Shown here: positions 1-64,000 of the stretch, in pieces | How positions within the stretch are numbered: the stretch's first letter is position 1 | How the letters are laid out: each line of letters begins with the position of its first letter | DNA from: an uncultured Alistipes sp. | GTDB lineage: Bacteria; Bacteroidota; Bacteroidia; Bacteroidales; Rikenellaceae | DNA length: 64,000 nucleotides | Direction of reading: 5' to 3' | Assembly (NCBI GenBank): GCA_949283205.1 | Contig: CASDSD010000037.1 | Location: 124,001 to 188,000 of the forward strand | Position numbers and translations under genes: made by a program | The notes under the pieces: model-generated | The model's input: the letters and a program-made list of their open reading frames with translations, nothing else | The model's database searches: none | Told to the model about the DNA's origin: nothing

Positions 1-26
1 GCAATCTTAAATAAAAATTCCAACCA

Positions 27-3000
27 ATGAAAAAACTGTTAACTCATTCCATTTTGCTTCGGCGATTCGCGGCGGTGCTGTCGTGCATGGTTTGTGTGGC
101 GGCTGCCATGCCTGCGCGGGGACAGCAGGCAATGTCGGTTTCGGCCGTGAAGATCAACCCCACGACGGTAGATGTGGTCTTCGGCAGCGAGCGCATGACG
201 TTCGATTTTTACGGAGACAACATCTTCCGACTCTTCCAGGATAATACGGGAGGCATCATACGCGATCCCGAGGCGCGGCCCGAGGCGCAGATCCTTGTGG
301 ACAATCCGCGCCGCGAGGTGTCGTCGCTTGAGGTGAGCGACGGGGATGACGCCGTTGTTATCTCTACGCCCCGTATTGCAGTATCGCTGGACAAGACGAC
401 GCGTCTTATGACCTTGACCGACAAGGAGCGCGGCTGCGCGGTTATCGAGCAGGTTGCGCCCGTAGCGTTCGGCGAGGAGGGCGTGTCGATAGTCCTGAAA
501 GAGGAGCCGCAGGAGTATTTCTACGGCGGCGGCGTGCAGAACGGCCGCTTCTCGCACAAGGGCAAGATCATCGCCATAGAGAACCAGAACAGCTGGACCG
601 ATGGCGGTGTGGCATCGCCTACGCCTTTCTACTGGTCTACGAAGGGTTATGGCGTGATGTGGTATACCTTCCGCAAGGGTGCATACGATTTCGGCGCGAC
701 GGAGGCGGGACGTGTGGCCCTGTCGCACGAGACCGATTATCTCGATCTCTTCTTCATGGTGGATGCCACGCCCGTGGCGCTGCTGAACGACTACTACCAG
801 CTTACGGGCAATCCGATTCTGCTGCCCAAGTTCGGCTTCTATCAGGGTCATCTGAATGCCTACAACCGCGACTACTGGGTCGAGGACGAGACGGGCATAC
901 TCTTCGAGGACGGCAAGCGCTACAAGGAGAGCCAGCGCGACAACGGAGGCGTGAAGGAGTCGCTCAACGGCGAGAAGGATAACTATCAGTTCTCGGCACG
1001 TGCCGTCATCGACCGCTATGCGGCGCATGACATGCCTTTCGGGTGGCTGCTGCCCAACGACGGTTACGGCGCCGGCTATGGCCAGGAGGAGACGCTCGAC
1101 GGCAACATCCGCAACCTGAAGGCTCTGGGCGACTATGCCCGCGAGAAGGGTGTCGAGATAGGTCTCTGGACGCAGTCGGACCTGCACCCGAAACCCGAGG
1201 TGAGCGCGCTGCTGCAGCGCGACATCGTAAAGGAGGTGCGTGATGCCGGCGTGCGCGTGCTCAAGACCGACGTGGCATGGGTTGGCGCCGGGTATTCGTT
1301 CGGTCTGAACGGCATCGCCGACGTGGCGCAGATCATGCCTTACTATGGCAACGATGCGCGCCCCTTCATCATCTCGCTCGACGGCTGGGCCGGCACGCAG
1401 CGTTATGCCGGTGTGTGGACCGGTGACCAGACGGGCGGCGAGTGGGAGTACATACGTTTCCATATCCCGACATATATCGGCTCGGGCCTCTCGGGACAGC
1501 CCAATATCACCTCTGACATGGACGGTATCTTCGGCGGCCGCAACCTCGTGGTCAACACCCGAGACTTCCAGTGGAAGACCTTCTCTCCGATGGAGCTCAA
1601 CATGGACGGCTGGGGCTCAAACGAGAAGTATCCCCATGCTCTGGGCGAGCCGGCGACGTCGATCAACCGCTGGTACCTGAAGCTCAAGTCGGAGATCATG
1701 CCCTATGCCTATTCTATTGCACACGAGGCCGTGGACGGGATGCCCATGATCCGGGCGATGATGCTCGAGTGGCCCAATGCCTATACTCTCGGCACGGCTA
1801 CGCGATACCAGTACATGTACGGCCCGTGGTTCCTCGTGGCTCCGATATACCAGGCTACGGCCGCCGATGACAAGGGTAACGATATCCGGGACGGCATCTA
1901 TCTGCCCGCAGGCGAATGGATCGACTATTTCACGGGCGACCTCTACGAAGGCGGCCGCGTCATAAACAGCTATGAGGCTCCGCTGTGGAAACTGCCTCTG
2001 TTCGTGCGCAACGGCGCCGTGATACCCATGACGGCCCCCAACAACAATGTGGCGCAGATCGATCGCACGCTGCGTATGTACGACATATATCCTTTGGGCC
2101 AGACCTCGTTCACGGAGTATGACGATGACGGCAGGACCGAGGCCTACCGTCGCGGCGAGTATGCCACGACGCTGATCGAATCGTCTGTGGACGGCGACGA
2201 GGTAACCGTCACGCTGCACCCCGCCGAGGGTGGCTTCACGGGCTTCGAGCCGAACAAGCGCACCGAGCTGCGTATCAACGTGACGGCCGAGCCGGACGGC
2301 GTGAAGGCATATGTCGGGGGGCGTCGCGTGAAGCTCGCCCGGGCCGCCACGGCCGGGGAATATGCCGCGGCCGCGAACGCATGGTATTACGAGGAGGCTC
2401 CCGACATGAACCGCTTCGCCACCGAGGGCAGCGAGTTCGCCGATGTCAAGGTGGTGAAGAATCCCGTTCTGCATGTAAAGCTGGCCGAGGCCGACATTAC
2501 GGCTGTCGAGCAGAGGGTTGTAGTGGCAGGATTCGAGTTCGCTCCGGCCAACCGCCTGCTCTCGAAGCGCGGTGCGCTGACGGCGCCGGTACTCTCGACA
2601 CCCGAAGAGAATGTAGAGGCATACGCCGTAACGCCCGTATGGTCGGAGGTGGAGAATGCCGACTACTACGAGGTGGAGTTCGACAGCATGCTCTACTCGA
2701 CGATACGTCCTACGGAGCTCCTCTTCTCCGACCTGAAGGCCGAGACCGACTACACGTTCCGCGTGCGCGCCGTAAATGCCGACGGGGTGTCGGAGTGGGG
2801 TGAGCAGACCCTGCGCACGAAGGTCAACCCGCTGGAGTTCGCCATCGAGGGCATCACGGGCATGGCATCGGTTCCCGCACAGGGCGGTGCCGGCGTAGGA
2901 CGCCTGTTCGACTTCGTGGAGAAGGGCGACGTATGGCACACGAAGTACAATGCCAAGGCCGTGCCGTTCGAGGTGACGATAGACCTGCATGCGGTAAACA

Positions 3001-3854
3001 CTCTGGACAAGTTCCACTACCTGCCGCGTCTGGATTCGGGTAACGGTACCATTCTCGAGGGCAGCGTGGCGTACAGCATGGACCGCAATACGTGGACCGA
3101 GGCGGGTGCCTTCACGTGGAACCGAGATTCGGAGACCAAGGTGTTCACCTTTGAGGGACATCCGTCGGCACGTTACATACGTTTGAGCGTGACGAAGGCC
3201 GTCGGCGACTATGGTTCGGGCCGCGAGATATATGTCTTCCGCGTACCGGGCACGGAGAGCTATATCCAGGGTGACGTGAACAACGACGGCAAGATCGACG
3301 GCAACGACCTCACCTCGTATATGAACTATACGGGTCTGCGTCTCGGCGATTCGGACTTCGAGGGATATATCAGCCGCGGCGACATCGACGGCAACAACCT
3401 GATCGATGCCTACGACATATCGGTTGCGGCGACGCAGCTCGAGGGCGGCGTGCAGCATAACCGTCAGGAGCATGTTGCGGGAGAGATCTCGCTTGCGGTG
3501 AACGGCACGAGCTTCAATGCGGGCGACATGGTTGAAATCCGTGTCAGCGGCCGCGGCCTGAAGGCCGTAAATGCCATCAGTTTTGCATTGCCTTACGACC
3601 AGCAGTCGTATGAGTTCGCGGGTGTGGAGCCTGTGGCCGTGAAGTCGATGGAGAACTTTACCAATGACCGTCTGCATACCAACGGTACGAAGGCTCTCTA
3701 TCCGACCTTTGTAAACGTTGGGGACAAGCCTGCTGTCGAGGGCGATGTCGAACTGTTCGTCATTCGCCTGAAGGCAAAGCGCAGCGTGAAGTTCGACCTT
3801 GAGGCCAAGGACGGCGTTCTGGTAGACAAGAACCTCAACCGTATCGGTTTCTGA
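27..3854 (+). CDS. Exported multidomain GH31 glycoside hydrolase with dockerin and cohesin-like modules
   Basis: 1275 residues with an N-terminal signal peptide (about 1-33, ending near PARGQQ). A GH31 (beta/alpha)8 domain occupies roughly residues 150-680. KTDVAW carries Asp415 (candidate nucleophile) and VWTGDQTGG carries Asp467 (candidate acid/base). A DUF5110-like beta domain, a fibronectin type III module (about 860-950), an F5/8 type C (CBM32-like) module (about 955-1080), a dockerin-like pair of Ca-binding repeats (GDVNNDGKIDGND and GDIDGNNLIDAYD, about 1083-1142) and a C-terminal cohesin-like beta module follow. The architecture and the 52-residue Asp-Asp spacing recall the GH31 alpha-N-acetylgalactosaminidase branch, but alpha-galactosidase or alpha-xylosidase remain possible. 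It probably acts on host or dietary glycans at the cell surface. Upstream context lies outside the window. Confidence 0.88.
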   Translation: MKKLLTHSILLRRFAAVLSCMVCVAAAMPARGQQAMSVSAVKINPTTVDVVFGSERMTFDFYGDNIFRLFQDNTGGIIRDPEARPEAQILVDNPRREVSSLEVSDGDDAVVISTPRIAVSLDKTTRLMTLTDKERGCAVIEQVAPVAFGEEGVSIVLKEEPQEYFYGGGVQNGRFSHKGKIIAIENQNSWTDGGVASPTPFYWSTKGYGVMWYTFRKGAYDFGATEAGRVALSHETDYLDLFFMVDATPVALLNDYYQLTGNPILLPKFGFYQGHLNAYNRDYWVEDETGILFEDGKRYKESQRDNGGVKESLNGEKDNYQFSARAVIDRYAAHDMPFGWLLPNDGYGAGYGQEETLDGNIRNLKALGDYAREKGVEIGLWTQSDLHPKPEVSALLQRDIVKEVRDAGVRVLKTDVAWVGAGYSFGLNGIADVAQIMPYYGNDARPFIISLDGWAGTQRYAGVWTGDQTGGEWEYIRFHIPTYIGSGLSGQPNITSDMDGIFGGRNLVVNTRDFQWKTFSPMELNMDGWGSNEKYPHALGEPATSINRWYLKLKSEIMPYAYSIAHEAVDGMPMIRAMMLEWPNAYTLGTATRYQYMYGPWFLVAPIYQATAADDKGNDIRDGIYLPAGEWIDYFTGDLYEGGRVINSYEAPLWKLPLFVRNGAVIPMTAPNNNVAQIDRTLRMYDIYPLGQTSFTEYDDDGRTEAYRRGEYATTLIESSVDGDEVTVTLHPAEGGFTGFEPNKRTELRINVTAEPDGVKAYVGGRRVKLARAATAGEYAAAANAWYYEEAPDMNRFATEGSEFADVKVVKNPVLHVKLAEADITAVEQRVVVAGFEFAPANRLLSKRGALTAPVLSTPEENVEAYAVTPVWSEVENADYYEVEFDSMLYSTIRPTELLFSDLKAETDYTFRVRAVNADGVSEWGEQTLRTKVNPLEFAIEGITGMASVPAQGGAGVGRLFDFVEKGDVWHTKYNAKAVPFEVTIDLHAVNTLDKFHYLPRLDSGNGTILEGSVAYSMDRNTWTEAGAFTWNRDSETKVFTFEGHPSARYIRLSVTKAVGDYGSGREIYVFRVPGTESYIQGDVNNDGKIDGNDLTSYMNYTGLRLGDSDFEGYISRGDIDGNNLIDAYDISVAATQLEGGVQHNRQEHVAGEISLAVNGTSFNAGDMVEIRVSGRGLKAVNAISFALPYDQQSYEFAGVEPVAVKSMENFTNDRLHTNGTKALYPTFVNVGDKPAVEGDVELFVIRLKAKRSVKFDLEAKDGVLVDKNLNRIGF

Positions 3855-3872
3855 TGCCGTACGGCCTCGAAT

Positions 3873-3906
3873 GAAAGACCCGCCGAATTCATTCGGCGGG
3901 TCTTTC
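3873..3906 (+). terminator. Terminator hairpin after the GH31 gene
   Basis: A perfect inverted repeat, GAAAGACCCGCCGAA with its complement, lies 18 bp after the stop codon. It ends in a short T-rich tail. Confidence 0.75.
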
Positions 3907-3918
3907 GTCATGATACGG

Positions 3919-3948
3919 AAAGAGGAAGGGCGTCGGCCCTTCCTCTTT
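3919..3948 (-). terminator. Terminator hairpin after hom
   Basis: A 12-bp stem (AAAGAGGAAGGG and its complement, loop CGTCGG) sits between the convergent GH31 and hom genes. It is the first hairpin met by minus-strand transcription leaving hom. Confidence 0.65.
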
Positions 3949-3982
3949 TGCTTCTCAGTACCGGCTGCGGGGCAGCCTTCGG

Positions 3983-5173
3983 TCAGTCGTTGGGGTATGC
4001 GGCGATGAAGACGTTGCGGCGGCGCAGCTCCTCCTGTATGTTGTGCAGGGCGCCGAGCGATACGCGTCCGACGACATACTTGTAGCTCTCCGACGAATAC
4101 TTTTCGCTTATCGACTCGAAGGGAACCAGTGCGAGATCTTCATTGTCCGTATAACGGTAATATACGCGGAAGAGGTGGTCGTTGGTGAACTCCGGCAGCT
4201 GTGAGTCGTTGCGTTTCTTGTACTCGTATCGGTAGTCGTAGAGGCATGCCGTGATGTCGCTCAATACGGCCGAGCCGGTGGGGTAGCCGCCGGCGCCGCG
4301 GCCGAACATGAACTGCTTGTCGTAGAAGAGGCCCTTGATCACCACGCCGTTGAACTCGTCCTCGACGCTGTATATGTACTTGTTGCGCGATATTAGCTGC
4401 GGCATTACGCACATGATGAGACGGTTGCCGGCGATTTTCTCGACGTGTGCCACGAGCTTGAAACGGCGCTCCTTCTCGTTTGCGAAGCGTATGTCGTCGT
4501 CGTTCATGTTCGAGATGCCGTATGTGAATATCTCCTCGGGGGCCACATAGAGTCCGAAGGCGTGTACGGTGATTATGATGAGCTTGAAGAGCGAGTCCCA
4601 GCCGTCGATGTCGAGCGTGGGGTTGCTCTCGGCAAACCCGAGGTCCTGCGCCAGCTTGAGAGCGTCGGCATAGGACATCTTCTCGTTGAAGATCTTCGAG
4701 AGGATGAAGTTCGACGAGCCGTTCAGGATACCCTTCACCGAGGTGAGCAGGTCGTTGTCGTAATACTCCTCGAGGTTGCGGATGACGGGGATGCTGCCGC
4801 AGGCCGAGGCGTCGTAGAGCAGCGCCACGTTGTGCTTTGCCTGCAGGCCGATAAGCTCCTCTATATGGTATGCGAGCATCTTCTTGTTGCCCGAGACCAC
4901 CGGCAGCCCCGACTGCAGGGCGCGCTTGACGATGGTATAGGCCGCATCGGCATCGTCGATAAGCTCGACGATGAAGTTGATGCCGGGGTCGTTGAATATG
5001 TCGTCGGCCTTGTCGGTGAAGTCGGCCTGGACGGAGCGCTGTTTGGTGATATCGCGCACGCAGATGCGCTTTATCTCGACGTTCTTGTTGCCTATGCGTT
5101 GGAGTACGTCATATAGGCCGCGGCCGACGGTTCCGAAACCGAAGAGTCCGATGTTGAGTTTTTTGCCGTTCAT
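3983..5173 (-). CDS. hom: Homoserine dehydrogenase
   Basis: 396 residues. It reduces L-aspartate-4-semialdehyde to homoserine, the branch point to threonine and methionine. The N-terminal Rossmann motif GFGTVGRG (about 11-18) binds NAD(P). The homoserine dehydrogenase catalytic core runs to about 320 and includes the substrate-site stretch around KGILNGSSNFIL. There is no fused aspartokinase. The C-terminal tail (about 320-396) is short and not an obvious ACT domain. It is the last gene of a minus-strand unit metY-metX-hom, 18 bp after metX, so here it supplies homoserine for O-acetylation. Two hairpins follow the stop codon. Confidence 0.93.
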   Translation of the reverse strand: MNGKKLNIGLFGFGTVGRGLYDVLQRIGNKNVEIKRICVRDITKQRSVQADFTDKADDIFNDPGINFIVELIDDADAAYTIVKRALQSGLPVVSGNKKMLAYHIEELIGLQAKHNVALLYDASACGSIPVIRNLEEYYDNDLLTSVKGILNGSSNFILSKIFNEKMSYADALKLAQDLGFAESNPTLDIDGWDSLFKLIIITVHAFGLYVAPEEIFTYGISNMNDDDIRFANEKERRFKLVAHVEKIAGNRLIMCVMPQLISRNKYIYSVEDEFNGVVIKGLFYDKQFMFGRGAGGYPTGSAVLSDITACLYDYRYEYKKRNDSQLPEFTNDHLFRVYYRYTDNEDLALVPFESISEKYSSESYKYVVGRVSLGALHNIQEELRRRNVFIAAYPND

Positions 5174-5191
5174 GGTAAAGGTCTTTTTCCG

Positions 5192-6211
5192 TTATTTGCG
5201 GTTCATGAATTTCGTTATTATGTCGTTGAGCTGTTCGTGCTCGACCAGAAAGCCGTCATGCCCGAAGTCCGAGTCTATGATGTGATACTCCACGTCGGGT
5301 ATGTTCTCCACGAGAATGTTGTGGTCCGACGGCGGGAAGAGTATGTCGGAACTGATGGCCACCACCAGCGAACGGGTGCGTATTCCCGCCAGCACATCCT
5401 CCGTGCGGCCGCGGCCGCGCCCCAGGTTGTGCGAGTCGACGGCCTGCGAAAGCCTGTAGTACGAGTAGGCGTTGAAGCGGCGGCGCAGCTTCTCGCCCTG
5501 ATATCGCTGGTATGAGAGTACCCGCCTCTCGAATGACGCCTCGTCGGGGTCGGCATCCTCCTGTGTCTTGTCGTATGCCTTGCCGCCGCGGTAGCTTATG
5601 AGGGCTATGCTGCGCGCCACGGCCATGCCGTCGAGACCCGCCTCGGCCGACCTCTCTCCGAAGGTGCGGTCGCACTCTATGGCCATGCGCTGCGACTCGT
5701 TGAAGGCCGACGCCCACGGTTTGGTGCGGGGCGTGGTGGCGATGAAGGCGGCGCGGCGTGCGAAGTCGGGATACATGACGCACCACTCGAGACACTGGAA
5801 CCCGCCTATAGAGCTGCCTATGAGCAGTTCGACGTGGTCGATGCCGAGGTGCTCGGCCAGCAGCATGTGGCAGCGCACCATGTCGCGTATGGTCACCTTG
5901 GGGAAATCGCCGTACCACGGCTCTCCCGTTGCGGGGTTTACGGTGAGCGGTCCCGTCGTACCGTAGTGCGAGCCGAGGAAGTTGGCGCAGACGGTGAAGT
6001 AGAGGTCGGGGTCGAGGAACTTGCCCCGCTCGACCGTGTGCGGCCACCAGTCGGCGACGTCCGAGTTGGCCGTCAGGGCGTGGCATACCCACACGACGTT
6101 GCTGCGGTCGGCGTTCATCTGCCCGTAGGTGTCGTAGGCGATGGTTACCGAAGGCAGCGTGACGCCGCTCTCGAGCGTGAAAGGGTGGTCGTATGTGTAA
6201 TATCGGGCCAT
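5192..6211 (-). CDS. metX: Homoserine O-acetyltransferase
   Basis: 339 residues, alpha/beta-hydrolase fold. It transfers an acetyl group from acetyl-CoA to homoserine, the first committed step to methionine. The nucleophile elbow is GSSIGG with Ser134. Asp289 (SSDILFPP) and His318 (DFGHDGF) complete the triad. Its start lies 1 bp beyond the metY stop codon, suggesting translational coupling. Some MetX-like enzymes prefer succinyl-CoA, and sequence alone does not fully settle the acyl donor. The adjacent O-acetylhomoserine sulfhydrylase gene supports acetyl. Confidence 0.92.
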   Translation of the reverse strand: MARYYTYDHPFTLESGVTLPSVTIAYDTYGQMNADRSNVVWVCHALTANSDVADWWPHTVERGKFLDPDLYFTVCANFLGSHYGTTGPLTVNPATGEPWYGDFPKVTIRDMVRCHMLLAEHLGIDHVELLIGSSIGGFQCLEWCVMYPDFARRAAFIATTPRTKPWASAFNESQRMAIECDRTFGERSAEAGLDGMAVARSIALISYRGGKAYDKTQEDADPDEASFERRVLSYQRYQGEKLRRRFNAYSYYRLSQAVDSHNLGRGRGRTEDVLAGIRTRSLVVAISSDILFPPSDHNILVENIPDVEYHIIDSDFGHDGFLVEHEQLNDIITKFMNRK

Positions 6212-6212
6212 C

Positions 6213-7496
6213 CTATCGGGCTTTAGCGAATGCCTGTTCGAAATCGTCGATTATGTCCTCGACATTCTCCAGTCCGAGCGATATGCGCAGCAGCGTGGGG
6301 GTGATGCCCGCAGCCTTGAGGTCGGCGTCGCTTAGCTGCTTGTGTGTCGTCGAGGCGGGGTGTGTCACCACGGTGATCGAGTCGCCGATCATGGTCATGT
6401 TGCCGGCCAGCTTGAGGGCCTCGACGAAGCGTACCGTCGAGTCGAGCGATCCCTTCAGCTCGATGGTGAAGACGCTCGAGGCGCCGTAACGGTAATATTT
6501 CTGTGCGTTGGCGTGGCTGGGGTGCGTGTCGAAGCCTATGTAGCTCACGCGCTCCACCTGCGGGTGGTTGCGGCAGTACTCGGCCAGACGGCGTGCCGAC
6601 TCCACCTCGTGCTTCACGCGCAGCGAGAGGGTCTCCAGGCCTATGAGCATGAGATATGCGTCGAAGGGCGAGGGGCAGCAGCCGAAGTCGCGAAGCCCGT
6701 CCACGCGGCACTTGACCACGAAGGCGGCCTTGCCGAAGGCCTTGTACAGGTTCAGGCCGTGGTATCCCTCCGACGGGCCGTCGATCTGGGGGAACTTGCC
6801 GTTGCCCCAGTCGTAGTTGCCGCCGTCGACGATGATGCCGCCCATGGCGGTGCCGTGGCCGTTGATCCACTTGGTGGCCGAGTCCACGACGATGTTGGCG
6901 CCCCACTCGAAGGGGTTGCAGAGGAAGCCTGCGGCCCCGAAGGTGTTGTCTATCACCAGGGGTACGTCGCGGCGCCTGGCCAGCGCCCCGAGAGCCTCCA
7001 GGTCGGGCACGTCGCATGTTGGGTTACCCATGCTCTCGGCATATATCATCTTGGTGCGGTCGTCGATGAGCTCCTCGAACGCCTCGGGTGACTCGCTGCT
7101 GGCTATGCGGCAGTCGATGCCCAGCTTGCGCAGCGATATGCGGAACTGGTTGTAGGTGCCGCCGTAGAGGAACGGCGAGGCGACGATGTTGTCTCCCTCC
7201 TGGGCGAGCGCCGTCACCGTGACGAGTATGGCAGACATTCCCGACGATACGCCCAGGGCGCCGACAGCGCCGTAGAGGGCTGCGATGCGCTCCTCGTATG
7301 CCGAGGTGGTCGGGTTCTGGAGTCGGGTGTATATGTTGCCGCCCTCGCTCAGCTCGAAGAGGCGTGCCGCATAATCGCAACTCTTGAAATGGTATGCGGC
7401 GGTGGGGTATATGGCTATTCCGCGTGAGCCGGTGTGATCTACATGGTATCCTCCGTGGATCTGGAGGGTCTCGAAACGAAGTTTGTTGTCGGACAT
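6213..7496 (-). CDS. metY: O-acetylhomoserine aminocarboxypropyltransferase (sulfhydrylase)
   Basis: 427 residues, Cys/Met-metabolism PLP enzyme family. It converts O-acetylhomoserine and sulfide (or methanethiol) to homocysteine (or methionine). The PLP lysine is Lys209 in DSATKWINGHG. YGGTYNQF and the IDNTFGAAG stretch are family signatures. It is the first gene of metY-metX-hom. The roughly 200-nt 5' leader from the promoter at 7701-7732 contains a Met-rich short ORF (7596-7679), so regulation by methionine supply is likely. The start at 7496 gives the standard N-terminus (MSDNKLRFETLQIHGGY). Confidence 0.93.
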   Translation of the reverse strand: MSDNKLRFETLQIHGGYHVDHTGSRGIAIYPTAAYHFKSCDYAARLFELSEGGNIYTRLQNPTTSAYEERIAALYGAVGALGVSSGMSAILVTVTALAQEGDNIVASPFLYGGTYNQFRISLRKLGIDCRIASSESPEAFEELIDDRTKMIYAESMGNPTCDVPDLEALGALARRRDVPLVIDNTFGAAGFLCNPFEWGANIVVDSATKWINGHGTAMGGIIVDGGNYDWGNGKFPQIDGPSEGYHGLNLYKAFGKAAFVVKCRVDGLRDFGCCPSPFDAYLMLIGLETLSLRVKHEVESARRLAEYCRNHPQVERVSYIGFDTHPSHANAQKYYRYGASSVFTIELKGSLDSTVRFVEALKLAGNMTMIGDSITVVTHPASTTHKQLSDADLKAAGITPTLLRISLGLENVEDIIDDFEQAFAKAR

Positions 7497-7580
7497 GATA
7501 TTTCTATGGTATAATGTTGACGGATAAAAAATTGTTGGGATGGTTCGCGTCTGTGACGCGCGGCGGTGCGTGGCCGCCTG

Positions 7581-7610
7581 AAAAAGATCGAGTGCCTAAC
7601 GGCACATTCG
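7581..7610 (-). promoter_or_regulatory. Hairpin with U-tract at the end of the metY leader ORF (candidate attenuator)
   Basis: In the metY leader RNA the sequence GTGCC-GTTA-GGCAC (7592-7605) forms a 5-bp hairpin. It is extended by CGA/TCG across a 2-nt bulge and followed by ATCTTTTT (U-run at 7581-7585). The leader ORF stop codon lies in its 5' arm and loop. It could be a weak terminator controlled by ribosome position. Two further short stems follow before metY (GGCGG/CCGCC at 7562-7578, CGCGTC/GACGCG at 7546-7560). The mechanism is inferred. Confidence 0.35.
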
Positions 7611-7679
7611 CATTGAACGCCGCGACATACGGCGCATACCGAATATGAAAGACGAGATATTTTCTGTGAGTTCGGTCAT
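7596..7679 (-). CDS. Met-rich leader peptide of the metY operon (27 aa)
   Basis: An 84-nt ORF starts about 15 nt after the predicted transcription start and ends 99 nt before metY. The encoded peptide begins MTELTENISSFIFG and ends GMRRMSRRSMRMCR. Four of its five Met codons, plus a Cys codon, fall in the last 13 codons. Placement ahead of a methionine-biosynthesis operon and the Met clustering are what one expects of a leader peptide sensing charged Met-tRNA. I know of no described family matching it. Arg codons are also enriched, so high GC may contribute. Confidence 0.5.
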   Translation of the reverse strand: MTELTENISSFIFGMRRMSRRSMRMCR

Positions 7680-7700
7680 GTGCGATTCTTTATCTTTTCG

Positions 7701-7732
7701 CAAAGATAGGAATTTTTTTCAAGAAACGTAAA
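7701..7732 (-). promoter_or_regulatory. Bacteroidetes-type promoter for metY-metX-hom
   Basis: Read on the minus strand, TATCTTTG (7701-7708) fits the TAnnTTTG -7 box exactly. A TTTA -33-like element lies 20 nt upstream (7729-7732). The predicted start is near 7694. Confidence 0.6.
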
Positions 7733-7785
7733 CCTGCCGGCGAAATTCGCACTTTGCACCGTGCCGTTTCCGTGCCGGTGAGCTT

Positions 7786-8715
7786 TCACCCGGCCGTTGT
7801 CCGGTTTCGGCACAGATCGTCGCAGCACGGCTCGCCTTCGGTCTCGATCTCGACGGTGACGTGCCCGGCCCCCAAGTCGGCCAGCGAGCGCTTTATGTCG
7901 TATTTTACGCGTGACGCATCGGCTCCGCCTCTGATGACGACGTGTACCGTCGCGGCATTTTCTGTGGTGCTCAAGGCCCATACGTGCAGGTGGTGCAGTG
8001 CCGCCACGCCGTTTACGGCACCTATGGCCCGGCGCACCTCGCCTATATCGATTCCTTCGGGCACGCCGTCAAGCGTGAGCCGCAGGCTGGAGCGCAGCAG
8101 GCCCCATGTCGAGACGAATATCACGGCAGCAACGGTCAGGGCTATGATCGGGTCGATGACGTACCATCCTGTTCGGGATATTACGATCCCGGACACGAGG
8201 ACGCCCGCCGATACAAGCGTGTCGGCCACCATGTGAAGGTAAGCGCCTTTGATGTTGAGGTCCTCTTTGCTGTCCTTTACGAAGAGCCAGGCGGTGAAGG
8301 CGTTTACGACAATGCCCAGGCCTGCCACCCAGGCTACGACACCGCCGTCGACGGGGTGGGGGTGCAGAAGTCTCTCTATGCTCTCCCATACAATTATGCC
8401 CACGGCGGCCATGAGTATGCAGGCATTGACCAGCGACACCAGAACGGTGCTTTTGCGGTAGCCGTAAGTATATCGGTCGCTCTTGGCCGCCTGCGACAGC
8501 CTTACCGCCAGCAGGGCCAGCAGGAGCGATACCACGTCGCTCAGATTGTGGCCCGCATCGGATATCAGGCCCATGGATTGCTGCCGTATGCCTGCGCCGA
8601 GCTCCACGGCGACGAATGCGAGGTTGAGTGCGATGCCCATGACAAGGGCACGCGTCACGTGCGCCGGGTCGGCATGATGATGCCCGTGGCCGTTATGATC
8701 GTGTATGTGCACCAT
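7786..8715 (-). CDS. Cation diffusion facilitator (Zn2+/Co2+/Cd2+ exporter)
   Basis: 309 residues from the chosen start. A His-rich N-terminus (MVHIHDHNGHGHHH) precedes six predicted membrane helices with the metal-site motifs GHNLSD (helix 2) and HMVAD (helix 5). A C-terminal cytoplasmic ferredoxin-like domain contains HHLHVW. CDF proteins exchange protons for divalent metal, usually zinc. The frame extends upstream to 8790, but a good -7 box (8763-8770) lies inside that extension, so the ATG at 8715 is preferred. The metal specificity is inferred from the ZitB/CzcD-like His-rich head. Confidence 0.88.
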   Translation of the reverse strand: MVHIHDHNGHGHHHADPAHVTRALVMGIALNLAFVAVELGAGIRQQSMGLISDAGHNLSDVVSLLLALLAVRLSQAAKSDRYTYGYRKSTVLVSLVNACILMAAVGIIVWESIERLLHPHPVDGGVVAWVAGLGIVVNAFTAWLFVKDSKEDLNIKGAYLHMVADTLVSAGVLVSGIVISRTGWYVIDPIIALTVAAVIFVSTWGLLRSSLRLTLDGVPEGIDIGEVRRAIGAVNGVAALHHLHVWALSTTENAATVHVVIRGGADASRVKYDIKRSLADLGAGHVTVEIETEGEPCCDDLCRNRTTAG

Positions 8716-8762
8716 TTTCTCTTTCCGTGCGACTGTTTCGGATTCGTCGCACTTGTCGGGTA

Positions 8763-8770
8763 CAAATATA
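8763..8770 (-). promoter_or_regulatory. Promoter -7 box for the CDF transporter
   Basis: TATATTTG on the minus strand, about 48 bp before the ATG at 8715. The -33 region has only partial TTG matches. Confidence 0.5.
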
Positions 8771-8830
8771 TCGCATAACGCATGCAACACGGTTGCAAAA
8801 TTGATGGCGGCCGCATCCGCTCGGGTACAG

Positions 8831-9424
8831 CTAAAGCGTCATGTCGTTCTGGTCGACGAGATTGTTGAGCAGGGCGTATACCGTAAGTCCGGCGACGGAC
8901 CTTATACCCGTCTTGTGGGTTATGTTCTTGCGGTGTGACATCACCGTGTGTATCGATATGTTGAGCCGCTCGGCGATCTCCTTGTTCGCCATGCCTTTGG
9001 CGACGAGGATTAGCACGTCGCGTTCGCGCTCCGACAGGTCGTGGCTCTCGGCATAGGGGTTGGCGCTGCACTGTTCGATGGCGCCGTGCAGTTTGCGCAG
9101 AATCTGCGGCAGCGTGTCGAAGATGTTTATCACGCTGTCGTACTGCCGCATCGACTCCTCGTCGCGCACCGTCGTCGCGAGTGCCGCGAGCGCCGTGTTC
9201 TGCATATTGGGGTAGGCCGAACGGATGCTTTGCGGCAGCGCGCCCGCTATCTGTGAGTTGACTATGACCACATCCGGCCCGATGACGGCATGCCGTTCGC
9301 CGAGCGTACGCAGTTCCGTGCCGGTGAAGACTACCTCGAAGTCGCTGTCGCCACGCAACATCGCGCACAGCCCTTCGGTTATTATCTCCGACTGCTCGAC
9401 TATGGCCAAACGGTAGCGTTTCAT
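8831..9424 (-). CDS. LuxR-family regulator with a degenerate receiver domain
   Basis: 197 residues. Residues 1-120 have a CheY-like receiver fold, and a LuxR (GerE) helix-turn-helix follows (about 129-190, LSERERDVLILVAKGMANKE). The phospho-acceptor position is Asn56 (DVVIVNSQ) instead of Asp, and the acidic pocket is reduced to Glu10, so canonical phosphorylation is unlikely. The start ATG overlaps the TGA of the hemerythrin gene (ATGA), implying coupled translation. With the hemerythrin-like protein and feoAB upstream it may report iron or nitrosative state. No sensor kinase is nearby. Confidence 0.85.
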   Translation of the reverse strand: MKRYRLAIVEQSEIITEGLCAMLRGDSDFEVVFTGTELRTLGERHAVIGPDVVIVNSQIAGALPQSIRSAYPNMQNTALAALATTVRDEESMRQYDSVINIFDTLPQILRKLHGAIEQCSANPYAESHDLSERERDVLILVAKGMANKEIAERLNISIHTVMSHRKNITHKTGIRSVAGLTVYALLNNLVDQNDMTL

Positions 9425-10140
9425 GACTCGGCGCCCTCCTCGGCGCGCATCGCTACGGGTGTCATGAGCGACGTCTCGATGATCGTATGTCTGGCAAGGT
9501 CGTCCCGCATGCGGAATATGTCGAAGAGAAGTTCGCACCGCAGTTGCGTCGGGCAGCTCTCGGGCAGGTATTTTATCACGACGCTCTTCATGTCGTCGAT
9601 CTTGTCGCATATGTCCGTATGGCTCTCCATGAATCGGGCCATGGCCGCCTCGCCGCCGCCGCGGCCTGAAGCCAGAGCCTCGACATAGGGGAATATGGTC
9701 TTCTCCTCGTAGTCGAGATGGGCCTTGATCTCCGATATGTAGTCGTCGCAGAATTTTTGCAGGATGTCGCTCTGCCGCCGTTCGCACGAGGCGAGGATGC
9801 GTTGCATGCCGTCGCTTATGCGCGGGATCATCGTCTCGAGATAGTATCGGTGCGACGAGCGCAGGAACCTTATCAGGTGCCGCATGTCGCCGATGGTGAG
9901 CCCTTCGGTGTCGGGGATATACTCTTCGTCGGAGTATATGTGGCATATTATCATGAACAGCCGCGGCGACATGTCGTAGCGGCGGCACATCTGTTCGACG
10001 GATATGTCCCCGAAGGGCAACTGTATGTCGAGGCGCATGATTATCGACAGCAGACTGTAGTCGGCATCGATCAGTTCGATGAGTTTCATCTGCTCGGAGA
10101 GTATAGCCCTGTTGTTGTTGTCGGTCTTGTAGCTTTTCAT
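9421..10140 (-). CDS. Hemerythrin-domain protein of the RIC/YtfE type
   Basis: 239 residues. The N-terminal part (about 40-75) is a small helical segment (EQMCRRYDMSPRLF). The C-terminal four-helix bundle carries a likely di-iron set: His97, His141 with Glu145/Glu146 (HLDYEEKTIF), His174, and His218 with Glu222 (RHTIIE). This pattern matches YtfE/ScdA di-iron proteins that help rebuild Fe-S clusters after NO or oxidative damage. The gene lies 37 bp after feoAB and overlaps the LuxR gene, so the three probably form one unit. Direct oxygen or NO sensing for the LuxR partner is an alternative role. Confidence 0.8.
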   Translation of the reverse strand: MKSYKTDNNNRAILSEQMKLIELIDADYSLLSIIMRLDIQLPFGDISVEQMCRRYDMSPRLFMIICHIYSDEEYIPDTEGLTIGDMRHLIRFLRSSHRYYLETMIPRISDGMQRILASCERRQSDILQKFCDDYISEIKAHLDYEEKTIFPYVEALASGRGGGEAAMARFMESHTDICDKIDDMKSVVIKYLPESCPTQLRCELLFDIFRMRDDLARHTIIETSLMTPVAMRAEEGAES

Positions 10141-10177
10141 CGTCCCGATATCGTGTTTTTACGGTTTGTCTTCGGCG

Positions 10178-12601
10178 TCACAGCCCGAGCGTGGTTCCTA
10201 TGTGGTATGCCGCCCATGCTACCACCCATGCCACGACGGTGTTGTATATGATCGAGAAGGCGGCCCATTTCCATCCTCCGGCCTCCTGCGCTATGGCGGC
10301 GACGGTGGCTATGCAGGGGAAATACAGCAGTATGAAGACCATCATGGCGAGCGCTGCGGCGCGGCTGTAGTTGCCCGATGCCAGGAGGTGCTGCGAGAGC
10401 GAGGCGCTGTCGTCCTCGGCATTGTCGACCGAGTAGAGTACGCCGAGCGTCGATACCACGATCTCCTTTGCTGCGGCGCCCGACAGCATTGCCACGCTGG
10501 CGCGCCAGTCGAGGCCCAGCGGCTCCATTGCCGGCTCGCAGAATTTGCCGATGCGTCCCAGATACGAGTTCTCGGATTGTGCCGAGGCGTTGCCCGCACC
10601 GTCGGATGGGGCGGATGTTGGCGTTACGGCCGTGGTTGCGGCCGTGTGGGGCGCCTGCGCGGCACTATCGACGCGCGGATAGTAGCTCAAAAACCATATG
10701 ATCACCGTAGCCACAAGGATCAGTCCGGCCATCTTCTTGAGGTACTGTTCGCTGCGCTCCCACATGTGGCGCATGGTGGCGTTGAGTGTCGGGACGCGGT
10801 ATGGCGGCAGCTCCATGACGAAGGGCGTCTCGTCGGGTCCGAACATGAAGCGGCGTAACAGGCGTGCCGTAATGACGGCCACGACGCACCCGAGCATGTA
10901 GATCATAAAGAGCATCGCTCCGGCATGTTCGGGGAAGAATGTGCCGGCCAGGAGTATGAAGACCGGAAGTCTTGCGCTGCATGACATGAACGGGTTTATG
11001 AGTATGGTTATCAGTCTGCTGCTGCGGCTCTCGATGGTTCGCGAGGCCATGATTGCGGGCACGTTGCACCCGAAGCCCATGACCAGCGGTATGAACGATT
11101 TTCCGTGCAGTCCCACCAGGTGCATCAGTTTGTCCATGATGAAGGCTGCGCGGGCCATGTAGCCCGAGTCCTCCATTAGCGATATGAAGAGGTACAGTAT
11201 GAGTATGTTGGGCAGGAATACCGCTACGGCGCCTACGCCGCCGATGATGCCGTCGACGATAAGGTCGCGCAGCGCCCCGTCTCCCATCATGCCGCTTACG
11301 GTTTGTCCGAACCAGGCGAAGGCTGATTCAAGCCACGCTTGAGGATATGCGCCCAAAGTGAATGTACACCAGAACATGAGGAATATCACGAACAGAAAGA
11401 GCGGGAATCCCGCGTATTTGTTCGTGACGATGCGGTCGATGAACGACGTGCGCTGGTTCGGTTCCTTTGCACTGGGGGTGAATGTCTCGGCCAGCGCTCC
11501 CTCGATGAATCCGTATTTTTCATTTGTGATGGCGCTCTCGACATCCTCGTTCAGGGCGGAAACGATCCGTTCGGCACCGCGTTCGGCCTGCGCCTTCCAG
11601 TTGCCGAAGTGTTCTGCGTGCGAGAGCATGGCGTCGATCTCGCTGTCGCCCTCGAGCATCTTTATGGCAAGGTAGCGCGGCGGAAAGCATTTGGGCAGCT
11701 CCTCGATGTGTGTCTTCATCATCTTCGACAGGGCCGCGATCTCGGCCTCCACCGACGGCGAGTAGTTGATATGCACGTGGCGCACCTTCGGGTTCTGGTT
11801 CTCGAAGGTGAGGATTACCTCGTCGAGCAGATGGTCCAGCCCCTTGTGTTCGCGTGCCACTACAGGTACCATAGGAACGCCGATCATACGTCCCAGGCAG
11901 TCGTAGTCGAGATGCGCCCCCTCCTGCTCCAGTTCGTCGTACATGTTCAGCGCGACAACTATGCGCGGGTTGACATCCATGAGCTCGGTGGTGAGGTAGA
12001 GGTTGCGTTCGAGGTTCGACGCCGCGACCACGTTCACGACCACGTCGGGCAGCTTTTCCACCAGATGGCGCCGAACGTACAGCTCCTCGGGGGTATATGC
12101 CGACAGGGCGTATGTCCCGGGCAGGTCGGTGATGTTTATTCTGTAATCCTTGTATTTGAACGATCCGCTTTTGGCGTCGACCGTGACGCCGCTGTAGTTG
12201 CCCACGTGTTCGCGCCGTCCCGAGAGGGCGTTGAAAAGCGATGTCTTGCCGCTGTTGGGGTTTCCCACCAGCGCGATGTTGATCTCGCGGATCTTGCGGT
12301 CGATGACCTTCTCGTAGCCGTTCTCGTTGTCGGCGGTAGACATGTCGCCCCACTCGGCCGAGAGCCGCTGCGCCTCCTGCTGCGTGATAACCTCCACCAT
12401 GGCGGCCTCGCTGCGCCGCAGCGACACCTCGTAACCCATGATGCTGTATTTGATGGGGTCGCGCAGCGGGGCGTTGAGTATCGCCGTCACCTTCTGGCCG
12501 CGAACGAATCCCATCTCGAGTATTCTGCGCCGGAATCCGCCGTGTCCCAGAACCCTGATGACAACGGCCGATTCGTCGGTCTTCAAATCAGATAGAAACA
12601 T
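10178..12601 (-). CDS. feoB: FeoA-FeoB fusion ferrous iron transporter
   Basis: 807 residues. Residues 1-75 form a FeoA SH3-like domain. The FeoB G domain begins about residue 105 with the G1 motif GNPNSGKT (113-120), and DLPGTYAL is the G3 region. A helical spacer and the inner-membrane gate/nucleoside-recognition domains follow, with about 10 transmembrane helices including PLVMGFGCNVPA. It imports Fe2+ across the inner membrane under GTP control. FeoA-FeoB fusions are common in Bacteroidetes. It is the first gene of a likely feoAB/hemerythrin/LuxR unit. No clear -7 box was found in the 57 bp upstream. Confidence 0.95.
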   Translation of the reverse strand: MFLSDLKTDESAVVIRVLGHGGFRRRILEMGFVRGQKVTAILNAPLRDPIKYSIMGYEVSLRRSEAAMVEVITQQEAQRLSAEWGDMSTADNENGYEKVIDRKIREINIALVGNPNSGKTSLFNALSGRREHVGNYSGVTVDAKSGSFKYKDYRINITDLPGTYALSAYTPEELYVRRHLVEKLPDVVVNVVAASNLERNLYLTTELMDVNPRIVVALNMYDELEQEGAHLDYDCLGRMIGVPMVPVVAREHKGLDHLLDEVILTFENQNPKVRHVHINYSPSVEAEIAALSKMMKTHIEELPKCFPPRYLAIKMLEGDSEIDAMLSHAEHFGNWKAQAERGAERIVSALNEDVESAITNEKYGFIEGALAETFTPSAKEPNQRTSFIDRIVTNKYAGFPLFLFVIFLMFWCTFTLGAYPQAWLESAFAWFGQTVSGMMGDGALRDLIVDGIIGGVGAVAVFLPNILILYLFISLMEDSGYMARAAFIMDKLMHLVGLHGKSFIPLVMGFGCNVPAIMASRTIESRSSRLITILINPFMSCSARLPVFILLAGTFFPEHAGAMLFMIYMLGCVVAVITARLLRRFMFGPDETPFVMELPPYRVPTLNATMRHMWERSEQYLKKMAGLILVATVIIWFLSYYPRVDSAAQAPHTAATTAVTPTSAPSDGAGNASAQSENSYLGRIGKFCEPAMEPLGLDWRASVAMLSGAAAKEIVVSTLGVLYSVDNAEDDSASLSQHLLASGNYSRAAALAMMVFILLYFPCIATVAAIAQEAGGWKWAAFSIIYNTVVAWVVAWAAYHIGTTLGL

Positions 12602-12658
12602 ATTTCGCTACTTTGTTTTCTCTCAATCAGTCCGGCAGCCGGTGCCGCAGCGGCGGCA

Positions 12659-14461
12659 TCACTCCCATTTCTGTCGGTGTACCTCCTTGTCTCCGCAGGT
12701 GACGGTGACCTCGCATCGTGTCAGGTCGGCCGCTGCGGCCTTTATGCGTATGTCGCTCTTCCCGTACGGCTTCAGCGGAGGCACATTTGCCGTGTATGTT
12801 GTTCCGTCGGCAGCCGTGATTACGGCTACGGCCTCCTTCGAGTCCGAGAGACCGAAGTTCTCGATCTCCATGGTGACGTATCCGCCTGCGGCGTCGTATG
12901 ACGGGCGCCGGCTCGAGAGGATGGCGGGGCGGTAATCCACATACGGCAGGGCGGCATACCCGAATACGCTCTTTCCCTTGCGGTCCTTGCCCAGAAGTTT
13001 GGGCGCGAACTCCGTCGCGTCGATGCCGCTGCCCTTGGCATCGAACGTCACCACGGCGTCATTGCCGCGCCGCTCCACCTTCACGGCCTTGCTGCCGCCG
13101 CCGAAATTGACGGCGGTATATGAACCGAAGCGCAGCGACTCCATGTCGAGGTCGCGTGCCGGTCTGAAGCCCTTTTCGCCCTTGATCAGCACTTCGATGC
13201 TCTGCGTCGTCGCATCTATGGGTTTGCGATTGAGCACCTCGATCAGTATCCCCTTGTTCATCGGCAGACATATGTTTTTCGAGCTGTGGCGGTCGTTCGG
13301 CAGGTCGTTCCACTTGATGGTGTCGATCACGGCGAAGTTGATCTGCTCGACGCGGCCCTTCCCGTCCTGATACACCTTCGGACGTTCGTATTTGAACCAC
13401 TGCTCGACATAGCCATCCTTATGGATCGATACGCCAGGGATATATGCCTCTCCCTGCTCCGTCACCCAATGCACCCCGTCCAGCGATCGCTGGTAGTATG
13501 CTATACGTCCGAGCCAGTCGTTGACGATGAGGTGGTATTGGAGCGAGTCGCGCCATACCACGGGGTCCTCGAACTCCCCGTCTACCGGAGGGTATATTCT
13601 CCGTTCGGTTATCTGGCGGTAGGGGGCCAGGCCGTCGCGGCTGATCCACACGCCGCCGCGGCAGACCATCAGTCGCGAACCGTCGTCGCGGCGTGCGAAG
13701 GTAAGGTTGCTCAACCCCTCGATTACGGGTCTGTCGCGCCGGTCGAACTCGAACTGCCCGTATTGCCACGGGCCGTCGAACGAGTCGGCGACATAATATC
13801 CGTTGATGACATATATGACGATGCGGCCGTCGTCGAGGCGGTATGCCTCGGGATTGTGCCCCTTGCCTACTGTGCCGCGTATCTTATATGGGCCGTGGAG
13901 GTGTTTCGATACGGCGTGGTAGACGGTCGAGTTCGGCCAGAACATGTGTCCCTTCGGTGAGTTCTCCGGCCAGCCGCATACGTACATGTGGTAGAGCCCG
14001 TCTCCGTCCTTGAGGATATTCCCGCCCCAGAACGACGTGTCGGGCATCTCGATGCCGTTGTCGACGAAGCGTCCGGCGACCCCGGACGTGCCCCATACGT
14101 TCTTTCCCTTGCGGCCTTCGGGCATGGGCAGGATGCGGTCCATGAAACGCGCTCCCTCGACAAGGCTGTCCCACTCCTTCGGACGTTGGCGCTCGACGGT
14201 CTGTGCCGTGGCGTTTTGGGGCGCCAGCGCATGTGCAATGACGGCTGCTGCCGCCAGCACGGGGCATATGATCGACCGGAGCGGGTTCCGGCGGTTGTTC
14301 CTGTCGGTTTGCGGCCTTATGCGAGATTTCTCATGTCGGTTGTTCGGGTTGTGTGCCGTCGGAACGTATGGCATCACTGTCGCGGCGCTGTCCCGTGTCC
14401 GGAGCGGCGCTGCCGTGAGGGTCGGCCCGTGTTCTGTCGTATGGCAGGAGTCCCTTGACAT
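12659..14461 (-). CDS. Exported beta-propeller glycoside hydrolase-like protein (GH43/GH117-like)
   Basis: Up to 600 residues. A hydrophobic export segment lies around residues 61-87 (SIICPVLAAAAVIAHA), followed by repeated blades with motifs such as DGDGLYHMYVCGWP, GHNPEAYRLDDG, DGEFEDPVVW and NDWLGRIAYY. These are typical of five-bladed propeller glycosidases. The exact family and substrate cannot be fixed. A C-terminal beta-sandwich ends the protein. The n-region is unusually long. The ATG at 14374 would shorten it by 29 residues and may be the real start. A -7 box at 14553-14560 supports transcription from upstream of either start. Confidence 0.7.
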   Translation of the reverse strand: MSRDSCHTTEHGPTLTAAPLRTRDSAATVMPYVPTAHNPNNRHEKSRIRPQTDRNNRRNPLRSIICPVLAAAAVIAHALAPQNATAQTVERQRPKEWDSLVEGARFMDRILPMPEGRKGKNVWGTSGVAGRFVDNGIEMPDTSFWGGNILKDGDGLYHMYVCGWPENSPKGHMFWPNSTVYHAVSKHLHGPYKIRGTVGKGHNPEAYRLDDGRIVIYVINGYYVADSFDGPWQYGQFEFDRRDRPVIEGLSNLTFARRDDGSRLMVCRGGVWISRDGLAPYRQITERRIYPPVDGEFEDPVVWRDSLQYHLIVNDWLGRIAYYQRSLDGVHWVTEQGEAYIPGVSIHKDGYVEQWFKYERPKVYQDGKGRVEQINFAVIDTIKWNDLPNDRHSSKNICLPMNKGILIEVLNRKPIDATTQSIEVLIKGEKGFRPARDLDMESLRFGSYTAVNFGGGSKAVKVERRGNDAVVTFDAKGSGIDATEFAPKLLGKDRKGKSVFGYAALPYVDYRPAILSSRRPSYDAAGGYVTMEIENFGLSDSKEAVAVITAADGTTYTANVPPLKPYGKSDIRIKAAAADLTRCEVTVTCGDKEVHRQKWE

Positions 14462-14552
14462 CAGCGTTTTGTATGGCCGGCGAACCGTACTTTTGCCGGT
14501 TATGGCCGTAGCATGTTCGATATGAGTGAAAAATGATTCCTGTTATCACCGG

Positions 14553-14560
14553 CAAAAATA
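14553..14560 (-). promoter_or_regulatory. Promoter -7 box for the beta-propeller glycosidase gene
   Basis: TATTTTTG on the minus strand, about 90 bp upstream of 14461. It fits TAnnTTTG exactly. Confidence 0.45.
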
Positions 14561-15188
14561 CAAATTTTTACGATATGTGCTAATCATCACAAGTGGTGAA
14601 AGGTGCCGGTGAGAATCACTCTATTTGGCGATTGCGGGTGCGGTCCGGAAATAAGACCTTTGCAATGTGAAACTGGCCGATCGGCCGATCGGTTTGTTTC
14701 AAAGGGTTTATTTTGTTTGTTTTATGAATAGTTTGTGAGCCGCCACCGCCGCGAGGCGGAGGTTTTCTGCGGTACCGCAGCGATGCGCCGCCGCAGGTGA
14801 GTTCAAGTGAAGGCCGCGATATGCGCAGGGCGGGGATTCCGGTCTGCCTGCAGTCGGGATGGATTCGAGTTCCGGTAAGAAATGCCGGAGACCGTGCGGA
14901 TCCGGACGACGGAAATGTAAAAGAGCGGTCCGGACCCTCCGGATGTCGCCGTATCGCGACGGGGGAGATGCCTGTAACGGCGTCTCCCCATTTTGTTTTA
15001 CGGTGTTGTCGTGCGGTGGGTGCGGGCGGTCGCAGGGTGCGGGCCGAACATGTCGGGTGCGGGCTTTTGCGTCGTGTCGCGTCGGCTTCTGCGCCGTATC
15101 CCGCCCGGAGGTGTCGGGACGGTCGTATCGTGGACAATTTGTTGATATTTTTGTATGACGATTCGTTCCTTTTGTCGAAAAAATGGCG
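14561..15188. other. About 630 bp without a convincing gene; palindromes and a plus-strand terminator
   Basis: Open frames here have no protein-like composition. The stretch holds two perfect palindromes, CCGATCGGCCGATCGG (14677-14692) and CTGCGGTACCGCAG (14768-14781), several GC-rich stems, and a plus-strand terminator-like hairpin at 14962-14989. A second TATTTTTG box (15146-15153) could be an additional purE promoter. A small RNA ending at the hairpin is possible, but I recognise no RNA family. Confidence 0.4.
14962..14999 (+). terminator. Plus-strand terminator-like hairpin with no gene in front
   Basis: GGGGAGA and TCTCCCC enclose an inner GCC/GGC stem and are followed by ATTTTGTTTT. 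No plus-strand protein gene precedes it, which suggests an untranslated transcript. Confidence 0.5.
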
Positions 15189-15209
15189 TACATTTGCATT
15201 CATGAATGC
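15189..15209 (+). promoter_or_regulatory. purE operon promoter with an overlapping palindromic operator candidate
   Basis: TACATTTG (15189-15196) fits the -7 consensus. The perfect 14-bp palindrome GCATTCATGAATGC (15196-15209) begins at its last base and covers the predicted start site, a position suited to repressor binding. The -33 region is weak. Confidence 0.45.
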
Positions 15210-15435
15210 GAAGGGGAGACATACGGTTCCGGGGAACTGTTTTTTGTCGCGAGCCATTCATGCATACGGTCGTATGCGGCGTGCGGCGGGTCTCGGAGAC
15301 GGGGTGTGCCGATATGTGCGACGATCGTCTGCGCTGCGGGCAGGTGCCGAATCCGCGACGTCGTGTTGCGCGGCGTCTGGAACGGGTTGCGGCGCGCATC
15401 TTGACGACGTAAACAAACGGATAGGACAAATGTAG
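15202..15435 (+). other. Leader of the pur operon with a possible 77-codon leader ORF
   Basis: A frame starting at the ATG in the palindrome (15202) runs 77 codons. Its TAG (15433-15435) overlaps the first bases of the terminator-like stem that precedes purE. The composition (rich in Arg, Ala, Cys) is not protein-like and other frames are also open. It may be a translated leader or simply GC-rich chance. Confidence 0.25.
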
Positions 15436-15467
15436 CCGTTGCAGCATTCTGCAGCGGCTGCGTTTTT
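15434..15467 (+). terminator. Attenuator-like terminator immediately before purE
   Basis: AGCCGTTGCAG and CTGCAGCGGCT form an 11-bp stem with one GU pair and a CATT loop, followed by GCG and five Ts. It lies 20 bp before the purE start and about 230 nt after the predicted promoter, so it must be read through for pur expression. Confidence 0.65.
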
Positions 15468-15487
15468 AACATTATTATACTGATATT

Positions 15488-15955
15488 ATGAAAGTTGGAG
15501 TGATTATGGGGTCGACCAGCGACTGGGAAGTGATGTCGGCGGCGGTAGATATGCTCGAGGAGCTGGGCATAGAGTACGAGAAACGTGTGGTCAGTGCGCA
15601 TCGCACGCCGCAACTCATGTACGACTACGCCTCGACGGCGCGTGAGCGCGGCATCGGCGTCATCATCGCCGGTGCGGGCGGTGCCGCCCACCTGCCGGGC
15701 ATGACGGCCGCCATGACCTCGCTGCCCGTCATCGGCGTGCCCGTCAAGTCGCGTGCGCTGAACGGACTGGACTCGCTGCTTTCGATCGTGCAGATGCCTG
15801 CGGGCGTGCCCGTGGCTACGGTGGCCATAAACGGCGCCAAGAATGCGGCCCTTATCTCAGCCTCTATCCTGGCATTGCAGGACAGCGCCCTGGCCGAGCG
15901 TCTCGACTCTTTCCGCCGCCGTCAGACGGAGCAGGTAATGAAAGCCGAGCTGTGA
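15488..15955 (+). CDS. purE: N5-carboxyaminoimidazole ribonucleotide mutase
   Basis: 155 residues, class I PurE. It moves the carboxyl group of N5-CAIR to C4, giving CAIR for purine synthesis. [10 protein letters not shown] near the N-terminus and VVSAHRTPQ (around residue 40) are the family's phosphate- and substrate-binding motifs, and [11 protein letters not shown] forms the active-site loop. It is the first gene of the pur operon, and its TGA overlaps the purK ATG by one base. Confidence 0.96.
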
Positions 15956-17052
15956 TGCGTACGATCGGTATCATAGGGGGTGGCCAGCTCGGGCTGATGA
16001 TAGCCGAGCAGGCCCGCATACTCGGGGCACGCACCATATGCCTCGATCCGTCGCACGACGCGCCCGCCTTTGCCGTGTGCGACGAACACATTACGGCCAA
16101 ATTCGACGACTGCGAGGCGCTGGAGGAGCTGTGCCGCCGCAGCGACGTGGTGACATACGAGTTCGAGAATGTCCCGGGCTACCTGCTCGTCGACCTGGAG
16201 CGGAAATACAACATCAAGCAGGGCTTCCGCCCGCTGTTCGATTCGCAGGACCGCCTGCGCGAGAAGGACAATGCCCGCAGCCACGGCCTTGCCTGCCCGA
16301 ACTACCGGGCTGTATCGACGGCGGAGGAGCTGCATGCGGCGGTGGCCGATTTCGGCTACCCGTGCGTGCTGAAGACCCGCACGCTGGGATATGACGGCTA
16401 CGGGCAGTGCCTGTTGCGGTCGGCGGAGGATCTGCCCGCGGCGGAGAAGATGCTCTCGGTGCCGTGCATCCTCGAGGAGTTCGTGCACTTCGATTACGAG
16501 GCGAGCATCATAATGGTGGGCGAGGGCGACGACCTGGTGTCGTTCCCCATAGGCCGGAATATCCACAGCAAGGGTATTCTCGACCTGTGCATAGTGCCCG
16601 CACCGGAGATGGATGACGACGTGCGCCGCCGCATGGTGGAGCAGAGCGAGCGTTTCATGCGCGACTGCGGCTATCGCGGCATCCTCGCCATAGAGTATTT
16701 CGTGCGCGGCGGCGAGATCCTCTTCAACGAGATGGCTCCGCGTCCGCACAACAGCGGCCACTATACCATCGAGGGGTGTACCACGAACCAGTTCCGCGAA
16801 CTGTGCCGCTACCTGCTGGAGATGCCGCTGGAGCGTCCGCAGCTGAAGGCGCCCACGATAATGAAGAACATCCTGGGCCGCGACCTGGAGGAGGCGAAGC
16901 GTGTCGCCGCCGAAGGAGACGAAAACGTATACGTACACATCTACGGCAAGAGCGAGTCGCGTCCGCGCCGCAAGATGGGCCACATAACATATGTTGGCAT
17001 GACGCGCGGGGAGTACGAGTCGCAATGGAGCGGCCGTTTCGCCAAGGAGTAG
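15955..17052 (+). CDS. purK: 5-(carboxyamino)imidazole ribonucleotide synthase
   Basis: 365 residues, ATP-grasp fold. It carboxylates AIR with bicarbonate and ATP to N5-CAIR, the substrate of PurE. The N-terminal motif IGIIGGGQLG starts at residue 4, and EYFVRGGEILFNEMAPRPHN is the metal- and ATP-binding region. The ATG at 15955 is chosen over the GTG one codon upstream because it overlaps the purE stop as TGATG, a typical coupling junction. It ends with TAG, showing that TAG is a stop codon in this genome. Confidence 0.95.
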   Translation: MRTIGIIGGGQLGLMIAEQARILGARTICLDPSHDAPAFAVCDEHITAKFDDCEALEELCRRSDVVTYEFENVPGYLLVDLERKYNIKQGFRPLFDSQDRLREKDNARSHGLACPNYRAVSTAEELHAAVADFGYPCVLKTRTLGYDGYGQCLLRSAEDLPAAEKMLSVPCILEEFVHFDYEASIIMVGEGDDLVSFPIGRNIHSKGILDLCIVPAPEMDDDVRRRMVEQSERFMRDCGYRGILAIEYFVRGGEILFNEMAPRPHNSGHYTIEGCTTNQFRELCRYLLEMPLERPQLKAPTIMKNILGRDLEEAKRVAAEGDENVYVHIYGKSESRPRRKMGHITYVGMTRGEYESQWSGRFAKE

Positions 17053-17093
17053 AAAACATGCGCAAGGATAGAAAAACAACAGACCATTCGAAT

Positions 17094-20000
17094 ATGAAGA
17101 ACTATCGTATTTTCGTCGAAAAGTATCCTCGGTTCCAAGTCGAGGCCGAGACTCTCCGCAAGGAGCTGAACAACAATCTGGGACTGCACATCGGGGCGTT
17201 GCGGCTGCTCAACGTCTACGACCTGTTCGGTTTTACGGAGGAGCTGCTCGAGAAGAGCCGGTATGCCGTCTTCGGCGAGATCGTCACCGACTGCGTAAGT
17301 GACGAATGCGACCTTGCAGGCAAGCGGTATCTGGCCGTGGAGTACCTGCCCGGGCAGTTCGACCAGCGGGCCAGTTCGGCCGTGGCGTGCGTGCGCCTGA
17401 TAGAGCCTACGGCAGACATCCGCATCAAGAGCTCGAAGCTGCTGATCTTCGACGACACCGTCTCGGACGAGGATATGGCGCGTATCGAGCATTACTATAT
17501 CAATGCCGTGGAGTCGCGCCGCAAGGACCTTGCCGTGCTGACCGACATGGAGCACGCCGAGGTGAAGCCCGTACCCGTATTGACGGGCCTTACGGCTCTG
17601 AAGGATGAGGAGCTGGAGGCATATTGCAAACGCTACGGTCTGGCGATGAATGCCGACGACCTGCGCGAGGTGGTCAACTATTACAAGCGCGAGGGCCGCG
17701 ACCCGTCGGAGACGGAGCTGCGCATCCTCGACACCTATTGGAGCGATCACTGCCGCCATACGACCTTCACGACGGAGATCACGCACATCACGGTCGACGA
17801 GTCGTTTTTGAGTAAAGAGCTCAATGAGTCGATCGAGACGCTGCACCGCATACGCAAGGAGTTGGGCCGCGAGCAGAAGAGCCTGTGCCTCATGGAGCTT
17901 GCCACCATCGGTGCGCGCTATCTGAAGAAGACGGGCGTGCTGGACAACATGGAGCAGAGCGAGGAGAACAACGCCTGCAGCATCTTCGTCGATGTGGATG
18001 TGGACGGACGCACGGAGAAATGGCTGCTGCAGTTCAAGAACGAGACGCACAACCATCCCACCGAGATAGAGCCTTTCGGCGGTGCCTCGACATGTCTGGG
18101 CGGCGCCATACGCGACCCGCTGTCGGGCCGCAGCTACGTATATCAGGCGATGCGCGTGACCGGTGCCGGCGACATATACAGGAGCGTGGCCGAGACGTTG
18201 AAGGGCAAGCTTCCGCAGCGCATAATCAGCACCAAGGCCGCGGCCGGATATTCGAGCTACGGCAACCAGATCGGCCTTGCCACGACGCACGTGCGCGAGA
18301 TATACCATCCCGACTATGTGGCCAAGCGTCTTGAGGTGGGAGCCGTCGTAGGTGCCGTCAAGGCGGAGAACGTGCGGCGCGAGTCGCCTGCGGCGGGGGA
18401 TGTTATCCTGCTGCTGGGCGGGCGTACGGGCCGCGACGGCATAGGCGGCGCGACGGGATCGTCGAAGGAGCACAATGTCAAGTCGATCGAGGAGTGCAGC
18501 TCGGAGGTGCAGAAGGGTAATGCCCCCGAGGAGCGCAAGCTCGAGCGTCTGTTCCGCCGTGAGGAGGTTACGCGCCTGATCAAGAAATCGAACGACTTCG
18601 GTGCGGGCGGCGTCAGCGTTGCCATCGGCGAGCTGGCCCCCGGACTGGACATATATCTCGACCGCGTGCCGGTGAAGTACAGCGGCCTGAATGCTACGGA
18701 GCTGGCCATAAACGAGTCGCAGGAGCGCATGGCGGTTGTTGTCGAGCGCAAGGACATGGAGCGCTTCATGGAGTATTGTCATTCGGAGAATGTCGAGGTG
18801 ACATATGTCGCCGACGTTACCGACACCAACCGCATGAAGATGTTCTACGGCGGCGAGAAGATCGTCGACCTGTCGCGCGAGTTCATAGACAGCGCCGGCG
18901 CCAAGCACTATACGTCGATACGGGTAGCTGCCGTCGAGGATCGTGACCCCTTCCGCCGCGAGATTAAGGGGGCGACGCTGCGCGAGCGCGTCGAGGCCGA
19001 TCTGCAGGATGACAACGTGGTGTCGCAGCGCGGTCTGATCGAGATGTTCGACTCGACGATCGGCGCCTCGACCGTATTGATGCCCTTCGGCGGCGTGACG
19101 CAGAACACAGAGACGCAGGTGTCGGTGCAGAAGCTGCCCGTGGGCAATGCCGTGACCAATACGGCCAGCATCATGGCCTTCGGCTACAACCCGTATATCA
19201 CTTCGTGGAGCCCGTATCACGGCGCGGCATATGCCGTCGTGGAGGCCGCGAGCAAGGTGGTTGCCGCGGGTGCGCGGTATGACAGGATGCGTTATTCGTA
19301 TCAGGAGTATTTCGAGCGCATGCACGGCGAGGCGTCGTGGGGCAAGCCTCTGGCGGCACTGCTCGGTGCGCTGCGCATGCAGATTGAGCTGGGACTTCCG
19401 TCGATCGGCGGCAAGGACTCGATGAGCGGTACGTTCCAGGATATAAACGTCCCGCCGATGCTGATGGCATTCGGTATCACCACGGTGGATGCCCGCAAGG
19501 TGATAAGCCCCGAGTTCAAGGCAGGCGGCCATAATATATATGTCGTGCGCCATACGCCCCGTGCGAACCATATGCCCGACAGCGAGGCCCTGAAGCGCAA
19601 CTTCGATTTCGTCAGCACGGCAATCGAGTGCGGTGATATCGTCGCCGCATACGCCGTCGGCTTCGGCGGTGTCGTGGAGGCCGTGTCGAAGATGTCGTTC
19701 GGCAACCGCATCGGTGCCGACGTAAGGATGGACGAACATGCGCTGTTCGATTATGCCTACGGTTCGATCGTGGTGGAGGCTGCCGCAGAGCTGGACTTCC
19801 CCGCTGCGGAGAAGATCGGAGTTACGGTGGCTGCGCCAGAGGTTACGTTCAACGGCGAGAAGTTTGCGGTGGACGAGCTGCAGAAGGTCAATTCGCGCAA
19901 GTTCTGCTCGGTATATCCCGACCGCGGCATCGAGGGCGGCACGACGCGTGCGAGCATGCCCGAGCGCCGCGAGGTCAGGTATGCGGGCAAGCCTGTGGAC

Positions 20001-20804
20001 GAGGTGAAGGTATATATCCCCGTATTCTCGGGCACGAACTGCGACTACGATACGGCCAAGGCTTTCGAGCGTGCCGGAGCGCATGTCTCGACGAGTGTCT
20101 TCTGCGACCTTACGGCGGACGACATATTCGCCTCGATCGACACGATGAAACGCATGATCGACGGGTGCCACATATTCGTGCTGAGCGGAGGCTTCTCTGC
20201 GGGTGACGAGCCCGACGGCAGCGGCAAGTTCATAGCCAACGTGTTTAATAACGCCAAGATAACGGATGCGATCCACGCCCTGCTTGACCGCGGCGGACTT
20301 ATCCTCGGCATATGCAACGGCTTCCAGGCTCTGGTCAAGTCGGGCCTGCTGCCGTATGGACGCCTCGGATGTGTGGGCAAGGAGTCTCCCACGTTGTTCC
20401 GCAACGACATAAACCGCCACGTGTCGCAGATCGTCTCGACGCGTGTGGCTACGGTCAACTCTCCGTGGCTGTCGTCGTTCGAGGTGGGCGAGCTGCACTC
20501 CATTGCCGTCAGCCACGGCGAGGGCAAGTTCGTCGTGAGCGACGAGATGGCCGAGGAGCTCTTCCGCAACGGCCAGGTTGCGTTCCAGTATGTCGATCCG
20601 GATGGCAATGCGACGTTGCGTGCCCCCTACAACCCCAACGGGTCGAGCTACGCCATCGAGGGCATCATCAGCCGCGACGGACATATCCTCGGCAAGATGG
20701 GCCACACGGAGCGTTACGAAGAGGGCCTCTTCAAGAATATCGCCGGCAACAAGGTGCAGGAGATATTCGCCAATGCGGTGAATTACTTCAGGGGCAACCG
20801 ATAA
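17094..20804 (+). CDS. purL: Phosphoribosylformylglycinamidine synthase (large, single-chain)
   Basis: 1236 residues, the single-chain form. It makes FGAM from FGAR, glutamine and ATP. An N-terminal PurS-like domain, a linker and two AIRS-type synthetase halves are followed by a C-terminal class I glutaminase domain. That domain holds the nucleophile Cys in GICNGFQ and the His in SHGEGKFV. GGASTCLGGAIRD and GGKDSMSG are synthetase motifs. The start at 17094 (MKNYRIFVEKYPRF) fits the family better than the in-frame ATG at 17058. It lies 41 bp after purK. Confidence 0.96.
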   Translation: MKNYRIFVEKYPRFQVEAETLRKELNNNLGLHIGALRLLNVYDLFGFTEELLEKSRYAVFGEIVTDCVSDECDLAGKRYLAVEYLPGQFDQRASSAVACVRLIEPTADIRIKSSKLLIFDDTVSDEDMARIEHYYINAVESRRKDLAVLTDMEHAEVKPVPVLTGLTALKDEELEAYCKRYGLAMNADDLREVVNYYKREGRDPSETELRILDTYWSDHCRHTTFTTEITHITVDESFLSKELNESIETLHRIRKELGREQKSLCLMELATIGARYLKKTGVLDNMEQSEENNACSIFVDVDVDGRTEKWLLQFKNETHNHPTEIEPFGGASTCLGGAIRDPLSGRSYVYQAMRVTGAGDIYRSVAETLKGKLPQRIISTKAAAGYSSYGNQIGLATTHVREIYHPDYVAKRLEVGAVVGAVKAENVRRESPAAGDVILLLGGRTGRDGIGGATGSSKEHNVKSIEECSSEVQKGNAPEERKLERLFRREEVTRLIKKSNDFGAGGVSVAIGELAPGLDIYLDRVPVKYSGLNATELAINESQERMAVVVERKDMERFMEYCHSENVEVTYVADVTDTNRMKMFYGGEKIVDLSREFIDSAGAKHYTSIRVAAVEDRDPFRREIKGATLRERVEADLQDDNVVSQRGLIEMFDSTIGASTVLMPFGGVTQNTETQVSVQKLPVGNAVTNTASIMAFGYNPYITSWSPYHGAAYAVVEAASKVVAAGARYDRMRYSYQEYFERMHGEASWGKPLAALLGALRMQIELGLPSIGGKDSMSGTFQDINVPPMLMAFGITTVDARKVISPEFKAGGHNIYVVRHTPRANHMPDSEALKRNFDFVSTAIECGDIVAAYAVGFGGVVEAVSKMSFGNRIGADVRMDEHALFDYAYGSIVVEAAAELDFPAAEKIGVTVAAPEVTFNGEKFAVDELQKVNSRKFCSVYPDRGIEGGTTRASMPERREVRYAGKPVDEVKVYIPVFSGTNCDYDTAKAFERAGAHVSTSVFCDLTADDIFASIDTMKRMIDGCHIFVLSGGFSAGDEPDGSGKFIANVFNNAKITDAIHALLDRGGLILGICNGFQALVKSGLLPYGRLGCVGKESPTLFRNDINRHVSQIVSTRVATVNSPWLSSFEVGELHSIAVSHGEGKFVVSDEMAEELFRNGQVAFQYVDPDGNATLRAPYNPNGSSYAIEGIISRDGHILGKMGHTERYEEGLFKNIAGNKVQEIFANAVNYFRGNR

Positions 20805-20931
20805 TATCCGCCGAATGCCGGGCCTGCAGGCCGTGTGGACGCGGCGGCACGATGTTGTGCCGACAGCCATGCGGCAGGGAGGCATGGGCGAGGGGCGGAT
20901 CATGGACCATGTATTGAAATCGACGGCGGAA

Positions 20932-21657
20932 ATGGAGCAGCTCGGGATGTTATACGAAGGCAAGGCGAAACAGGTCTATCTCACCGACGAGAGGGACAAG
21001 GTCATCATTCGGTACAAGGATGACGCTACGGCCTTCAACAACGTCAAGAAGGCGGTCATAGCCAACAAGGGGGTGCTGAACAACAGGATCTCGGCCATGA
21101 TATTCGGCCGTCTGCGGGATGCCGGTGTCGAGAACCACTACATCTCGACGCTCGGTGACCGTGACCAGCTATGCCGCCGTGTGGAGATCATACCGCTGGA
21201 GGTTGTCGTACGCAACGTCATAGCAGGGTCGATGGCCCGGCGTTTGGGCATTGAGGAGGGGACCATACCTCCGAATGTGATATACGATATCTGCTACAAG
21301 GCCGAGGCGTTGGGCGATCCGCTTGTCAACGACCACCATGCCGTGGCTATGGGTATCGTCACATATGACGAACTGCGCGTCATATACGATATGGCAGATA
21401 GGATCAACGCGACGCTGAAGGCTCTTTTTGCCTCGACTGGCGTCACGCTTGTCGATTTCAAGATCGAGTTCGGCCGCACGGAGGATGGCAGGATAATCCT
21501 TGCCGATGAGATTAGTCCCGACACCTGCCGCCTGTGGGATGCGGAGACGGGCGAGAAACTCGACAAGGACCGTTTCCGCCGCGATCTGGGACATGTGATC
21601 GAGGCTTACGAAGAGATCTACGTGCGGCTGTCCAGAGTCGTGGGACTGGCTTTGTGA
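20932..21657 (+). CDS. purC: Phosphoribosylaminoimidazole-succinocarboxamide synthase
   Basis: 241 residues, SAICAR synthetase. It joins CAIR with aspartate using ATP. The N-terminal LYEGKAKQVY, IEFGRTEDG and LADEISPDTCRLWD are diagnostic. The start at 20932 (MEQLGMLYEGKAK) matches the usual length; an in-frame ATG at 20902 would add ten residues. The 127-bp gap after purL is the longest inside the operon before folD. It contains only small palindromes such as GGCCTGCAGGCC. Confidence 0.95.
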   Translation: MEQLGMLYEGKAKQVYLTDERDKVIIRYKDDATAFNNVKKAVIANKGVLNNRISAMIFGRLRDAGVENHYISTLGDRDQLCRRVEIIPLEVVVRNVIAGSMARRLGIEEGTIPPNVIYDICYKAEALGDPLVNDHHAVAMGIVTYDELRVIYDMADRINATLKALFASTGVTLVDFKIEFGRTEDGRIILADEISPDTCRLWDAETGEKLDKDRFRRDLGHVIEAYEEIYVRLSRVVGLAL

Positions 21658-21660
21658 GAG

Positions 21661-23100
21661 ATGTGTTTTATGACGGTTTCGGAAGATATGGATTGCGATC
21701 GTATATTCGGTTCCCTGCATGAGGAGTGCGGTGTCTTCGGCGCCTTTGGCGTCCCGAATGCCGCTTCCATAACCTATTACGCGCTGCACAGCCTTCAGCA
21801 CCGCGGGCAGGAGGGGTGTGGAATCGTCACCTTCGACGGCGAGGCGATGCACCGCGAGAAGGGTCTCGGACTGGTGACGGAGGTCTTTTCGCGTGAGAAG
21901 CTCGAACATCTGACGGGATCGGTAGCCATAGGCCATGTGCGATACTCCACGGCCGGAGGCGGCGGCCTGGACAACGTGCAGCCTTTCACGTTCCGCCACC
22001 ATACGGGCAATTTTGCCCTGGCGCACAACGGCAACATAGTCAATTCCGAGCAGCTGCGCTACTATCTCGAGGAGAACGGAAGCCTGTTCCACTCGACATC
22101 GGACAGCGAGATACTGGCGCACCTGATAAAGAAGAACAACCATGAGGCGCAGCGCATAGATGCCATAATCGATGCGCTGAACATGATCGAGGGGGCCTTT
22201 GCCTTTCTGATCATGACGCCGCGACGGATATATGCCTGCCGTGACAAGTACGGGTTGCGCCCGTTGTCGCTCGGCCGGCTGAACGGCGGCTGGGTCGTCA
22301 GCAGCGAGACCTGCGCCTTCGACACGATAGGCGCCGAGTTCGTGCGTGACGTGGAACCCGGGGAGATCGTCTCGCTGGACCACCACGGCCTGCGCAGCAA
22401 CGACTACTCGCAGTACAAGCGGCGCAAGATGTGCGCCATGGAGTATATCTACTTCTCGCGTCCCGACAGCGACATCGAGGGGTGCAACGTCCACGCCTTC
22501 CGCAAGGAGACGGGGCGGCTGCTGTGGCACGAGGCTCCGGCCGATGCCGACATCGTTGTCGGCGTGCCCGATTCGAGCCTCAGCGCGGCCATGGGTTACA
22601 GCGAGGAGGGCGGCCTGCCGTACGAGATGGGCCTCATAAAGAACAAGTATGTCGGCCGCACCTTTATCCAGCCCTCGCAGGCGCTGCGCGAGAAGGGTGT
22701 CAAGATGAAGTTGTCGGCCGTGAAGAGTATAGTGCGCGGCAAACGCGTGGTGCTGATCGACGACTCGATCGTTCGAGGGACGACATCGAAACGTATCGTC
22801 GACATGCTGCACGAGGCGGGAGCGACGGAGGTGCATGTGCGCATAGCGAGCCCTCCGATCACGCACCCGTGTTTCTACGGTGTCGACATATCGACATACG
22901 ACGAACTGTTGTGTGCGCACAAGAGCGTGGATGAGGTGCGTCGCATAATCGGTGCCGACTCCCTGGCCTTTATTTCGGAGGAGGCGTTGTTCGCGGCGGC
23001 GCGCTCGCGCGACGACATGTGCATGGCATGTTTCAACGGCAAGTATCCCACGGCGCTCTACTCGACGATAGAGGAGGCAAACAAGGATGGAAAATTTTAA
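21661..23100 (+). CDS. purF: Amidophosphoribosyltransferase (Fe-S type)
   Basis: 479 residues from the first ATG; ATGs at 21670 and 21688 are alternatives. It transfers glutamine amide nitrogen to PRPP, the first purine step. The glutaminase nucleophile Cys (LHEECGVFGAFG) lies after a short leader that is probably cleaved. The PRPP loop is VVLIDDSIVRGTTS. Cysteines in KMCAMEY, HPCFYG and DMCMACF match the [4Fe-4S] ligand pattern of the Bacillus-type enzyme, so oxygen sensitivity is likely. It follows purC by 3 bp. Confidence 0.94.
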   Translation: MCFMTVSEDMDCDRIFGSLHEECGVFGAFGVPNAASITYYALHSLQHRGQEGCGIVTFDGEAMHREKGLGLVTEVFSREKLEHLTGSVAIGHVRYSTAGGGGLDNVQPFTFRHHTGNFALAHNGNIVNSEQLRYYLEENGSLFHSTSDSEILAHLIKKNNHEAQRIDAIIDALNMIEGAFAFLIMTPRRIYACRDKYGLRPLSLGRLNGGWVVSSETCAFDTIGAEFVRDVEPGEIVSLDHHGLRSNDYSQYKRRKMCAMEYIYFSRPDSDIEGCNVHAFRKETGRLLWHEAPADADIVVGVPDSSLSAAMGYSEEGGLPYEMGLIKNKYVGRTFIQPSQALREKGVKMKLSAVKSIVRGKRVVLIDDSIVRGTTSKRIVDMLHEAGATEVHVRIASPPITHPCFYGVDISTYDELLCAHKSVDEVRRIIGADSLAFISEEALFAAARSRDDMCMACFNGKYPTALYSTIEEANKDGKF

Positions 23101-23118
23101 TGCAAAAACATATAAGTT

Positions 23119-24144
23119 ATGGCTGTAAGTTATGAAAAGGCCGGCGTGAATCTCGAAGCCGGATACGAAGTGGTGCGCAGGATAAAGTCGCACGTCGCTT
23201 CCACCTCGCGCCCGGGTGTCATGGGCAACATAGGCGCCTTCGGCGGCATGTTCGATCTGGCGTCGCTCAATGTCAGGGAGCCGATCCTGGTGAGCGGTAC
23301 CGACGGTGTCGGCACCAAACTCAAGATCGCCTTCGAGATGGACAAGCACGATACGATCGGTATCGACGCCGTGGCCATGTGCGTGAACGACGTGCTGGCA
23401 CAGGGTGCCGAACCGCTCTTCTTCCTCGATTACGTGGCTGTGGGGCATAACGAGCCTGCCAAGATCGAGGCCATCGTGGCGGGTGTGGCCGAGGGATGCC
23501 GTCAGGCCGGTTGCGCCCTTGTGGGTGGCGAGACGGCCGAGATGCCGGGAATGTACGGCGGCGGCGAGTACGACATCGCCGGGTTCACGTGCGGTGTGGT
23601 GGAGCGCTCGCGCCTGATCGACGGCTCGAAGGTCAAGGTCGGCGACGTGCTGGTGGGCATAGCCTCGACGGGTGTCCACTCGAACGGTTTCAGCCTCGTG
23701 CGCAAGATCGTGTCGGACAACGGTTTCAACCTGCATGAACCGCATGCGGATCTGGGGGACAAACCTCTGGGCGAGGTGCTGCTTACGCCTACGCGCATCT
23801 ACGTGAAGCAGGTGCTGGAGGTTATCCGCAACTGCGACGTACACGGTATCAGCCACATCACGGGCGGCGGTTTCGACGAGAACATCCCGCGTATCGTGAA
23901 CGAGGGGCAGGGTATCGAGATCGACGAGGGTACGTGGGAGATACTGCCCGTGTTCCGGTTCCTGGAGAAGTACGGCAAGATCGCGCACCGCGAGATGTTC
24001 AACATCTTCAACATGGGTATCGGCATGGTCATCGCCCTGGACGCCTCGCAGGCGCAGCAGGCGATCGACATACTCGCCTCGCACGGCGAGCGTGCTTCGG
24101 TCATAGGACGCATTGTTGCCGGCGAAGGCGTAACCGTAAAGTGA
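23119..24144 (+). CDS. purM: Phosphoribosylformylglycinamidine cyclo-ligase
   Basis: 341 residues, AIR synthetase. It closes the imidazole ring of FGAM using [20 protein letters not shown], the [20 protein letters not shown] stretch and [13 protein letters not shown] are the expected motifs in order. It lies 18 bp after purF and 6 bp before purN. Confidence 0.96.
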
Positions 24145-24150
24145 CGACCG

Positions 24151-24720
24151 ATGTCGGGAAAGCACAGAATAGCGGTATTTGCGAGCGGGTACGGATCGAA
24201 CTTCGAGGCCATAGCGCGGGCTGCGGCCGAGGGACGTATCGACGCCGAAGTGGTGTTGATGGTATGCGACAAGCCTGCGGCGCGCGTCTGCACGGTGGCC
24301 CGCGAGATGGGTGTGGGTAGTTTTGTCTTCACCCCGAAGGATTATGCCTCGAAGGCCGATTTCGAGCGTGAGATCGTCGACCGCTGCCGTCGGGCGGGGG
24401 TCGAACTGATATGCCTTGCCGGGTATATGCGCATCGTGGGGGAGACGCTGCTCGGGGCCTACCGCGGCCGTATAATAAACCTGCATCCGTCGCTGCTCCC
24501 CTCGTTCAAGGGGGCGCATGCCATCGAGCAGGCGCTGGAGTTCGGCGTCAAGGTCTACGGTGCCACGATACACTATGTCGACGAGTCGCTCGACGGCGGG
24601 CGCATCATAGCGCAGCGTGCCGTGCCATACGAGGGCGACGACATCGAGGAGCTGACGGCGGCGATTCACGCCATCGAGCATGAACTGTACATAGATACGA
24701 TAAATAAGTTGTTGAAATAA
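24151..24720 (+). CDS. purN: Phosphoribosylglycinamide formyltransferase (10-formyl-THF type)
   Basis: 189 residues. It formylates GAR with 10-formyltetrahydrofolate. ASGYGSNFEAI is the phosphate loop, and NLHPSLLPSFKGAHAI supplies the catalytic Asn and His, with the downstream Asp in YVDESLDGG. folD, at the end of the same operon, makes the cofactor. The formate-dependent isoenzyme purT is encoded about 6 kb away on the other strand. Confidence 0.95.
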   Translation: MSGKHRIAVFASGYGSNFEAIARAAAEGRIDAEVVLMVCDKPAARVCTVAREMGVGSFVFTPKDYASKADFEREIVDRCRRAGVELICLAGYMRIVGETLLGAYRGRIINLHPSLLPSFKGAHAIEQALEFGVKVYGATIHYVDESLDGGRIIAQRAVPYEGDDIEELTAAIHAIEHELYIDTINKLLK

Positions 24721-24735
24721 TAAAAACTGTTTGAA

Positions 24736-26265
24736 ATGAGAGCATTGATCAGTGTCAGCGACAAGCGGGGCGTGGTGGAGTTCGCACAGCGCCTGCGCTC
24801 TGCTGGCTGGGAGATTATCGCCACGGGCGGTACGATGAAACTGTTGCGCGACAAGGGCGTGGAGGTGATAAACATAAGCGACGTGACGGGATTCCCCGAG
24901 ATATGCGACGGCCGCGTGAAGACGCTCCACCCGAAGGTACACGGCGGCCTGCTGGCGCGCCGTGACGATCCGAGCCACCTTCAGGCATTGAAGGAGAACG
25001 GCATCGAGTTCATCGACATGGTGTGCGTGAACCTCTATCCGTTCCGCCAGACCATAGCCAAGCCTGACGTGACGATGGAGGATGCCATCGAGAATATCGA
25101 CATCGGCGGCCCGTCGATGCTGCGCAGCGCCGCCAAGAACTACAAGGATGTGACGGTGGTGTGCGACCCCGAGGACTACGATACCGTGATCGGCCAGATC
25201 GAGTCTACGGGCAACACTACGGTCGAGACCCGTTTGCAGCTCTCGGCAAAGGCATTCACCCATACGGCGCTTTACGACTCTTGCATCGCCACCTATCTGC
25301 GCGGCAAGGCCGGCCTTAACGAAAAGCTCTTCCTCGACTTCGATCTGGTGCAGTCGCTCCGTTACGGCGAGAACCCCCACCAGCAGGCCAAGTTCTACGG
25401 CAGTGCCGATGCCGGCGCCTACTCGCTGGCTACGGCCAGGCAGCTCAACGGCAAGGAGCTCTCGTACAACAATATCCAGGATGCGAATGCGGCGCTGTGC
25501 ATCGTGCGCGAGTTCGACGAGCCCTTCTGCGTGGGACTGAAGCACATGAACCCGTGCGGTGCGGCTGTCGGAAAGGATGTCGTGGATGCCTGGACCAAGG
25601 CGTACGAGGCCGACAAGGTGAGCATCTTCGGCGGCATCGTGGCCGTGAACCGCGAGCTTACGCGCGAGGCCGCGGAGCTGATGAAGCCCATCTTCCTCGA
25701 GATAATCATGGCGCCGTCGTTCTCGGAGGGCGCTTTGGAGGTGCTGACCACGAAGAAGAACCTGCGTCTGCTGCAGGTGGACATGAGCCGCGACGACCGT
25801 GTGCCCATGCAGTATGTCAGTGTGAACGGCGGGCTTCTGGTGCAGCAGCTCGACCGTCAGACGGCGGAGGTCGTGGCCGACAAGTGCGTCACCGAGGCCA
25901 AGCCTACGGCTGCGCAGCTGGCCGACATGAACTTCGGCTGGAGGATCGTCAAGCATGTCAAGTCGAACGCCATCGTCGTCGTGAAGGACGGCCGCACGCT
26001 GGGTGTCGGCGCCGGTCAGATGAACCGTGTCGGTTCGGCCGAGATCGCACTCAAGGAGGCGAAGGCCGCAGGCTTCGACAAGGATCTCGTACTGGCGTCG
26101 GACGGCTTCTTCCCCTTCGACGATACGGTTGCCATGGCTGCCGAGTACGGCGTGACGGCGATCGTCGAGCCCGGCGGCAGCATCCGTGACGAGGACTCGA
26201 TCAAACTCGCCAACGAGAAGGGCATTACGATGGTATTCACGGGCGAGCGCCACTTCAAACACTGA
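24736..26265 (+). CDS. purH: Bifunctional AICAR transformylase / IMP cyclohydrolase
   Basis: 509 residues. The N-terminal MGS-like IMP cyclohydrolase domain (about 1-190, ISVSDKRGVVEFA and HPKVHGGLL) is followed by the AICAR transformylase domain. The latter includes LRYGENPHQQA and KHMNPCGAAVG. Together they carry out the last two steps to IMP. It lies 15 bp after purN and 5 bp before purD. Confidence 0.96.
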   Translation: MRALISVSDKRGVVEFAQRLRSAGWEIIATGGTMKLLRDKGVEVINISDVTGFPEICDGRVKTLHPKVHGGLLARRDDPSHLQALKENGIEFIDMVCVNLYPFRQTIAKPDVTMEDAIENIDIGGPSMLRSAAKNYKDVTVVCDPEDYDTVIGQIESTGNTTVETRLQLSAKAFTHTALYDSCIATYLRGKAGLNEKLFLDFDLVQSLRYGENPHQQAKFYGSADAGAYSLATARQLNGKELSYNNIQDANAALCIVREFDEPFCVGLKHMNPCGAAVGKDVVDAWTKAYEADKVSIFGGIVAVNRELTREAAELMKPIFLEIIMAPSFSEGALEVLTTKKNLRLLQVDMSRDDRVPMQYVSVNGGLLVQQLDRQTAEVVADKCVTEAKPTAAQLADMNFGWRIVKHVKSNAIVVVKDGRTLGVGAGQMNRVGSAEIALKEAKAAGFDKDLVLASDGFFPFDDTVAMAAEYGVTAIVEPGGSIRDEDSIKLANEKGITMVFTGERHFKH

Positions 26266-26270
26266 CGGCG

Positions 26271-27521
26271 ATGAAGGTTCTGGTTATAGGCGGCGGCGGC
26301 CGCGAGCACGCCATAGTCGACGCGCTGTCGCGTTCGCCGCAGGTCGAGAAGATATACTGCGCACCGGGTAATGCGGGTATAGCCCGTCAGGCCGAGTGCG
26401 TCGCAATCAAGGATACCGACGTGGAGCGTCTGCGCGACCTGGCCGTGGAGAAGGGCATTGGCCTTACGGTCGTAGGTCCCGAGGCGGCGCTGGCGGCAGG
26501 CGTGACGGATGTGTTCCGCGCGGCGGGACTCTCTGTCTTCGGCCCCACGAAGAGCGCCACGCGCATCGAGAGCAGCAAGGACTTCGCAAAGGAGCTCATG
26601 CGCAAGTACGATATCCCGACGGCTGCGTTCCGTACCTTCGACAACTACGACGAGGCTTCGGCATACGTGAAGGCCGGGTCTCTGCCCACGGTGTTGAAGT
26701 ATGACGGTCTTGCGGCAGGCAAGGGTGTCGTCATCGCCGAGACGCAGGAGCAGGCCGATGAGGCGCTGCGCGACATGCTGCTCGACAACAAGTTCGGCCG
26801 CGGGCGTGTGGTCATCGAGGAGTTCCTTACGGGACCCGAGTTCTCGTTCATGTGTTTCGTGTCGGGGACGAAGGTGTGGCCCATGGTGCTGGCGCAGGAT
26901 CACAAGCGCGCCTACGACGGTGACAAGGGCCCCAACACGGGCGGCATGGGTGCCTATTCGCCCCTGCCGTTCATTACGGCCGAGGATGAGGCGTACGCCC
27001 TGGAGCATATAATGAAACCCGCGGCGGCGGCGATGGTGGCCGAAGGCTGTCCCTTCGAGGGCGTTCTGTACGGCGGTCTGATGAAGACGCCGCAGGGGAT
27101 CAAGGTCATAGAGTTCAATGCCCGTTTCGGCGACCCCGAGACGGAGGTCGTGCTGCCGCGTCTGAAGAGCGACATAGTGGATATATTCCGTGCCGTGGCC
27201 GAGGGCGGCGACGCGCGGCTCGAGTGGCATGACTTTGCCGCGCTGGGTGTGGTGCTCGCATCGAAGGGCTATCCGGGATCGTACGACAAGGGTTTCGAGA
27301 TAAGGGGGCTCGACAAGGTCGAGGGCGCCGTTTATCATATGGGTACCAAGGCCGACGGCGACAGGATCGTCACGGCGGGAGGGCGTGTCCTCTTCGTCGT
27401 GGGTCGTGGCGCTACGATTCCCGAGGCACGCGAGGCGGCGTTGCGCGATGTCGGGCGTATCGAGTGCGACAACCTCTTCCACCGCACCGACATAGGCCAT
27501 TGGGCGCTGTCGGGGAAGTAG
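26271..27521 (+). CDS. purD: Phosphoribosylamine-glycine ligase
   Basis: 416 residues, ATP-grasp. It couples glycine to phosphoribosylamine. GGGGREHAIVDAL at the N-terminus, KYDGLAAGKGVVIAE and the FNARFGDPETE motif are the GAR synthetase signatures. The protein has the usual length and no fused PurM or PurN. An 86-bp gap separates it from folD. Confidence 0.96.
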   Translation: MKVLVIGGGGREHAIVDALSRSPQVEKIYCAPGNAGIARQAECVAIKDTDVERLRDLAVEKGIGLTVVGPEAALAAGVTDVFRAAGLSVFGPTKSATRIESSKDFAKELMRKYDIPTAAFRTFDNYDEASAYVKAGSLPTVLKYDGLAAGKGVVIAETQEQADEALRDMLLDNKFGRGRVVIEEFLTGPEFSFMCFVSGTKVWPMVLAQDHKRAYDGDKGPNTGGMGAYSPLPFITAEDEAYALEHIMKPAAAAMVAEGCPFEGVLYGGLMKTPQGIKVIEFNARFGDPETEVVLPRLKSDIVDIFRAVAEGGDARLEWHDFAALGVVLASKGYPGSYDKGFEIRGLDKVEGAVYHMGTKADGDRIVTAGGRVLFVVGRGATIPEAREAALRDVGRIECDNLFHRTDIGHWALSGK

Positions 27522-27607
27522 CGGCGTCATGCGGTGACGGCTGCGGGGTGTTTGCATGCGGCAGCCGCGCAGGGATAAATGTTGTATAATGAATAAATGA
27601 AGAATCT

Positions 27608-28462
27608 ATGATTATAAGCGGAAAAGAGTTGTCGGCCAAACTCAAGGCCGAGATGGCGGAGCAGGTGGCCACGTTTCCCGCCAGGTACGGACGCGTGCCC
27701 CATCTGGTTGTGATCCTTGTGGGTGACGATCCGGGCAGTGTCTCATATGTCAAGGGCAAGGCCAAGGCGTCGGAGGAGGTCGGCATACGCAATACCACCA
27801 TACGCCGCCCCGACACCATATCGGAGGAGGAGTTGCTGGGGATGATCGCCGAACTGAATGCCGACGACGGGGTGGACGGCATCCTCGTGCAGCTGCCCCT
27901 GCCAAAACATATCGACGAGGACAAGGTTATCGCCGCGATTGACAAGTCGAAGGATGTGGACGGTTTCCACCCCCTGAACGTGGCAGCGCTGTGGCAGAAG
28001 CAGCCCTGCACGCTGCCTTGTACGCCCAAGGGCATCATCAAGATGCTCAAGAGTGCGGGAGTCGTGCTGCAGGGCAGCGAGGCCGTGGTCATCGGCCGCA
28101 GCAATATCGTGGGCCTTCCCGTATCGAAACTTTTGCTCGATGAGAACGCTACCGTGACGATGACGCACAGCCGTACGAAGAACCTCGGCGAGGTGACGCG
28201 CCGCGCCGATATCCTGGTTGTGGCTATCGGACGCCCGAAGTTCGTCACGGCGGATATGGTCAAGGATGGTGCTGTCGTCATCGACGTGGGTGTGAACCGC
28301 GATCCCGAGACGGGCAAACTGTGCGGCGATGTGGACTTTGCCGCCATCGAGCCCAAGGCGTCGGTCATAACGCCCGTGCCGGGCGGTGTCGGCCCCATGA
28401 CGATATGTTGCCTTATGGAGAATACGATCGAATGCTTCCTGCACCGTGTGAAACAGGCATAG
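27608..28462 (+). CDS. folD: Methylenetetrahydrofolate dehydrogenase / cyclohydrolase
   Basis: 284 residues. It interconverts 5,10-methylene-THF and 10-formyl-THF, supplying PurN and PurH. SYVKGKAKASEEVGI carries the catalytic Lys/Tyr region. VDGILVQLPLPKH and the dinucleotide site VIGRSNIVGLPVSKLL are diagnostic. The upstream 86 bp contain a TTTG and a TAAATGTTG-like box that might give it a secondary promoter. A strong hairpin follows the stop codon. Confidence 0.95.
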   Translation: MIISGKELSAKLKAEMAEQVATFPARYGRVPHLVVILVGDDPGSVSYVKGKAKASEEVGIRNTTIRRPDTISEEELLGMIAELNADDGVDGILVQLPLPKHIDEDKVIAAIDKSKDVDGFHPLNVAALWQKQPCTLPCTPKGIIKMLKSAGVVLQGSEAVVIGRSNIVGLPVSKLLLDENATVTMTHSRTKNLGEVTRRADILVVAIGRPKFVTADMVKDGAVVIDVGVNRDPETGKLCGDVDFAAIEPKASVITPVPGGVGPMTICCLMENTIECFLHRVKQA

Positions 28463-28483
28463 GGATCCGGGTCTATGAAAGTG

Positions 28484-28519
28484 AGAGACGGGCTGTTGCG
28501 AAACAGCCCGTCTCTTTTT
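28484..28519 (+). terminator. Terminator of the purine operon
   Basis: A 14-bp perfect stem, AGAGACGGGCTGTT and its complement, is followed by TTTTTC. It is symmetrical enough to serve the convergent nitroreductase gene too. Confidence 0.9.
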
Positions 28520-28521
28520 CG

Positions 28522-29148
28522 TCACTCGGCGGCGGGGTATCCCACGCTCTGCACCAGCGTTATCATGCTCTGGTCTGGCAGGTCCATGGCCTCGGCGAGC
28601 CTCTCCCGGTCGACCATGGCGCGGACAACCGTTGCCAGCGACTCCGAGGCGCAGAAGAGATAGACGTTCTGTGCGATGAAGCCCGTATTGGCATAGGTGG
28701 CGGCGATGAGTTCGTCGGGCGTCTTGCCCGTTATCATCTGCTTGCGGCATACGTATATGATGTTGAGCGGGGCCTCCGCAACGAAGGGCTGTGTTCCCGT
28801 CAGCAGCCGCAGGTCCTCGTCCGAGACCATGTGCAGGCGGTTCGCTTCGGCATCGTAGAGATATAACCCTTCGGGCAGGGCGACATAGAGTTCGATCTCC
28901 TGCTTGTCGCGTGAGGAGGGTGCCGTGCGCTTGTCCGGGCGGTTGTATCCCCATGCGGCCCACAGCAAGTCGGAGAGGGTCTGCCGCGGCAGCGCCCGGC
29001 TGTCGAAGTCGCGTGAGGAGTGGCGGCGTGCGAGCGCCTCCATAAGGGGCATGCCGCCCTTACGGTGCGGTGACGGCAGGTCGATGTCCTGCGCCATGAG
29101 TGCCGTGGCGAAGAGTGCGGCAAAGAGTGTGATGACGGTTTTCTTCAT
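28522..29148 (-). CDS. Exported SagB-like nitroreductase-family protein
   Basis: 208 residues from the ATG at 29148, which gives a clean signal peptide (MKKTVITLFAALFATALMAQ). The rest is the FMN-dependent nitroreductase fold: RRHSSRDFDSRALP (FMN contact), LLWAAWGYNRPDKRTAPS (the SagB/ThcOx-like stretch), then QNVYLFCASESL and SVGYPAAE. Family members oxidise or reduce small molecules or peptide azolines, and the substrate is unknown. An exported flavoprotein of this fold is somewhat unusual. It ends against the purine terminator and follows the epimerase-type gene by 26 bp. Confidence 0.8.
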   Translation of the reverse strand: MKKTVITLFAALFATALMAQDIDLPSPHRKGGMPLMEALARRHSSRDFDSRALPRQTLSDLLWAAWGYNRPDKRTAPSSRDKQEIELYVALPEGLYLYDAEANRLHMVSDEDLRLLTGTQPFVAEAPLNIIYVCRKQMITGKTPDELIAATYANTGFIAQNVYLFCASESLATVVRAMVDRERLAEAMDLPDQSMITLVQSVGYPAAE

Positions 29149-29174
29149 ATTGTGGTCGTATTTTCGTGGGTTCA

Positions 29175-30113
29175 TTAATGTACGTGTACGGGTATCTCGT
29201 CTACGATTCTCTGTATGCCCTCGTCATATGTCGTGACACGGAAGTCGGGAAAGCGGCGTTTGAACTTCGACGAGTCGAATATGCAGTCCGTACCGTAGCG
29301 CGGCAGCAGCTCTTCGATCTCGCGCACGCGCGGGTTTACCTCCATCATGCGCTCCAGCTCATCCATCGCCAGGACGCGGTAGGGTATCGGGGTGTCGGCC
29401 GCCTGCTCCGCCGCAAGGATGAACTCCCGGTATGTCGGACGGTTGTCGTCGCAGGGCAGATGCCACGTGGTGCCGTAGGCGTCGTCCGCCAGGGCGGCGA
29501 GGACAACGGCACGGCCGGCGTCGGGGGTCCACATAAGTGTGCGCAGGGTCGAGTCGCTCAAGTAGACGGAAGCCTCGCGGTGCTGCGCCATGCGGCGGAA
29601 TATCAGTGAATTGGTTATGCTCTGCGTATTCTCCGGCCCGTAGAATTCGGCCGAGCGGCATATCATTGCCTCGATTCTGCCATGTGCCATCTCCTCGAGC
29701 AGCATCCCGGCCATGCGGGCACGGACGGCGCCCTTCGGCCCGACGGGACGGAAGGGGGTGGTCTCGGTGAGCGGCGTGCCGTCCTGCGGGTACATGTAGG
29801 TGTTGTCGAAGAAGACCAGCCGTGCGCCGTGCCGTTCGCAGGCATTGATCACGTTGCGCATCATCGCGGGAAACGATGCCTCCCACAGGTCTGTGTCGAG
29901 GGGCAGCCCTGCGGCGAAATATACAGTATGGCTACCGGCAATGGCCCTGTCCGTCATGTCGGCGTGCGTAAGGTCGGCCGACACGACGCTGTCGGTGTCG
30001 GCAATGCGTCGCGGTGCGCGGCTTACGAGCCGTATGTCGAGGATGTCGCGGCGGTGGAGTTCCCTCGCTATTTCGGTCGCGATCTGTCCGTTTGCTCCGA
30101 GTATGGTATGCAT
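29175..30113 (-). CDS. NAD(P)-dependent epimerase/dehydratase-type protein
   Basis: 312 residues from the ATG at 30113 (MHTILGANGQIATEIAREL). The Rossmann motif GANGQIA lies near the N-terminus, and VFFDNTYMYPQDG falls in the active-site region. It looks like an atypical extended short-chain reductase without an evident YxxxK. The in-frame extension to 30161 is not needed. A TACCTTTA near-consensus -7 box lies around 30166. It is likely cotranscribed with the nitroreductase gene, and the substrate is unknown. Confidence 0.75.
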   Translation of the reverse strand: MHTILGANGQIATEIARELHRRDILDIRLVSRAPRRIADTDSVVSADLTHADMTDRAIAGSHTVYFAAGLPLDTDLWEASFPAMMRNVINACERHGARLVFFDNTYMYPQDGTPLTETTPFRPVGPKGAVRARMAGMLLEEMAHGRIEAMICRSAEFYGPENTQSITNSLIFRRMAQHREASVYLSDSTLRTLMWTPDAGRAVVLAALADDAYGTTWHLPCDDNRPTYREFILAAEQAADTPIPYRVLAMDELERMMEVNPRVREIEELLPRYGTDCIFDSSKFKRRFPDFRVTTYDEGIQRIVDEIPVHVH

Positions 30114-30220
30114 GGTCGAGTCTGTTTTTTTCGGGATGTGTGCAAAAGGCTTGCCCGACAACCGTAAAGGTAGCGATTATTTTCCGCATTGCTGCTTCTG
30201 CGCCGACGTCGGCATATGAA

Positions 30221-30255
30221 AAAACGGAAAGTCCCGGGGAGGAACCTTCCGTTTT
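30221..30255 (-). terminator. Terminator after the GNAT gene of the pyr cluster
   Basis: AAAACGGAA and TTCCGTTTT enclose an imperfect GC loop. Reading the minus strand, the hairpin ends in TTTTTT. Confidence 0.65.
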
Positions 30256-30274
30256 GTGGTGGGCATGAACCCGA

Positions 30275-30844
30275 TTACGGTTTCTCGCACTGCATGTGGT
30301 GCATCGTGTGGCCTATGAACGAAACCTCACCCACACGGCGGAAGCCGAGACGTTCGTACAGCCTCTCGGCCTTGGGGTTAATGTCGTCCACGAGAAGTCC
30401 GACACGTTTGTGCCCTGCATCGAAGGCGTTGTCACGCATCCACTCCAGAAGCCGTGCCCCGATACCGCGCCCGCGCATCCCGGGCATGACGCCAACCGAG
30501 TCGATGTAGAACTCTCCGGCCGAGGTCTCGTCGGTGACCGAGATATGCACTCCGCACTCCTCGTACAGGACCTCCAGCACGTGGCGGCGCAACTCATGCA
30601 GGCTGGCACCGTCATAGCCGCAGACCGCACCCGCGACAACGCCGTCGACCTCGCATACGGCGCAGTTGCGATAGCTGTACTGCGTATTCTCCATGCGTAC
30701 GATACGCTCGATGATCTGCTCTCCGCGGTCTCCGCACAGGCGGCGTGTCATATCCTCGCCGAAGGCCATGATTATGGCGCGGGCTATGGACGGCGCATCC
30801 TCCACGACGGCGCGGCGTACCGTCATCTTGCCCCCGCTGCTCAT
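30275..30844 (-). CDS. GNAT-family N-acetyltransferase
   Basis: 189 residues. The acetyl-CoA binding motif is [14 protein letters not shown] (about 120-133), and [13 protein letters not shown] is the C-terminal GNAT motif B. Its ATG overlaps the purT TGA as ATGA, so it is translationally coupled to purT. The substrate is unknown. The long N-terminal half ([19 protein letters not shown]) resembles Bacteroidetes GNAT proteins found beside metabolic genes. Confidence 0.85.
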
Positions 30845-32037
30845 TTGCGGCGCGGCTTAACCTCGATCTCGAGTTTCGCGTATGCCCGTTCGGCCTTGGC
30901 CAAGGCCGCCACGACACTCTCCCCGCGGGCCAGTATCACTCCCATGCGGCGGTGCCCCTTCACTTCGGGCTTGCCGAAGAGACGTATCTGCACGTCGGGT
31001 TCCGCAAGTGCGGCGTCGAGGTTTCCTATAACCACCTCGTTGCTGTCACCTTCGACGACGATGGCCTTCGAGGCGCTCGGGCCGTAGAACCGTATCGACG
31101 GTATGGGCAGGCCGAGTATGGCACGTGCATGCAGCGCGAACTCCGACAGGTCCTGCGATATCATCGTCACCATGCCGGTATCGTGCGGCCGCGGCGACAC
31201 CTCGCTGAAGAGGACCTTGTCGCCCGCAACGAACAGCTCCACACCGAATATGCCGTAGCCGCCCAGCGCATCGGTTATCTTGCAGGCAATGTCGCGCGCC
31301 TGCGCAAGGGCCGTCTCGCTCATGGGCTGCGCCTGCCACGACTCGCGGTAGTCGCCGTCGACCTGATGGTGCCCGATGGGCTCGAGGAACGAGGTGCCGC
31401 CGCTGTGACGTACCGTGAGCAGCGTTATCTCGTAGTCGAACCTGACGAAGCCCTCGACTATGACGCTGCCACCGCCGGCACGGCCGCCCTCCTGCGCATA
31501 TTTCCATGCGCTGTCGGCCTCGTCCAGCGAGCGGACGACGCTCTGCCCGTGTCCCGACGAACTCATGATGGGCTTGACGACACACGGTACGCCTATCTCG
31601 CGCAGCGCCTCGTCGAACTCTTCGCGCGTAGCGGCGAAACGGTAGGGCGAAGTGGGCAGTCCCAGCTCCTCGGCCGCAAGGGTGCGAATACCCTGACGGT
31701 TCATCGTGAGCAGCGCGGCGCGGGCCGTAGGGATGACATTATAGCCCTCCTTCTCAAGCTCGACGAGCGTGGGGGTGGCTATGGCCTCGATCTCGGGGAT
31801 GATGTAGTCTGGTTTCTCCGCTTCGATCACCTCCCGCAGCCGTTTGCCGTCGGTCATGGGCAGCACGTGCGAACGGTGTGCAATCTGCATGGCGGGAGCG
31901 TCGGCATACTTGTCGAGCGCAACCACTTCCACGCCGTAGCGCTGCAATTCTATGGCTACCTCCTTGCCCAGTTCGCCCGAGCCGCACAGCAGTGCCTTTT
32001 TACCCGAAGGCGTAAACGGGGTTCCTATCTTTACCAT
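30841..32037 (-). CDS. purT: Formate-dependent phosphoribosylglycinamide formyltransferase
   Basis: 398 residues, ATP-grasp. It makes FGAR from GAR, formate and ATP without folate. [18 protein letters not shown] is the N-terminal dinucleotide-like loop. [11 protein letters not shown] is the ATP loop and [20 protein letters not shown] the metal site. It sits within the pyrimidine cluster, 12 bp after pyrB, and duplicates the role of purN in the pur operon. This suggests a choice between formate and folate as one-carbon donor. Confidence 0.95.
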
Positions 32038-32049
32038 TACGACCGGTTT

Positions 32050-33132
32050 TTATTTTACACGCGCTTCGCAATATACGCACCGCAGGTCTCCGTCCTCGGT
32101 GGTGCGGAAGAGATGGTCCACATCCTCGCTGTTCGATATGCACTGGCGGTTCGAGCAGCGGAGATCGTTGTTGACAAGCGACTGGTCGAGACGCGGCGTA
32201 GGTGTCGCAGGACGCTCCTCGGCCCACTTCAGCAGTGTGTAGATAAGGGCCATGCGGACGAACTTGCCGTTCTCCACCTGACGGAAATATGCGGCGCGCG
32301 GGTCGTTGTCGACGGCGCGCGTGATCTCGTTGACGCGCGGCAGCGGGTGGAGGATGATCATGTCCTTCTTGGCGTTGCGAAGACGTTCGGGGTTGAGTAT
32401 GAAACTGTCCTTCAGGCGCTCGAACTCCTCCTCGTCGAGGAAACGCTCCTTCTGCACCCGCGTCATGTAGAGTATGTCGAGTTCGCTCATTACCTCCTCC
32501 ATTGTCTCGACCTCGCGCGTGGGCACGTGGTTCTTGTCACACACCTCGCGGCGTATGTACGACGGCAGGCGCAGCTCCTCGGGGGCGATGAGGATGACGT
32601 TGATGCCCGTATAGCGCGACAGCGCCTTGATGAGCGAGTGCACCGTGCGGCCGAACTTCAGGTCGCCGCAGAAACCTATCGTAAGGTTGTTCAGGCGGCC
32701 CTTCTCGCGGCGTATCGTGAGCAGGTCGGTGAGCGTCTGCGTGGGGTGGGCGTGGCTGCCGTCACCGGCGTTGATGATAGGCACATCCGAGTAGTGCGAG
32801 GCCACCATCGGCGCACCTTCCTTGCTGTGGCGCATGGCTATGATGTCGGCGAAGCATCCGATGACGCGCACCGTGTCGGCGACGGTCTCGCCCTTGCTTA
32901 CCGACGACGAGGCGGCGTCCGAGAAGCCCAGTACGTTGCCTCCAAGCTCCATCATGGCCGACGTGAAGCTCAGACGCGTACGTGTGCTCGGCTCATAGAA
33001 TAACGTGGCGAGTTTCTTTCCCTTGCATGCCTCGCTGTATTTCTTGCGGTCGGCGATGATGTCGAGCGCCGTCTCGAGGATCTGGTCGACTTCGGCGACC
33101 GATATGTCCGTGGTATCTATCAGGTGTCTCAT
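32050..33132 (-). CDS. pyrB: Aspartate carbamoyltransferase with a fused PyrI-type zinc module
   Basis: 360 residues. Residues 1-308 form the catalytic chain: the carbamoyl-phosphate loop STRTR (49-53), [15 protein letters not shown] (about 140-154) and [10 protein letters not shown]. It condenses carbamoyl phosphate and aspartate. After a linker (about 309-322) comes a four-cysteine module, Cys326, Cys331, Cys352 and Cys355 (C-x4-C-x20-C-x2-C). It contains CISNSEDV and CVYCEARV, closely resembling the zinc domain of the regulatory chain PyrI. The roughly 100-residue PyrI nucleotide-binding domain is absent, and no pyrI gene lies nearby. The ATG at 33132 is preferred over the long frame to 33204. 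It follows pyrE by 11 bp. Confidence 0.92.
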
Positions 33133-33143
33133 AACGTCGATTG

Positions 33144-33776
33144 TTATTTGTTTATCCAGCTTTCGTCCGACGGGTTGTCGCGGAAGGCGAGGATGCGTTT
33201 GCACTCCTCGGGCTTGATGTAACCCTCCTCGGCGGCAACCTCAACCAGCGCATCGAGATTCGAGAGAGAGTGGTTCTCGACATGCGCCTCGGCCAGACGG
33301 TCGAGACCCTTCTTCATGCCGTAGGTGAAGATGCTCACCACGCCCAGCACGTCGGCTCCGGCTTCACGCAGCACGTTTACCACCTCGACACAACTGCCCG
33401 CCGTCGAGATCAGATCCTCCACGACAACGACCTTCTGTCCCTTCTCGAGGCGTCCTTCGATCTGGTTGGCGCGGCCGTGGTCCTTGGCGCCGCTGCGCAC
33501 GTATCCCATCGGCAGGTCGAGAATCGTGGCCGTGATGGCCGCATGGGCGATGCCTGCAGTGCTGGTGCCCATCAATACCTCGCACTGCGGGTAGTAGCGC
33601 TTTACCAGCTCCGAGAGTCCCTTCTCGACAGCATCACGCACGCGCGGCGCCGTCAGCGTCAGACGGTTGTCGCAATATATGGGGCTCTTGATACCGCTGG
33701 CCCATGTGAACGGCTGCTCGGGGCGCAGAAATACAGCGCCTATCGATAGCAGGTCTTTGGCAATGGTCTTTTCCAT
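33144..33776 (-). CDS. pyrE: Orotate phosphoribosyltransferase
   Basis: 210 residues. It converts orotate and PRPP to OMP. The PRPP-binding motif is [30 protein letters not shown] is the N-terminal substrate loop. The start at 33776 ([10 protein letters not shown]) fits the family; the frame upstream runs through non-coding repeats. It is separated from grx by 179 bp that contain a partial duplication of the grx 3' end. Confidence 0.94.
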
Positions 33777-33893
33777 AAAACAAGTATTCGTTTTTGTATC
33801 CGTATTTTCGTTATCGTTCGTGCAGGCCCGCCATGTATGGCTCTCCTGCTGCGCCCGTCTGCCGGATTGCGCAGACGCCGTGTTCATGCATGG

Positions 33894-33976
33894 CCCCGGC
33901 CCTGCGTTATTCCAGCACCTTGTGCAGATGCCGTATGCATTTCCCCGGCTCTGCGCTATTCCAGCGCCTTGCGCAG
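33894..33976. repeat. Tandem duplication of the grx 3' end (about 49-bp period)
   Basis: 33894-33927 and 33943-33976 match at about 29 of 34 positions (CCCCGGC, CTGCG, TATTCCAGC, CTTG, GCAG shared), with ATGCAT before each. The second copy is the true end of grx (LRKALE, stop). The first would encode LHKVLE, stop. Confidence 0.7.
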
Positions 33977-34216
33977 TACGGCCTCCACCTCCTCGCGGTA
34001 GATGCCGCCCTCGTGCACCTTCTCTCCGCCGACATAGAAGGTCGGCACATAGTAGTAGTCGAACCTGTCGGCCAGTGCCGGCTGCTCCGACTCTTCGATC
34101 ATCTCGATCCCGACTGCCGCCAGTTCCGGATGCTCGGCCTTGAGCGAGTCGATATATGCCAGTGCCTTCTTGCAGAAGGGGCAATTCTTCAGGTAGAAGA
34201 GTTTTACGGGTTTCAT
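33956..34216 (-). CDS. Glutaredoxin/thioredoxin-fold small redox protein
   Basis: 86 residues. The active site CPFC (residues 12-15 in [12 protein letters not shown]) and the cis-Pro loop VPTFYVGG are clear. It probably reduces disulfides in the cytoplasm or links to ribonucleotide or Fe-S metabolism; the partner is unknown. It lies between pyrF and pyrE in the same orientation. The 3' end is duplicated downstream. Confidence 0.85.
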
Positions 34217-34285
34217 ATCCTTATATCCTTACTGTGTGTTCTCGATTCGCGGTGCCCTCCTCGCGGTGTCCTCCTCCTCGCGATG

Positions 34286-34987
34286 CTATCCCACGAACTC
34301 CTTCATGCAGCGCTCGTATGCCGCTACGGGGTCGGCGGCCTGCGTGATGGGCCTTCCCACGACGATGTAGTCGGTGCCTATCTCGCGGGCGCGGGCAGGG
34401 GTCGTGACGCGGACCTGGTCTCCTACCTCGCCGTCGGCAAAACGCACGCCAGGCGTTACGGTGATGAAATCCGTGCCGCACGCCTCCTTGACCATGCCGG
34501 CCTCCAGCGGCGAGCATACCACGCCGTCGAGACCCGCCTCCCTTGCGTTGCGGGCATAGTGGATGATGGTGTCGTTGATCGAGGCGTCGATGAGCAGCTC
34601 GCGGCGCATGCGCTCCTCGCTCGTCGAGGTGAGCTGCGTCACGGCAATGAGCAGGGGCCGCGTGCCGTCGGGACGCGTGAGACCCTCCAGCGCGGCGCGC
34701 ATCATGTCGATGGTACCGGCGGCGTGCAGGTTGCACATGTCGACATCCAGGTGCGAGAGTACGGCCATCGCCTTCTTCACCGTGTTGGGTATGTCGTGGA
34801 GCTTCAGGTCGAGGAATATCTTGTGTCCGCGCGCCTTTATCTCGCGCACGATCGAGGGGCCCTCGGCATAGTAGAGTTCCATGCCTATCTTGACGAAAGG
34901 TTTGCGGCCCGTGAAGCGGTCGAGGAAATCGAACGTGGCAGCGGCGCTGCTGAAGTCGCAGGCGATTATTACATCTCTCTGGTTCAT
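34286..34987 (-). CDS. pyrF: Orotidine-5'-phosphate decarboxylase
   Basis: 233 residues, class I OMP decarboxylase. It forms UMP. The catalytic Asp-Lys-Asp set is in [11 protein letters not shown] (about 60-70), and the phosphate loop is near [12 protein letters not shown] and VVGRPIT. It is the first gene of pyrF-grx-pyrE-pyrB-purT-GNAT. A TAATTTAG near-consensus -7 box lies 41 bp upstream. Confidence 0.95.
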
Positions 34988-35027
34988 CGTATGATAAGGT
35001 TTGATTGTTACACAGCTTTTCAGAGGG

Positions 35028-35035
35028 CTAAATTA
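35028..35035 (-). promoter_or_regulatory. Possible -7 box for the pyrF cluster
   Basis: TAATTTAG on the minus strand differs from TAnnTTTG only in the last two bases (AG in place of TG). It is about 40 bp before pyrF. Confidence 0.3.
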
Positions 35036-35074
35036 GCGTTTTTTTGCGAGACGCGCAACAACGTACGACGTAAA

Positions 35075-35100
35075 AAAAGGCCGGAACAGTCCAGCCTTTT
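35075..35100 (-). terminator. Terminator after fabG
   Basis: AAAAGGC/GCCTTTT with an inner GGA/TCC pair and loop ACAG. In the minus direction it is followed by a T run (35072-35078 as As on the plus strand). Confidence 0.8.
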
Positions 35101-35135
35101 CTCTATGTTCGTGTTGCCGTCTGGCGGCAGCGCTT

Positions 35136-35882
35136 TTAGCAGTTCATGGCACCGCAGCAGTGGATTACCTGGCCGCTGACATACGACGAGAGGTCGCTGG
35201 CGAGGAAGAGCGCCACGTTGGCCACATCCTCGGGCGTGCCGCCGCGACGCAGAGGAATCTGCGCAGCCCATGCGTCACGCACCTCCTGCGAGAGCTGGTT
35301 GGTCATGTCGGTGATGATGAAGCCAGGGGCGATACAGTTGGCACGGATGCCGCGCGGTCCCATCTCCTTGGCGATCGACTTGGCAAGACCGATCATGCCG
35401 GCCTTCGAGGCCGAGTAGTTGCACTGTCCGGCGTTGCCCGAAACACCTACAACCGACGACATGTTGATGATCGAACCGCCGCGCTGGCGCGCCATCACGG
35501 GAACAACCGCGTGGATGAAGTTGAACGCCGACTTGAGGTTGACGTTGATGACGGCATCCCACTGTGCCTCCGACATGCGCATCATGAGGCCGTCCTTGGT
35601 GATGCCGGCGTTGTTGACCAGAATGTCTATGCGGCCGAAGTCCTCGAGGATCTGCTTTACCACCTCGTGCGACTCCTCGAACGATGCGGCGTTCGAAGCG
35701 TAACCCTTGGCCTTGACGCCCATGGCCTGCAGCTCGGCCACGGTCTGCTCGGCAGCCTCGTTGATCACCAGATCGGTGAACGCCACGTCGGCGCCCTGCT
35801 CGGCAAAGCGCAGAGCGATGGCCTTGCCGATGCCGCGTGCGGCTCCCGTTACCAGAGCCACCTTTCCTTCCAGAAGTTTCAT
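35136..35882 (-). CDS. fabG: 3-oxoacyl-ACP reductase
   Basis: 248 residues, short-chain dehydrogenase. It reduces 3-oxoacyl-ACP with NADPH in fatty acid elongation. TGAARGIGKAIAL is the cofactor loop. NNAGITKDGL, the Ser in MSSVVGVSGN and YSASKAG (Tyr-x3-Lys) form the active site. It is third in fabH-fabF-fabG, 40 bp after fabF. Confidence 0.93.
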   Translation of the reverse strand: MKLLEGKVALVTGAARGIGKAIALRFAEQGADVAFTDLVINEAAEQTVAELQAMGVKAKGYASNAASFEESHEVVKQILEDFGRIDILVNNAGITKDGLMMRMSEAQWDAVINVNLKSAFNFIHAVVPVMARQRGGSIINMSSVVGVSGNAGQCNYSASKAGMIGLAKSIAKEMGPRGIRANCIAPGFIITDMTNQLSQEVRDAWAAQIPLRRGGTPEDVANVALFLASDLSSYVSGQVIHCCGAMNC

Positions 35883-35922
35883 TTTCGTTATCTGTTTTTT
35901 AATTTCACTTCGTTTTATCGGA

Positions 35923-37182
35923 CTATTCCCACTTGCGCAGCGCTACGGTTGCATTGTGGCCGCCGAAGCCGAGCGTGTTCGACATGGCGATGGTCAGGTC
36001 GGCCTTGCGCGCCTTGTTGGGCGTGTAGTCGAGGTCGCACTCGGGGTCGGGCTCGGTGAGGCCGATGGTGGGGGGTACGACGCCGTTGACCAGGGCAAGG
36101 GTCGAGGCGATAAGCTCGACGGCACCCGTTGCGCCCAGCATGTGGCCGGTCATAGACTTGGTCGAGCTGATGATGGCCTTGCGTGCCGCCTCTTCGCCCA
36201 TTGCGAGCTTGATGGCCGCCGTCTCGGTCTTGTCGTTGAGCGGGGTGCTCGTACCGTGCGCATTGATGTAGAGCGTATCCTTTTCGGCATCGAATCCGGC
36301 CTCGTCGAGCGCCTGCTTCATGGCACGCGATGCGGGGATTCCCTCGGGATGGGGAGCCGTGTAGTGGTGTGCGTCGCAGGTGTTGCCGTAGCCGCATACC
36401 TCGGCATAGATCTTGGCGCCGCGCTTCTGTGCATTCTCCAGCGACTCGAATACGAGGACGCCGGCGCCCTCGGCTATCACGAAGCCGTTGCGGTTGATGT
36501 TGAAGGGTATCGAAGCCTTCTTGGGGTCTTCCGAACGCGAGAGGGCCTTGCTGTTTGCGAAGCCGCCGATGGCAAGCGGGTGTACCGATGCCTCCGAACC
36601 GCCCGTGATGATGGCGTCGGCATAGCCGTACTTGATGGCGCGGTATGCCTCTCCGGCCGAGTGGGTTCCCGTCGAGCAGGCCGTAACCACGGGAAGACAT
36701 ACGCCCTGGGCCTTGAACTTGATGGCCACGTTGCCCGAGGCAATGTTGGCGATCATCATGGGGATGAACAGGGGCGAGATGCGGTGTACACCCTCCTTGA
36801 GGAGCTTCTCGGTCTCGTTGACGAAGGTCTGCAGGCCGCCGATGCCCGAGCCGATGTATGTACCCAGACGCTCCGGGGCGATGTTCTCACCGCTGACCAG
36901 ACCGCTGTCCATCATGGCCTGGTAAGCGGCTGCCATGGCATACTGGCAGTATATGTCGCTGCGGCGCACGTTGGCGGCATCGAGTCCGTTGATCGAGGGG
37001 TCGAAGTTCTTGACCTGACCTGCCACCTTGACGGGCAGATCGTACTCGTCGAAGCCCTTGATGAAATCTATTCCGCAATATCCTGCCGTCAGATTGTTCC
37101 AGAAATCGGCAACGTTGTTGCCCACGGGCGAGATTACGCCCATACCGGTGATGACTACTCTTCTGTTATTATTGTTTTCCAT
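35923..37182 (-). CDS. fabF: 3-oxoacyl-ACP synthase II
   Basis: 419 residues from the ATG at 37182 (MENNNNRRVVITGMG). It is a KAS II condensing enzyme for acyl-chain elongation. The nucleophile Cys is in TACSTGTHSAGEAY. His residues are in NAHGTSTPLND and SMTGHMLGATGAVE. FGFGGHNA near the C-terminus is the closing loop. The fabH stop lies 11 bp upstream. No acpP gene is present in the window. Confidence 0.95.
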   Translation of the reverse strand: MENNNNRRVVITGMGVISPVGNNVADFWNNLTAGYCGIDFIKGFDEYDLPVKVAGQVKNFDPSINGLDAANVRRSDIYCQYAMAAAYQAMMDSGLVSGENIAPERLGTYIGSGIGGLQTFVNETEKLLKEGVHRISPLFIPMMIANIASGNVAIKFKAQGVCLPVVTACSTGTHSAGEAYRAIKYGYADAIITGGSEASVHPLAIGGFANSKALSRSEDPKKASIPFNINRNGFVIAEGAGVLVFESLENAQKRGAKIYAEVCGYGNTCDAHHYTAPHPEGIPASRAMKQALDEAGFDAEKDTLYINAHGTSTPLNDKTETAAIKLAMGEEAARKAIISSTKSMTGHMLGATGAVELIASTLALVNGVVPPTIGLTEPDPECDLDYTPNKARKADLTIAMSNTLGFGGHNATVALRKWE

Positions 37183-37193
37183 GCCTGTTGATT

Positions 37194-38147
37194 TTATTTT
37201 GTCCATTCGATAATACATGCGCCGGTGGTGAATCCTGCTCCGAATGCGCTCAATACCAACTTGTCACCCTTCTGCAACTTGCCGTCGCGGTTGAGTTCGT
37301 CGAGAAGTATGGCAACGCTCGCCGACGACGTGTTGCCGTAGTGTGCGACGTTGGTGGGGAAGTGCGACATGTCGAGCTTGAGCTGTCCGCAGATGGCCTC
37401 GATGATTCGCATGTTGGCCTGGTGGAGTATGTAATACTTGATATCGGCGGGCTGGAGTCCTGCCTCGTCAAGCAGCGTGCGGATGTCGCGTGACGACGAG
37501 AGTACTGCGGTCTTGAACACCTCGCGGCCGTTCATGTACATGGGCTTGGCCTCTTCCTCCTTGGTGATGTAGGGCGTGGGCTCCAGCGTGCGCACATAGT
37601 GCAGGCACTCGGTCTTGCTGACGGTGGTCAGGCGCGAGCCTATCAGAGCGTCGCCTTCGGTCACCACGGCAGCGCCGGCACCGTCGCCGAAGAGGACACA
37701 GATGCTGCGGTCCTTCCAGTCGACCATGCGCGTGGGCTCCTCGGCGGCTACGACGAGGATGGTCTTGGCCTTGCCGCTCTTGATGCGGTCGTCGGCCATG
37801 TCGAGGGCGTATATGAAGCCCGAGCAGGCGGCATTCACGTCGACGCAGGCACACTTGGCACCGATAGCGCCCTGTATGATGCAACTGAGTCCCGGGGTGA
37901 TGTATTCGTTTACGACATTCGAGCAGATAATGTAGTCGATGTCCGCCGGCGTGACGCCTGCGTTCTCGATGGCTTTGAGAGCAGCCTCGGTAGCCAGATC
38001 TTCGAGTTTTTCAGATGAGATTACGTGGCGCTCGGTCATACCCGTGCGCTCTCTGATCCATTCGTCGCTCGTGTCGAGAAATTCTTCGAGCATTGCGTTG
38101 GTAACGATCTTGGCGGGGTTGGCCCTGCCCGTTCCGATAATTTTCAT
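37194..38147 (-). CDS. fabH: 3-oxoacyl-ACP synthase III
   Basis: 317 residues. KAS III starts fatty acid synthesis by condensing acyl-CoA with malonyl-ACP. The nucleophile Cys is in VNAACSGFIYAL. His is in YILHQANMRI and Asn in YGNTSSASV. In Bacteroidetes, which make branched chains, branched acyl-CoA primers are plausible, but specificity is not visible. It is the first gene of fabH-fabF-fabG, with a -7 box about 80 bp upstream. Confidence 0.95.
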   Translation of the reverse strand: MKIIGTGRANPAKIVTNAMLEEFLDTSDEWIRERTGMTERHVISSEKLEDLATEAALKAIENAGVTPADIDYIICSNVVNEYITPGLSCIIQGAIGAKCACVDVNAACSGFIYALDMADDRIKSGKAKTILVVAAEEPTRMVDWKDRSICVLFGDGAGAAVVTEGDALIGSRLTTVSKTECLHYVRTLEPTPYITKEEEAKPMYMNGREVFKTAVLSSSRDIRTLLDEAGLQPADIKYYILHQANMRIIEAICGQLKLDMSHFPTNVAHYGNTSSASVAILLDELNRDGKLQKGDKLVLSAFGAGFTTGACIIEWTK

Positions 38148-38226
38148 TTACTCAAACTTTATTTTATAATAATAACCTTTCGTGCGGTGTTGCGCAGCGA
38201 CAGCGGTGCCGTATGAAGCGGCGATG

Positions 38227-38234
38227 CAAAAATA
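38227..38234 (-). promoter_or_regulatory. Promoter -7 box for fabH-fabF-fabG
   Basis: TATTTTTG on the minus strand fits TAnnTTTG. Predicted leader of about 70 nt. Confidence 0.45.
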
Positions 38235-38370
38235 TTCAAAACCTTATAAATAACCACTTATATGGGGGTAAAAACGATATTTTGTGACGAAAGTGGCATT
38301 ATGTGTGGTAAAAGTTATGCACTTTGAGGATATTTTACGATCTTTGCTCAACCCAAACTGTGAAAAAATC

Positions 38371-39318
38371 ATGGCAAAAATAGATAAAAGCAGGGAAATT
38401 CCAAAGTTTCTACTCGACAAACAATATTTGTTCGGCTCGGTGGTGTTCATCCTTACTTTTTCGTTTCTGTTTATGGCCATATATACGCCTTTTTCTTTTA
38501 CGGCGTGGTTCAGCCTTACCAACATGCGCCTCTTCCTGCTTACGGTGTGCTTCTATGTCGGAGCGCTGCTGATCATGTCGGCAAGCAAGCGTCTGATGTA
38601 CGGCGTGCAGGACCGTGTGCGTTTCACCTTCGCGAAATATGTCTCGTGGCTTTTGGCCGAGGTGGTGGCGGTATCGCTCTTCTATACGCTCTTTACGTCG
38701 GTCTTCATCGCGCCGTTCGAGCAGCCCTCGTGGGTCATCCTGCTCAAGGCCGTATGGTGCGTGCTCATGATAATGGCCATACCTTATACTATTCAGACTC
38801 TCTATGCGGCATACCGCGCCAAGACCGAGGAGCTGCAGATGCTCCAGTACGAGATGTCGCTCGGCGGCGAGCAGGCCGCGGTGTCATATCCTTCGCTGAT
38901 TAATCTCTACGACTACAACGGTACGTTGAAGCTTACGATAAATGCCGATTCGCTCTATTACATGGAGTCGCAGGACAACTACGTCAAGATATTCTACAGC
39001 AATCACGGCAAGCTGCTCTCCTACATGCTGCGCTGCCGCACCAAGGCCATCGAGGAGAACCTGGCCGAGACGAGCATGGTGCGCTGCCACCGCTCCTATA
39101 TGGTGAACGTGATGAAGATAAACAACATCCGCAAGAAGGGCAAGGCGCGCTATGTGGTTCTGGACAACAGCGAAATAAAGCCCATCCCCGTCTCGAAGAG
39201 CTACTTCAAGAACCTGATAGGCAAGATCGAGCGTTTCAATGCCGCGGGACGCGGTGTGGCGGAGCAGGTGGAACCCGAGGCCGGGACTCCGGTGGCGGCG
39301 GCGGAGCAGGCCGAATAG
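38371..39318 (+). CDS. Membrane-anchored LytTR transcriptional regulator
   Basis: 315 residues from the ATG at 38371 (MAKIDKSREIPKFLL). Four predicted transmembrane helices (about 20-150, e.g. FGSVVFILTFSFLFMAIY) lead to a short linker and a C-terminal LytTR DNA-binding domain (about 195-300, YYMESQDNYVKIFY and MVRCHRSYMVNV). There is no receiver domain, so the membrane part itself may sense the signal. GATCTTTG just upstream (about 38339-38346) may be its -7 box. The final 25 residues are Ala/Glu-rich. Divergent from the fab operon. Confidence 0.85.
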   Translation: MAKIDKSREIPKFLLDKQYLFGSVVFILTFSFLFMAIYTPFSFTAWFSLTNMRLFLLTVCFYVGALLIMSASKRLMYGVQDRVRFTFAKYVSWLLAEVVAVSLFYTLFTSVFIAPFEQPSWVILLKAVWCVLMIMAIPYTIQTLYAAYRAKTEELQMLQYEMSLGGEQAAVSYPSLINLYDYNGTLKLTINADSLYYMESQDNYVKIFYSNHGKLLSYMLRCRTKAIEENLAETSMVRCHRSYMVNVMKINNIRKKGKARYVVLDNSEIKPIPVSKSYFKNLIGKIERFNAAGRGVAEQVEPEAGTPVAAAEQAE

Positions 39319-39337
39319 GGGGCGTGCCGAAACGGAT

Positions 39338-39381
39338 GCGGGACCGTATCGTGTGATACAGGTCCCGCAATCTTTATTTTT
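39338..39381 (+). terminator. Terminator after the LytTR gene
   Basis: GCGGGACC/GGTCCCGC with an inner TATC/GATA stem, followed by AATCTTTATTTTT. It lies between convergent genes. Confidence 0.8.
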
Positions 39382-39393
39382 ATGTGTCGGCCG

Positions 39394-40476
39394 TTATGGC
39401 CGCGTGAGTATCTCGACGATCTTCTGCAGCGGTTTGCCGTCGGGGGCCACGCCGAAGTCGCGGCTCTTGTAGTCCCATGCTGCGTATGCTATTCCCCGCT
39501 CGTTGCAGAGCGATACCACGTCCTCGAACCACCGTACACGGTCATCCTCGGGGGTGGTGGACATTGTGCCGAATTCGCCCAGATAGATACGGCGGCCCAT
39601 CCTGGCGGCGGCATCCGCGGCGCGGGCGATCTGCTTCTCGAGCGTGGCACGGTCATTATAGCCGCTCTCGCCGGCACCGTAGCCGTAGCGGCCCTTCATC
39701 TCGTCGCTCATGGCATTGTAGTCCTCGTCCGAGATAAGCGAACCGGGGTAGTGTACTGCACACGGAATGTCCTTCATGTCGGTCCATGAGGCACGGTAGT
39801 GCGTGAGCATGAACGGATTGTAGAAGTGGAAGCTGAGGATGATGTTCTCGTCGTCGGCCGGAACCTTCAGTTTCTCCACCATGTCGAACGACTGCCAGCG
39901 GTTCGAGCCGATGACGACGGTTCGTTTGGGTTCCTTCTCGCGCACGGCCGCGAGGCACTTGTTCACCACGTCGTTCCACTGGTCCGCCTCATCGGCGACG
40001 GGTTCGTTCATAAGCTCGTATGCGACCATCGAACGGGGGTATCTGTTCAGTTCGGCCGAGAGCTTGCGCCAGCATTCGCAGAACCGCTCCTGTGCCGCGG
40101 GGTCGGTGAAGAGGGGTTTCTCGGCGGCGTTGAAGTGGTGCGAACGCAGGATGTGCAGGTCGACGACGGCACGCAGTCCGAACTCCTCACACCAGCCGAG
40201 TGCGCTGTGCAGCAGCCCGAAGGCTTCGGATTCCGGGTTGAGATCCTCGTCGAACATCTGCTCCTCGTCGATGGGGATGCGTATGTGGTCGAATCCCATT
40301 TCGGCGATGGCCTGTACGTCGTCACGTGTAAAATATCCCTTGCGGGCTTCGCCGCGGGCATCGCTTTGCGAGAGCCAGTGGCTGATGTTTACGCCTTTGC
40401 CTATGGTAAAAGGTTCATTCGAGGCGCAGCTGACAAGGCACATGACGGCCGCCAGCAGTAGAAAGGTTCGTTTCAT
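39394..40476 (-). CDS. GH5-family glycoside hydrolase lipoprotein
   Basis: 360 residues from the ATG at 40476. A lipoprotein signal ends at Cys17 (CLVSCASN). The (beta/alpha)8 domain shows the GH5 acid/base Glu158 in YELMNEP and nucleophile Glu301 in YLGEFG, plus VDLHIL and FHFYNPF. GH5 enzymes cut beta-glucans, mannans or related chains; the substrate is not set by sequence alone. Probably surface or periplasmic. It stands next to a broken AraC regulator gene that may once have controlled it. Confidence 0.88.
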   Translation of the reverse strand: MKRTFLLLAAVMCLVSCASNEPFTIGKGVNISHWLSQSDARGEARKGYFTRDDVQAIAEMGFDHIRIPIDEEQMFDEDLNPESEAFGLLHSALGWCEEFGLRAVVDLHILRSHHFNAAEKPLFTDPAAQERFCECWRKLSAELNRYPRSMVAYELMNEPVADEADQWNDVVNKCLAAVREKEPKRTVVIGSNRWQSFDMVEKLKVPADDENIILSFHFYNPFMLTHYRASWTDMKDIPCAVHYPGSLISDEDYNAMSDEMKGRYGYGAGESGYNDRATLEKQIARAADAAARMGRRIYLGEFGTMSTTPEDDRVRWFEDVVSLCNERGIAYAAWDYKSRDFGVAPDGKPLQKIVEILTRP

Positions 40477-40581
40477 CTCGAGTTGCAGTTTATGGTTTGT
40501 TGCAACAAATATAGCTATTCGGGACCGGAAAAGCAACCCATTGGGAAGCCTGTCGGCCTGCATATGCGGAATATATGTCGG

Positions 40582-41430
40582 TTATTGACGCCGCATGCGA
40601 TATTTTACCGGAGGCAGCCCGGTCATCCTGTTGAAAAACTTGCCGAAGACCGACTGGTCGGAGAACCCGAGCATGTCGGCGATCTGTTTCACCTCCATGT
40701 CGGTCGATTCGAGCAGGCGGCGGGCGTCGGCGCCGAGCAGCTCGGCAATGTGGAAGCGGACCGTATGGCCTGTGGTGTGTTTGACCGTCCGGGAGAGGTA
40801 CGTCGTAGATATATGCAGCGCGTCGGCGTAGAACTCTATTCTGTGGTGCTGTCTGTAATTTTCGGTCAGCAGTTTCTTGAAGCGGCGGAATATCTCGTCG
40901 GAGCGCTGTACGCAGAGCGGGGCCCGTGTGCCGCGGCTCCCGAGCAGCAGGTCGGCTGTCTACAGCAGCAGGAACCCGCACAGACGGTCGGCAATGGCGT
41001 TGCGGCTGTGGCTGTAGGCGTCCATGTGCTCGGAGAAGAGCTCCATCGTGCGGCCGAGGTATTCGAAGGTGTCGCTGTCGAGGTGGAGGACGGGATATCC
41101 GTATTCGCGTATGAATCGCGACAGCTGCGTGTACATGGTCTGTCCGTCGCGCAGCGAGTCGAAATAGTCGGGCTCTATGCGTAGGCATGTCATTTCGAAG
41201 GCATCGTCCATGGCGTCGAATACGGCGCGCATGCCGGGCGTGAGTATGATGAGGTCATGTGCCCGTATGGCAAGGTCGTATGTGTCGGATATCTTGGCTG
41301 TTCCGTTTGTGACTAATGATATGTGGAACCCCCTGGCGAGCACGCACCTGCCGTGCGGCAGGTCGTGACGGCTTATGGTGCTGCGGGATATCTCTTTTAC
41401 GCGTTTCTGCGGCGTGTGTGTTCCGTGCAT
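40582..41430 (-). pseudogene. AraC-family regulator interrupted by an in-frame amber codon
   Basis: From the ATG at 41430 (MHGTHTPQKRVKEISRS) a cupin-like sensor domain typical of AraC regulators reads to codon 156. TAG at 40960-40962 is codon 157. The same frame then continues for 125 codons to TAA at 40582 and encodes an intact double helix-turn-helix, with motifs such as YADALHISTTYLSRTVK and VKQIADMLGFSDQSVFGKFF. A single CAG (Gln) to TAG change would explain it. Full length would be 282 residues. TAG ends purK and folD, so recoding is unlikely. The sensor half could still be made as a 156-residue fragment. Confidence 0.8.
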
Positions 41431-41548
41431 ATGGCGGCGTTTTGACCGTAAAGTTACCGTTTTGTTTCGTTTTCGACGAATATAGGTCCTGCTTTTATTA
41501 TCCCGAACCGAAAAAACGGCGGATCTTTGCATCCGAAATACATATCGC

Positions 41549-42853
41549 ATGGAAAAATTTACCGTAAGGCGTTATCTGTTGTTCGCCGTCTCGCTCTTCG
41601 TCAATGCCTTCGGCATTGCATTCATAACCAAGGCGTCGCTGGGTACCTCGCCCATAACGAGCGTAACGTACGTGTCGAGCATGTTCACACCCCTGACCAT
41701 GGGGCAGTGGACCGTCATACTCAACATCCTGTTCGTTGTGCTGGAGCTCTTTTTCATGTCGCGCCGCGACCTGAAGACGGACCTTCGCATGTATCTGCTG
41801 CAGATTCCCATATCGTTGTGCTTCGGCATGTTCATCGACGTGTCGATGAATGCGCTCTTCTGGCTTGAGCCTGCAGGGTATGCCGGCCGCGTCGGCGTCT
41901 TGCTCGCGGGGTGCGTGATCCTTTCTGCCGGCATAGCGCTGGAGGTCGAGGCCGACATAGCCATGATGGCGGGCGAGTATTTCGTGAAGGCCATATCGCG
42001 GCGGTTGCGTCGTGATTTCGGATATGTGAAACTCGGTTTCGACATAACGCTTGTGGTCACGGCGTGCCTGCTGTCGCTGGCGTTCATGTCGGAGGTGCGC
42101 GGCGTGCGTGAGGGTACGGTTGCGGCGGCCCTTCTGGTGGGGCCCATCGTGCATGTGATAAGCCCCTATTACAGACGTCTCGACGGATGGATCGGACGCT
42201 CGGCACAGACCCGGAATTCCGGGCCCGCGGCCGGTGGCGGCGGTGTGGTTATAACCATCGCCCGCGAGTACGGCAGCGGCGGCCATGAACTCGGCGAGAT
42301 GCTCTCGCGCGAACTGAACATGAAACTCTACGACAGGGAGTTCATAGGTATGGCGGCGCAGAAGAGCGGCATGGATGAGCGTTATATCCTCGAAAACGAG
42401 CAGTCGATACCGTCGTTCTGGCTCAAATGCATCTTTGCAATGAACAATGAGCGCTCGATCGAGCACGGCCTTTCGCCGGACGACGTGTTGTTCGTTGCCG
42501 AGAGCCGCATCGTACAGGAGTTGGCGGAGCAGGGCCCGTGCATCATCGTGGGGCGCTGTGCCGACTTCGTGCTGAAGGACCGCCCGAATGTGGTGAAGGT
42601 ATTCTGTTACTGCGATGCGGCGAGTGCCTGCGAGCGCTGTGTCGGGGAGTACGGTATCCCGCGCGAGCGGGCCGCGGCCGAGATCAAACGCGTGAACCGC
42701 AACCGTATAGCACATTATGAGTATTATACCGGGATGAAGTGGGGCGAGCCGCACCACTACAACCTTATGATAAATACGGGCAGTATCGGACTCAAGACGG
42801 CATGCGCTTTGGTGAAGGAGGTCTGCGCACCCCTCTGCCGGCAGCGCGGGTAA
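41549..42853 (+). CDS. Fusion of a YczE/DUF6198-like membrane domain with a cytidylate kinase-like domain
   Basis: 434 residues. Residues 1-205 form about five to six transmembrane helices with FGIAFITKASLGTSPITS, as in the YczE/YyaS (DUF6198) family. After a Gly-rich linker (about 215-230) comes a cytidylate-kinase-like domain. Its nucleotide loop is ITIAREYGSGGHELG (about 235-249), and YDREFIGMAA, IIVGRCADFVL and RNRIAHYEYYTG follow. The family is PF13189-like and not the essential Cmk; the phosphoryl acceptor is unknown. GATCTTTG at about 41521 may be its -7 box. No partner gene follows. Confidence 0.82.
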   Translation: MEKFTVRRYLLFAVSLFVNAFGIAFITKASLGTSPITSVTYVSSMFTPLTMGQWTVILNILFVVLELFFMSRRDLKTDLRMYLLQIPISLCFGMFIDVSMNALFWLEPAGYAGRVGVLLAGCVILSAGIALEVEADIAMMAGEYFVKAISRRLRRDFGYVKLGFDITLVVTACLLSLAFMSEVRGVREGTVAAALLVGPIVHVISPYYRRLDGWIGRSAQTRNSGPAAGGGGVVITIAREYGSGGHELGEMLSRELNMKLYDREFIGMAAQKSGMDERYILENEQSIPSFWLKCIFAMNNERSIEHGLSPDDVLFVAESRIVQELAEQGPCIIVGRCADFVLKDRPNVVKVFCYCDAASACERCVGEYGIPRERAAAEIKRVNRNRIAHYEYYTGMKWGEPHHYNLMINTGSIGLKTACALVKEVCAPLCRQRG

Positions 42854-42979
42854 TCCGTATGCGGGCAGCGCGCCGGTGCCGCAACGGCCGAGCGGGTGGC
42901 GGAGATTGCGATATGACGGCATATGGTGGCGGATGGCGATAGTTTTTTGCCGCGGCTTTTCATTTTCCGAAAAAAGTAT

Positions 42980-42987
42980 TACTTTTG
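42980..42987 (+). promoter_or_regulatory. Promoter -7 box for metK
   Basis: TACTTTTG fits TAnnTTTG, with a TTTT element 19 nt upstream. The predicted start is near 42994, giving a leader of about 127 nt. Confidence 0.55.
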
Positions 42988-43000
42988 CGGCGACATTCGA

Positions 43001-43052
43001 TGTGGAAGGATTTGGACTGCTTGCAACCACGAAAAAAATGCTAAACCAGCAA
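43001..43052 (+). promoter_or_regulatory. SAM-II-like aptamer candidate in the metK leader
   Basis: TGTGG (43001-43005) can pair with CCACG (43027-43031). The loop contains GATTT and ends TTGCAA. Then come seven As and TGCTAAA (43039-43045). The order GATTT, TTGCAA, stem, A-run, GCTAAA matches the conserved islands of the SAM-II pseudoknot riboswitch as I remember them. The element begins at the predicted 5' end of the transcript of a SAM synthetase gene. The pairing is short, and the pseudoknot was not confirmed by covariation. A 14-codon ORF (43000-43044) overlaps it as an alternative. Confidence 0.42.
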
Positions 43053-43120
43053 TGTTTCTATTCAACGACAGTCTCGTCTTCCATACGTTTAACGGTTTAA
43101 CTTTATAAACTTTTAATTGT

Positions 43121-44428
43121 ATGGCAAATTATCTGTTTACTTCGGAATCGGTCTCGGAAGGGCATCCCGACAAGGTGTCGGACCAGATTTCGGATGCAAT
43201 CCTCGATGAATTTCTGCGTCACGACCCCCAGTCGAAGGTGGCGTGCGAGACGCTCTGCACAACGGGCCTGGTGGTAGTGGCCGGTGAGGTCCGTTCGGAG
43301 GCATATGTCGATATACAGAGCGTCGTGCGCCGCGTTATCGACCGTATAGGATACAACCGCAGCGAGTACCAGTTCGATGCCGCTTCGTGCGGCATACTCT
43401 CGGCGATCCACGAGCAGTCGGCCGATATCAATCAGGGTGTCGTGCGAGAGGATGCCGAGGAGCAGGGTGCGGGCGACCAGGGCATAATGTTCGGATATGC
43501 CTGCAACGAAACCCGCGAGTATATGCCCGCAACGCTGATTCTCTCGCATGTAATCCTCAAGGAGCTGGCCGTAATACGCCGCGAGGGCACCGTGATGCCC
43601 TATCTGCGTCCCGATGCCAAGAGCCAGGTGACGATGGAGTACGACAGCGCAACGCACAAGCCCGTGCGCGTGCATACCATCGTGGTCTCTACGCAGCACG
43701 ACGAGTTCGTCAAGGCCGGCAACGGCCTGACGGAGAAGGAGGCCGAGCGCAAGATGCAGGAGCGTATCCGCGAGGATGTGCGTACGATCCTCATCCCGCG
43801 TGTGAAGGCCCGTCTGCAGCGTGCGAACGACTGCTTGGCCGACCTTATCGGCGACGACTACATACTGCATGTAAATCCCACGGGCAAGTTCGTCATCGGC
43901 GGCCCCCACGGAGATACCGGCGTCACGGGCCGAAAGATTATAGTCGACTCGTACGGCGGCCGCGGCGCGCACGGCGGCGGCGCCTTCTCGGGCAAGGACT
44001 CGTCGAAGGTGGACCGCTCGGCTGCTTATGCGGCGCGTTACATCGCCAAGAACATGGTTGCGGCCGGTGTGGCCGACCAGATGCTTGTGCAGTTGAGCTA
44101 CGCCATAGGCATAGCACAGCCCCTGTCGATATATGTCGACACCTACGGGTCGAAGCGCCCTGCGGCGCTGGAGGGCATGTCCGACGGTGAGATCGCCGAG
44201 CATATAGGCCGACTGTTCGATCTGCGTCCCGCGTCGATCGTGCGCAAGTTCGGTCTCAAGAACCCCATCTTCGAGGCGACGGCCTCGTACGGCCACTTCG
44301 GCAACCGCCCCTACACCAAGAGCGTCAAGGTGTGGGAGAACGGCCGCGAGACGGAGCGCGAGATCGAGTTCTTCGGCTGGGAGCGCCTCGATGCCGTGGA
44401 GAGCATAAAGAGCGAGTTCGGACTGTAG
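43121..44428 (+). CDS. metK: S-adenosylmethionine synthetase
   Basis: 435 residues. It makes SAM from methionine and [22 protein letters not shown] near the N-terminus binds ATP and metal. [12 protein letters not shown] and [19 protein letters not shown] are the two PROSITE-type signatures. It is somewhat longer than the common 380-400 residues, through insertions of the type seen in Bacteroidetes MetK. It is alone in its transcription unit, with its own leader and terminator. Confidence 0.96.
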
Positions 44429-44447
44429 CCGTATGGCAGGAGCGTTT

Positions 44448-44493
44448 GATCGGGCTTCCCGTGCTTCGGCACGCGGAGGCCCGATCCGTTTTT
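44448..44493 (+). terminator. Terminator of metK
   Basis: GATCGGGC/GCCCGATC with an inner CGTGC/GCACG stem, followed by CGTTTTTG. Confidence 0.85.
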
Positions 44494-44517
44494 GTACAGA
44501 CGGACGGGTGGCATGAA

Positions 44518-44555
44518 GAAAACGGACTCTCACGCATGGCGGAGAGTCCGTTTTC
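44518..44555 (-). terminator. Terminator of the TonB-receptor/phosphoesterase unit
   Basis: A 14-bp perfect stem (GAAAACGGACTCTC and complement) lies 20 bp after the phosphoesterase stop. A short T-rich tail follows in the minus direction. Confidence 0.8.
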
Positions 44556-44575
44556 ATGAGGCTATGCCCCGACAG

Positions 44576-45565
44576 CTATTTTGTGCGGGTCACCGTATGC
44601 AGGATGTTGCCGTGCTTGTCGAGCATGTAGAGCTTCAGCTCCCTGTCCGAGGCCGATACGACCGAGAACCCGGGCTCCGAGCTGCAGAATACCGTTCCGT
44701 CGATGGGCGACACGTCGCGGCTGAGCGATCCCGACGAGTTGACCACATAGTCTATGTCGCTGCCCTCGGGCTTGATGTGCTGGAAGTTGTGTATGTGGCC
44801 GGCGATATACATGTCGACGCCGTGCCTGCGCAGGATGGGGTCGACGCGGCGCTGCATGTCCTCGCGCTCGACTTCGTCCTTCGGTGTCTGGGCGTAGATG
44901 GGGTGGTGGCCTATGACCACGGTCCATGTTGCCGCCGATGCGTTGAGCGTCGAATCGATCCACTGCAGCTGGCGGTCGATATCCTGTGCCGCCACGTCGC
45001 GGTACGACTCCTCGGCCTCCTTGTGGTATTTGTCAATGAGCGGGGTGGTGTCGATGAAGAGCAGGCGCAGCGTGGCGTCATTGTCCAGATCGAACGTCAT
45101 GCCGTAGTAGCGGCCGGGCATATTCCAGCGGCGGCTTACGTTTCCATAGTCCAGCACGGCCTGCGTGTTGCCGCGGTACTCGTGGTTGCCGAGCACGGGG
45201 AACCAGTCGATCATCAGCTCGGGGTGCGAGTAGATAAGTTCGTAGTTGGTCATCCACAGCGGGTCGTCCACGCTGGCCACACCCTCGAAGTGGTGTACGT
45301 CGCCGGCGGCGGCCACGAACTCTATGTCGACGTTCTCGGCCAGGCGTCCCATCTCCTCGGCTATCGTCTTCTGGTCGTAGTAGCCGTTGCGGCCGAGGTC
45401 GTTCGCCACGATGAAGTTGAAGTTGTCGTCGGGCAGCGAATCGAGGTGTGCCGCCTGTGTGCCTGCGTTGCCTGTCGCGGGCGTGCATGAGGGTGCAAAT
45501 GTTACGGCTGCGGCGGCAAGCAGCGCCGCTATGGCCGATATGACTCTATTACTTCTCATGATCAT
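44576..45565 (-). CDS. Metallophosphoesterase lipoprotein (purple-acid-phosphatase type)
   Basis: 329 residues. A lipoprotein-type signal ends at APSCTPATG (Cys near residue 27). The calcineurin-like metal site is visible: ANDLGRNG, AAGDVHH, GNHEYRG, GHHPIY and GHIHNFQ. It resembles tartrate-resistant (purple) acid phosphatases. It probably hydrolyses phosphate esters in the periplasm or at the surface. It lies 44 bp downstream of a TonB-dependent receptor in the same orientation, so the pair may release and import a phosphorylated compound. Confidence 0.85.
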   Translation of the reverse strand: MIMRSNRVISAIAALLAAAAVTFAPSCTPATGNAGTQAAHLDSLPDDNFNFIVANDLGRNGYYDQKTIAEEMGRLAENVDIEFVAAAGDVHHFEGVASVDDPLWMTNYELIYSHPELMIDWFPVLGNHEYRGNTQAVLDYGNVSRRWNMPGRYYGMTFDLDNDATLRLLFIDTTPLIDKYHKEAEESYRDVAAQDIDRQLQWIDSTLNASAATWTVVIGHHPIYAQTPKDEVEREDMQRRVDPILRRHGVDMYIAGHIHNFQHIKPEGSDIDYVVNSSGSLSRDVSPIDGTVFCSSEPGFSVVSASDRELKLYMLDKHGNILHTVTRTK

Positions 45566-45609
45566 GTCCTTTTATTTCGGTTATATGTTTGTTGTCAATT
45601 GTACGTTCC

Positions 45610-48429
45610 CTAAAAATCCCACTTTACGCCTATGTTGAACGTAGGCTTGTAGTACTCCAGCTGCGCCATGCGGCTGCGTATTCCCTGATAGTATCGCAGC
45701 GGCTGGTTGGTGAGGTTGTTCGCCTCGACGAAGATGCGCAGGTCGCGGTAGATGCGGTACGAGGCATTGGCGTCGAGGAAGAGCTGGCCGCCGTAGTAGC
45801 GGTCCTCGAAGGCGTTGCCAGCAACCTCGTCGAGGTAGCTGCCCGTGTAGTTGAGCGATAATCGTGCCGAGAAGCGCGTGTTCTCCCATGCCAGCGAGGC
45901 GTTGAACATGTGGGGTGCCGTGCCCGGGAACTCGACGTCGGTGCGCTCCTCGCCGTCCTCGTTGTAGATACCTTGTGCTATGGAGTGCGTATAGGTGTAG
46001 TTGAGCATGATGCTGAAGTTGCGCAGGAACCGCGAGGTGAAGAAGTCCAGTTTGCGCTGCAGGGCGATCTCCACGCCGAACAGGTCTACATGATCGCCGT
46101 TGAGCGGCTGCACGAACTCCCACTGCTCGCCTGCGGGGATGGGGTTGGGCAGCGAGGGGAAGTCGGCGGCTAACTTCTCCGAGGTGTAGCTCGAGTCGAG
46201 GTAGTTGTATATGAAATTATTGAGGTGCTTGTAGAAGATTCCTGCCGAGAGCACACCCACCGACTGGAAGTAGTATTCTCCCATCAGGTCGGCGTTGTAC
46301 GAGTAGGTGGCCTTCAGGTCGGGGTTGCCGGCCGAGATCTCGCGGTTGTCGGCCTGTACGTCGGCGAAGGGTATCAGCGCATAGTAGTTGGGGCGTGCCA
46401 GTGCCGTCGAGAAGGCGCCGCGGGCAACGAAACGGTCGTTCACGTTCCAGCGGAGCGTAAGGCTGGGCAGTACGTTGGTATAGCTGTTGCCGGCGTTGCG
46501 GCTGTCGGCATTGTCGTAATCCTCGTTCAGGACGTAGTTGCCTTCATAGTCGACACGCGTATGCTCGATGCGGGCTCCGACAATGAACGTGAGGTCTGGC
46601 GTGATGTCCTGGTCCCAGCGCAGGTAACCGGCATAGATCTGCTCGTTGGCGTTGTAGTTGTTCACGAGATACTCCGACGGGTCGGCCTCGGGCGCGAACT
46701 TGACGGGATCGTACAGATCGACGTTGCCGAGCCACGTGTTCGAGACGAACGTGCCGGGAACGTAGCGGTCTCCTTGCGTGAGGGGCGAGTTGTAGGTTAC
46801 GTTGCCGATACCGGCCAGCGAGGGCATGCCCTCTACGGGGGTGTATTCATAGAAATTGTTGTTGCGCTCCTTGCTCTTGAGGCGTGCGCGCAGACCGAAG
46901 TGAAGACGTCCCTTCTGTCCGTCGATCACCGAGAAGGGGATGCGGGCGTTCACCTTGGCGGCATACTCCGTCTCGTCGGTGTAGTCGTGCTGCTCGGTGA
47001 GCTTGTCGAAGGCGAAGAGATCGGGGCTCTGGCCCGGTGCCGAGACATAGGGCAGGTAGGTGTCCGTGAGATCCTGCGAGATGGCTGCGCCCTCCTGTAC
47101 GTATTCTATGTAGCGCTCGTGGGGACGGTCCTCGCTCGCCTTCGAATAGCTGATGTTCCAGTCGAGGTCGAACTTGGGAGATATGAGGTGCGTTCCCGTC
47201 AGGGCGTACGACTGCACGCGCTGATCCTCGAGGCGGCGGCGCCTGTTGCGCGAGTTGTCGATGCCGCCCTTGGTCTCGCGCGAGATCTCGCCGGTGTATC
47301 CCGTTATCGTGTTGTTGTCGTATATCGGCTCGATATCCTTGAATGTGGTGCGGTAACGGTTCTCGCGGTCGTCGCGCCAGTTGTACATGAGGTCGGCGGC
47401 GATGGTGTTGTTGGCGTCGATCTTCCAGTCGAGGTTGAGCGAGGCGCTGCGGCGTACGCGCTGTACGTCGTATTTGCGGATATCCATCTCCTCGACATAG
47501 ACGTTGTCATGGTCGTCTTCGGCCCATACGGACTCGATGTTGTCCGAGCCGTAGTCCTTGTTCATGTACGAGGCGCTGAAGACGACTCCCACCTTCTCCT
47601 TGGCGAAACGGTTCGAGTAGACGAACGATCCCGATCCCGTGGCGCCGCTGCGTATGGGGTTGTAGCCGCCGAGAGCCGTGAGCGATATGCGCTGTCCGCC
47701 CGAGGCGGCGCGCGTGACCAGATCCACCGATCCGCCGATGGCGTCACCGTCCATGTCGGGCGTCAGGGTCTTGTTCACCTGTATGGTCTGTATCATGTCC
47801 GACGGGATGAGGTCCATCTGCACCTTGCGGTTGTCGCCTTCGGCCGAGGGTATGCGGTTGCCGTTGAGCGTTACCGAGTTGAGCTCCGACGCGAGGCCGC
47901 GTACGATGATGTTGCGCGCCTCGCCCTGGTCGTTCTGCATCGTGATGCCCGGTACGCGCTTCAGGGCGTCGCCTATGTTCGAGTCGGGGAAGCGTCCCAC
48001 CTGATCCGACGATATGACATTTGTTATGTTGCGGTTGGTACGCTGCTGGTTGAAGGCCTTTGCCTGTCCGCGCAGCATGTCGCCCATGACGACTACGGCG
48101 CCCACGGTCACGGCATCCTCCTCCATGGCTATGGTGATGGAGGCATTGTCGTTCGTAGTAACCTGGACAGGCGTGTATGACATCTTGTATCCGAGGTAGG
48201 AGGTCTCTATTTCGTACTGGCCGACCGGGACGTCGAGAAACTCGAAGTTTCCGTTTTTGTCCGAGATGGTGTACCGGTTGTGTTTGTCAAGGCGCAGTAT
48301 GGCTCCGGGCAGGGTCCGGCCGCTCTTCTGTTCGATTACGGAGCCGGATATTACTCCGACGTTCTGTGCGGCGACGCGTACCGCCGGTACCAGCGCCATG
48401 ATCAAAAGTAAGGGTAAAAGTCTTTTCAT
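45610..48429 (-). CDS. TonB-dependent outer-membrane receptor
   Basis: 939 residues. A signal peptide (1-21, ending VRVAAQ) is followed by a carboxypeptidase-regulatory-like domain (about 22-105, GVISGSVIEQKSGRTLPGA). A plug domain (about 130-245, RFPDSNIGDALKRVPGI) and a 22-strand barrel follow, ending in an aromatic residue (FNIGVKWDF). The plug wording resembles Xanthomonas/Caulobacter-type receptors, not SusC, and no SusD gene is present. It imports an unknown ligand with TonB energy. The downstream phosphoesterase hints at a phosphorylated substrate. A -7 box lies 28 bp before the start. Confidence 0.92.
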   Translation of the reverse strand: MKRLLPLLLIMALVPAVRVAAQNVGVISGSVIEQKSGRTLPGAILRLDKHNRYTISDKNGNFEFLDVPVGQYEIETSYLGYKMSYTPVQVTTNDNASITIAMEEDAVTVGAVVVMGDMLRGQAKAFNQQRTNRNITNVISSDQVGRFPDSNIGDALKRVPGITMQNDQGEARNIIVRGLASELNSVTLNGNRIPSAEGDNRKVQMDLIPSDMIQTIQVNKTLTPDMDGDAIGGSVDLVTRAASGGQRISLTALGGYNPIRSGATGSGSFVYSNRFAKEKVGVVFSASYMNKDYGSDNIESVWAEDDHDNVYVEEMDIRKYDVQRVRRSASLNLDWKIDANNTIAADLMYNWRDDRENRYRTTFKDIEPIYDNNTITGYTGEISRETKGGIDNSRNRRRRLEDQRVQSYALTGTHLISPKFDLDWNISYSKASEDRPHERYIEYVQEGAAISQDLTDTYLPYVSAPGQSPDLFAFDKLTEQHDYTDETEYAAKVNARIPFSVIDGQKGRLHFGLRARLKSKERNNNFYEYTPVEGMPSLAGIGNVTYNSPLTQGDRYVPGTFVSNTWLGNVDLYDPVKFAPEADPSEYLVNNYNANEQIYAGYLRWDQDITPDLTFIVGARIEHTRVDYEGNYVLNEDYDNADSRNAGNSYTNVLPSLTLRWNVNDRFVARGAFSTALARPNYYALIPFADVQADNREISAGNPDLKATYSYNADLMGEYYFQSVGVLSAGIFYKHLNNFIYNYLDSSYTSEKLAADFPSLPNPIPAGEQWEFVQPLNGDHVDLFGVEIALQRKLDFFTSRFLRNFSIMLNYTYTHSIAQGIYNEDGEERTDVEFPGTAPHMFNASLAWENTRFSARLSLNYTGSYLDEVAGNAFEDRYYGGQLFLDANASYRIYRDLRIFVEANNLTNQPLRYYQGIRSRMAQLEYYKPTFNIGVKWDF

Positions 48430-48456
48430 CTTTCCGTGAATTGGTTAATGCTGGCG

Positions 48457-48464
48457 CAAAAGTA
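48457..48464 (-). promoter_or_regulatory. Promoter -7 box for the TonB receptor
   Basis: TACTTTTG on the minus strand, 28 bp before the ATG. The -33 box is weak. Confidence 0.5.
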
Positions 48465-48622
48465 TTTGCGGCATGTTACGATTCTGTTTACTCCGGGTTA
48501 AAAAAAGATGAAACGAATGTTGTAACGATGCTTGCGTTTGGCGGTTGCAGGGACGCGGCACGGTGTGTCGACAGGGCGGAAAAGCCGGTAGGGGCAGGGG
48601 CGCACACATGTCGACATCGCGT

Positions 48623-48659
48623 CAAAACGCCTCCCGCGCACAGTTGGCGCGGGAGGCGT
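48623..48659 (-). terminator. Terminator of the sugar isomerase gene
   Basis: A 13-bp perfect stem (ACGCCTCCCGCGC and complement, 7-nt loop) is followed by TTTT on the minus strand. Confidence 0.8.
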
Positions 48660-48704
48660 CCCGTATTAATGTATGAGTATATGAGTAAGTAGTATTATGA
48701 GCCG

Positions 48705-49718
48705 TTAACCCATGATGCACGTGCGGGCGTACTCCAGGCAGCGTGCCACCTCCTCCACCGATGTGGAGCCCTTGGGTATCGGGTACTCGAGTTCGATGTC
48801 GCAATACACGGGCCACCCCTTTTTGCCGGCGTTCGAGGCTATGAGGTCGAAGAGCTGCGGCAGCGGTGTCTCGCCCTCGCCCCACGGCATGTTGCGGTTG
48901 CCATGGCGCGGCGAGGTCTTGTCCTTGACGTGTATCGAGACGATGCGGTCGTGGTATTCGCGCACGATGTCGCAGGGGTTGTTGCCCGTGCAGCCGAAGT
49001 AGTGCCCCGCATCGAAGTTGATCATGATCTTGTCGCTGTACTTAAGATAGGTGTCGTAACCTCTCCAGCTGCGTTTTGCCGCCTGAAAGTGGTTGTGGAA
49101 GATGAGGTAGCAGTCATATTTCTCCGCAAAGGGGGCTACGCGCTGTGCCGTCTCCTCGTTCAGTTCCGTCGTGACGCCCACGGCGCCCATGGCGCGGCAT
49201 ACGGAGAATATGTGATCCAGCTGTTCGTCCGTCATGGTTTCCGACGGCGAATATTTTATTATATGTATGTCCACGCCGGCGCGACGGTACAGCTCCGCCA
49301 GACGGGCATAGGCATCGTAGTCCAGATATCCGGTCGGGGGCGTTGTCATGCGCATCTCCTCTTGACGTATGGAATGTGGCGCGATACGACCTTTGCCGCG
49401 ACTGCCGTGCGGGGCGTTTTGGGGCATGGGCGGCCTGTTGACATGACTCTCTGCGACACCTCCCATCAACTCCACGGCCCCGATCCCCGCTCCGAGCGTG
49501 TACAGAAGCGTATCGCCGGCCGTGCTTGACGGCATGTCGCGGAAACTGTACGTGATGGCACCCATTTGGACACCCTTGAAGTTCGACCGGTTGTCGTTGT
49601 TGCGGTTGCGGATGGCGTTGCACGAGGTGAACAGCGGCGCCACGGTCATGGCTCCTGCTGCGGCCGCTCCGATCTTGAGAAAATCGGCTCTGCTGATATT
49701 ATTCTTGTGTGATGACAT
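48705..49718 (-). CDS. Tat-type exported sugar phosphate isomerase/epimerase-like TIM barrel
   Basis: 337 residues. The N-terminus (SRADFLKIGAAAAGAM) resembles a Tat signal lacking the full twin Arg, and FTSCN could be a lipobox. The xylose-isomerase-like barrel shows candidate metal ligands: Glu in IGAVELMGG, FHNHFQAAK, NFDAGHYFG, SIHVKD and CDIELEYP. Members isomerise or epimerise sugars or inositols. Substrate unknown. It is a single-gene unit ending in a strong hairpin, divergent from htrA across 261 bp with no other feature that I can support. Confidence 0.8.
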   Translation of the reverse strand: MSSHKNNISRADFLKIGAAAAGAMTVAPLFTSCNAIRNRNNDNRSNFKGVQMGAITYSFRDMPSSTAGDTLLYTLGAGIGAVELMGGVAESHVNRPPMPQNAPHGSRGKGRIAPHSIRQEEMRMTTPPTGYLDYDAYARLAELYRRAGVDIHIIKYSPSETMTDEQLDHIFSVCRAMGAVGVTTELNEETAQRVAPFAEKYDCYLIFHNHFQAAKRSWRGYDTYLKYSDKIMINFDAGHYFGCTGNNPCDIVREYHDRIVSIHVKDKTSPRHGNRNMPWGEGETPLPQLFDLIASNAGKKGWPVYCDIELEYPIPKGSTSVEEVARCLEYARTCIMG

Positions 49719-49979
49719 TCGTCGGCTGGTTATTCCCTGTCATAAAAGTAATAAAAAGACAGACTTACGATGCCGCATGCAAGGCGAAACGGACAAAATG
49801 AGGGGTGAATCGCTTCCGTGGCGCCGATATGTGCTTTTTATTGTAATATTTTTCAAAAATATCATAATAAACCGACGGCGGCATGCGTTATTAGTGCGTA
49901 ACAAAAAAATAATGACTGAATGAGAAAATTTGCCTAATTTGGAAATAAAAGCAAAAAGTAATTAAACTTATCTGTGATT

Positions 49980-51485
49980 ATGAAAAAGACGGCATTTTTA
50001 TTTTTGGGAGCAATCCTTGTCTCGGCAGCCGCAGGCGGCCTTGCCGGGTGGAGCATAAACAAGTTTACGGCAGAAGATTCGGCCGGCGCAATATATTATA
50101 CCCCTTCAAAAGAGGGATCGGAGGGTGTGCGTGACACCATGCCGAAAGCCGGCAACCACTTTACGGCATATCAGGCGGATCAGTATCCCGACCTGACCTA
50201 TGCCGCCGAGAATGCGGTGAAGGCCGTGGTCAATATCGAGTCGATACGCGAGGTGCAGTACGGCGGCAGCCGTTCGTACGATCCCTTCTTCGACTTCTTC
50301 GGCATCCCCTACGGTTATGGCGGCGAGCCCCAGACGCGCGAGCAGCGTGCGGGCGGTTCGGGTGTGATAATCTCGGCCGACGGTTATATCGTGACCAACA
50401 ACCATGTGGTAGAGGAGTCTACGAAACTCAAGGTCAAACTCAATGACGGGCGTCTCTTCGATGCGGAGCTGGTCGGTACCGACCCCACGACCGATATCGC
50501 CCTGATCAAGATCGACGGCAAGGATCTGCCGACGCTCCCCTTCGGCAACTCGGACGAACTGCGTCTGGGCGAGTGGGTGCTGGCCATAGGTTCGCCCTTC
50601 GACCTGCAGTCTACCATCACGGCGGGTATCGTGAGCGCCAAGGCTCGTGACCTGGGTGTGATTCCCAACGAGGCGCGTATCGAGTCGTTCATACAGACCG
50701 ATGCCGCCGTCAATCCCGGCAACTCGGGCGGCGCACTGATCAACACGCGCGGCGAGCTGGTAGGTATCAACACTGTCATCAAGTCTTCTACGGGCAGCTA
50801 CGTGGGATATTCGTTCGCCGTGCCCGAGACGATCGTCCGCAAGGTGGTCGTGGACCTGAAGGAGTACGGCGTGGTACAGCGTGCAATGCTTGGCGTATCA
50901 TACCGCCCCATAGATCAGACCTTCATCGAGCAGATGGGTGAGGAGACCGGTATCAAGACTCCGGGCGGACTCTATGTGGCTTCGGTAGAGGATGGCAGTG
51001 CCGCTTCGGAGGCCGGCATCCGCAAGGGCGACATAATCGTGGCCATCGACGGCACGAAGACCGACGACTCGTCTACCATGATGGAGAAGATGGCGCAGCA
51101 CCGTCCCAACGACAAGGTCAAGATCACGCTCATGCGTGACGGCGACAAGAAGGAGGTTGTGGCCGTACTGAAGAACAAGGTCGGCAAGAACGAGATGATG
51201 ACGCGCGAGATGGTGGATGTGGCAGCCGAACTGGGCGGCAAGTTCGCCGATGCAGGCAAGAAGATATGCGACAAGCTGGAGATCCGCGGCGGCGTGCAGG
51301 TAGTCGGTATCAAGCGTGGCGGTCTGCTCGAGAGGGCCCGCGTACGTGAGGGATTCATCATAACGCACATCAACGACCGTCAGATCACTTCGGTGAGCGA
51401 TATGGAGCGTATGACCGACAAGATCGAGTCGATCGACGGAATCTATCCCGACGGCCGCGCCGCAAGCTATATGATCGTACAGTAA
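49980..51485 (+). CDS. htrA: Periplasmic Do/DegP-type serine protease
   Basis: 501 residues from the ATG at 49980; a GTG two codons earlier is possible. An N-terminal membrane or signal segment (about 5-24) precedes a trypsin-like domain with His142 (TNNHVV), Asp172 (TDIALIK) and Ser249 (NPGNSGGAL). Two PDZ domains follow (about 290-395, GGLYVASVEDGSAASEAGIRK, and 405-500). It degrades or refolds misfolded envelope proteins. It is monocistronic with a strong terminator. The upstream 60 bp hold a TAATTTGG sequence of uncertain promoter value. Confidence 0.94.
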   Translation: MKKTAFLFLGAILVSAAAGGLAGWSINKFTAEDSAGAIYYTPSKEGSEGVRDTMPKAGNHFTAYQADQYPDLTYAAENAVKAVVNIESIREVQYGGSRSYDPFFDFFGIPYGYGGEPQTREQRAGGSGVIISADGYIVTNNHVVEESTKLKVKLNDGRLFDAELVGTDPTTDIALIKIDGKDLPTLPFGNSDELRLGEWVLAIGSPFDLQSTITAGIVSAKARDLGVIPNEARIESFIQTDAAVNPGNSGGALINTRGELVGINTVIKSSTGSYVGYSFAVPETIVRKVVVDLKEYGVVQRAMLGVSYRPIDQTFIEQMGEETGIKTPGGLYVASVEDGSAASEAGIRKGDIIVAIDGTKTDDSSTMMEKMAQHRPNDKVKITLMRDGDKKEVVAVLKNKVGKNEMMTREMVDVAAELGGKFADAGKKICDKLEIRGGVQVVGIKRGGLLERARVREGFIITHINDRQITSVSDMERMTDKIESIDGIYPDGRAASYMIVQ

Positions 51486-51549
51486 CGGATCGTAAGGAAA
51501 TAATTCATAGAAACTCGATAAAGGCTTTCATGTAAGGTTAGGTTAGGTG

Positions 51550-51586
51550 GGGAACCCCGATGTCTGTGACGTCGGGGTTCCCTTTT
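51550..51586 (+). terminator. Terminator of htrA
   Basis: GGGAACCCCGA/TCGGGGTTCCC stem, followed by TTTTG. Confidence 0.9.
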
Positions 51587-51637
51587 GTATGGGAGATGTC
51601 CGTGGCATCCGTCGTGTTCGGCATAGACGATGGATAT

Positions 51638-51667
51638 AAGGGGCGGACCGATACCGGTCCGCCCCTT
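51638..51667 (-). terminator. Terminator of ricT-gldH-trmB
   Basis: A 13-bp perfect stem, AAGGGGCGGACCG and complement, with loop ATAC, 30 bp after the trmB stop. Confidence 0.8.
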
Positions 51668-51696
51668 TACGTTATCCTCCACATGTCGGATGTCCG

Positions 51697-52440
51697 CTAT
51701 TTCCTGGCCTCTTCGTTGTCCTTTTCGGCCTTCTCGTCCTCTTCCCAGTCGAACATCTCGAAGTGCCGCATGCCGCCGAGCGAGAAACGCGTATAGGTTA
51801 TGGGCAGCCCGAGCTGCAGGAAACGCGTCTCGTATGCCGTCTTTACCGAGAGGGTCTCGTCGGCATAGCCCGTGCCGTAGATGTCGTCGTTCGAGACCTC
51901 GCACGGCAGTCCGAAGCGCCGTATGACCTCATTGGTGTAGCCGAAGAGATGCTGCGAGTCGGTTTTGAGATTGATCCAGCCGTCCGCACGCAGGAAATGT
52001 GCGTAATATTCCAGAAAGAGCGGTGAGGTGAGGCGTTTCTTTGCGCGGCGCGTCTTGAGCTGCGGGTCGGGGAAGGTGATCCATATCTCGGCGATCTCCC
52101 CCTCGGCAAAGAACGAGTCGATGAACTCGATACGTGTGCGCAGGAATCCTACATTGTCCATATGCTCGTCCGTGGCGGTTTTGGCTCCGCGCCACATGCG
52201 CGCCCCCTTGATATCGACACCGATGTAGTTGTACTGGGGGTTGCGGCGTGCCAGCGCTATGGTATATTCGCCCTTGCCGCAGCCGAGTTCGAGTATGATC
52301 GGGCGGTCGTTGCCGAAAAAATCGGCATTCCATCGCCCCTTGAGCGGATGGTCCTTATGAAATATCTCCTCGAATGATGGTTGTACGAGGCATTTGAATG
52401 TGAGATTTTCGGCGAATCTTCTCAGTTTGTCTTTTCCCAC
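51697..52440 (-). CDS. trmB: tRNA (guanine-N7-)-methyltransferase
   Basis: 247 residues. It methylates G46 of tRNA using SAM. LELGCGKGEYTIALA is the SAM loop. YIGVDIKGARMW, EIWITFPDPQLKTRRAKKRL and INLKTDSQHLFGYT are TrmB signatures. The last 20 residues are acidic and lysine-rich (WEEDEKAEKDNEEARK), a small extension. It is third in ricT-gldH-trmB, 12 bp after gldH. Confidence 0.94.
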   Translation of the reverse strand: MGKDKLRRFAENLTFKCLVQPSFEEIFHKDHPLKGRWNADFFGNDRPIILELGCGKGEYTIALARRNPQYNYIGVDIKGARMWRGAKTATDEHMDNVGFLRTRIEFIDSFFAEGEIAEIWITFPDPQLKTRRAKKRLTSPLFLEYYAHFLRADGWINLKTDSQHLFGYTNEVIRRFGLPCEVSNDDIYGTGYADETLSVKTAYETRFLQLGLPITYTRFSLGGMRHFEMFDWEEDEKAEKDNEEARK

Positions 52441-52452
52441 GGTATGCTTGTT

Positions 52453-52917
52453 CTATAGTGTTGCGGGTAGAAATGCCACTCCGGCCGATTCCACTCCCGA
52501 GATTGCCTGGCGCGGCGTTATGCGTATGGTATATGCACCCTCGCGGCGCAGGCGTATGCGTTGGCGGTAGGGTATCTCCACATCCCTGCCGTATGATGCC
52601 GACGGCGCCGCGTGTCCGTCGAGAACGGCAAGGTTGAGCCGCTCCCGCACGCGCAGCGAGTCGGGCGACAGAATCTCGATGTCGAGCGGCAGCTGTCGCT
52701 GCTCGAAGTCCGGCTTGACGTGTAGTATTATGGTGAGGTCGAAGAGCGTTGACGTGTCCGTATTGTCGTAGACGACGGTTGCGTCCTTTTCCCAATGTCC
52801 GCTGTCGACATCCGTCATTGTCACCCTGCACGGTTCCGTACCGCACGCCATACCCATGGCCAGGCATGCTATCACGGCCGATACCATTGCTCCTCTATGT
52901 CGGTTTGTGCGTTGCAC
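52453..52917 (-). CDS. gldH: GldH-type lipoprotein
   Basis: 154 residues. The lipobox is MGMACGTEP (Cys25). A beta-rich domain with FDLTIILHVKPDFEQRQLPLDIEI is typical of the GldH family. GldH was named from gliding Flavobacteria, where it is needed for motility, but homologues persist in non-gliding Bacteroidetes beside ricT, where the role is unknown. It lies between ricT and trmB with 12-bp gaps, which supports the assignment. Confidence 0.75.
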   Translation of the reverse strand: MQRTNRHRGAMVSAVIACLAMGMACGTEPCRVTMTDVDSGHWEKDATVVYDNTDTSTLFDLTIILHVKPDFEQRQLPLDIEILSPDSLRVRERLNLAVLDGHAAPSASYGRDVEIPYRQRIRLRREGAYTIRITPRQAISGVESAGVAFLPATL

Positions 52918-52929
52918 GCGACTCGGTCT

Positions 52930-54561
52930 TTATTCCTCCTTATCCTGCTGCGGGGCGTCGTTATGACGTTCGCGGCGGGGATCGCGACGACGCGGCGCCG
53001 TATTCTCGCGGTCACCTCTTTCGCCTCGTTCATTCCTTTCGCCTCTCTCGCCCCTTTCGCTTCTCTCGCCTCTCGGTGGGCGTTCCGCTCTCGGCGTATT
53101 GTCGGAACGGCGGCTGTCCGTAGTCTCTCCCTGCGTTTGATTCCTGTTCTGTCCCTGATTGCGGTTGCGGCCGTGTCTCTCGTCGCGGCGTCGCAACGTT
53201 TCGCCCTCGGCCTGACCCGCTTCGTGCTGGCCCGGGCGTGAGCCCTCGTCGTTTGCCTGCCGGTGTTCGGCCCGGGCCGAACGGTTGCGGCCCTCGCCCC
53301 GGTTGTTGCGGTTCGTATTCCCGTTGCCGTTATTGCTGCCGTTAATGTTCCCGTTCGACGGCTCCTTCTCCTTGTCCGGCTCGTCGGCAGACGCTCTCCT
53401 CTCCGTCGCCTCGGCCGGCTCCTTTTCCTGACGGCGTTGATCCTTGCGGTTGCGGTTCTTGCGGCGCTTGCCTACGTTGTCGAAGCGTGTGATGCTGTCC
53501 TCGCCCGTGCGGAATGACGGTTCCTCCGTCTGCGGAGCGTCGTTTTTGTCGGCTATCGACTCTACCTTCCTGCCGGCGCGGTTGGCGGCAATGATCTCGC
53601 GGACTCGCGTCGTGGGTATCGTAATGACATTGACCATGGCATCCTTGCTGCTGCTGAAGGTCATCGTGTGGCCCAGAATGTCTGTCTTGACGAGGTAGTA
53701 CTCTCCGTCCATGGCCTGCAGCGGCTCCTTCACGCGCGGAATCGTCTGTCGGGCGTCGGCATAGGCGTCGTATTCATACATGAGGCAGCACTTGAGCTTC
53801 GAACATTGTCCCGCCAGCTTCTGCGGGTTGAGCGAAATGTCCTGCACGCGGGCGGCATTGGTCGTGACGCTCGAGAAGTTCGATACCCACGAGGCGCAGC
53901 ACAGCTCACGGCCGCAGGCCCCGATGCCGCCGATACGGCCCGCCTCCTGGCGTGCGCCGATCTGTTTCATCTCGATACGTATGTGGAACCTCTCGGCGAA
54001 CACCTTGATCAGCTCGCGGAAGTCGACGCGCCCCTCGGCTATGTAGTAGAAGATGGCCTTGATCTTGTCGCCCTGGTACTCGACGTCGCCGATCTTCATG
54101 TCGAGGCCCATTTCGGCCGCAATCTGGCGCGACTGTATCATGGTGTCGTGTTCGAGGGCTATGGCCTCCTGCCAGCGTTCGATGTCGTATGGTTTGGCCT
54201 TGCGGTAAATCTTCTTGTATTCGCCGTTGAAAGGGGTGAATCCCGTGCGGCGTATCTGTTTGGCCACCATGTCGCCCGTAAGCGATATGATGCCTATGTC
54301 GTGGCCGGGTGATGCCTCCACGGCGACGATGTCGCCGCGCTTGAGGTTGAGATTGTTGACATTCTGGTAGTACGAACGGCGCGTATTCTTGAAGCGCACC
54401 TCGTATATGTCGGTAGGTATATTTTGAGGATATGCCTCCAGCCACGGCGTCTCATGCAGTTTGAAACACCCCTCGACCGGCTCGACATTGAGTTCGGGAC
54501 CACAGTCGCAGAGGCAGAAGCCGCGGCCCATTTCAGGTATATGTTTTTTAGAGCAACTCAT
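52930..54561 (-). CDS. ricT: PSP1-domain protein RicT (YaaT) with a long disordered tail
   Basis: 543 residues from the ATG at 54561. The N-terminus has clustered Cys (FCLCDCG). The PSP1 core (about 60-330) carries GRELCCASW and GQCSKLKCCLMYEYD, whose cysteines bind Fe-S clusters in the B. subtilis RicA-RicF-RicT complex linked to RNase Y and competence. From about residue 375 to the end the protein is Arg/Asn/Gly/Glu-rich and low complexity, for example GERGERNERGERGDRE, suggesting RNA binding or phase behaviour. No ricA or ricF gene is nearby. Confidence 0.88.
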   Translation of the reverse strand: MSCSKKHIPEMGRGFCLCDCGPELNVEPVEGCFKLHETPWLEAYPQNIPTDIYEVRFKNTRRSYYQNVNNLNLKRGDIVAVEASPGHDIGIISLTGDMVAKQIRRTGFTPFNGEYKKIYRKAKPYDIERWQEAIALEHDTMIQSRQIAAEMGLDMKIGDVEYQGDKIKAIFYYIAEGRVDFRELIKVFAERFHIRIEMKQIGARQEAGRIGGIGACGRELCCASWVSNFSSVTTNAARVQDISLNPQKLAGQCSKLKCCLMYEYDAYADARQTIPRVKEPLQAMDGEYYLVKTDILGHTMTFSSSKDAMVNVITIPTTRVREIIAANRAGRKVESIADKNDAPQTEEPSFRTGEDSITRFDNVGKRRKNRNRKDQRRQEKEPAEATERRASADEPDKEKEPSNGNINGSNNGNGNTNRNNRGEGRNRSARAEHRQANDEGSRPGQHEAGQAEGETLRRRDERHGRNRNQGQNRNQTQGETTDSRRSDNTPRAERPPRGERSERGERGERNERGERGDRENTAPRRRDPRRERHNDAPQQDKEE

Positions 54562-54672
54562 CGGTATGCGAAAATTTGTGTAAATATATGAAAAAAAATT
54601 CATATGTCGGCCATGTCGTTCACTCTTTGCATCCCTGCGGCCGGCATCTCATCCCGACAGCAAAGGCGGCAG

Positions 54673-56076
54673 TCATTGCTCCGATATGCCGGTTCTCTTC
54701 TCGAGTGAAGCCATGTCGCGGCGCAGGCGCCGTATGGTGAGCAGGGCGCAGCAGGTGAGACCCGCAATAAGGCCCAGAATAAGCCCTACGGCCCCGAATC
54801 CGCACGGGAAGGCGAACAGGTAGCCGGCGGGGATGTTTATCAGCACATACGAGATGAATACGATGGGTATGATGATGCGTACGTCCTGCAGGCCGCGCAG
54901 CGCACTGATCGAGAGTGTCTGCAGGCAGTCCGGAATCTGGAACAGGGCTATGTATATGAGCAGCGTTCCCGTGAGGCTTATCACCTGCGCGTTCGAGGAA
55001 AAGAGCGTGGGGATGGTGTAGCGGAATGCGACGAAGCCGATGGCGGCGGTGATGCACCACACCAGTCCGAGATGATAGGCCGAGTATACCGTTTTGCGCA
55101 GCTGCCCGAAATCGCGCCGTCCGAATATGTGCGAGCAGAGGATGGTGTTTGCCGACCCGATGGCCAGGACGATCATGAAGGTTACCTGCATCATGTTGGT
55201 GCATATCTGGTATGCGCTGATGGCGTGGGCCCCGAACGACAGGACAAGGATGTTCGTCACAACGAAGGCGCTGGCCTCCATGAACATGTGGAATGCTATG
55301 GGAATTCCCACCTTAAGTATTTCCCACATGGTGCGCAGGCGTATCGCGGCGCGGTCGAAGGCGCGTATGAAGTGGCGGAAGCGGGGCGAGAGAAGGACAT
55401 ACCCGCCGATCATGACGCACATGCAGCATCGTGCCACGAAGGTGGCGATGCCGGCCCCCACGGCCCCCATTGGCTCGATGCCGAACTTGCCGAAGATAAG
55501 CACCCAGTTCAGGAATATGTTTATCAGGTTGCAGGTGATGATTACCACCATGGCTATGCGGGTGTTTCCTACGCCCTCGAGGAACTGTTTGAAGGTGCAG
55601 AAGACGATTATGGGGATCATTCCCCAGACGAGCGTGTCGTAGTATGGCAGGGCGGCCTCGATGACCTCCGTGACGGAGGCGTCGCCGCCCGAGTCTATCA
55701 TGGCCAGGCCCATCCACTGCATCAACGGGCGCACGGCGATGAGTATGCCGGAGGTTATTATGCCGGTTATGGTGAAGAGTATGATTCCGTTCAGCAGCAG
55801 GTGCGAGGCGTGGCGTTCGTCGCCACGGGCGAAGTGCTCTCCGACCAGAGGCGTCAGACCGAACGAGAGCCCCATCGCCGTGATGAATATTATGTAGAAG
55901 ACGCTGGTGCCGAACGATACGGCCGCCAGAGGCGTGGGGTCGTCGCCGCCGTACCATCCCACCATGGCCGTGTCGGCCAGCTGTACTGATATCTGTCCCA
56001 CCTGCGAGAGAATGACGGGCAGCGCGAGCCGCAGATTCTCCTTGTAATAGGGTATGTATGTTTTCAACGGGATCAT
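54673..56076 (-). CDS. MATE-family efflux transporter
   Basis: 467 residues with about 12 transmembrane helices in two similar halves: LPVILSQVGQISVQLADTAM in the first and GIPIAFHMFMEASAFVVTNI in the second. Such proteins expel drugs or metabolites in exchange for Na+ or H+. Substrate unknown. A -7 box (56085-56092) nearly abuts the start, so the mRNA may have almost no leader. Confidence 0.9.
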   Translation of the reverse strand: MIPLKTYIPYYKENLRLALPVILSQVGQISVQLADTAMVGWYGGDDPTPLAAVSFGTSVFYIIFITAMGLSFGLTPLVGEHFARGDERHASHLLLNGIILFTITGIITSGILIAVRPLMQWMGLAMIDSGGDASVTEVIEAALPYYDTLVWGMIPIIVFCTFKQFLEGVGNTRIAMVVIITCNLINIFLNWVLIFGKFGIEPMGAVGAGIATFVARCCMCVMIGGYVLLSPRFRHFIRAFDRAAIRLRTMWEILKVGIPIAFHMFMEASAFVVTNILVLSFGAHAISAYQICTNMMQVTFMIVLAIGSANTILCSHIFGRRDFGQLRKTVYSAYHLGLVWCITAAIGFVAFRYTIPTLFSSNAQVISLTGTLLIYIALFQIPDCLQTLSISALRGLQDVRIIIPIVFISYVLINIPAGYLFAFPCGFGAVGLILGLIAGLTCCALLTIRRLRRDMASLEKRTGISEQ

Positions 56077-56084
56077 TACGGCCG

Positions 56085-56092
56085 CAAATGTA
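56085..56092 (-). promoter_or_regulatory. Promoter -7 box for the MATE gene
   Basis: TACATTTG on the minus strand, 8 bp before the ATG. It predicts a nearly leaderless transcript. Confidence 0.45.
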
Positions 56093-56151
56093 GTAAAAAA
56101 ACGGGGGATTAAACGGGGTGATACACGTTATTCGTTGGTACGTAAAATATA

Positions 56152-56177
56152 TTCGCAGAACCTGCAGGTCCTGCGAA
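56152..56177 (-). terminator. Hairpin after the outer-membrane barrel gene
   Basis: TTCGCAG/CTGCGAA with an inner ACC/GGT stem. In the minus direction it is followed by TATATTTTA. Confidence 0.6.
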
Positions 56178-56207
56178 CGGGGTGTTCACTGTGGCTGCCG
56201 ACTTGTG

Positions 56208-57491
56208 TCAGAACGCCTCGTTTACGTTGAATATGAAGCCGCTCGTGTGCTTGCCGAAGCCGTAGTCGATACGCACGTTTACGCGGTGCTTGAACTCCCA
56301 GCGGAGACCCACGCCGTAGGTGGGAAGGATGTTGCGCCAGTCGAAGCCCTTGAAATCGGGAAAGACCGTACCGCACCCGCCCCAGGCCGTGGCGCCGATG
56401 CGTTTGTATATGCGCTGGCGCAGCTCTACCTGACACGAGAGAATGTTGTTGTCGATGTATCGTCCCGCATAGTATCCGCGCATGCGGGTGCTGCCGCCGA
56501 GCTGCTCGCGCAGGATCCACGGCGTGTGCTTGCCGTTGAAGCGTCCGTATATGTCGGTCGCGATGATACCTCCCTCCCATACCCTGTTGTAGGTGTCGAA
56601 GATAAGGGTGGTGCGTGCCAGCGTCCTGTCGTACGAACTGATGAAGCTCGGGTAGAGTGTGATCTCCGCCATGGCATATATGCCCTGCTGCGGGTTGGGA
56701 ATGAAGTCGCGGCTGTCGTATTGCAGCGACGCTCCTATGCCGGTGAAGGTATAGGACATGGCCTGCCCCTGAAGATATGAGGGGTCGTCGATCTTGATGA
56801 TGTGGGCATACGATATCTCGCTTCTGACACCGAGCAGCAGCCTGTCCACGATACGGTAGAGGTACTGTATGTCTACCATCACCTTGCGGCGCGTATAGTT
56901 TATTGCGGGGTTTTCGGCGCAGGCGGCATAGTCGATGCCCCACAGCTTGAGCGGCTGGTTGGCGAAGGCCACCTCGTATGAGAGCCTTGAGCGGTTGCCT
57001 TTGAAGTAGTTGTTTCCGCCTACGGCTATGACGTAGAGTCCCGACAGGGATATGTTGCCCATGATGTTTACATCCGAGGGTTTCATGAGCGAGTCGGTGC
57101 GGTCCAGACGGTAGAGTCCCGATGCCAGGCCTCCGATGCCGAAGCTGGCCTCGCGCGTATAGGAAGGCGAGAGGATGAAACTTACGTCGAAGCGTTTGTC
57201 GAAAGTGTGGTCTTCATTGCCCTTGAAGAGGCGGTGCCAGTAGCTCGTGCGTTTTTTTGTCTGTTTGCCGTCTGCCGGGGCTGTGGCAAGGGTCGCGGTG
57301 TCCGTGCCGGAAGTCACGGCCTGAATGTCGGCGGCACCGGTAGTGTCGGAACGGAGTTGCGGCAGCGGGGCGGGGCGGTTCTGCCGCATGACATGATGCG
57401 GCGCGGTTCCGGGGACCTCGTCGTGCGATGTGCGCGCGTAAGCAGGCACTGTCGAGAGAAGCAGTAATGCAATGATAATAATGTTTCTCAT
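56208..57491 (-). CDS. BamA/TamA-family outer-membrane barrel without POTRA repeats
   Basis: 427 residues. A signal peptide (1-19, ending PAYA) and a Thr/Ala-rich stretch (to about 90) precede a bacterial-surface-antigen (D15) barrel, with GGSTRMRGYYAGRYIDNN and GLRWEFKHRVNVRIDYGFG near the end. No POTRA domains fit between. It is too short for BamA itself, so it is probably a smaller Omp85-like protein of unknown cargo. It has its own well-formed promoter. Confidence 0.82.
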   Translation of the reverse strand: MRNIIIIALLLLSTVPAYARTSHDEVPGTAPHHVMRQNRPAPLPQLRSDTTGAADIQAVTSGTDTATLATAPADGKQTKKRTSYWHRLFKGNEDHTFDKRFDVSFILSPSYTREASFGIGGLASGLYRLDRTDSLMKPSDVNIMGNISLSGLYVIAVGGNNYFKGNRSRLSYEVAFANQPLKLWGIDYAACAENPAINYTRRKVMVDIQYLYRIVDRLLLGVRSEISYAHIIKIDDPSYLQGQAMSYTFTGIGASLQYDSRDFIPNPQQGIYAMAEITLYPSFISSYDRTLARTTLIFDTYNRVWEGGIIATDIYGRFNGKHTPWILREQLGGSTRMRGYYAGRYIDNNILSCQVELRQRIYKRIGATAWGGCGTVFPDFKGFDWRNILPTYGVGLRWEFKHRVNVRIDYGFGKHTSGFIFNVNEAF

Positions 57492-57522
57492 GCCAAATGT
57501 TTCCGTGCGTTAAAAAACTGCG

Positions 57523-57553
57523 CAAATATATTACAAAATTGCGATGTAGCAAA
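57523..57553 (-). promoter_or_regulatory. Promoter of the outer-membrane barrel gene
   Basis: On the minus strand TTTG (57550-57553) and TATATTTG (57523-57530) are spaced 19 nt apart, a near-ideal Bacteroidetes promoter. Confidence 0.7.
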
Positions 57554-57705
57554 AATCGCTTCTATTGCTGTGGAAATATCGAATATTTTTGAATTCAAAG
57601 CGGGGATTGCGGACAAGTCGCGATGACGGCGGATCGACATGAAACGGTTCGGAGGCATGTCCCGAGGCCCGAATGGGGCGCGTGGAAATATTGAGACGTA
57701 TGAAA

Positions 57706-57737
57706 TTTGCAATTTCGTGCCTCGAGCAATATATTTG
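57706..57737 (+). promoter_or_regulatory. Promoter of the GH127 gene
   Basis: TTTG (57706-57709) and TATATTTG (57730-57737) are spaced 20 nt apart. The predicted leader is about 70 nt. The rest of the 322-bp intergenic region shows no gene. Confidence 0.7.
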
Positions 57738-57813
57738 TGTACGATAACAGGCCTGCGGTCCGATGGGGCGGCGGCCCGTGTGTAAGTTCCACGACAATAA
57801 CCTTTGACTCTTT

Positions 57814-60318
57814 ATGATATCTGTTTTACGATTTTTCCGTGTCGCGGCGTTGTGTGCCGCCGGCGGCACAATTGCGGGCTGTGGCGGCAGCAGCGATGCC
57901 GTCGGACAGGATGGCGGGGCGCTGCAGCCCGTGCCGTTCCAAACGGTGACGCTGGAGGACGGTTTCTGGCTCCCGCGGCTCAAGACACAGAAACACACGC
58001 TCGTCCCCTTCGCCCTCGGCAAGACGGAGCCTGCGGTGGAGAACCTCCGGCGCACGGCGGCATATCTGCGGGGCGACAGAAGCCAGCAGCTGCTGCCGCT
58101 GGCGCGTTATGTGGCCTCGGACCTCTTCAAGGTGATGGAGGGTGCGGCATACCTTCTCACGGTGGAGCCGGATGCGGAGCTGGAACGCCAAATGGACGAG
58201 ATTATTGACATAATCGTGGCGGCGCAGGCTCCGGACGGCTACCTCTATGAGCCGCATATCACCGGCACGGCCATGATAAACGGTTTCGACGGCGGTACGG
58301 GCGACAAACCCTATTCGTGGGTGGTGCACAGCCACGAACTATATAATATGGGACACATGTACGAGGCGGCCGTGGCATACTACCAGGCTACGGGCAAGCG
58401 CAAGTGGCTCGATGCCGCCGAGAAGAGCGCGCGCCACATAAACCATGTCTTTTTCGAGGGCGACCCCGCATACAACGACGGCAAACCCGTGAACCAGGCC
58501 CCCGGACACGAGGAGATCGAGCTGGCGCTGGTGAAGCTGTACCGCGTGACGGGCGACTCGCTGTATCTCGACATGGCGCGCCGCTTCATCGACATACGCG
58601 GCGTGACCTACCGTCCCGACGGCGAGGGCGTCATGGCACCCGACTATGCGCAGCAGCACATGCCCGTGCGCGAGCAGCGCACGGCCGTGGGACACGCAGT
58701 ACGCGCAACGTATCTCTATTCTGGCATGGCCGACGTCGGGGCCCTGACCGGCGACACGACGATGCGTCCGGCATTGGAGTCCATATGGCACGACATAGTG
58801 GATCGCAAGATGCACATAACGGGCGGCCTGGGTGCCGTGCCCGGGATCGAGGGCTTCGGTCCCGACTATGTGCTGCCGAACAAGAACACCTACGACGAGA
58901 CCTGTGCCGGCGTGGGCAACGTGTTCTTCAACTACCGTCTCTTCCTTATGGAACGCGACGCCCGCTATGTCGATGTGGCCGAGGTGGCGCTTTACAACAA
59001 CGTGCTGGCGGGAGTGAACCTTGCGGGAGACCGTTTCTTCTATGTCAATCCGCTGGAGGCCGACGGCCGCAAGGCGTTCAATCAGGGACACCGCGGACGT
59101 TCGCCGTGGTTCGGCACCGCCTGCTGTCCGTCGAATCTGGCGCGTCTGATCCCGCAGGTGCCCGGAATGGTATATTCGCAGACCGACGACGAGATATTCT
59201 GCGCCCTCTATGCCGGCTCTTCGACGACGCTCGACATGTCGTGCGGCAAGGTGTCGCTTACGCAACGTACGGAGTATCCCTTCTCGGGAGAGGTGGAGAT
59301 CGAGGTCGCGCCCGAGAACGACGGTGCCGAGTTCACCCTGTGGCTGCGTGTGCCTACGTGGTGTACGGGCGAGGGATTCGTTCCCGGGGAACTGTACCGC
59401 TATGACGACGGCATTGCATGCAAGGCGGAAGTGAAGGTCAACGGCCGCCGTGTGCGTGAACGTGCCGTCCGCGGTTTCGTCCCCGTACGGCGCAAGTGGC
59501 GCAGCGGCGACAAGGTGTTGCTGTCGCTCCCGATGCCCGTACGCAGCAGCGCGGCGGACGAGCGTGTAAAGGATGATACGGACCGCCGCTGCATTACGCG
59601 CGGCCCGCTGGTATATTGCGCCGAGACGGCGGACAACGAATTCCCCGTAAACGAATATTTCGTCGCAGGCAAGAGCGTCGAGCCCGACTCGGTATACATC
59701 GTCCCCGACGGTGTGCTGAAGGGTATAGCCGCGGCCCGTATCGGGGCCGAGGTGGTGAATGGCGAGGGGACGAGTCCCGCTACTCTTACGTTGATACCGT
59801 ATTATGCATGGGACAACCGCGGTGACGATGCCATGAACGTCTGGTTTGCCCGTTCGGAGGAGACGGCCCGCGCGTCGGGGTTCCGTTTCGCCCGCAACAT
59901 ATCGGGTGTCAAGGCCTCGTTCACATACGAGAACGACGATGTCTATGCCATAGCCGACGGCCAGCTGCCAGACAGCTCGTATGATACGACGATTCCCCGC
60001 TGGACGAGCTGGCCCGAGACGGGGCGCGAGCAGCAGGTCGAGGTGACGCTGGCCAAACCGATGGAGCTGGAGAGCGTGGCCGTATACTGGTATGATGACA
60101 ACGGGGGAGTGCAGGTGCCGGTGTCGTGGTCCATGGAGTACCGTTCGCAGGACGAGTGGCACGAGTACCGTCCCTATACGACCGACCGTTTCGGTGTGGA
60201 GCGTGACCAGTTCAATATGGTGCATCCCGACGAGGCCGTCACGGCCGACGCCCTGCGCCTGAAGATCGTGCCGCGCAAGGATGCCGCCGTGGGTATATTG
60301 GAGCTGGAGGTGAACTGA
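57814..60318 (+). CDS. GH127 beta-L-arabinofuranosidase-type lipoprotein
   Basis: 834 residues. The lipobox is TIAGCGGSSD. The alpha/alpha-barrel of GH127 (DUF1680) spans about 35-480. The zinc-site pattern of this family is present: Glu362 and Cys364 (YDETCAGVGN) with Cys437 and Cys438 (GTACCPSN), the first cysteine of that pair being the likely nucleophile. C-terminal beta domains (480-834) include a discoidin-like end (ELESVAVYWYDD). It probably releases beta-L-arabinofuranose from plant glycans; related specificities cannot be excluded. Single-gene unit. Confidence 0.88.
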   Translation: MISVLRFFRVAALCAAGGTIAGCGGSSDAVGQDGGALQPVPFQTVTLEDGFWLPRLKTQKHTLVPFALGKTEPAVENLRRTAAYLRGDRSQQLLPLARYVASDLFKVMEGAAYLLTVEPDAELERQMDEIIDIIVAAQAPDGYLYEPHITGTAMINGFDGGTGDKPYSWVVHSHELYNMGHMYEAAVAYYQATGKRKWLDAAEKSARHINHVFFEGDPAYNDGKPVNQAPGHEEIELALVKLYRVTGDSLYLDMARRFIDIRGVTYRPDGEGVMAPDYAQQHMPVREQRTAVGHAVRATYLYSGMADVGALTGDTTMRPALESIWHDIVDRKMHITGGLGAVPGIEGFGPDYVLPNKNTYDETCAGVGNVFFNYRLFLMERDARYVDVAEVALYNNVLAGVNLAGDRFFYVNPLEADGRKAFNQGHRGRSPWFGTACCPSNLARLIPQVPGMVYSQTDDEIFCALYAGSSTTLDMSCGKVSLTQRTEYPFSGEVEIEVAPENDGAEFTLWLRVPTWCTGEGFVPGELYRYDDGIACKAEVKVNGRRVRERAVRGFVPVRRKWRSGDKVLLSLPMPVRSSAADERVKDDTDRRCITRGPLVYCAETADNEFPVNEYFVAGKSVEPDSVYIVPDGVLKGIAAARIGAEVVNGEGTSPATLTLIPYYAWDNRGDDAMNVWFARSEETARASGFRFARNISGVKASFTYENDDVYAIADGQLPDSSYDTTIPRWTSWPETGREQQVEVTLAKPMELESVAVYWYDDNGGVQVPVSWSMEYRSQDEWHEYRPYTTDRFGVERDQFNMVHPDEAVTADALRLKIVPRKDAAVGILELEVN

Positions 60319-60345
60319 CCGGCATATTGCTGCGGTAACGGAAAA

Positions 60346-60377
60346 GAGAATGTGTCGCGTCGCACATTCTCCTTTTT
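60346..60377 (+). terminator. Terminator of the GH127 gene
   Basis: GAGAATGTG/CACATTCTC stem followed by CTTTTT. Confidence 0.8.
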
Positions 60378-60404
60378 GTTGTCATGGCCCGTGCCGCGGC
60401 CGTG

Positions 60405-60983
60405 TCATAGCAGCCCCGCCTCGTAGTATACGACGATCTGCTCGAGCATGCGGTCGTCGCCCTCGGCGTCGTACTCGCTCTTGAGGTTGTTGCCGAAGAT
60501 ACGGGCTATGCCCTGCCAGAATCCCGCCACGAAACCGCTGCGGAAGTCCTTTATTATCTGGTAGGCGGTGTATTCGGTCTCGCGGTCGATGAGCTTGAGC
60601 AGGATGCGGCCCTCGTAACGGGTCATGTCGTAGAGTACGGGGGTGTATGTCTTCTTGAGGCGTTTCTCCACCTCCTTCGTAAACTCCTTTTGTGCCTGGA
60701 TTGTGGGCAGCGAGCACAGCTCGGCCTCGAGGGCCGCCATCTCCTCGCGTGCCTTCTTTGCCAGCGGGTAGACCTTGCGCACGGCGCGGATCATCTTCAT
60801 GTAGCGTCGGCGGTCGATGCCGCGGTCGAAGACATATACGGGGAGCAGCTGGAAGTGTACGATCGAGTCGCCCGTGCGCTTGTCGCGGTCCCAGTATACG
60901 TCCCAGTAGCCTTTGCCGAGATATTGGGCGGAGGCTTGGGCGGCTGCGGCGAGCAGCAGGAGCGTTATGATGATGCGGCGCAT
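60405..60983 (-). CDS. DUF4294-type exported protein
   Basis: 192 residues. A signal peptide (1-19, ending QASAQ) precedes a conserved charged domain with HFQLLPVYVFDRG, VYPLAKKAREEM and RYEGRILLKLIDRET, as in the Bacteroidetes DUF4294 family. The function is unknown. It ends near the GH127 terminator and shares no operon. Confidence 0.75.
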   Translation of the reverse strand: MRRIIITLLLLAAAAQASAQYLGKGYWDVYWDRDKRTGDSIVHFQLLPVYVFDRGIDRRRYMKMIRAVRKVYPLAKKAREEMAALEAELCSLPTIQAQKEFTKEVEKRLKKTYTPVLYDMTRYEGRILLKLIDRETEYTAYQIIKDFRSGFVAGFWQGIARIFGNNLKSEYDAEGDDRMLEQIVVYYEAGLL

Positions 60984-61069
60984 GTGACGGCGTGGTTGCT
61001 GTTCTCCCTAATATAACGCAAAAATAACCATTCCCGCATGAAACGGTGGGTAAATCTGGCGAAAAAAAC

Positions 61070-61077
61070 TATTTTTG
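61070..61077 (+). promoter_or_regulatory. Promoter -7 box for the thioesterase gene
   Basis: TATTTTTG fits TAnnTTTG. It places the start site near 61084, which rules out the upstream ATGs. Confidence 0.5.
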
Positions 61078-61115
61078 CGACACTGATGGTTTCAGATAAA
61101 CAAAAAACGGAAAAT

Positions 61116-61490
61116 ATGCTTGAAAAAGGATTGAAGAGCGAGAGCCGCACTGTAGTGTCGAAGGAGAATGTGGCGGCGACGATGGGCTCGGGCGACATGC
61201 CCGTATTTGCCACGCCGGCGATGGTGGCGCTGATGGAGAATGCCGCCATGAATGCCGTGGCCGCAGAGCTGGATGCCGGAGCCGCTACGGTGGGCGTAGA
61301 GATGAATGTCTCGCACGTGAAGGCGTCGCCTGTGGGCGCTGCGATTACCGCCTCGGCCGAGATGGTTGAGGTCGACGGCCGCAAGCTCACCTTCGAGGTG
61401 AAGGCGTGGGACGACAAGGGAACGATAGGCGAGGGCCGCCACGTGCGTTTTGTCGTCGACCGCGAGCGTTTCATGGGCCGGCTCGCATAG
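61116..61490 (+). CDS. Small hotdog-fold thioesterase (FlK-like)
   Basis: 124 residues from the ATG at 61116 (MLEKGLKSES). GSGDMPVFATPAMVALMENAA and VGVEMNVSHVKASPVGA match the FlK (fluoroacetyl-CoA thioesterase)-like hotdog family. In gut bacteria these probably clear unwanted acyl-CoAs; the substrate is unknown. The ATG at 61086 lies only a few bases after the predicted transcription start, so 61116 is preferred. Confidence 0.8.
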   Translation: MLEKGLKSESRTVVSKENVAATMGSGDMPVFATPAMVALMENAAMNAVAAELDAGAATVGVEMNVSHVKASPVGAAITASAEMVEVDGRKLTFEVKAWDDKGTIGEGRHVRFVVDRERFMGRLA

Positions 61491-61567
61491 CGCGTGCGGA
61501 GGCTGCGCGTCCCTCCGCAGGGCTGCTGACGCGGTATCCGCCGTATGCCGAATAATGGGGCCGAAAT

Positions 61568-61598
61568 TTTGACTATTGATTTTTTTGCATTACTTTTG
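61568..61598 (+). promoter_or_regulatory. Promoter of tRNA-Gln
   Basis: TTTG (61568-61571) and TACTTTTG (61591-61598) are spaced 19 nt apart, 22 bp before the tRNA. Confidence 0.75.
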
Positions 61599-61619
61599 TG
61601 CCGCTTACGAGCGCTTGAT

Positions 61620-61690
61620 TGAGCTATGGTGTAATGGTAACACAGCAGATTTTGGTTCTGTTATTCTGAGTTCGAATCTCGGTAGCTCAA
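61620..61690 (+). tRNA. tRNA-Gln (UUG)
   Basis: 71 nt. The acceptor arms TGAGCTA and TAGCTCA pair perfectly. The D-loop GTAATGGTAA, the anticodon TTG in ATTTTGG and the T-loop GTTCGAATC are all present. CCA is not encoded. A terminator follows directly. Confidence 0.96.
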
Positions 61691-61696
61691 CCTGAC

Positions 61697-61733
61697 GGGA
61701 GAGGTCGCGAAAACGGCTTCTCCCTGTTTTTTT
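61697..61733 (+). terminator. Terminator of tRNA-Gln
   Basis: GGGAGA/TCTCCC stem with an internal CG/CG pair, followed by TGTTTTTTT. Confidence 0.85.
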
Positions 61734-61749
61734 ATTCGGCGCAATGCGT

Positions 61750-61757
61750 TATCTTTG
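61750..61757 (+). promoter_or_regulatory. Promoter -7 box for the GNAT gene
   Basis: TATCTTTG, 39 bp before the start at 61797. Confidence 0.55.
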
Positions 61758-61796
61758 TATGATCCTGCACCGCGATCATAGGGGTGCAGCGAGCGA

Positions 61797-62312
61797 ATGG
61801 CAGTTATGGAGTACGGGAAAATAAGCCGGGCCGACATTGACGACGTCATGCGTATTGTCGAGGCGGCGAAGGGGCGTCTGCGCAGCCGCGGCGTGGACCA
61901 GTGGCAGCGGGGATACCCGTGCCGTGAGAGCATCGAGGCCGATGTCGCGGCCGGCGTCGGCATGGCCCTGCGCGATGAGGATGGTATCGCGGCATACGGC
62001 GCCGTGATATTTACGGGCGAGCCGGCATACGACCATATACGGGGCGGGCGGTGGCTCACCGACGGGCCCTATGCCGTGGTGCACAGGCTTTGCGTGGCGG
62101 AAGGACGGCTCGGCCGCGGCTGCGCTACGGAGTTCATGCGTCGGACTGAAGAATATGTGCGGGGCCGCGTGGCGAGTATCCGCATAGATACGCACCCGGA
62201 TAATATCCCCATGCAGGGGCTTATACGGAAATGCGGTTTCACATATTGCGGCGATGTGACAATCGAGAGCCGGCGTCTGGCCTTCGAGAGGCCCCTCGGC
62301 GGGCGTGGATGA
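61797..62312 (+). CDS. GNAT-family N-acetyltransferase
   Basis: 171 residues. The pattern VHRLCVAEGRLGRGCATEFM is the acetyl-CoA loop (motif A), with GLIRKCGFTYCG near the C-terminus (motif B). MRIVEAAKGRLRSRGVDQWQ at the N-terminus is typical of a Firmicutes/Bacteroidetes GNAT subgroup of unknown substrate. The in-frame ATG at 61806 is an alternative start. Confidence 0.88.
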   Translation: MAVMEYGKISRADIDDVMRIVEAAKGRLRSRGVDQWQRGYPCRESIEADVAAGVGMALRDEDGIAAYGAVIFTGEPAYDHIRGGRWLTDGPYAVVHRLCVAEGRLGRGCATEFMRRTEEYVRGRVASIRIDTHPDNIPMQGLIRKCGFTYCGDVTIESRRLAFERPLGGRG

Positions 62313-62356
62313 CAGGCCTGTGTCTGACCTGAAATTTTGTCAAATACCAATATGTT

Positions 62357-63739
62357 ATGAAGAAAACCTTGATTCTTATGTGCTTTGCGCTGGGGGCCGC
62401 AGGCGCCGTGGCGCAGACCGACGGCGGCGGCATAAACGATGCGATGCTGGCGAAGATCCGCCAGGGATACGCCGCAACGCCCGAGCAGAAGGCGGTGAAG
62501 AACGCCCTGGCCTCGACGTCGATAGCGACGCTGGCGATAAATTCGGAAAATCTGGCCATGTGCGACACCCATTTCTCGGACCGTGTCACCACGCGCGGCA
62601 TAACGGACCAGAAGTCGTCGGGCCGCTGCTGGCTCTTCACGGGGTTGAACGTGCTGCGTGCGAAGATGATCGACAAATACGACCTGCCGTCGTTCGAGTT
62701 CTCGCAGAACTACTGTTCGTTCTACGACCTGCTGGAGAAGTCGAACCTCTTCCTGCAGGCGGTGATCGACACGCGCGACGAGCCGATGGAGGACCGCAAG
62801 GTGACGTGGCTGTTCCAGCACCCGATAGGGGACGGAGGACAGTTTACCGGCGTGTCGAACCTGATAATGAAGTACGGCGTGGTGCCCAAGTCGGCCATGC
62901 CCGAGACCTACCAGAGCAACAACACGGGACAGATGACCATGATCCTCTCGCTCAAGCTGCGCGAGTACGGTCTCGAACTGCGCGGCATGAAACCCTCGCA
63001 GGCGGCCGGACGCAAGGTGGAGATGCTTACGGAGATTTACCGCATACTGGTCGAGTGTCTCGGCGTGCCGCCGACGGAGTTCGAGTGGACGCGCTGCGAC
63101 AAGGACGGCAATCCCGTCGAGACACGCCGCTATACGCCTAAACAGTTCTATGACGAGTACATAGGCGAGGACCTCGAGAAAAACTACGTGATGGTGATGA
63201 ACGACCCCTCGCGCGAGTACGGCAAGGTCTACGAGATAGAGTACGACCGCCATGTATACGACGGCGAGAACTGGCTTTATGTTAATCTGCCGATCGAACG
63301 TATCAAGGAGATGGCCATAGCCTCGATAAAGGACAATACGGCGATGTACTTCTCGTGCGACGTGGGCAAGTTCCTCGACCGCACGAAGGGTACGCTCGAC
63401 GTGGCCAACATGGACTACGCATCGCTGTTCGGCACCTCGTTCACGATGGACAAGCGCGAGCGTATCCAGACATACGCCAGCGGTTCGTCGCACGCCATGA
63501 CCCTCATTGCCGTCGACCTCGACGAGGCGGGCGCACCGAAAAAGTGGATGGTCGAGAACAGCTGGGGTGCCGCGTCGGGATATCAGGGCTGCCTGATCAT
63601 GACCGACGAGTGGTTCGACGAGTACATGTTCCGCGTAGTGGTGGAGCGCAAGTATGTCCCGCAGGATGTGCTCGACATGCTGGATCAGGAGCCCGTGCTG
63701 CTGCCGGCGTGGGATCCGATGTTCGCTCCCGAAGAGTAG
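62357..63739 (+). CDS. Exported C1-family aminopeptidase (bleomycin-hydrolase type)
   Basis: 460 residues. A signal peptide (1-20, ending GAVAQ) directs it out of the cytoplasm, unlike classical PepC. The papain-like site has Cys91 (SSGRCWLFTG), His379 (SGSSHAMTL) and Asn401 (MVENSWGA). Bleomycin-hydrolase-type enzymes act as self-compartmentalised aminopeptidases. A hairpin follows within 60 bp. Confidence 0.9.
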   Translation: MKKTLILMCFALGAAGAVAQTDGGGINDAMLAKIRQGYAATPEQKAVKNALASTSIATLAINSENLAMCDTHFSDRVTTRGITDQKSSGRCWLFTGLNVLRAKMIDKYDLPSFEFSQNYCSFYDLLEKSNLFLQAVIDTRDEPMEDRKVTWLFQHPIGDGGQFTGVSNLIMKYGVVPKSAMPETYQSNNTGQMTMILSLKLREYGLELRGMKPSQAAGRKVEMLTEIYRILVECLGVPPTEFEWTRCDKDGNPVETRRYTPKQFYDEYIGEDLEKNYVMVMNDPSREYGKVYEIEYDRHVYDGENWLYVNLPIERIKEMAIASIKDNTAMYFSCDVGKFLDRTKGTLDVANMDYASLFGTSFTMDKRERIQTYASGSSHAMTLIAVDLDEAGAPKKWMVENSWGAASGYQGCLIMTDEWFDEYMFRVVVERKYVPQDVLDMLDQEPVLLPAWDPMFAPEE

Positions 63740-63761
63740 CTGCGGAGCGGGCTATGTTGTC

Positions 63762-63803
63762 TCGGGCGGTGTCTGTCTTGTGACGGGCGCCGCCCGATGC
63801 TTT
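63762..63803 (+). terminator. Terminator of the C1 peptidase gene
   Basis: TCGGGCGG/CCGCCCGA stem with a 20-nt loop, followed by TGCTTTA. Confidence 0.6.
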
Positions 63804-63881
63804 ATATCTATATGGAGATGCGGCTGGGAACAGCAGGTGTGTTGTACGGAGAGACGGCTTGTGCGGCGCCCATCCATTCAC

Positions 63882-63915
63882 AAAAAACACCCGCCGGCAT
63901 GTGTCGGCGGGTGTT
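63882..63915 (-). terminator. Terminator of ssrA
   Basis: AACACCCGCCG and complement form an 11-bp stem. In the minus direction it ends with TTTTTTG. It lies 18 bp after the tmRNA 3' end. Confidence 0.85.
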
Positions 63916-63932
63916 GTCCGTTTGTGGGGCTT

Positions 63933-64000
63933 GTGGAGGCGGCGGGAGTCGAACCCGCGTCCAAACAAGGAACCCGAAGGCTTTCTACACGTTTATTCTG
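63933..64000 (-). ncRNA. ssrA: tmRNA, 3' part (cut by the window end)
   Basis: Read on the minus strand the segment ends GACGCGGGTTCGACTCCCG followed by CCGCCTCCA. This is the T-arm and acceptor 3' strand of tmRNA, with CCA not encoded. The remainder, including the tag ORF, lies beyond 64000. tmRNA with SmpB rescues stalled ribosomes. Confidence 0.9.

Follow-up and report, generated by a model that had tools for sequence, protein, structure and literature searches.

Methionine control in Bacteroidota, a phylum dominant in the gut, is usually framed in terms of SAM riboswitches. What is sensed by a short methionine-rich open reading frame (ORF) that precedes the metY-metX-hom operon of an uncultured Alistipes sp.? 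The locus lies in a stretch of 64,000 nucleotides (assembly GCA_949283205.1, contig CASDSD010000037.1, positions 124,001 to 188,000; hereafter the window, numbered from its first letter) and comprises the following features:

7701 to 7708, minus strand: -7 promoter box TATCTTTG, assigned from its sequence and of the Bacteroidetes type
7596 to 7679, minus strand: leader ORF of 27 codons, MTELTENISSFIFGMRRMSRRSMRMCR, with ATG at 7679-7677 and TAG at 7598-7596
6213 to 7496, minus strand: metY, O-acetylhomoserine aminocarboxypropyltransferase, first gene of the operon (TIGR01326, above cut-off)
5192 to 6211, minus strand: metX-like homoserine O-acetyltransferase (TIGR01392, E 1e-100, below the curated cut-off)
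3983 to 5173, minus strand: hom, homoserine dehydrogenase (NF004976, above cut-off)

The genes are thus ordered metY-metX-hom, with metY starting at 7496, 3' of the leader. An earlier note on this DNA had described an ORF of 27 codons with four Met codons and one Cys codon among the last 13, and exactly this is seen on the minus strand, with Met at codons 15, 18, 23 and 25 and Cys at codon 26. The promoter was judged by the -7/-33 consensus of the Bacteroidetes. The -7 box is spaced 21 nt from the leader ATG, TTTA at 7732-7729 (minus strand) is a weak candidate for the -33 box, and a TAnnTTTG box is found 5' of the leader in many relatives as well. Neither SAM-I (RF00162) nor any other Rfam family, the T-box included, gave a match at E values up to 5 between 7300 and 7900. 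Elsewhere in the window, a SAM-II riboswitch (42996-43054, plus strand, 56.9 bits) is located about 70 nt 5' of an ORF starting near 43122, which by eye resembles metK. This genome therefore seems to sense SAM there, and charged tRNA at another methionine gene.

To compare metY upstream regions, we used the genomes of relatives and named genome contigs. Among 51 distinct loci with a metY identity of at least 65%, 17 carry a leader of the window's kind (type A), nine have a Met-rich leader of another kind (type B) and 25 have neither, a split that is the analyst's reading of the upstream regions; in many of the 25 leaderless loci metY apparently resides within another operon. A covariance model, R1, was built from the two hairpins H1 and H2 that accompany the leader. 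With it, 72 of the 250 genomes searched in the family gave a match at E <= 0.01, the window's own among them and G061 and G107 only weakly. A spread of R1 outside the family was considered and rejected: among 295 genomes of the order there were two matches, the own genome and one weak one, and the H1-H2 element is nearly restricted to the family. The set of elements analyzed below unites stored and fetched R1 matches with the first 17 elements, 87 entries being reduced to 74 distinct ones and finally to 72. Left out were L202 (degenerate) and L203 (chance-like), and nine weak R1 matches in G107 and one in G061 are likewise outside the set. That the own genome carries the element twice was also dismissed: ATGCGNATGTGC matches four times, and the two matches examined are the leader itself and a site in C28 inside a long ORF.

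The Met-Arg-Met-Cys (MRMC) end of the leader is present in all 72 distinct elements (the window's own counted), and CGA encodes the Arg ahead of the last Met in 72/72 type A leaders; both invariances are partly by construction, as the first 17 elements were chosen with CGAATGTGCC and R1 favours the same string. The stop codon directly follows the codon after MRMC in 71/72, the leader of L201 continuing four codons further. Within the 12 codons before MRMC, ATG occurs 163 times in frame as compared to three times and never in the other two frames (n = 72, related species among them and thus non-independent samples), and it is through this conservation that the ORF stands well above chance. The closest relatives L124, L126 and L127 keep the frame and their residues drift, and in each of the 30 loci examined with tblastn metY adjoins the element. 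Alignment of the relatives thus bears out what the earlier note had suggested as a check, namely that the hairpin persists along with the ORF and its in-frame Met codons, and that the remainder drifts. As far as sequences can tell, the ORF, the in-frame Met codons, the MRMC end, H1 and H2 are conserved jointly beside metY, and the ORF very likely is a Met/Cys leader-peptide sensor of metYX-hom.

The end of the leader and the RNA behind it are organized as follows:

7602 to 7613, minus strand: control codons AUG-CGA-AUG-UGC (Met-Arg-Met-Cys), conserved, with CGA at 7610-7608
7592 to 7605, minus strand: hairpin H1, GUGCC-GUUA-GGCAC, its 5' arm formed by the last codons and the stop codon at the loop
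7581 to 7591, minus strand: linker UCGAUCUUUUU, U-rich and G-poor, as judged from the sequence and from the composition of 72 sequences
7562 to 7578, minus strand: hairpin H2, GGCGG-CCACGCA-CCGCC, a covarying stem with YACG in the loop
7546 to 7560, minus strand: hairpin H3, CGCGUC-ACA-GACGCG, found only in part of the clade

Of the leader stop codon, two bases fall within the H1 loop; the third opens the 3' arm. TCGATCTTTTT directly follows H1 (7591-7581, minus strand), and over the 72 sequences the linker consists of 49% T and 6% G. A terminator scan of the window alone returned one site as compared to a mean of 0.9 in shuffles, which places the hairpin by itself at chance level there; the fold of the 224-nt leader has a z-score of -2.5, with equally low values in 4/200 shuffles. 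H1 is paired in 71/71 distinct rows, a G-U variant included, and is kept in L201 despite the lost stop codon, and as it measures 5 bp with nearly invariant arms, covariation cannot prove it. H2 exhibits changes on both sides at all seven pairs, a count matched by 110/500 shuffles. Its covariation score is 0.419 as compared to 0.178 upon shuffling (reached in 0/500) in an alignment fitted to the model, in which the score amounts to 0.04-0.12 when the stem is slid, and a free MAFFT alignment of 17 sequences yielded 0.346 versus 0.179 shuffled. YACG is found in the H2 stretch of 55/72 elements (7573-7567 in the window) though the stem varies freely. H2 is under selection, candidate roles being a pause hairpin or a binding site. 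Inspected by eye, neither the H1 loop nor the AUGCGAAUG stretch offers the H2 loop a convincing pairing partner.

Met/Cys-rich leaders are also encountered in distant Bacteroidota. Among 52 distant metY upstream regions, which are the best matches of one search, 31 contain an ORF with at least four Met/Cys codons in its last 14; the reverse strand gave 1 such case and shuffles 0.46. Less selected samples gave lower figures: 3/17 in the other families of the order (L147, L156, L161) and 15/50 in a phylum sample, where metY starts were unlocated in 15/50 loci and leader positions are approximate there. The usual distant leader ends with MCMCCCC or RMRMCCC. At gathering score, no SAM-I or other Rfam match was obtained in 11 type A loci (the own included), eight type B loci and L161; SAM-I riboswitches were detected in 19/20 and 17/20 of the distant loci scanned, in 4/17 stretches from the order and in further loci. 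Riboswitch end points were used for 54 loci (53 SAM-I, one SAM-I/IV), of which 43 have a candidate leader when the score threshold is lowered to 3 and eleven have none. With the leader start taken as the first in-frame ATG past the aptamer, the aptamer ends 3-11 nt before the leader ATG in 39/43 of these loci, and in 35/38 by the analyst's count when a leader score of at least 4 is demanded, and the distance from aptamer to metY is 179-387 nt. This close spacing to the leader ATG is most simply read as control of leader translation by SAM. L256 and L281 show the opposite arrangement, a Met/Cys leader with a terminator coming first, followed by SAM-I with its own terminator-like hairpin.

In 5/34 distant leaders (L060, L096, L104, L109 and L110) a perfect stem of at least 5 bp encloses the stop codon in its loop, as compared to 0.40 in a control in which the 15 bases after the leader were shuffled. 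In L060, CUUUUUUU immediately follows the stop-codon hairpin and the riboswitch adjoins the leader; it is non-adjacent in L096 and L109. Two further observations were made by eye: the ORF of L088 reads through a hairpin of the stop-in-loop kind, and in L094, L083, L100 and L075 a CAGCAACA-type stretch 3' of the Cys-codon run may pair with the UGUUGCUG codons.

The CGA codon before the last Met deserves its own comparison. In the window's long ORFs, CGA accounts for 259/1458 Arg codons and for 2/29 of those preceding Met. A fairer test than the invariance of MRMC and CGA in the 72 elements is the contrast with the remaining Arg codons of these leader ORFs and with the distant leaders. Among the other Arg codons in the preceding 12 codons, CGA is used once in 52 cases in type A leaders. 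In the distant leaders it represents 16/18 Arg codons before Met (13/14 and 3/4 in two samples) versus 13/60 Arg codons elsewhere (Fisher p 4e-7, uncorrected for kinship). Among 30 tRNA matches read of 40 in an assembly that is 92% complete, no Arg anticodon tcg was present; the Arg anticodons seen are acg (twice), ccg and tct. Following the inosine pairing rule for CGA decoding, this repertoire suggests that CGA is probably decoded via inosine pairing. For the his leader of Salmonella it is reported that CGA makes translation slower and read-through higher (PMC4046918), and the CGA-AUG pair may tune stalling here.

The explanation that we favour, and regard as probable, is that the ORF encodes a leader peptide sensing the supply of methionine, together with cysteine, for metY-metX-hom. 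If Met-tRNA or Cys-tRNA ran short, the ribosome would slow down or stall on the terminal AUG-CGA-AUG-UGC codons, where CGA before the last Met may slow it further and sharpen the response. The stalled ribosome would occupy the 5' arm of H1, so that H1 could not form and RNA polymerase would continue into metY. When methionine is ample, the ribosome would run as far as the stop codon at the H1 loop and depart, allowing H1 to fold before the U-rich linker. The transcript would then stop early, either at H1 acting as a weak intrinsic terminator or via Rho further downstream. Several points count against this explanation: most type A members show no convincing terminator at H1, the 5 bp of H1 are too constant for covariation to prove it, a stall on one of the earlier Met codons would leave H1 uncovered by the ribosome, the proposed mechanism does not account for H2, and 25/51 distinct close metY loci are devoid of such a leader.

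Which step ends the transcript is where the first rival enters. Attenuation could depend on Rho, which would load on C-rich, G-poor RNA past H2, with H1 and H2 framing the site. Indeed, C exceeds G after the element, with fractions of 0.30/0.14, 0.26/0.06 and 0.22/0.11 at +60 to +90 (n = 72), and the Mycobacterium cys leaders without terminators pose the same riddle and have elicited the same suggestion, according to an excerpt of PMC1262725. The excess of C past H2 makes such a role of Rho possible, but the bias is modest in an RNA that is A-rich, the figures are raw base fractions, and we consider this alternative rather unlikely.

A classical four-region attenuator, with H1 as intrinsic terminator and an antiterminator involving 7576-7570, is the design that the earlier note had in mind. 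In its favour, the window, L126 and L127 carry UCGAUCUUUUU after H1 and are scored terminator-like. Type B leaders, which belong to a sister lineage (for example ...MMMVMCNRVRRV), come closer to it: a strong terminator, AAUCCGGC...GUCGGAUUUUUU, follows the leader in 8/9 loci in one scan (L044 was missed) and in 8/8 in a second scan, L051 being cut by a contig end and uncounted, and by eye the leader end GCCGGGUG is pairable with the 5' arm of the terminator in 9/9, a textbook layout. Even there, with the ribosome stalled, the antiterminator is the lowest-energy fold in only 2/9 loci (L037 and L050). Of the type A leaders, 7/72 have a terminator-like site in the stretch from the element to +130 (the weak candidate of the window and those of L126 and L127 among them) and 65/72 lack one, and the second scan scored 2/17. 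At least five T in an 8-nt window after H1 are found in 31/72 and at least six in 6/72, and the T-run is broken in the close relative L124. With terminator-like sites rare and clean T-runs few, H1 is at best a weak terminator. The hairpin with U-tract claimed previously is seen in the window, with UCGAUCUUUUU after it, but a clean U-tract is uncommon in relatives. The proposed antiterminator has to be given up: CGGCCAC is located at 7576-7570 as claimed but pairs with GTGCCG only via a bulged C, the pairing is not conserved, and its 3' partner belongs to the stem of H2. In the window's clade no mutually exclusive antiterminator was found; H2 covaries instead. Attenuation by Met-tRNA as such is in keeping with the conserved Met codons, the adjacent metY and the type B terminator; its antiterminator and its clean U-tract did not hold up. 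Taken as a whole, the four-region design is quite improbable for the window.

An equally doubtful candidate is arrest by the nascent peptide, in which the MRMCR end would stall the ribosome and the tunnel would sense Met or SAM instead of tRNA charging. That MRMC is invariant in the 72 elements and the remainder drifts would suit this idea. However, the additional Met codons at shifting positions favour sensing of codons, the leaders of other lineages end in a run of Cys codons, and the preference for CGA is stronger than the Arg residue alone would require. Translational control, with the leader structure hiding the metY start region, appears very unlikely. Leaders outside types A and B mostly come without a terminator-like site, which would fit; 14/49 have one, for instance L264-L266 (from a family of the same class). 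However, the predicted openness of the metY start averages 0.52 with H1 covered and 0.53 with H1 free (17 loci), and as this prediction is unchanged by the state of H1, hiding of the metY start was rejected. In L264 and L161, two units of Met/Cys leader plus terminator are arranged in tandem 5' of metY. A chance ORF, or a general conserved non-coding RNA, is scarcely credible, for although the statistics from a single window are weak, the frame-specific excess of ATG and the shuffle and reverse-strand controls contradict it.

The favoured reading, a leader peptide responding to Met and Cys supply, has relatives among published systems. The attenuators of trp, his, thr and leu likewise consist of a short ORF rich in codons for the product with hairpins behind it, and type B and some other Bacteroidota leaders share the strong terminator with them. 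In contrast, the window's leader employs Met/Cys as control residues, its clade is devoid of a conserved terminator/antiterminator and the leader stop codon is placed at the hairpin loop. According to the excerpt of a 2013 survey, Rfam attenuators comprised only His, Leu, Thr and Trp (PMC3766115), and a 2010 comparative survey of attenuators is cited in PMC4833913. The Mycobacterium cys leaders, in the excerpt of a 2005 survey (PMC1262725), also have runs of Cys codons near the stop and no obvious terminator; they belong to another phylum, other genes and another RNA, whereas the present leader is dominated by Met codons and comes with two conserved hairpins. The uORFC-8-2 ahead of cysS in Rhodobacterales equally combines structured RNA with an upstream ORF containing conserved Cys codons, but there the Cys codons are two in tandem, an intrinsic terminator is present, and gene and clade are different (PMC8632094). 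In Mycobacterium tuberculosis, Mbox-pe20 (PMC12810186) and B12-ppe2 (PMC11260477) represent riboswitches acting on a short upstream ORF, a likeness suggested by the SAM-I/leader pairs of other Bacteroidota; the abstracts do not describe these upstream ORFs as amino-acid sensors, and the window's leader has no riboswitch.

Within the phylum, a transcriptome study of Flavobacterium psychrophilum describes strong clues that amino-acid operons are attenuated by leader peptides (PMC9723704). Phylum and general mechanism are the same there; genes and residues are left unspecified in the text consulted, and metY may be among the operons meant. For Bacteroides thetaiotaomicron, long 5' UTRs with short ORFs that recall leader peptides have been mentioned (PMC7366714). 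The view that such control is little described in this phylum was fair, then, but it is not undescribed. Already known are leader-peptide attenuation in a flavobacterium (PMC9723704) and terminator-less Cys leaders in Actinobacteria (PMC1262725). In the literature titles and abstract openings listed, no Met/Cys leader of metY in Bacteroidota was found, and an earlier prediction is possible. Beyond the earlier note go the Cys co-signal, H2, the CGA-AUG pair and the riboswitch link in other Bacteroidota.

Tentatively, and with somewhat more doubt than confidence, all of this may be read together as one Met/Cys leader family at many Bacteroidota metY operons that is wired in three ways: as a leader with a terminator, as the terminator-poor H1-H2 form, in which the ribosome would mask the stop-codon hairpin, and as a leader under control of SAM-I. 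The target of the riboswitch would then be the leader start codon, and SAM and charged Cys/Met-tRNA would be sensed together. The CGA-AUG pair, with CGA probably read by inosine, would act as a built-in brake that tunes stalling.

For methionine control in this phylum, the data point to a second input at metY, which is tRNA charging. Where the leader is directly under a riboswitch, as in some lineages, this would be a two-signal RNA circuit. The CGA-AUG pair offers a testable case of codon-pair tuning in a natural sensor, and the window's clade provides an attenuator that seemingly works without the usual pair of terminator and antiterminator.
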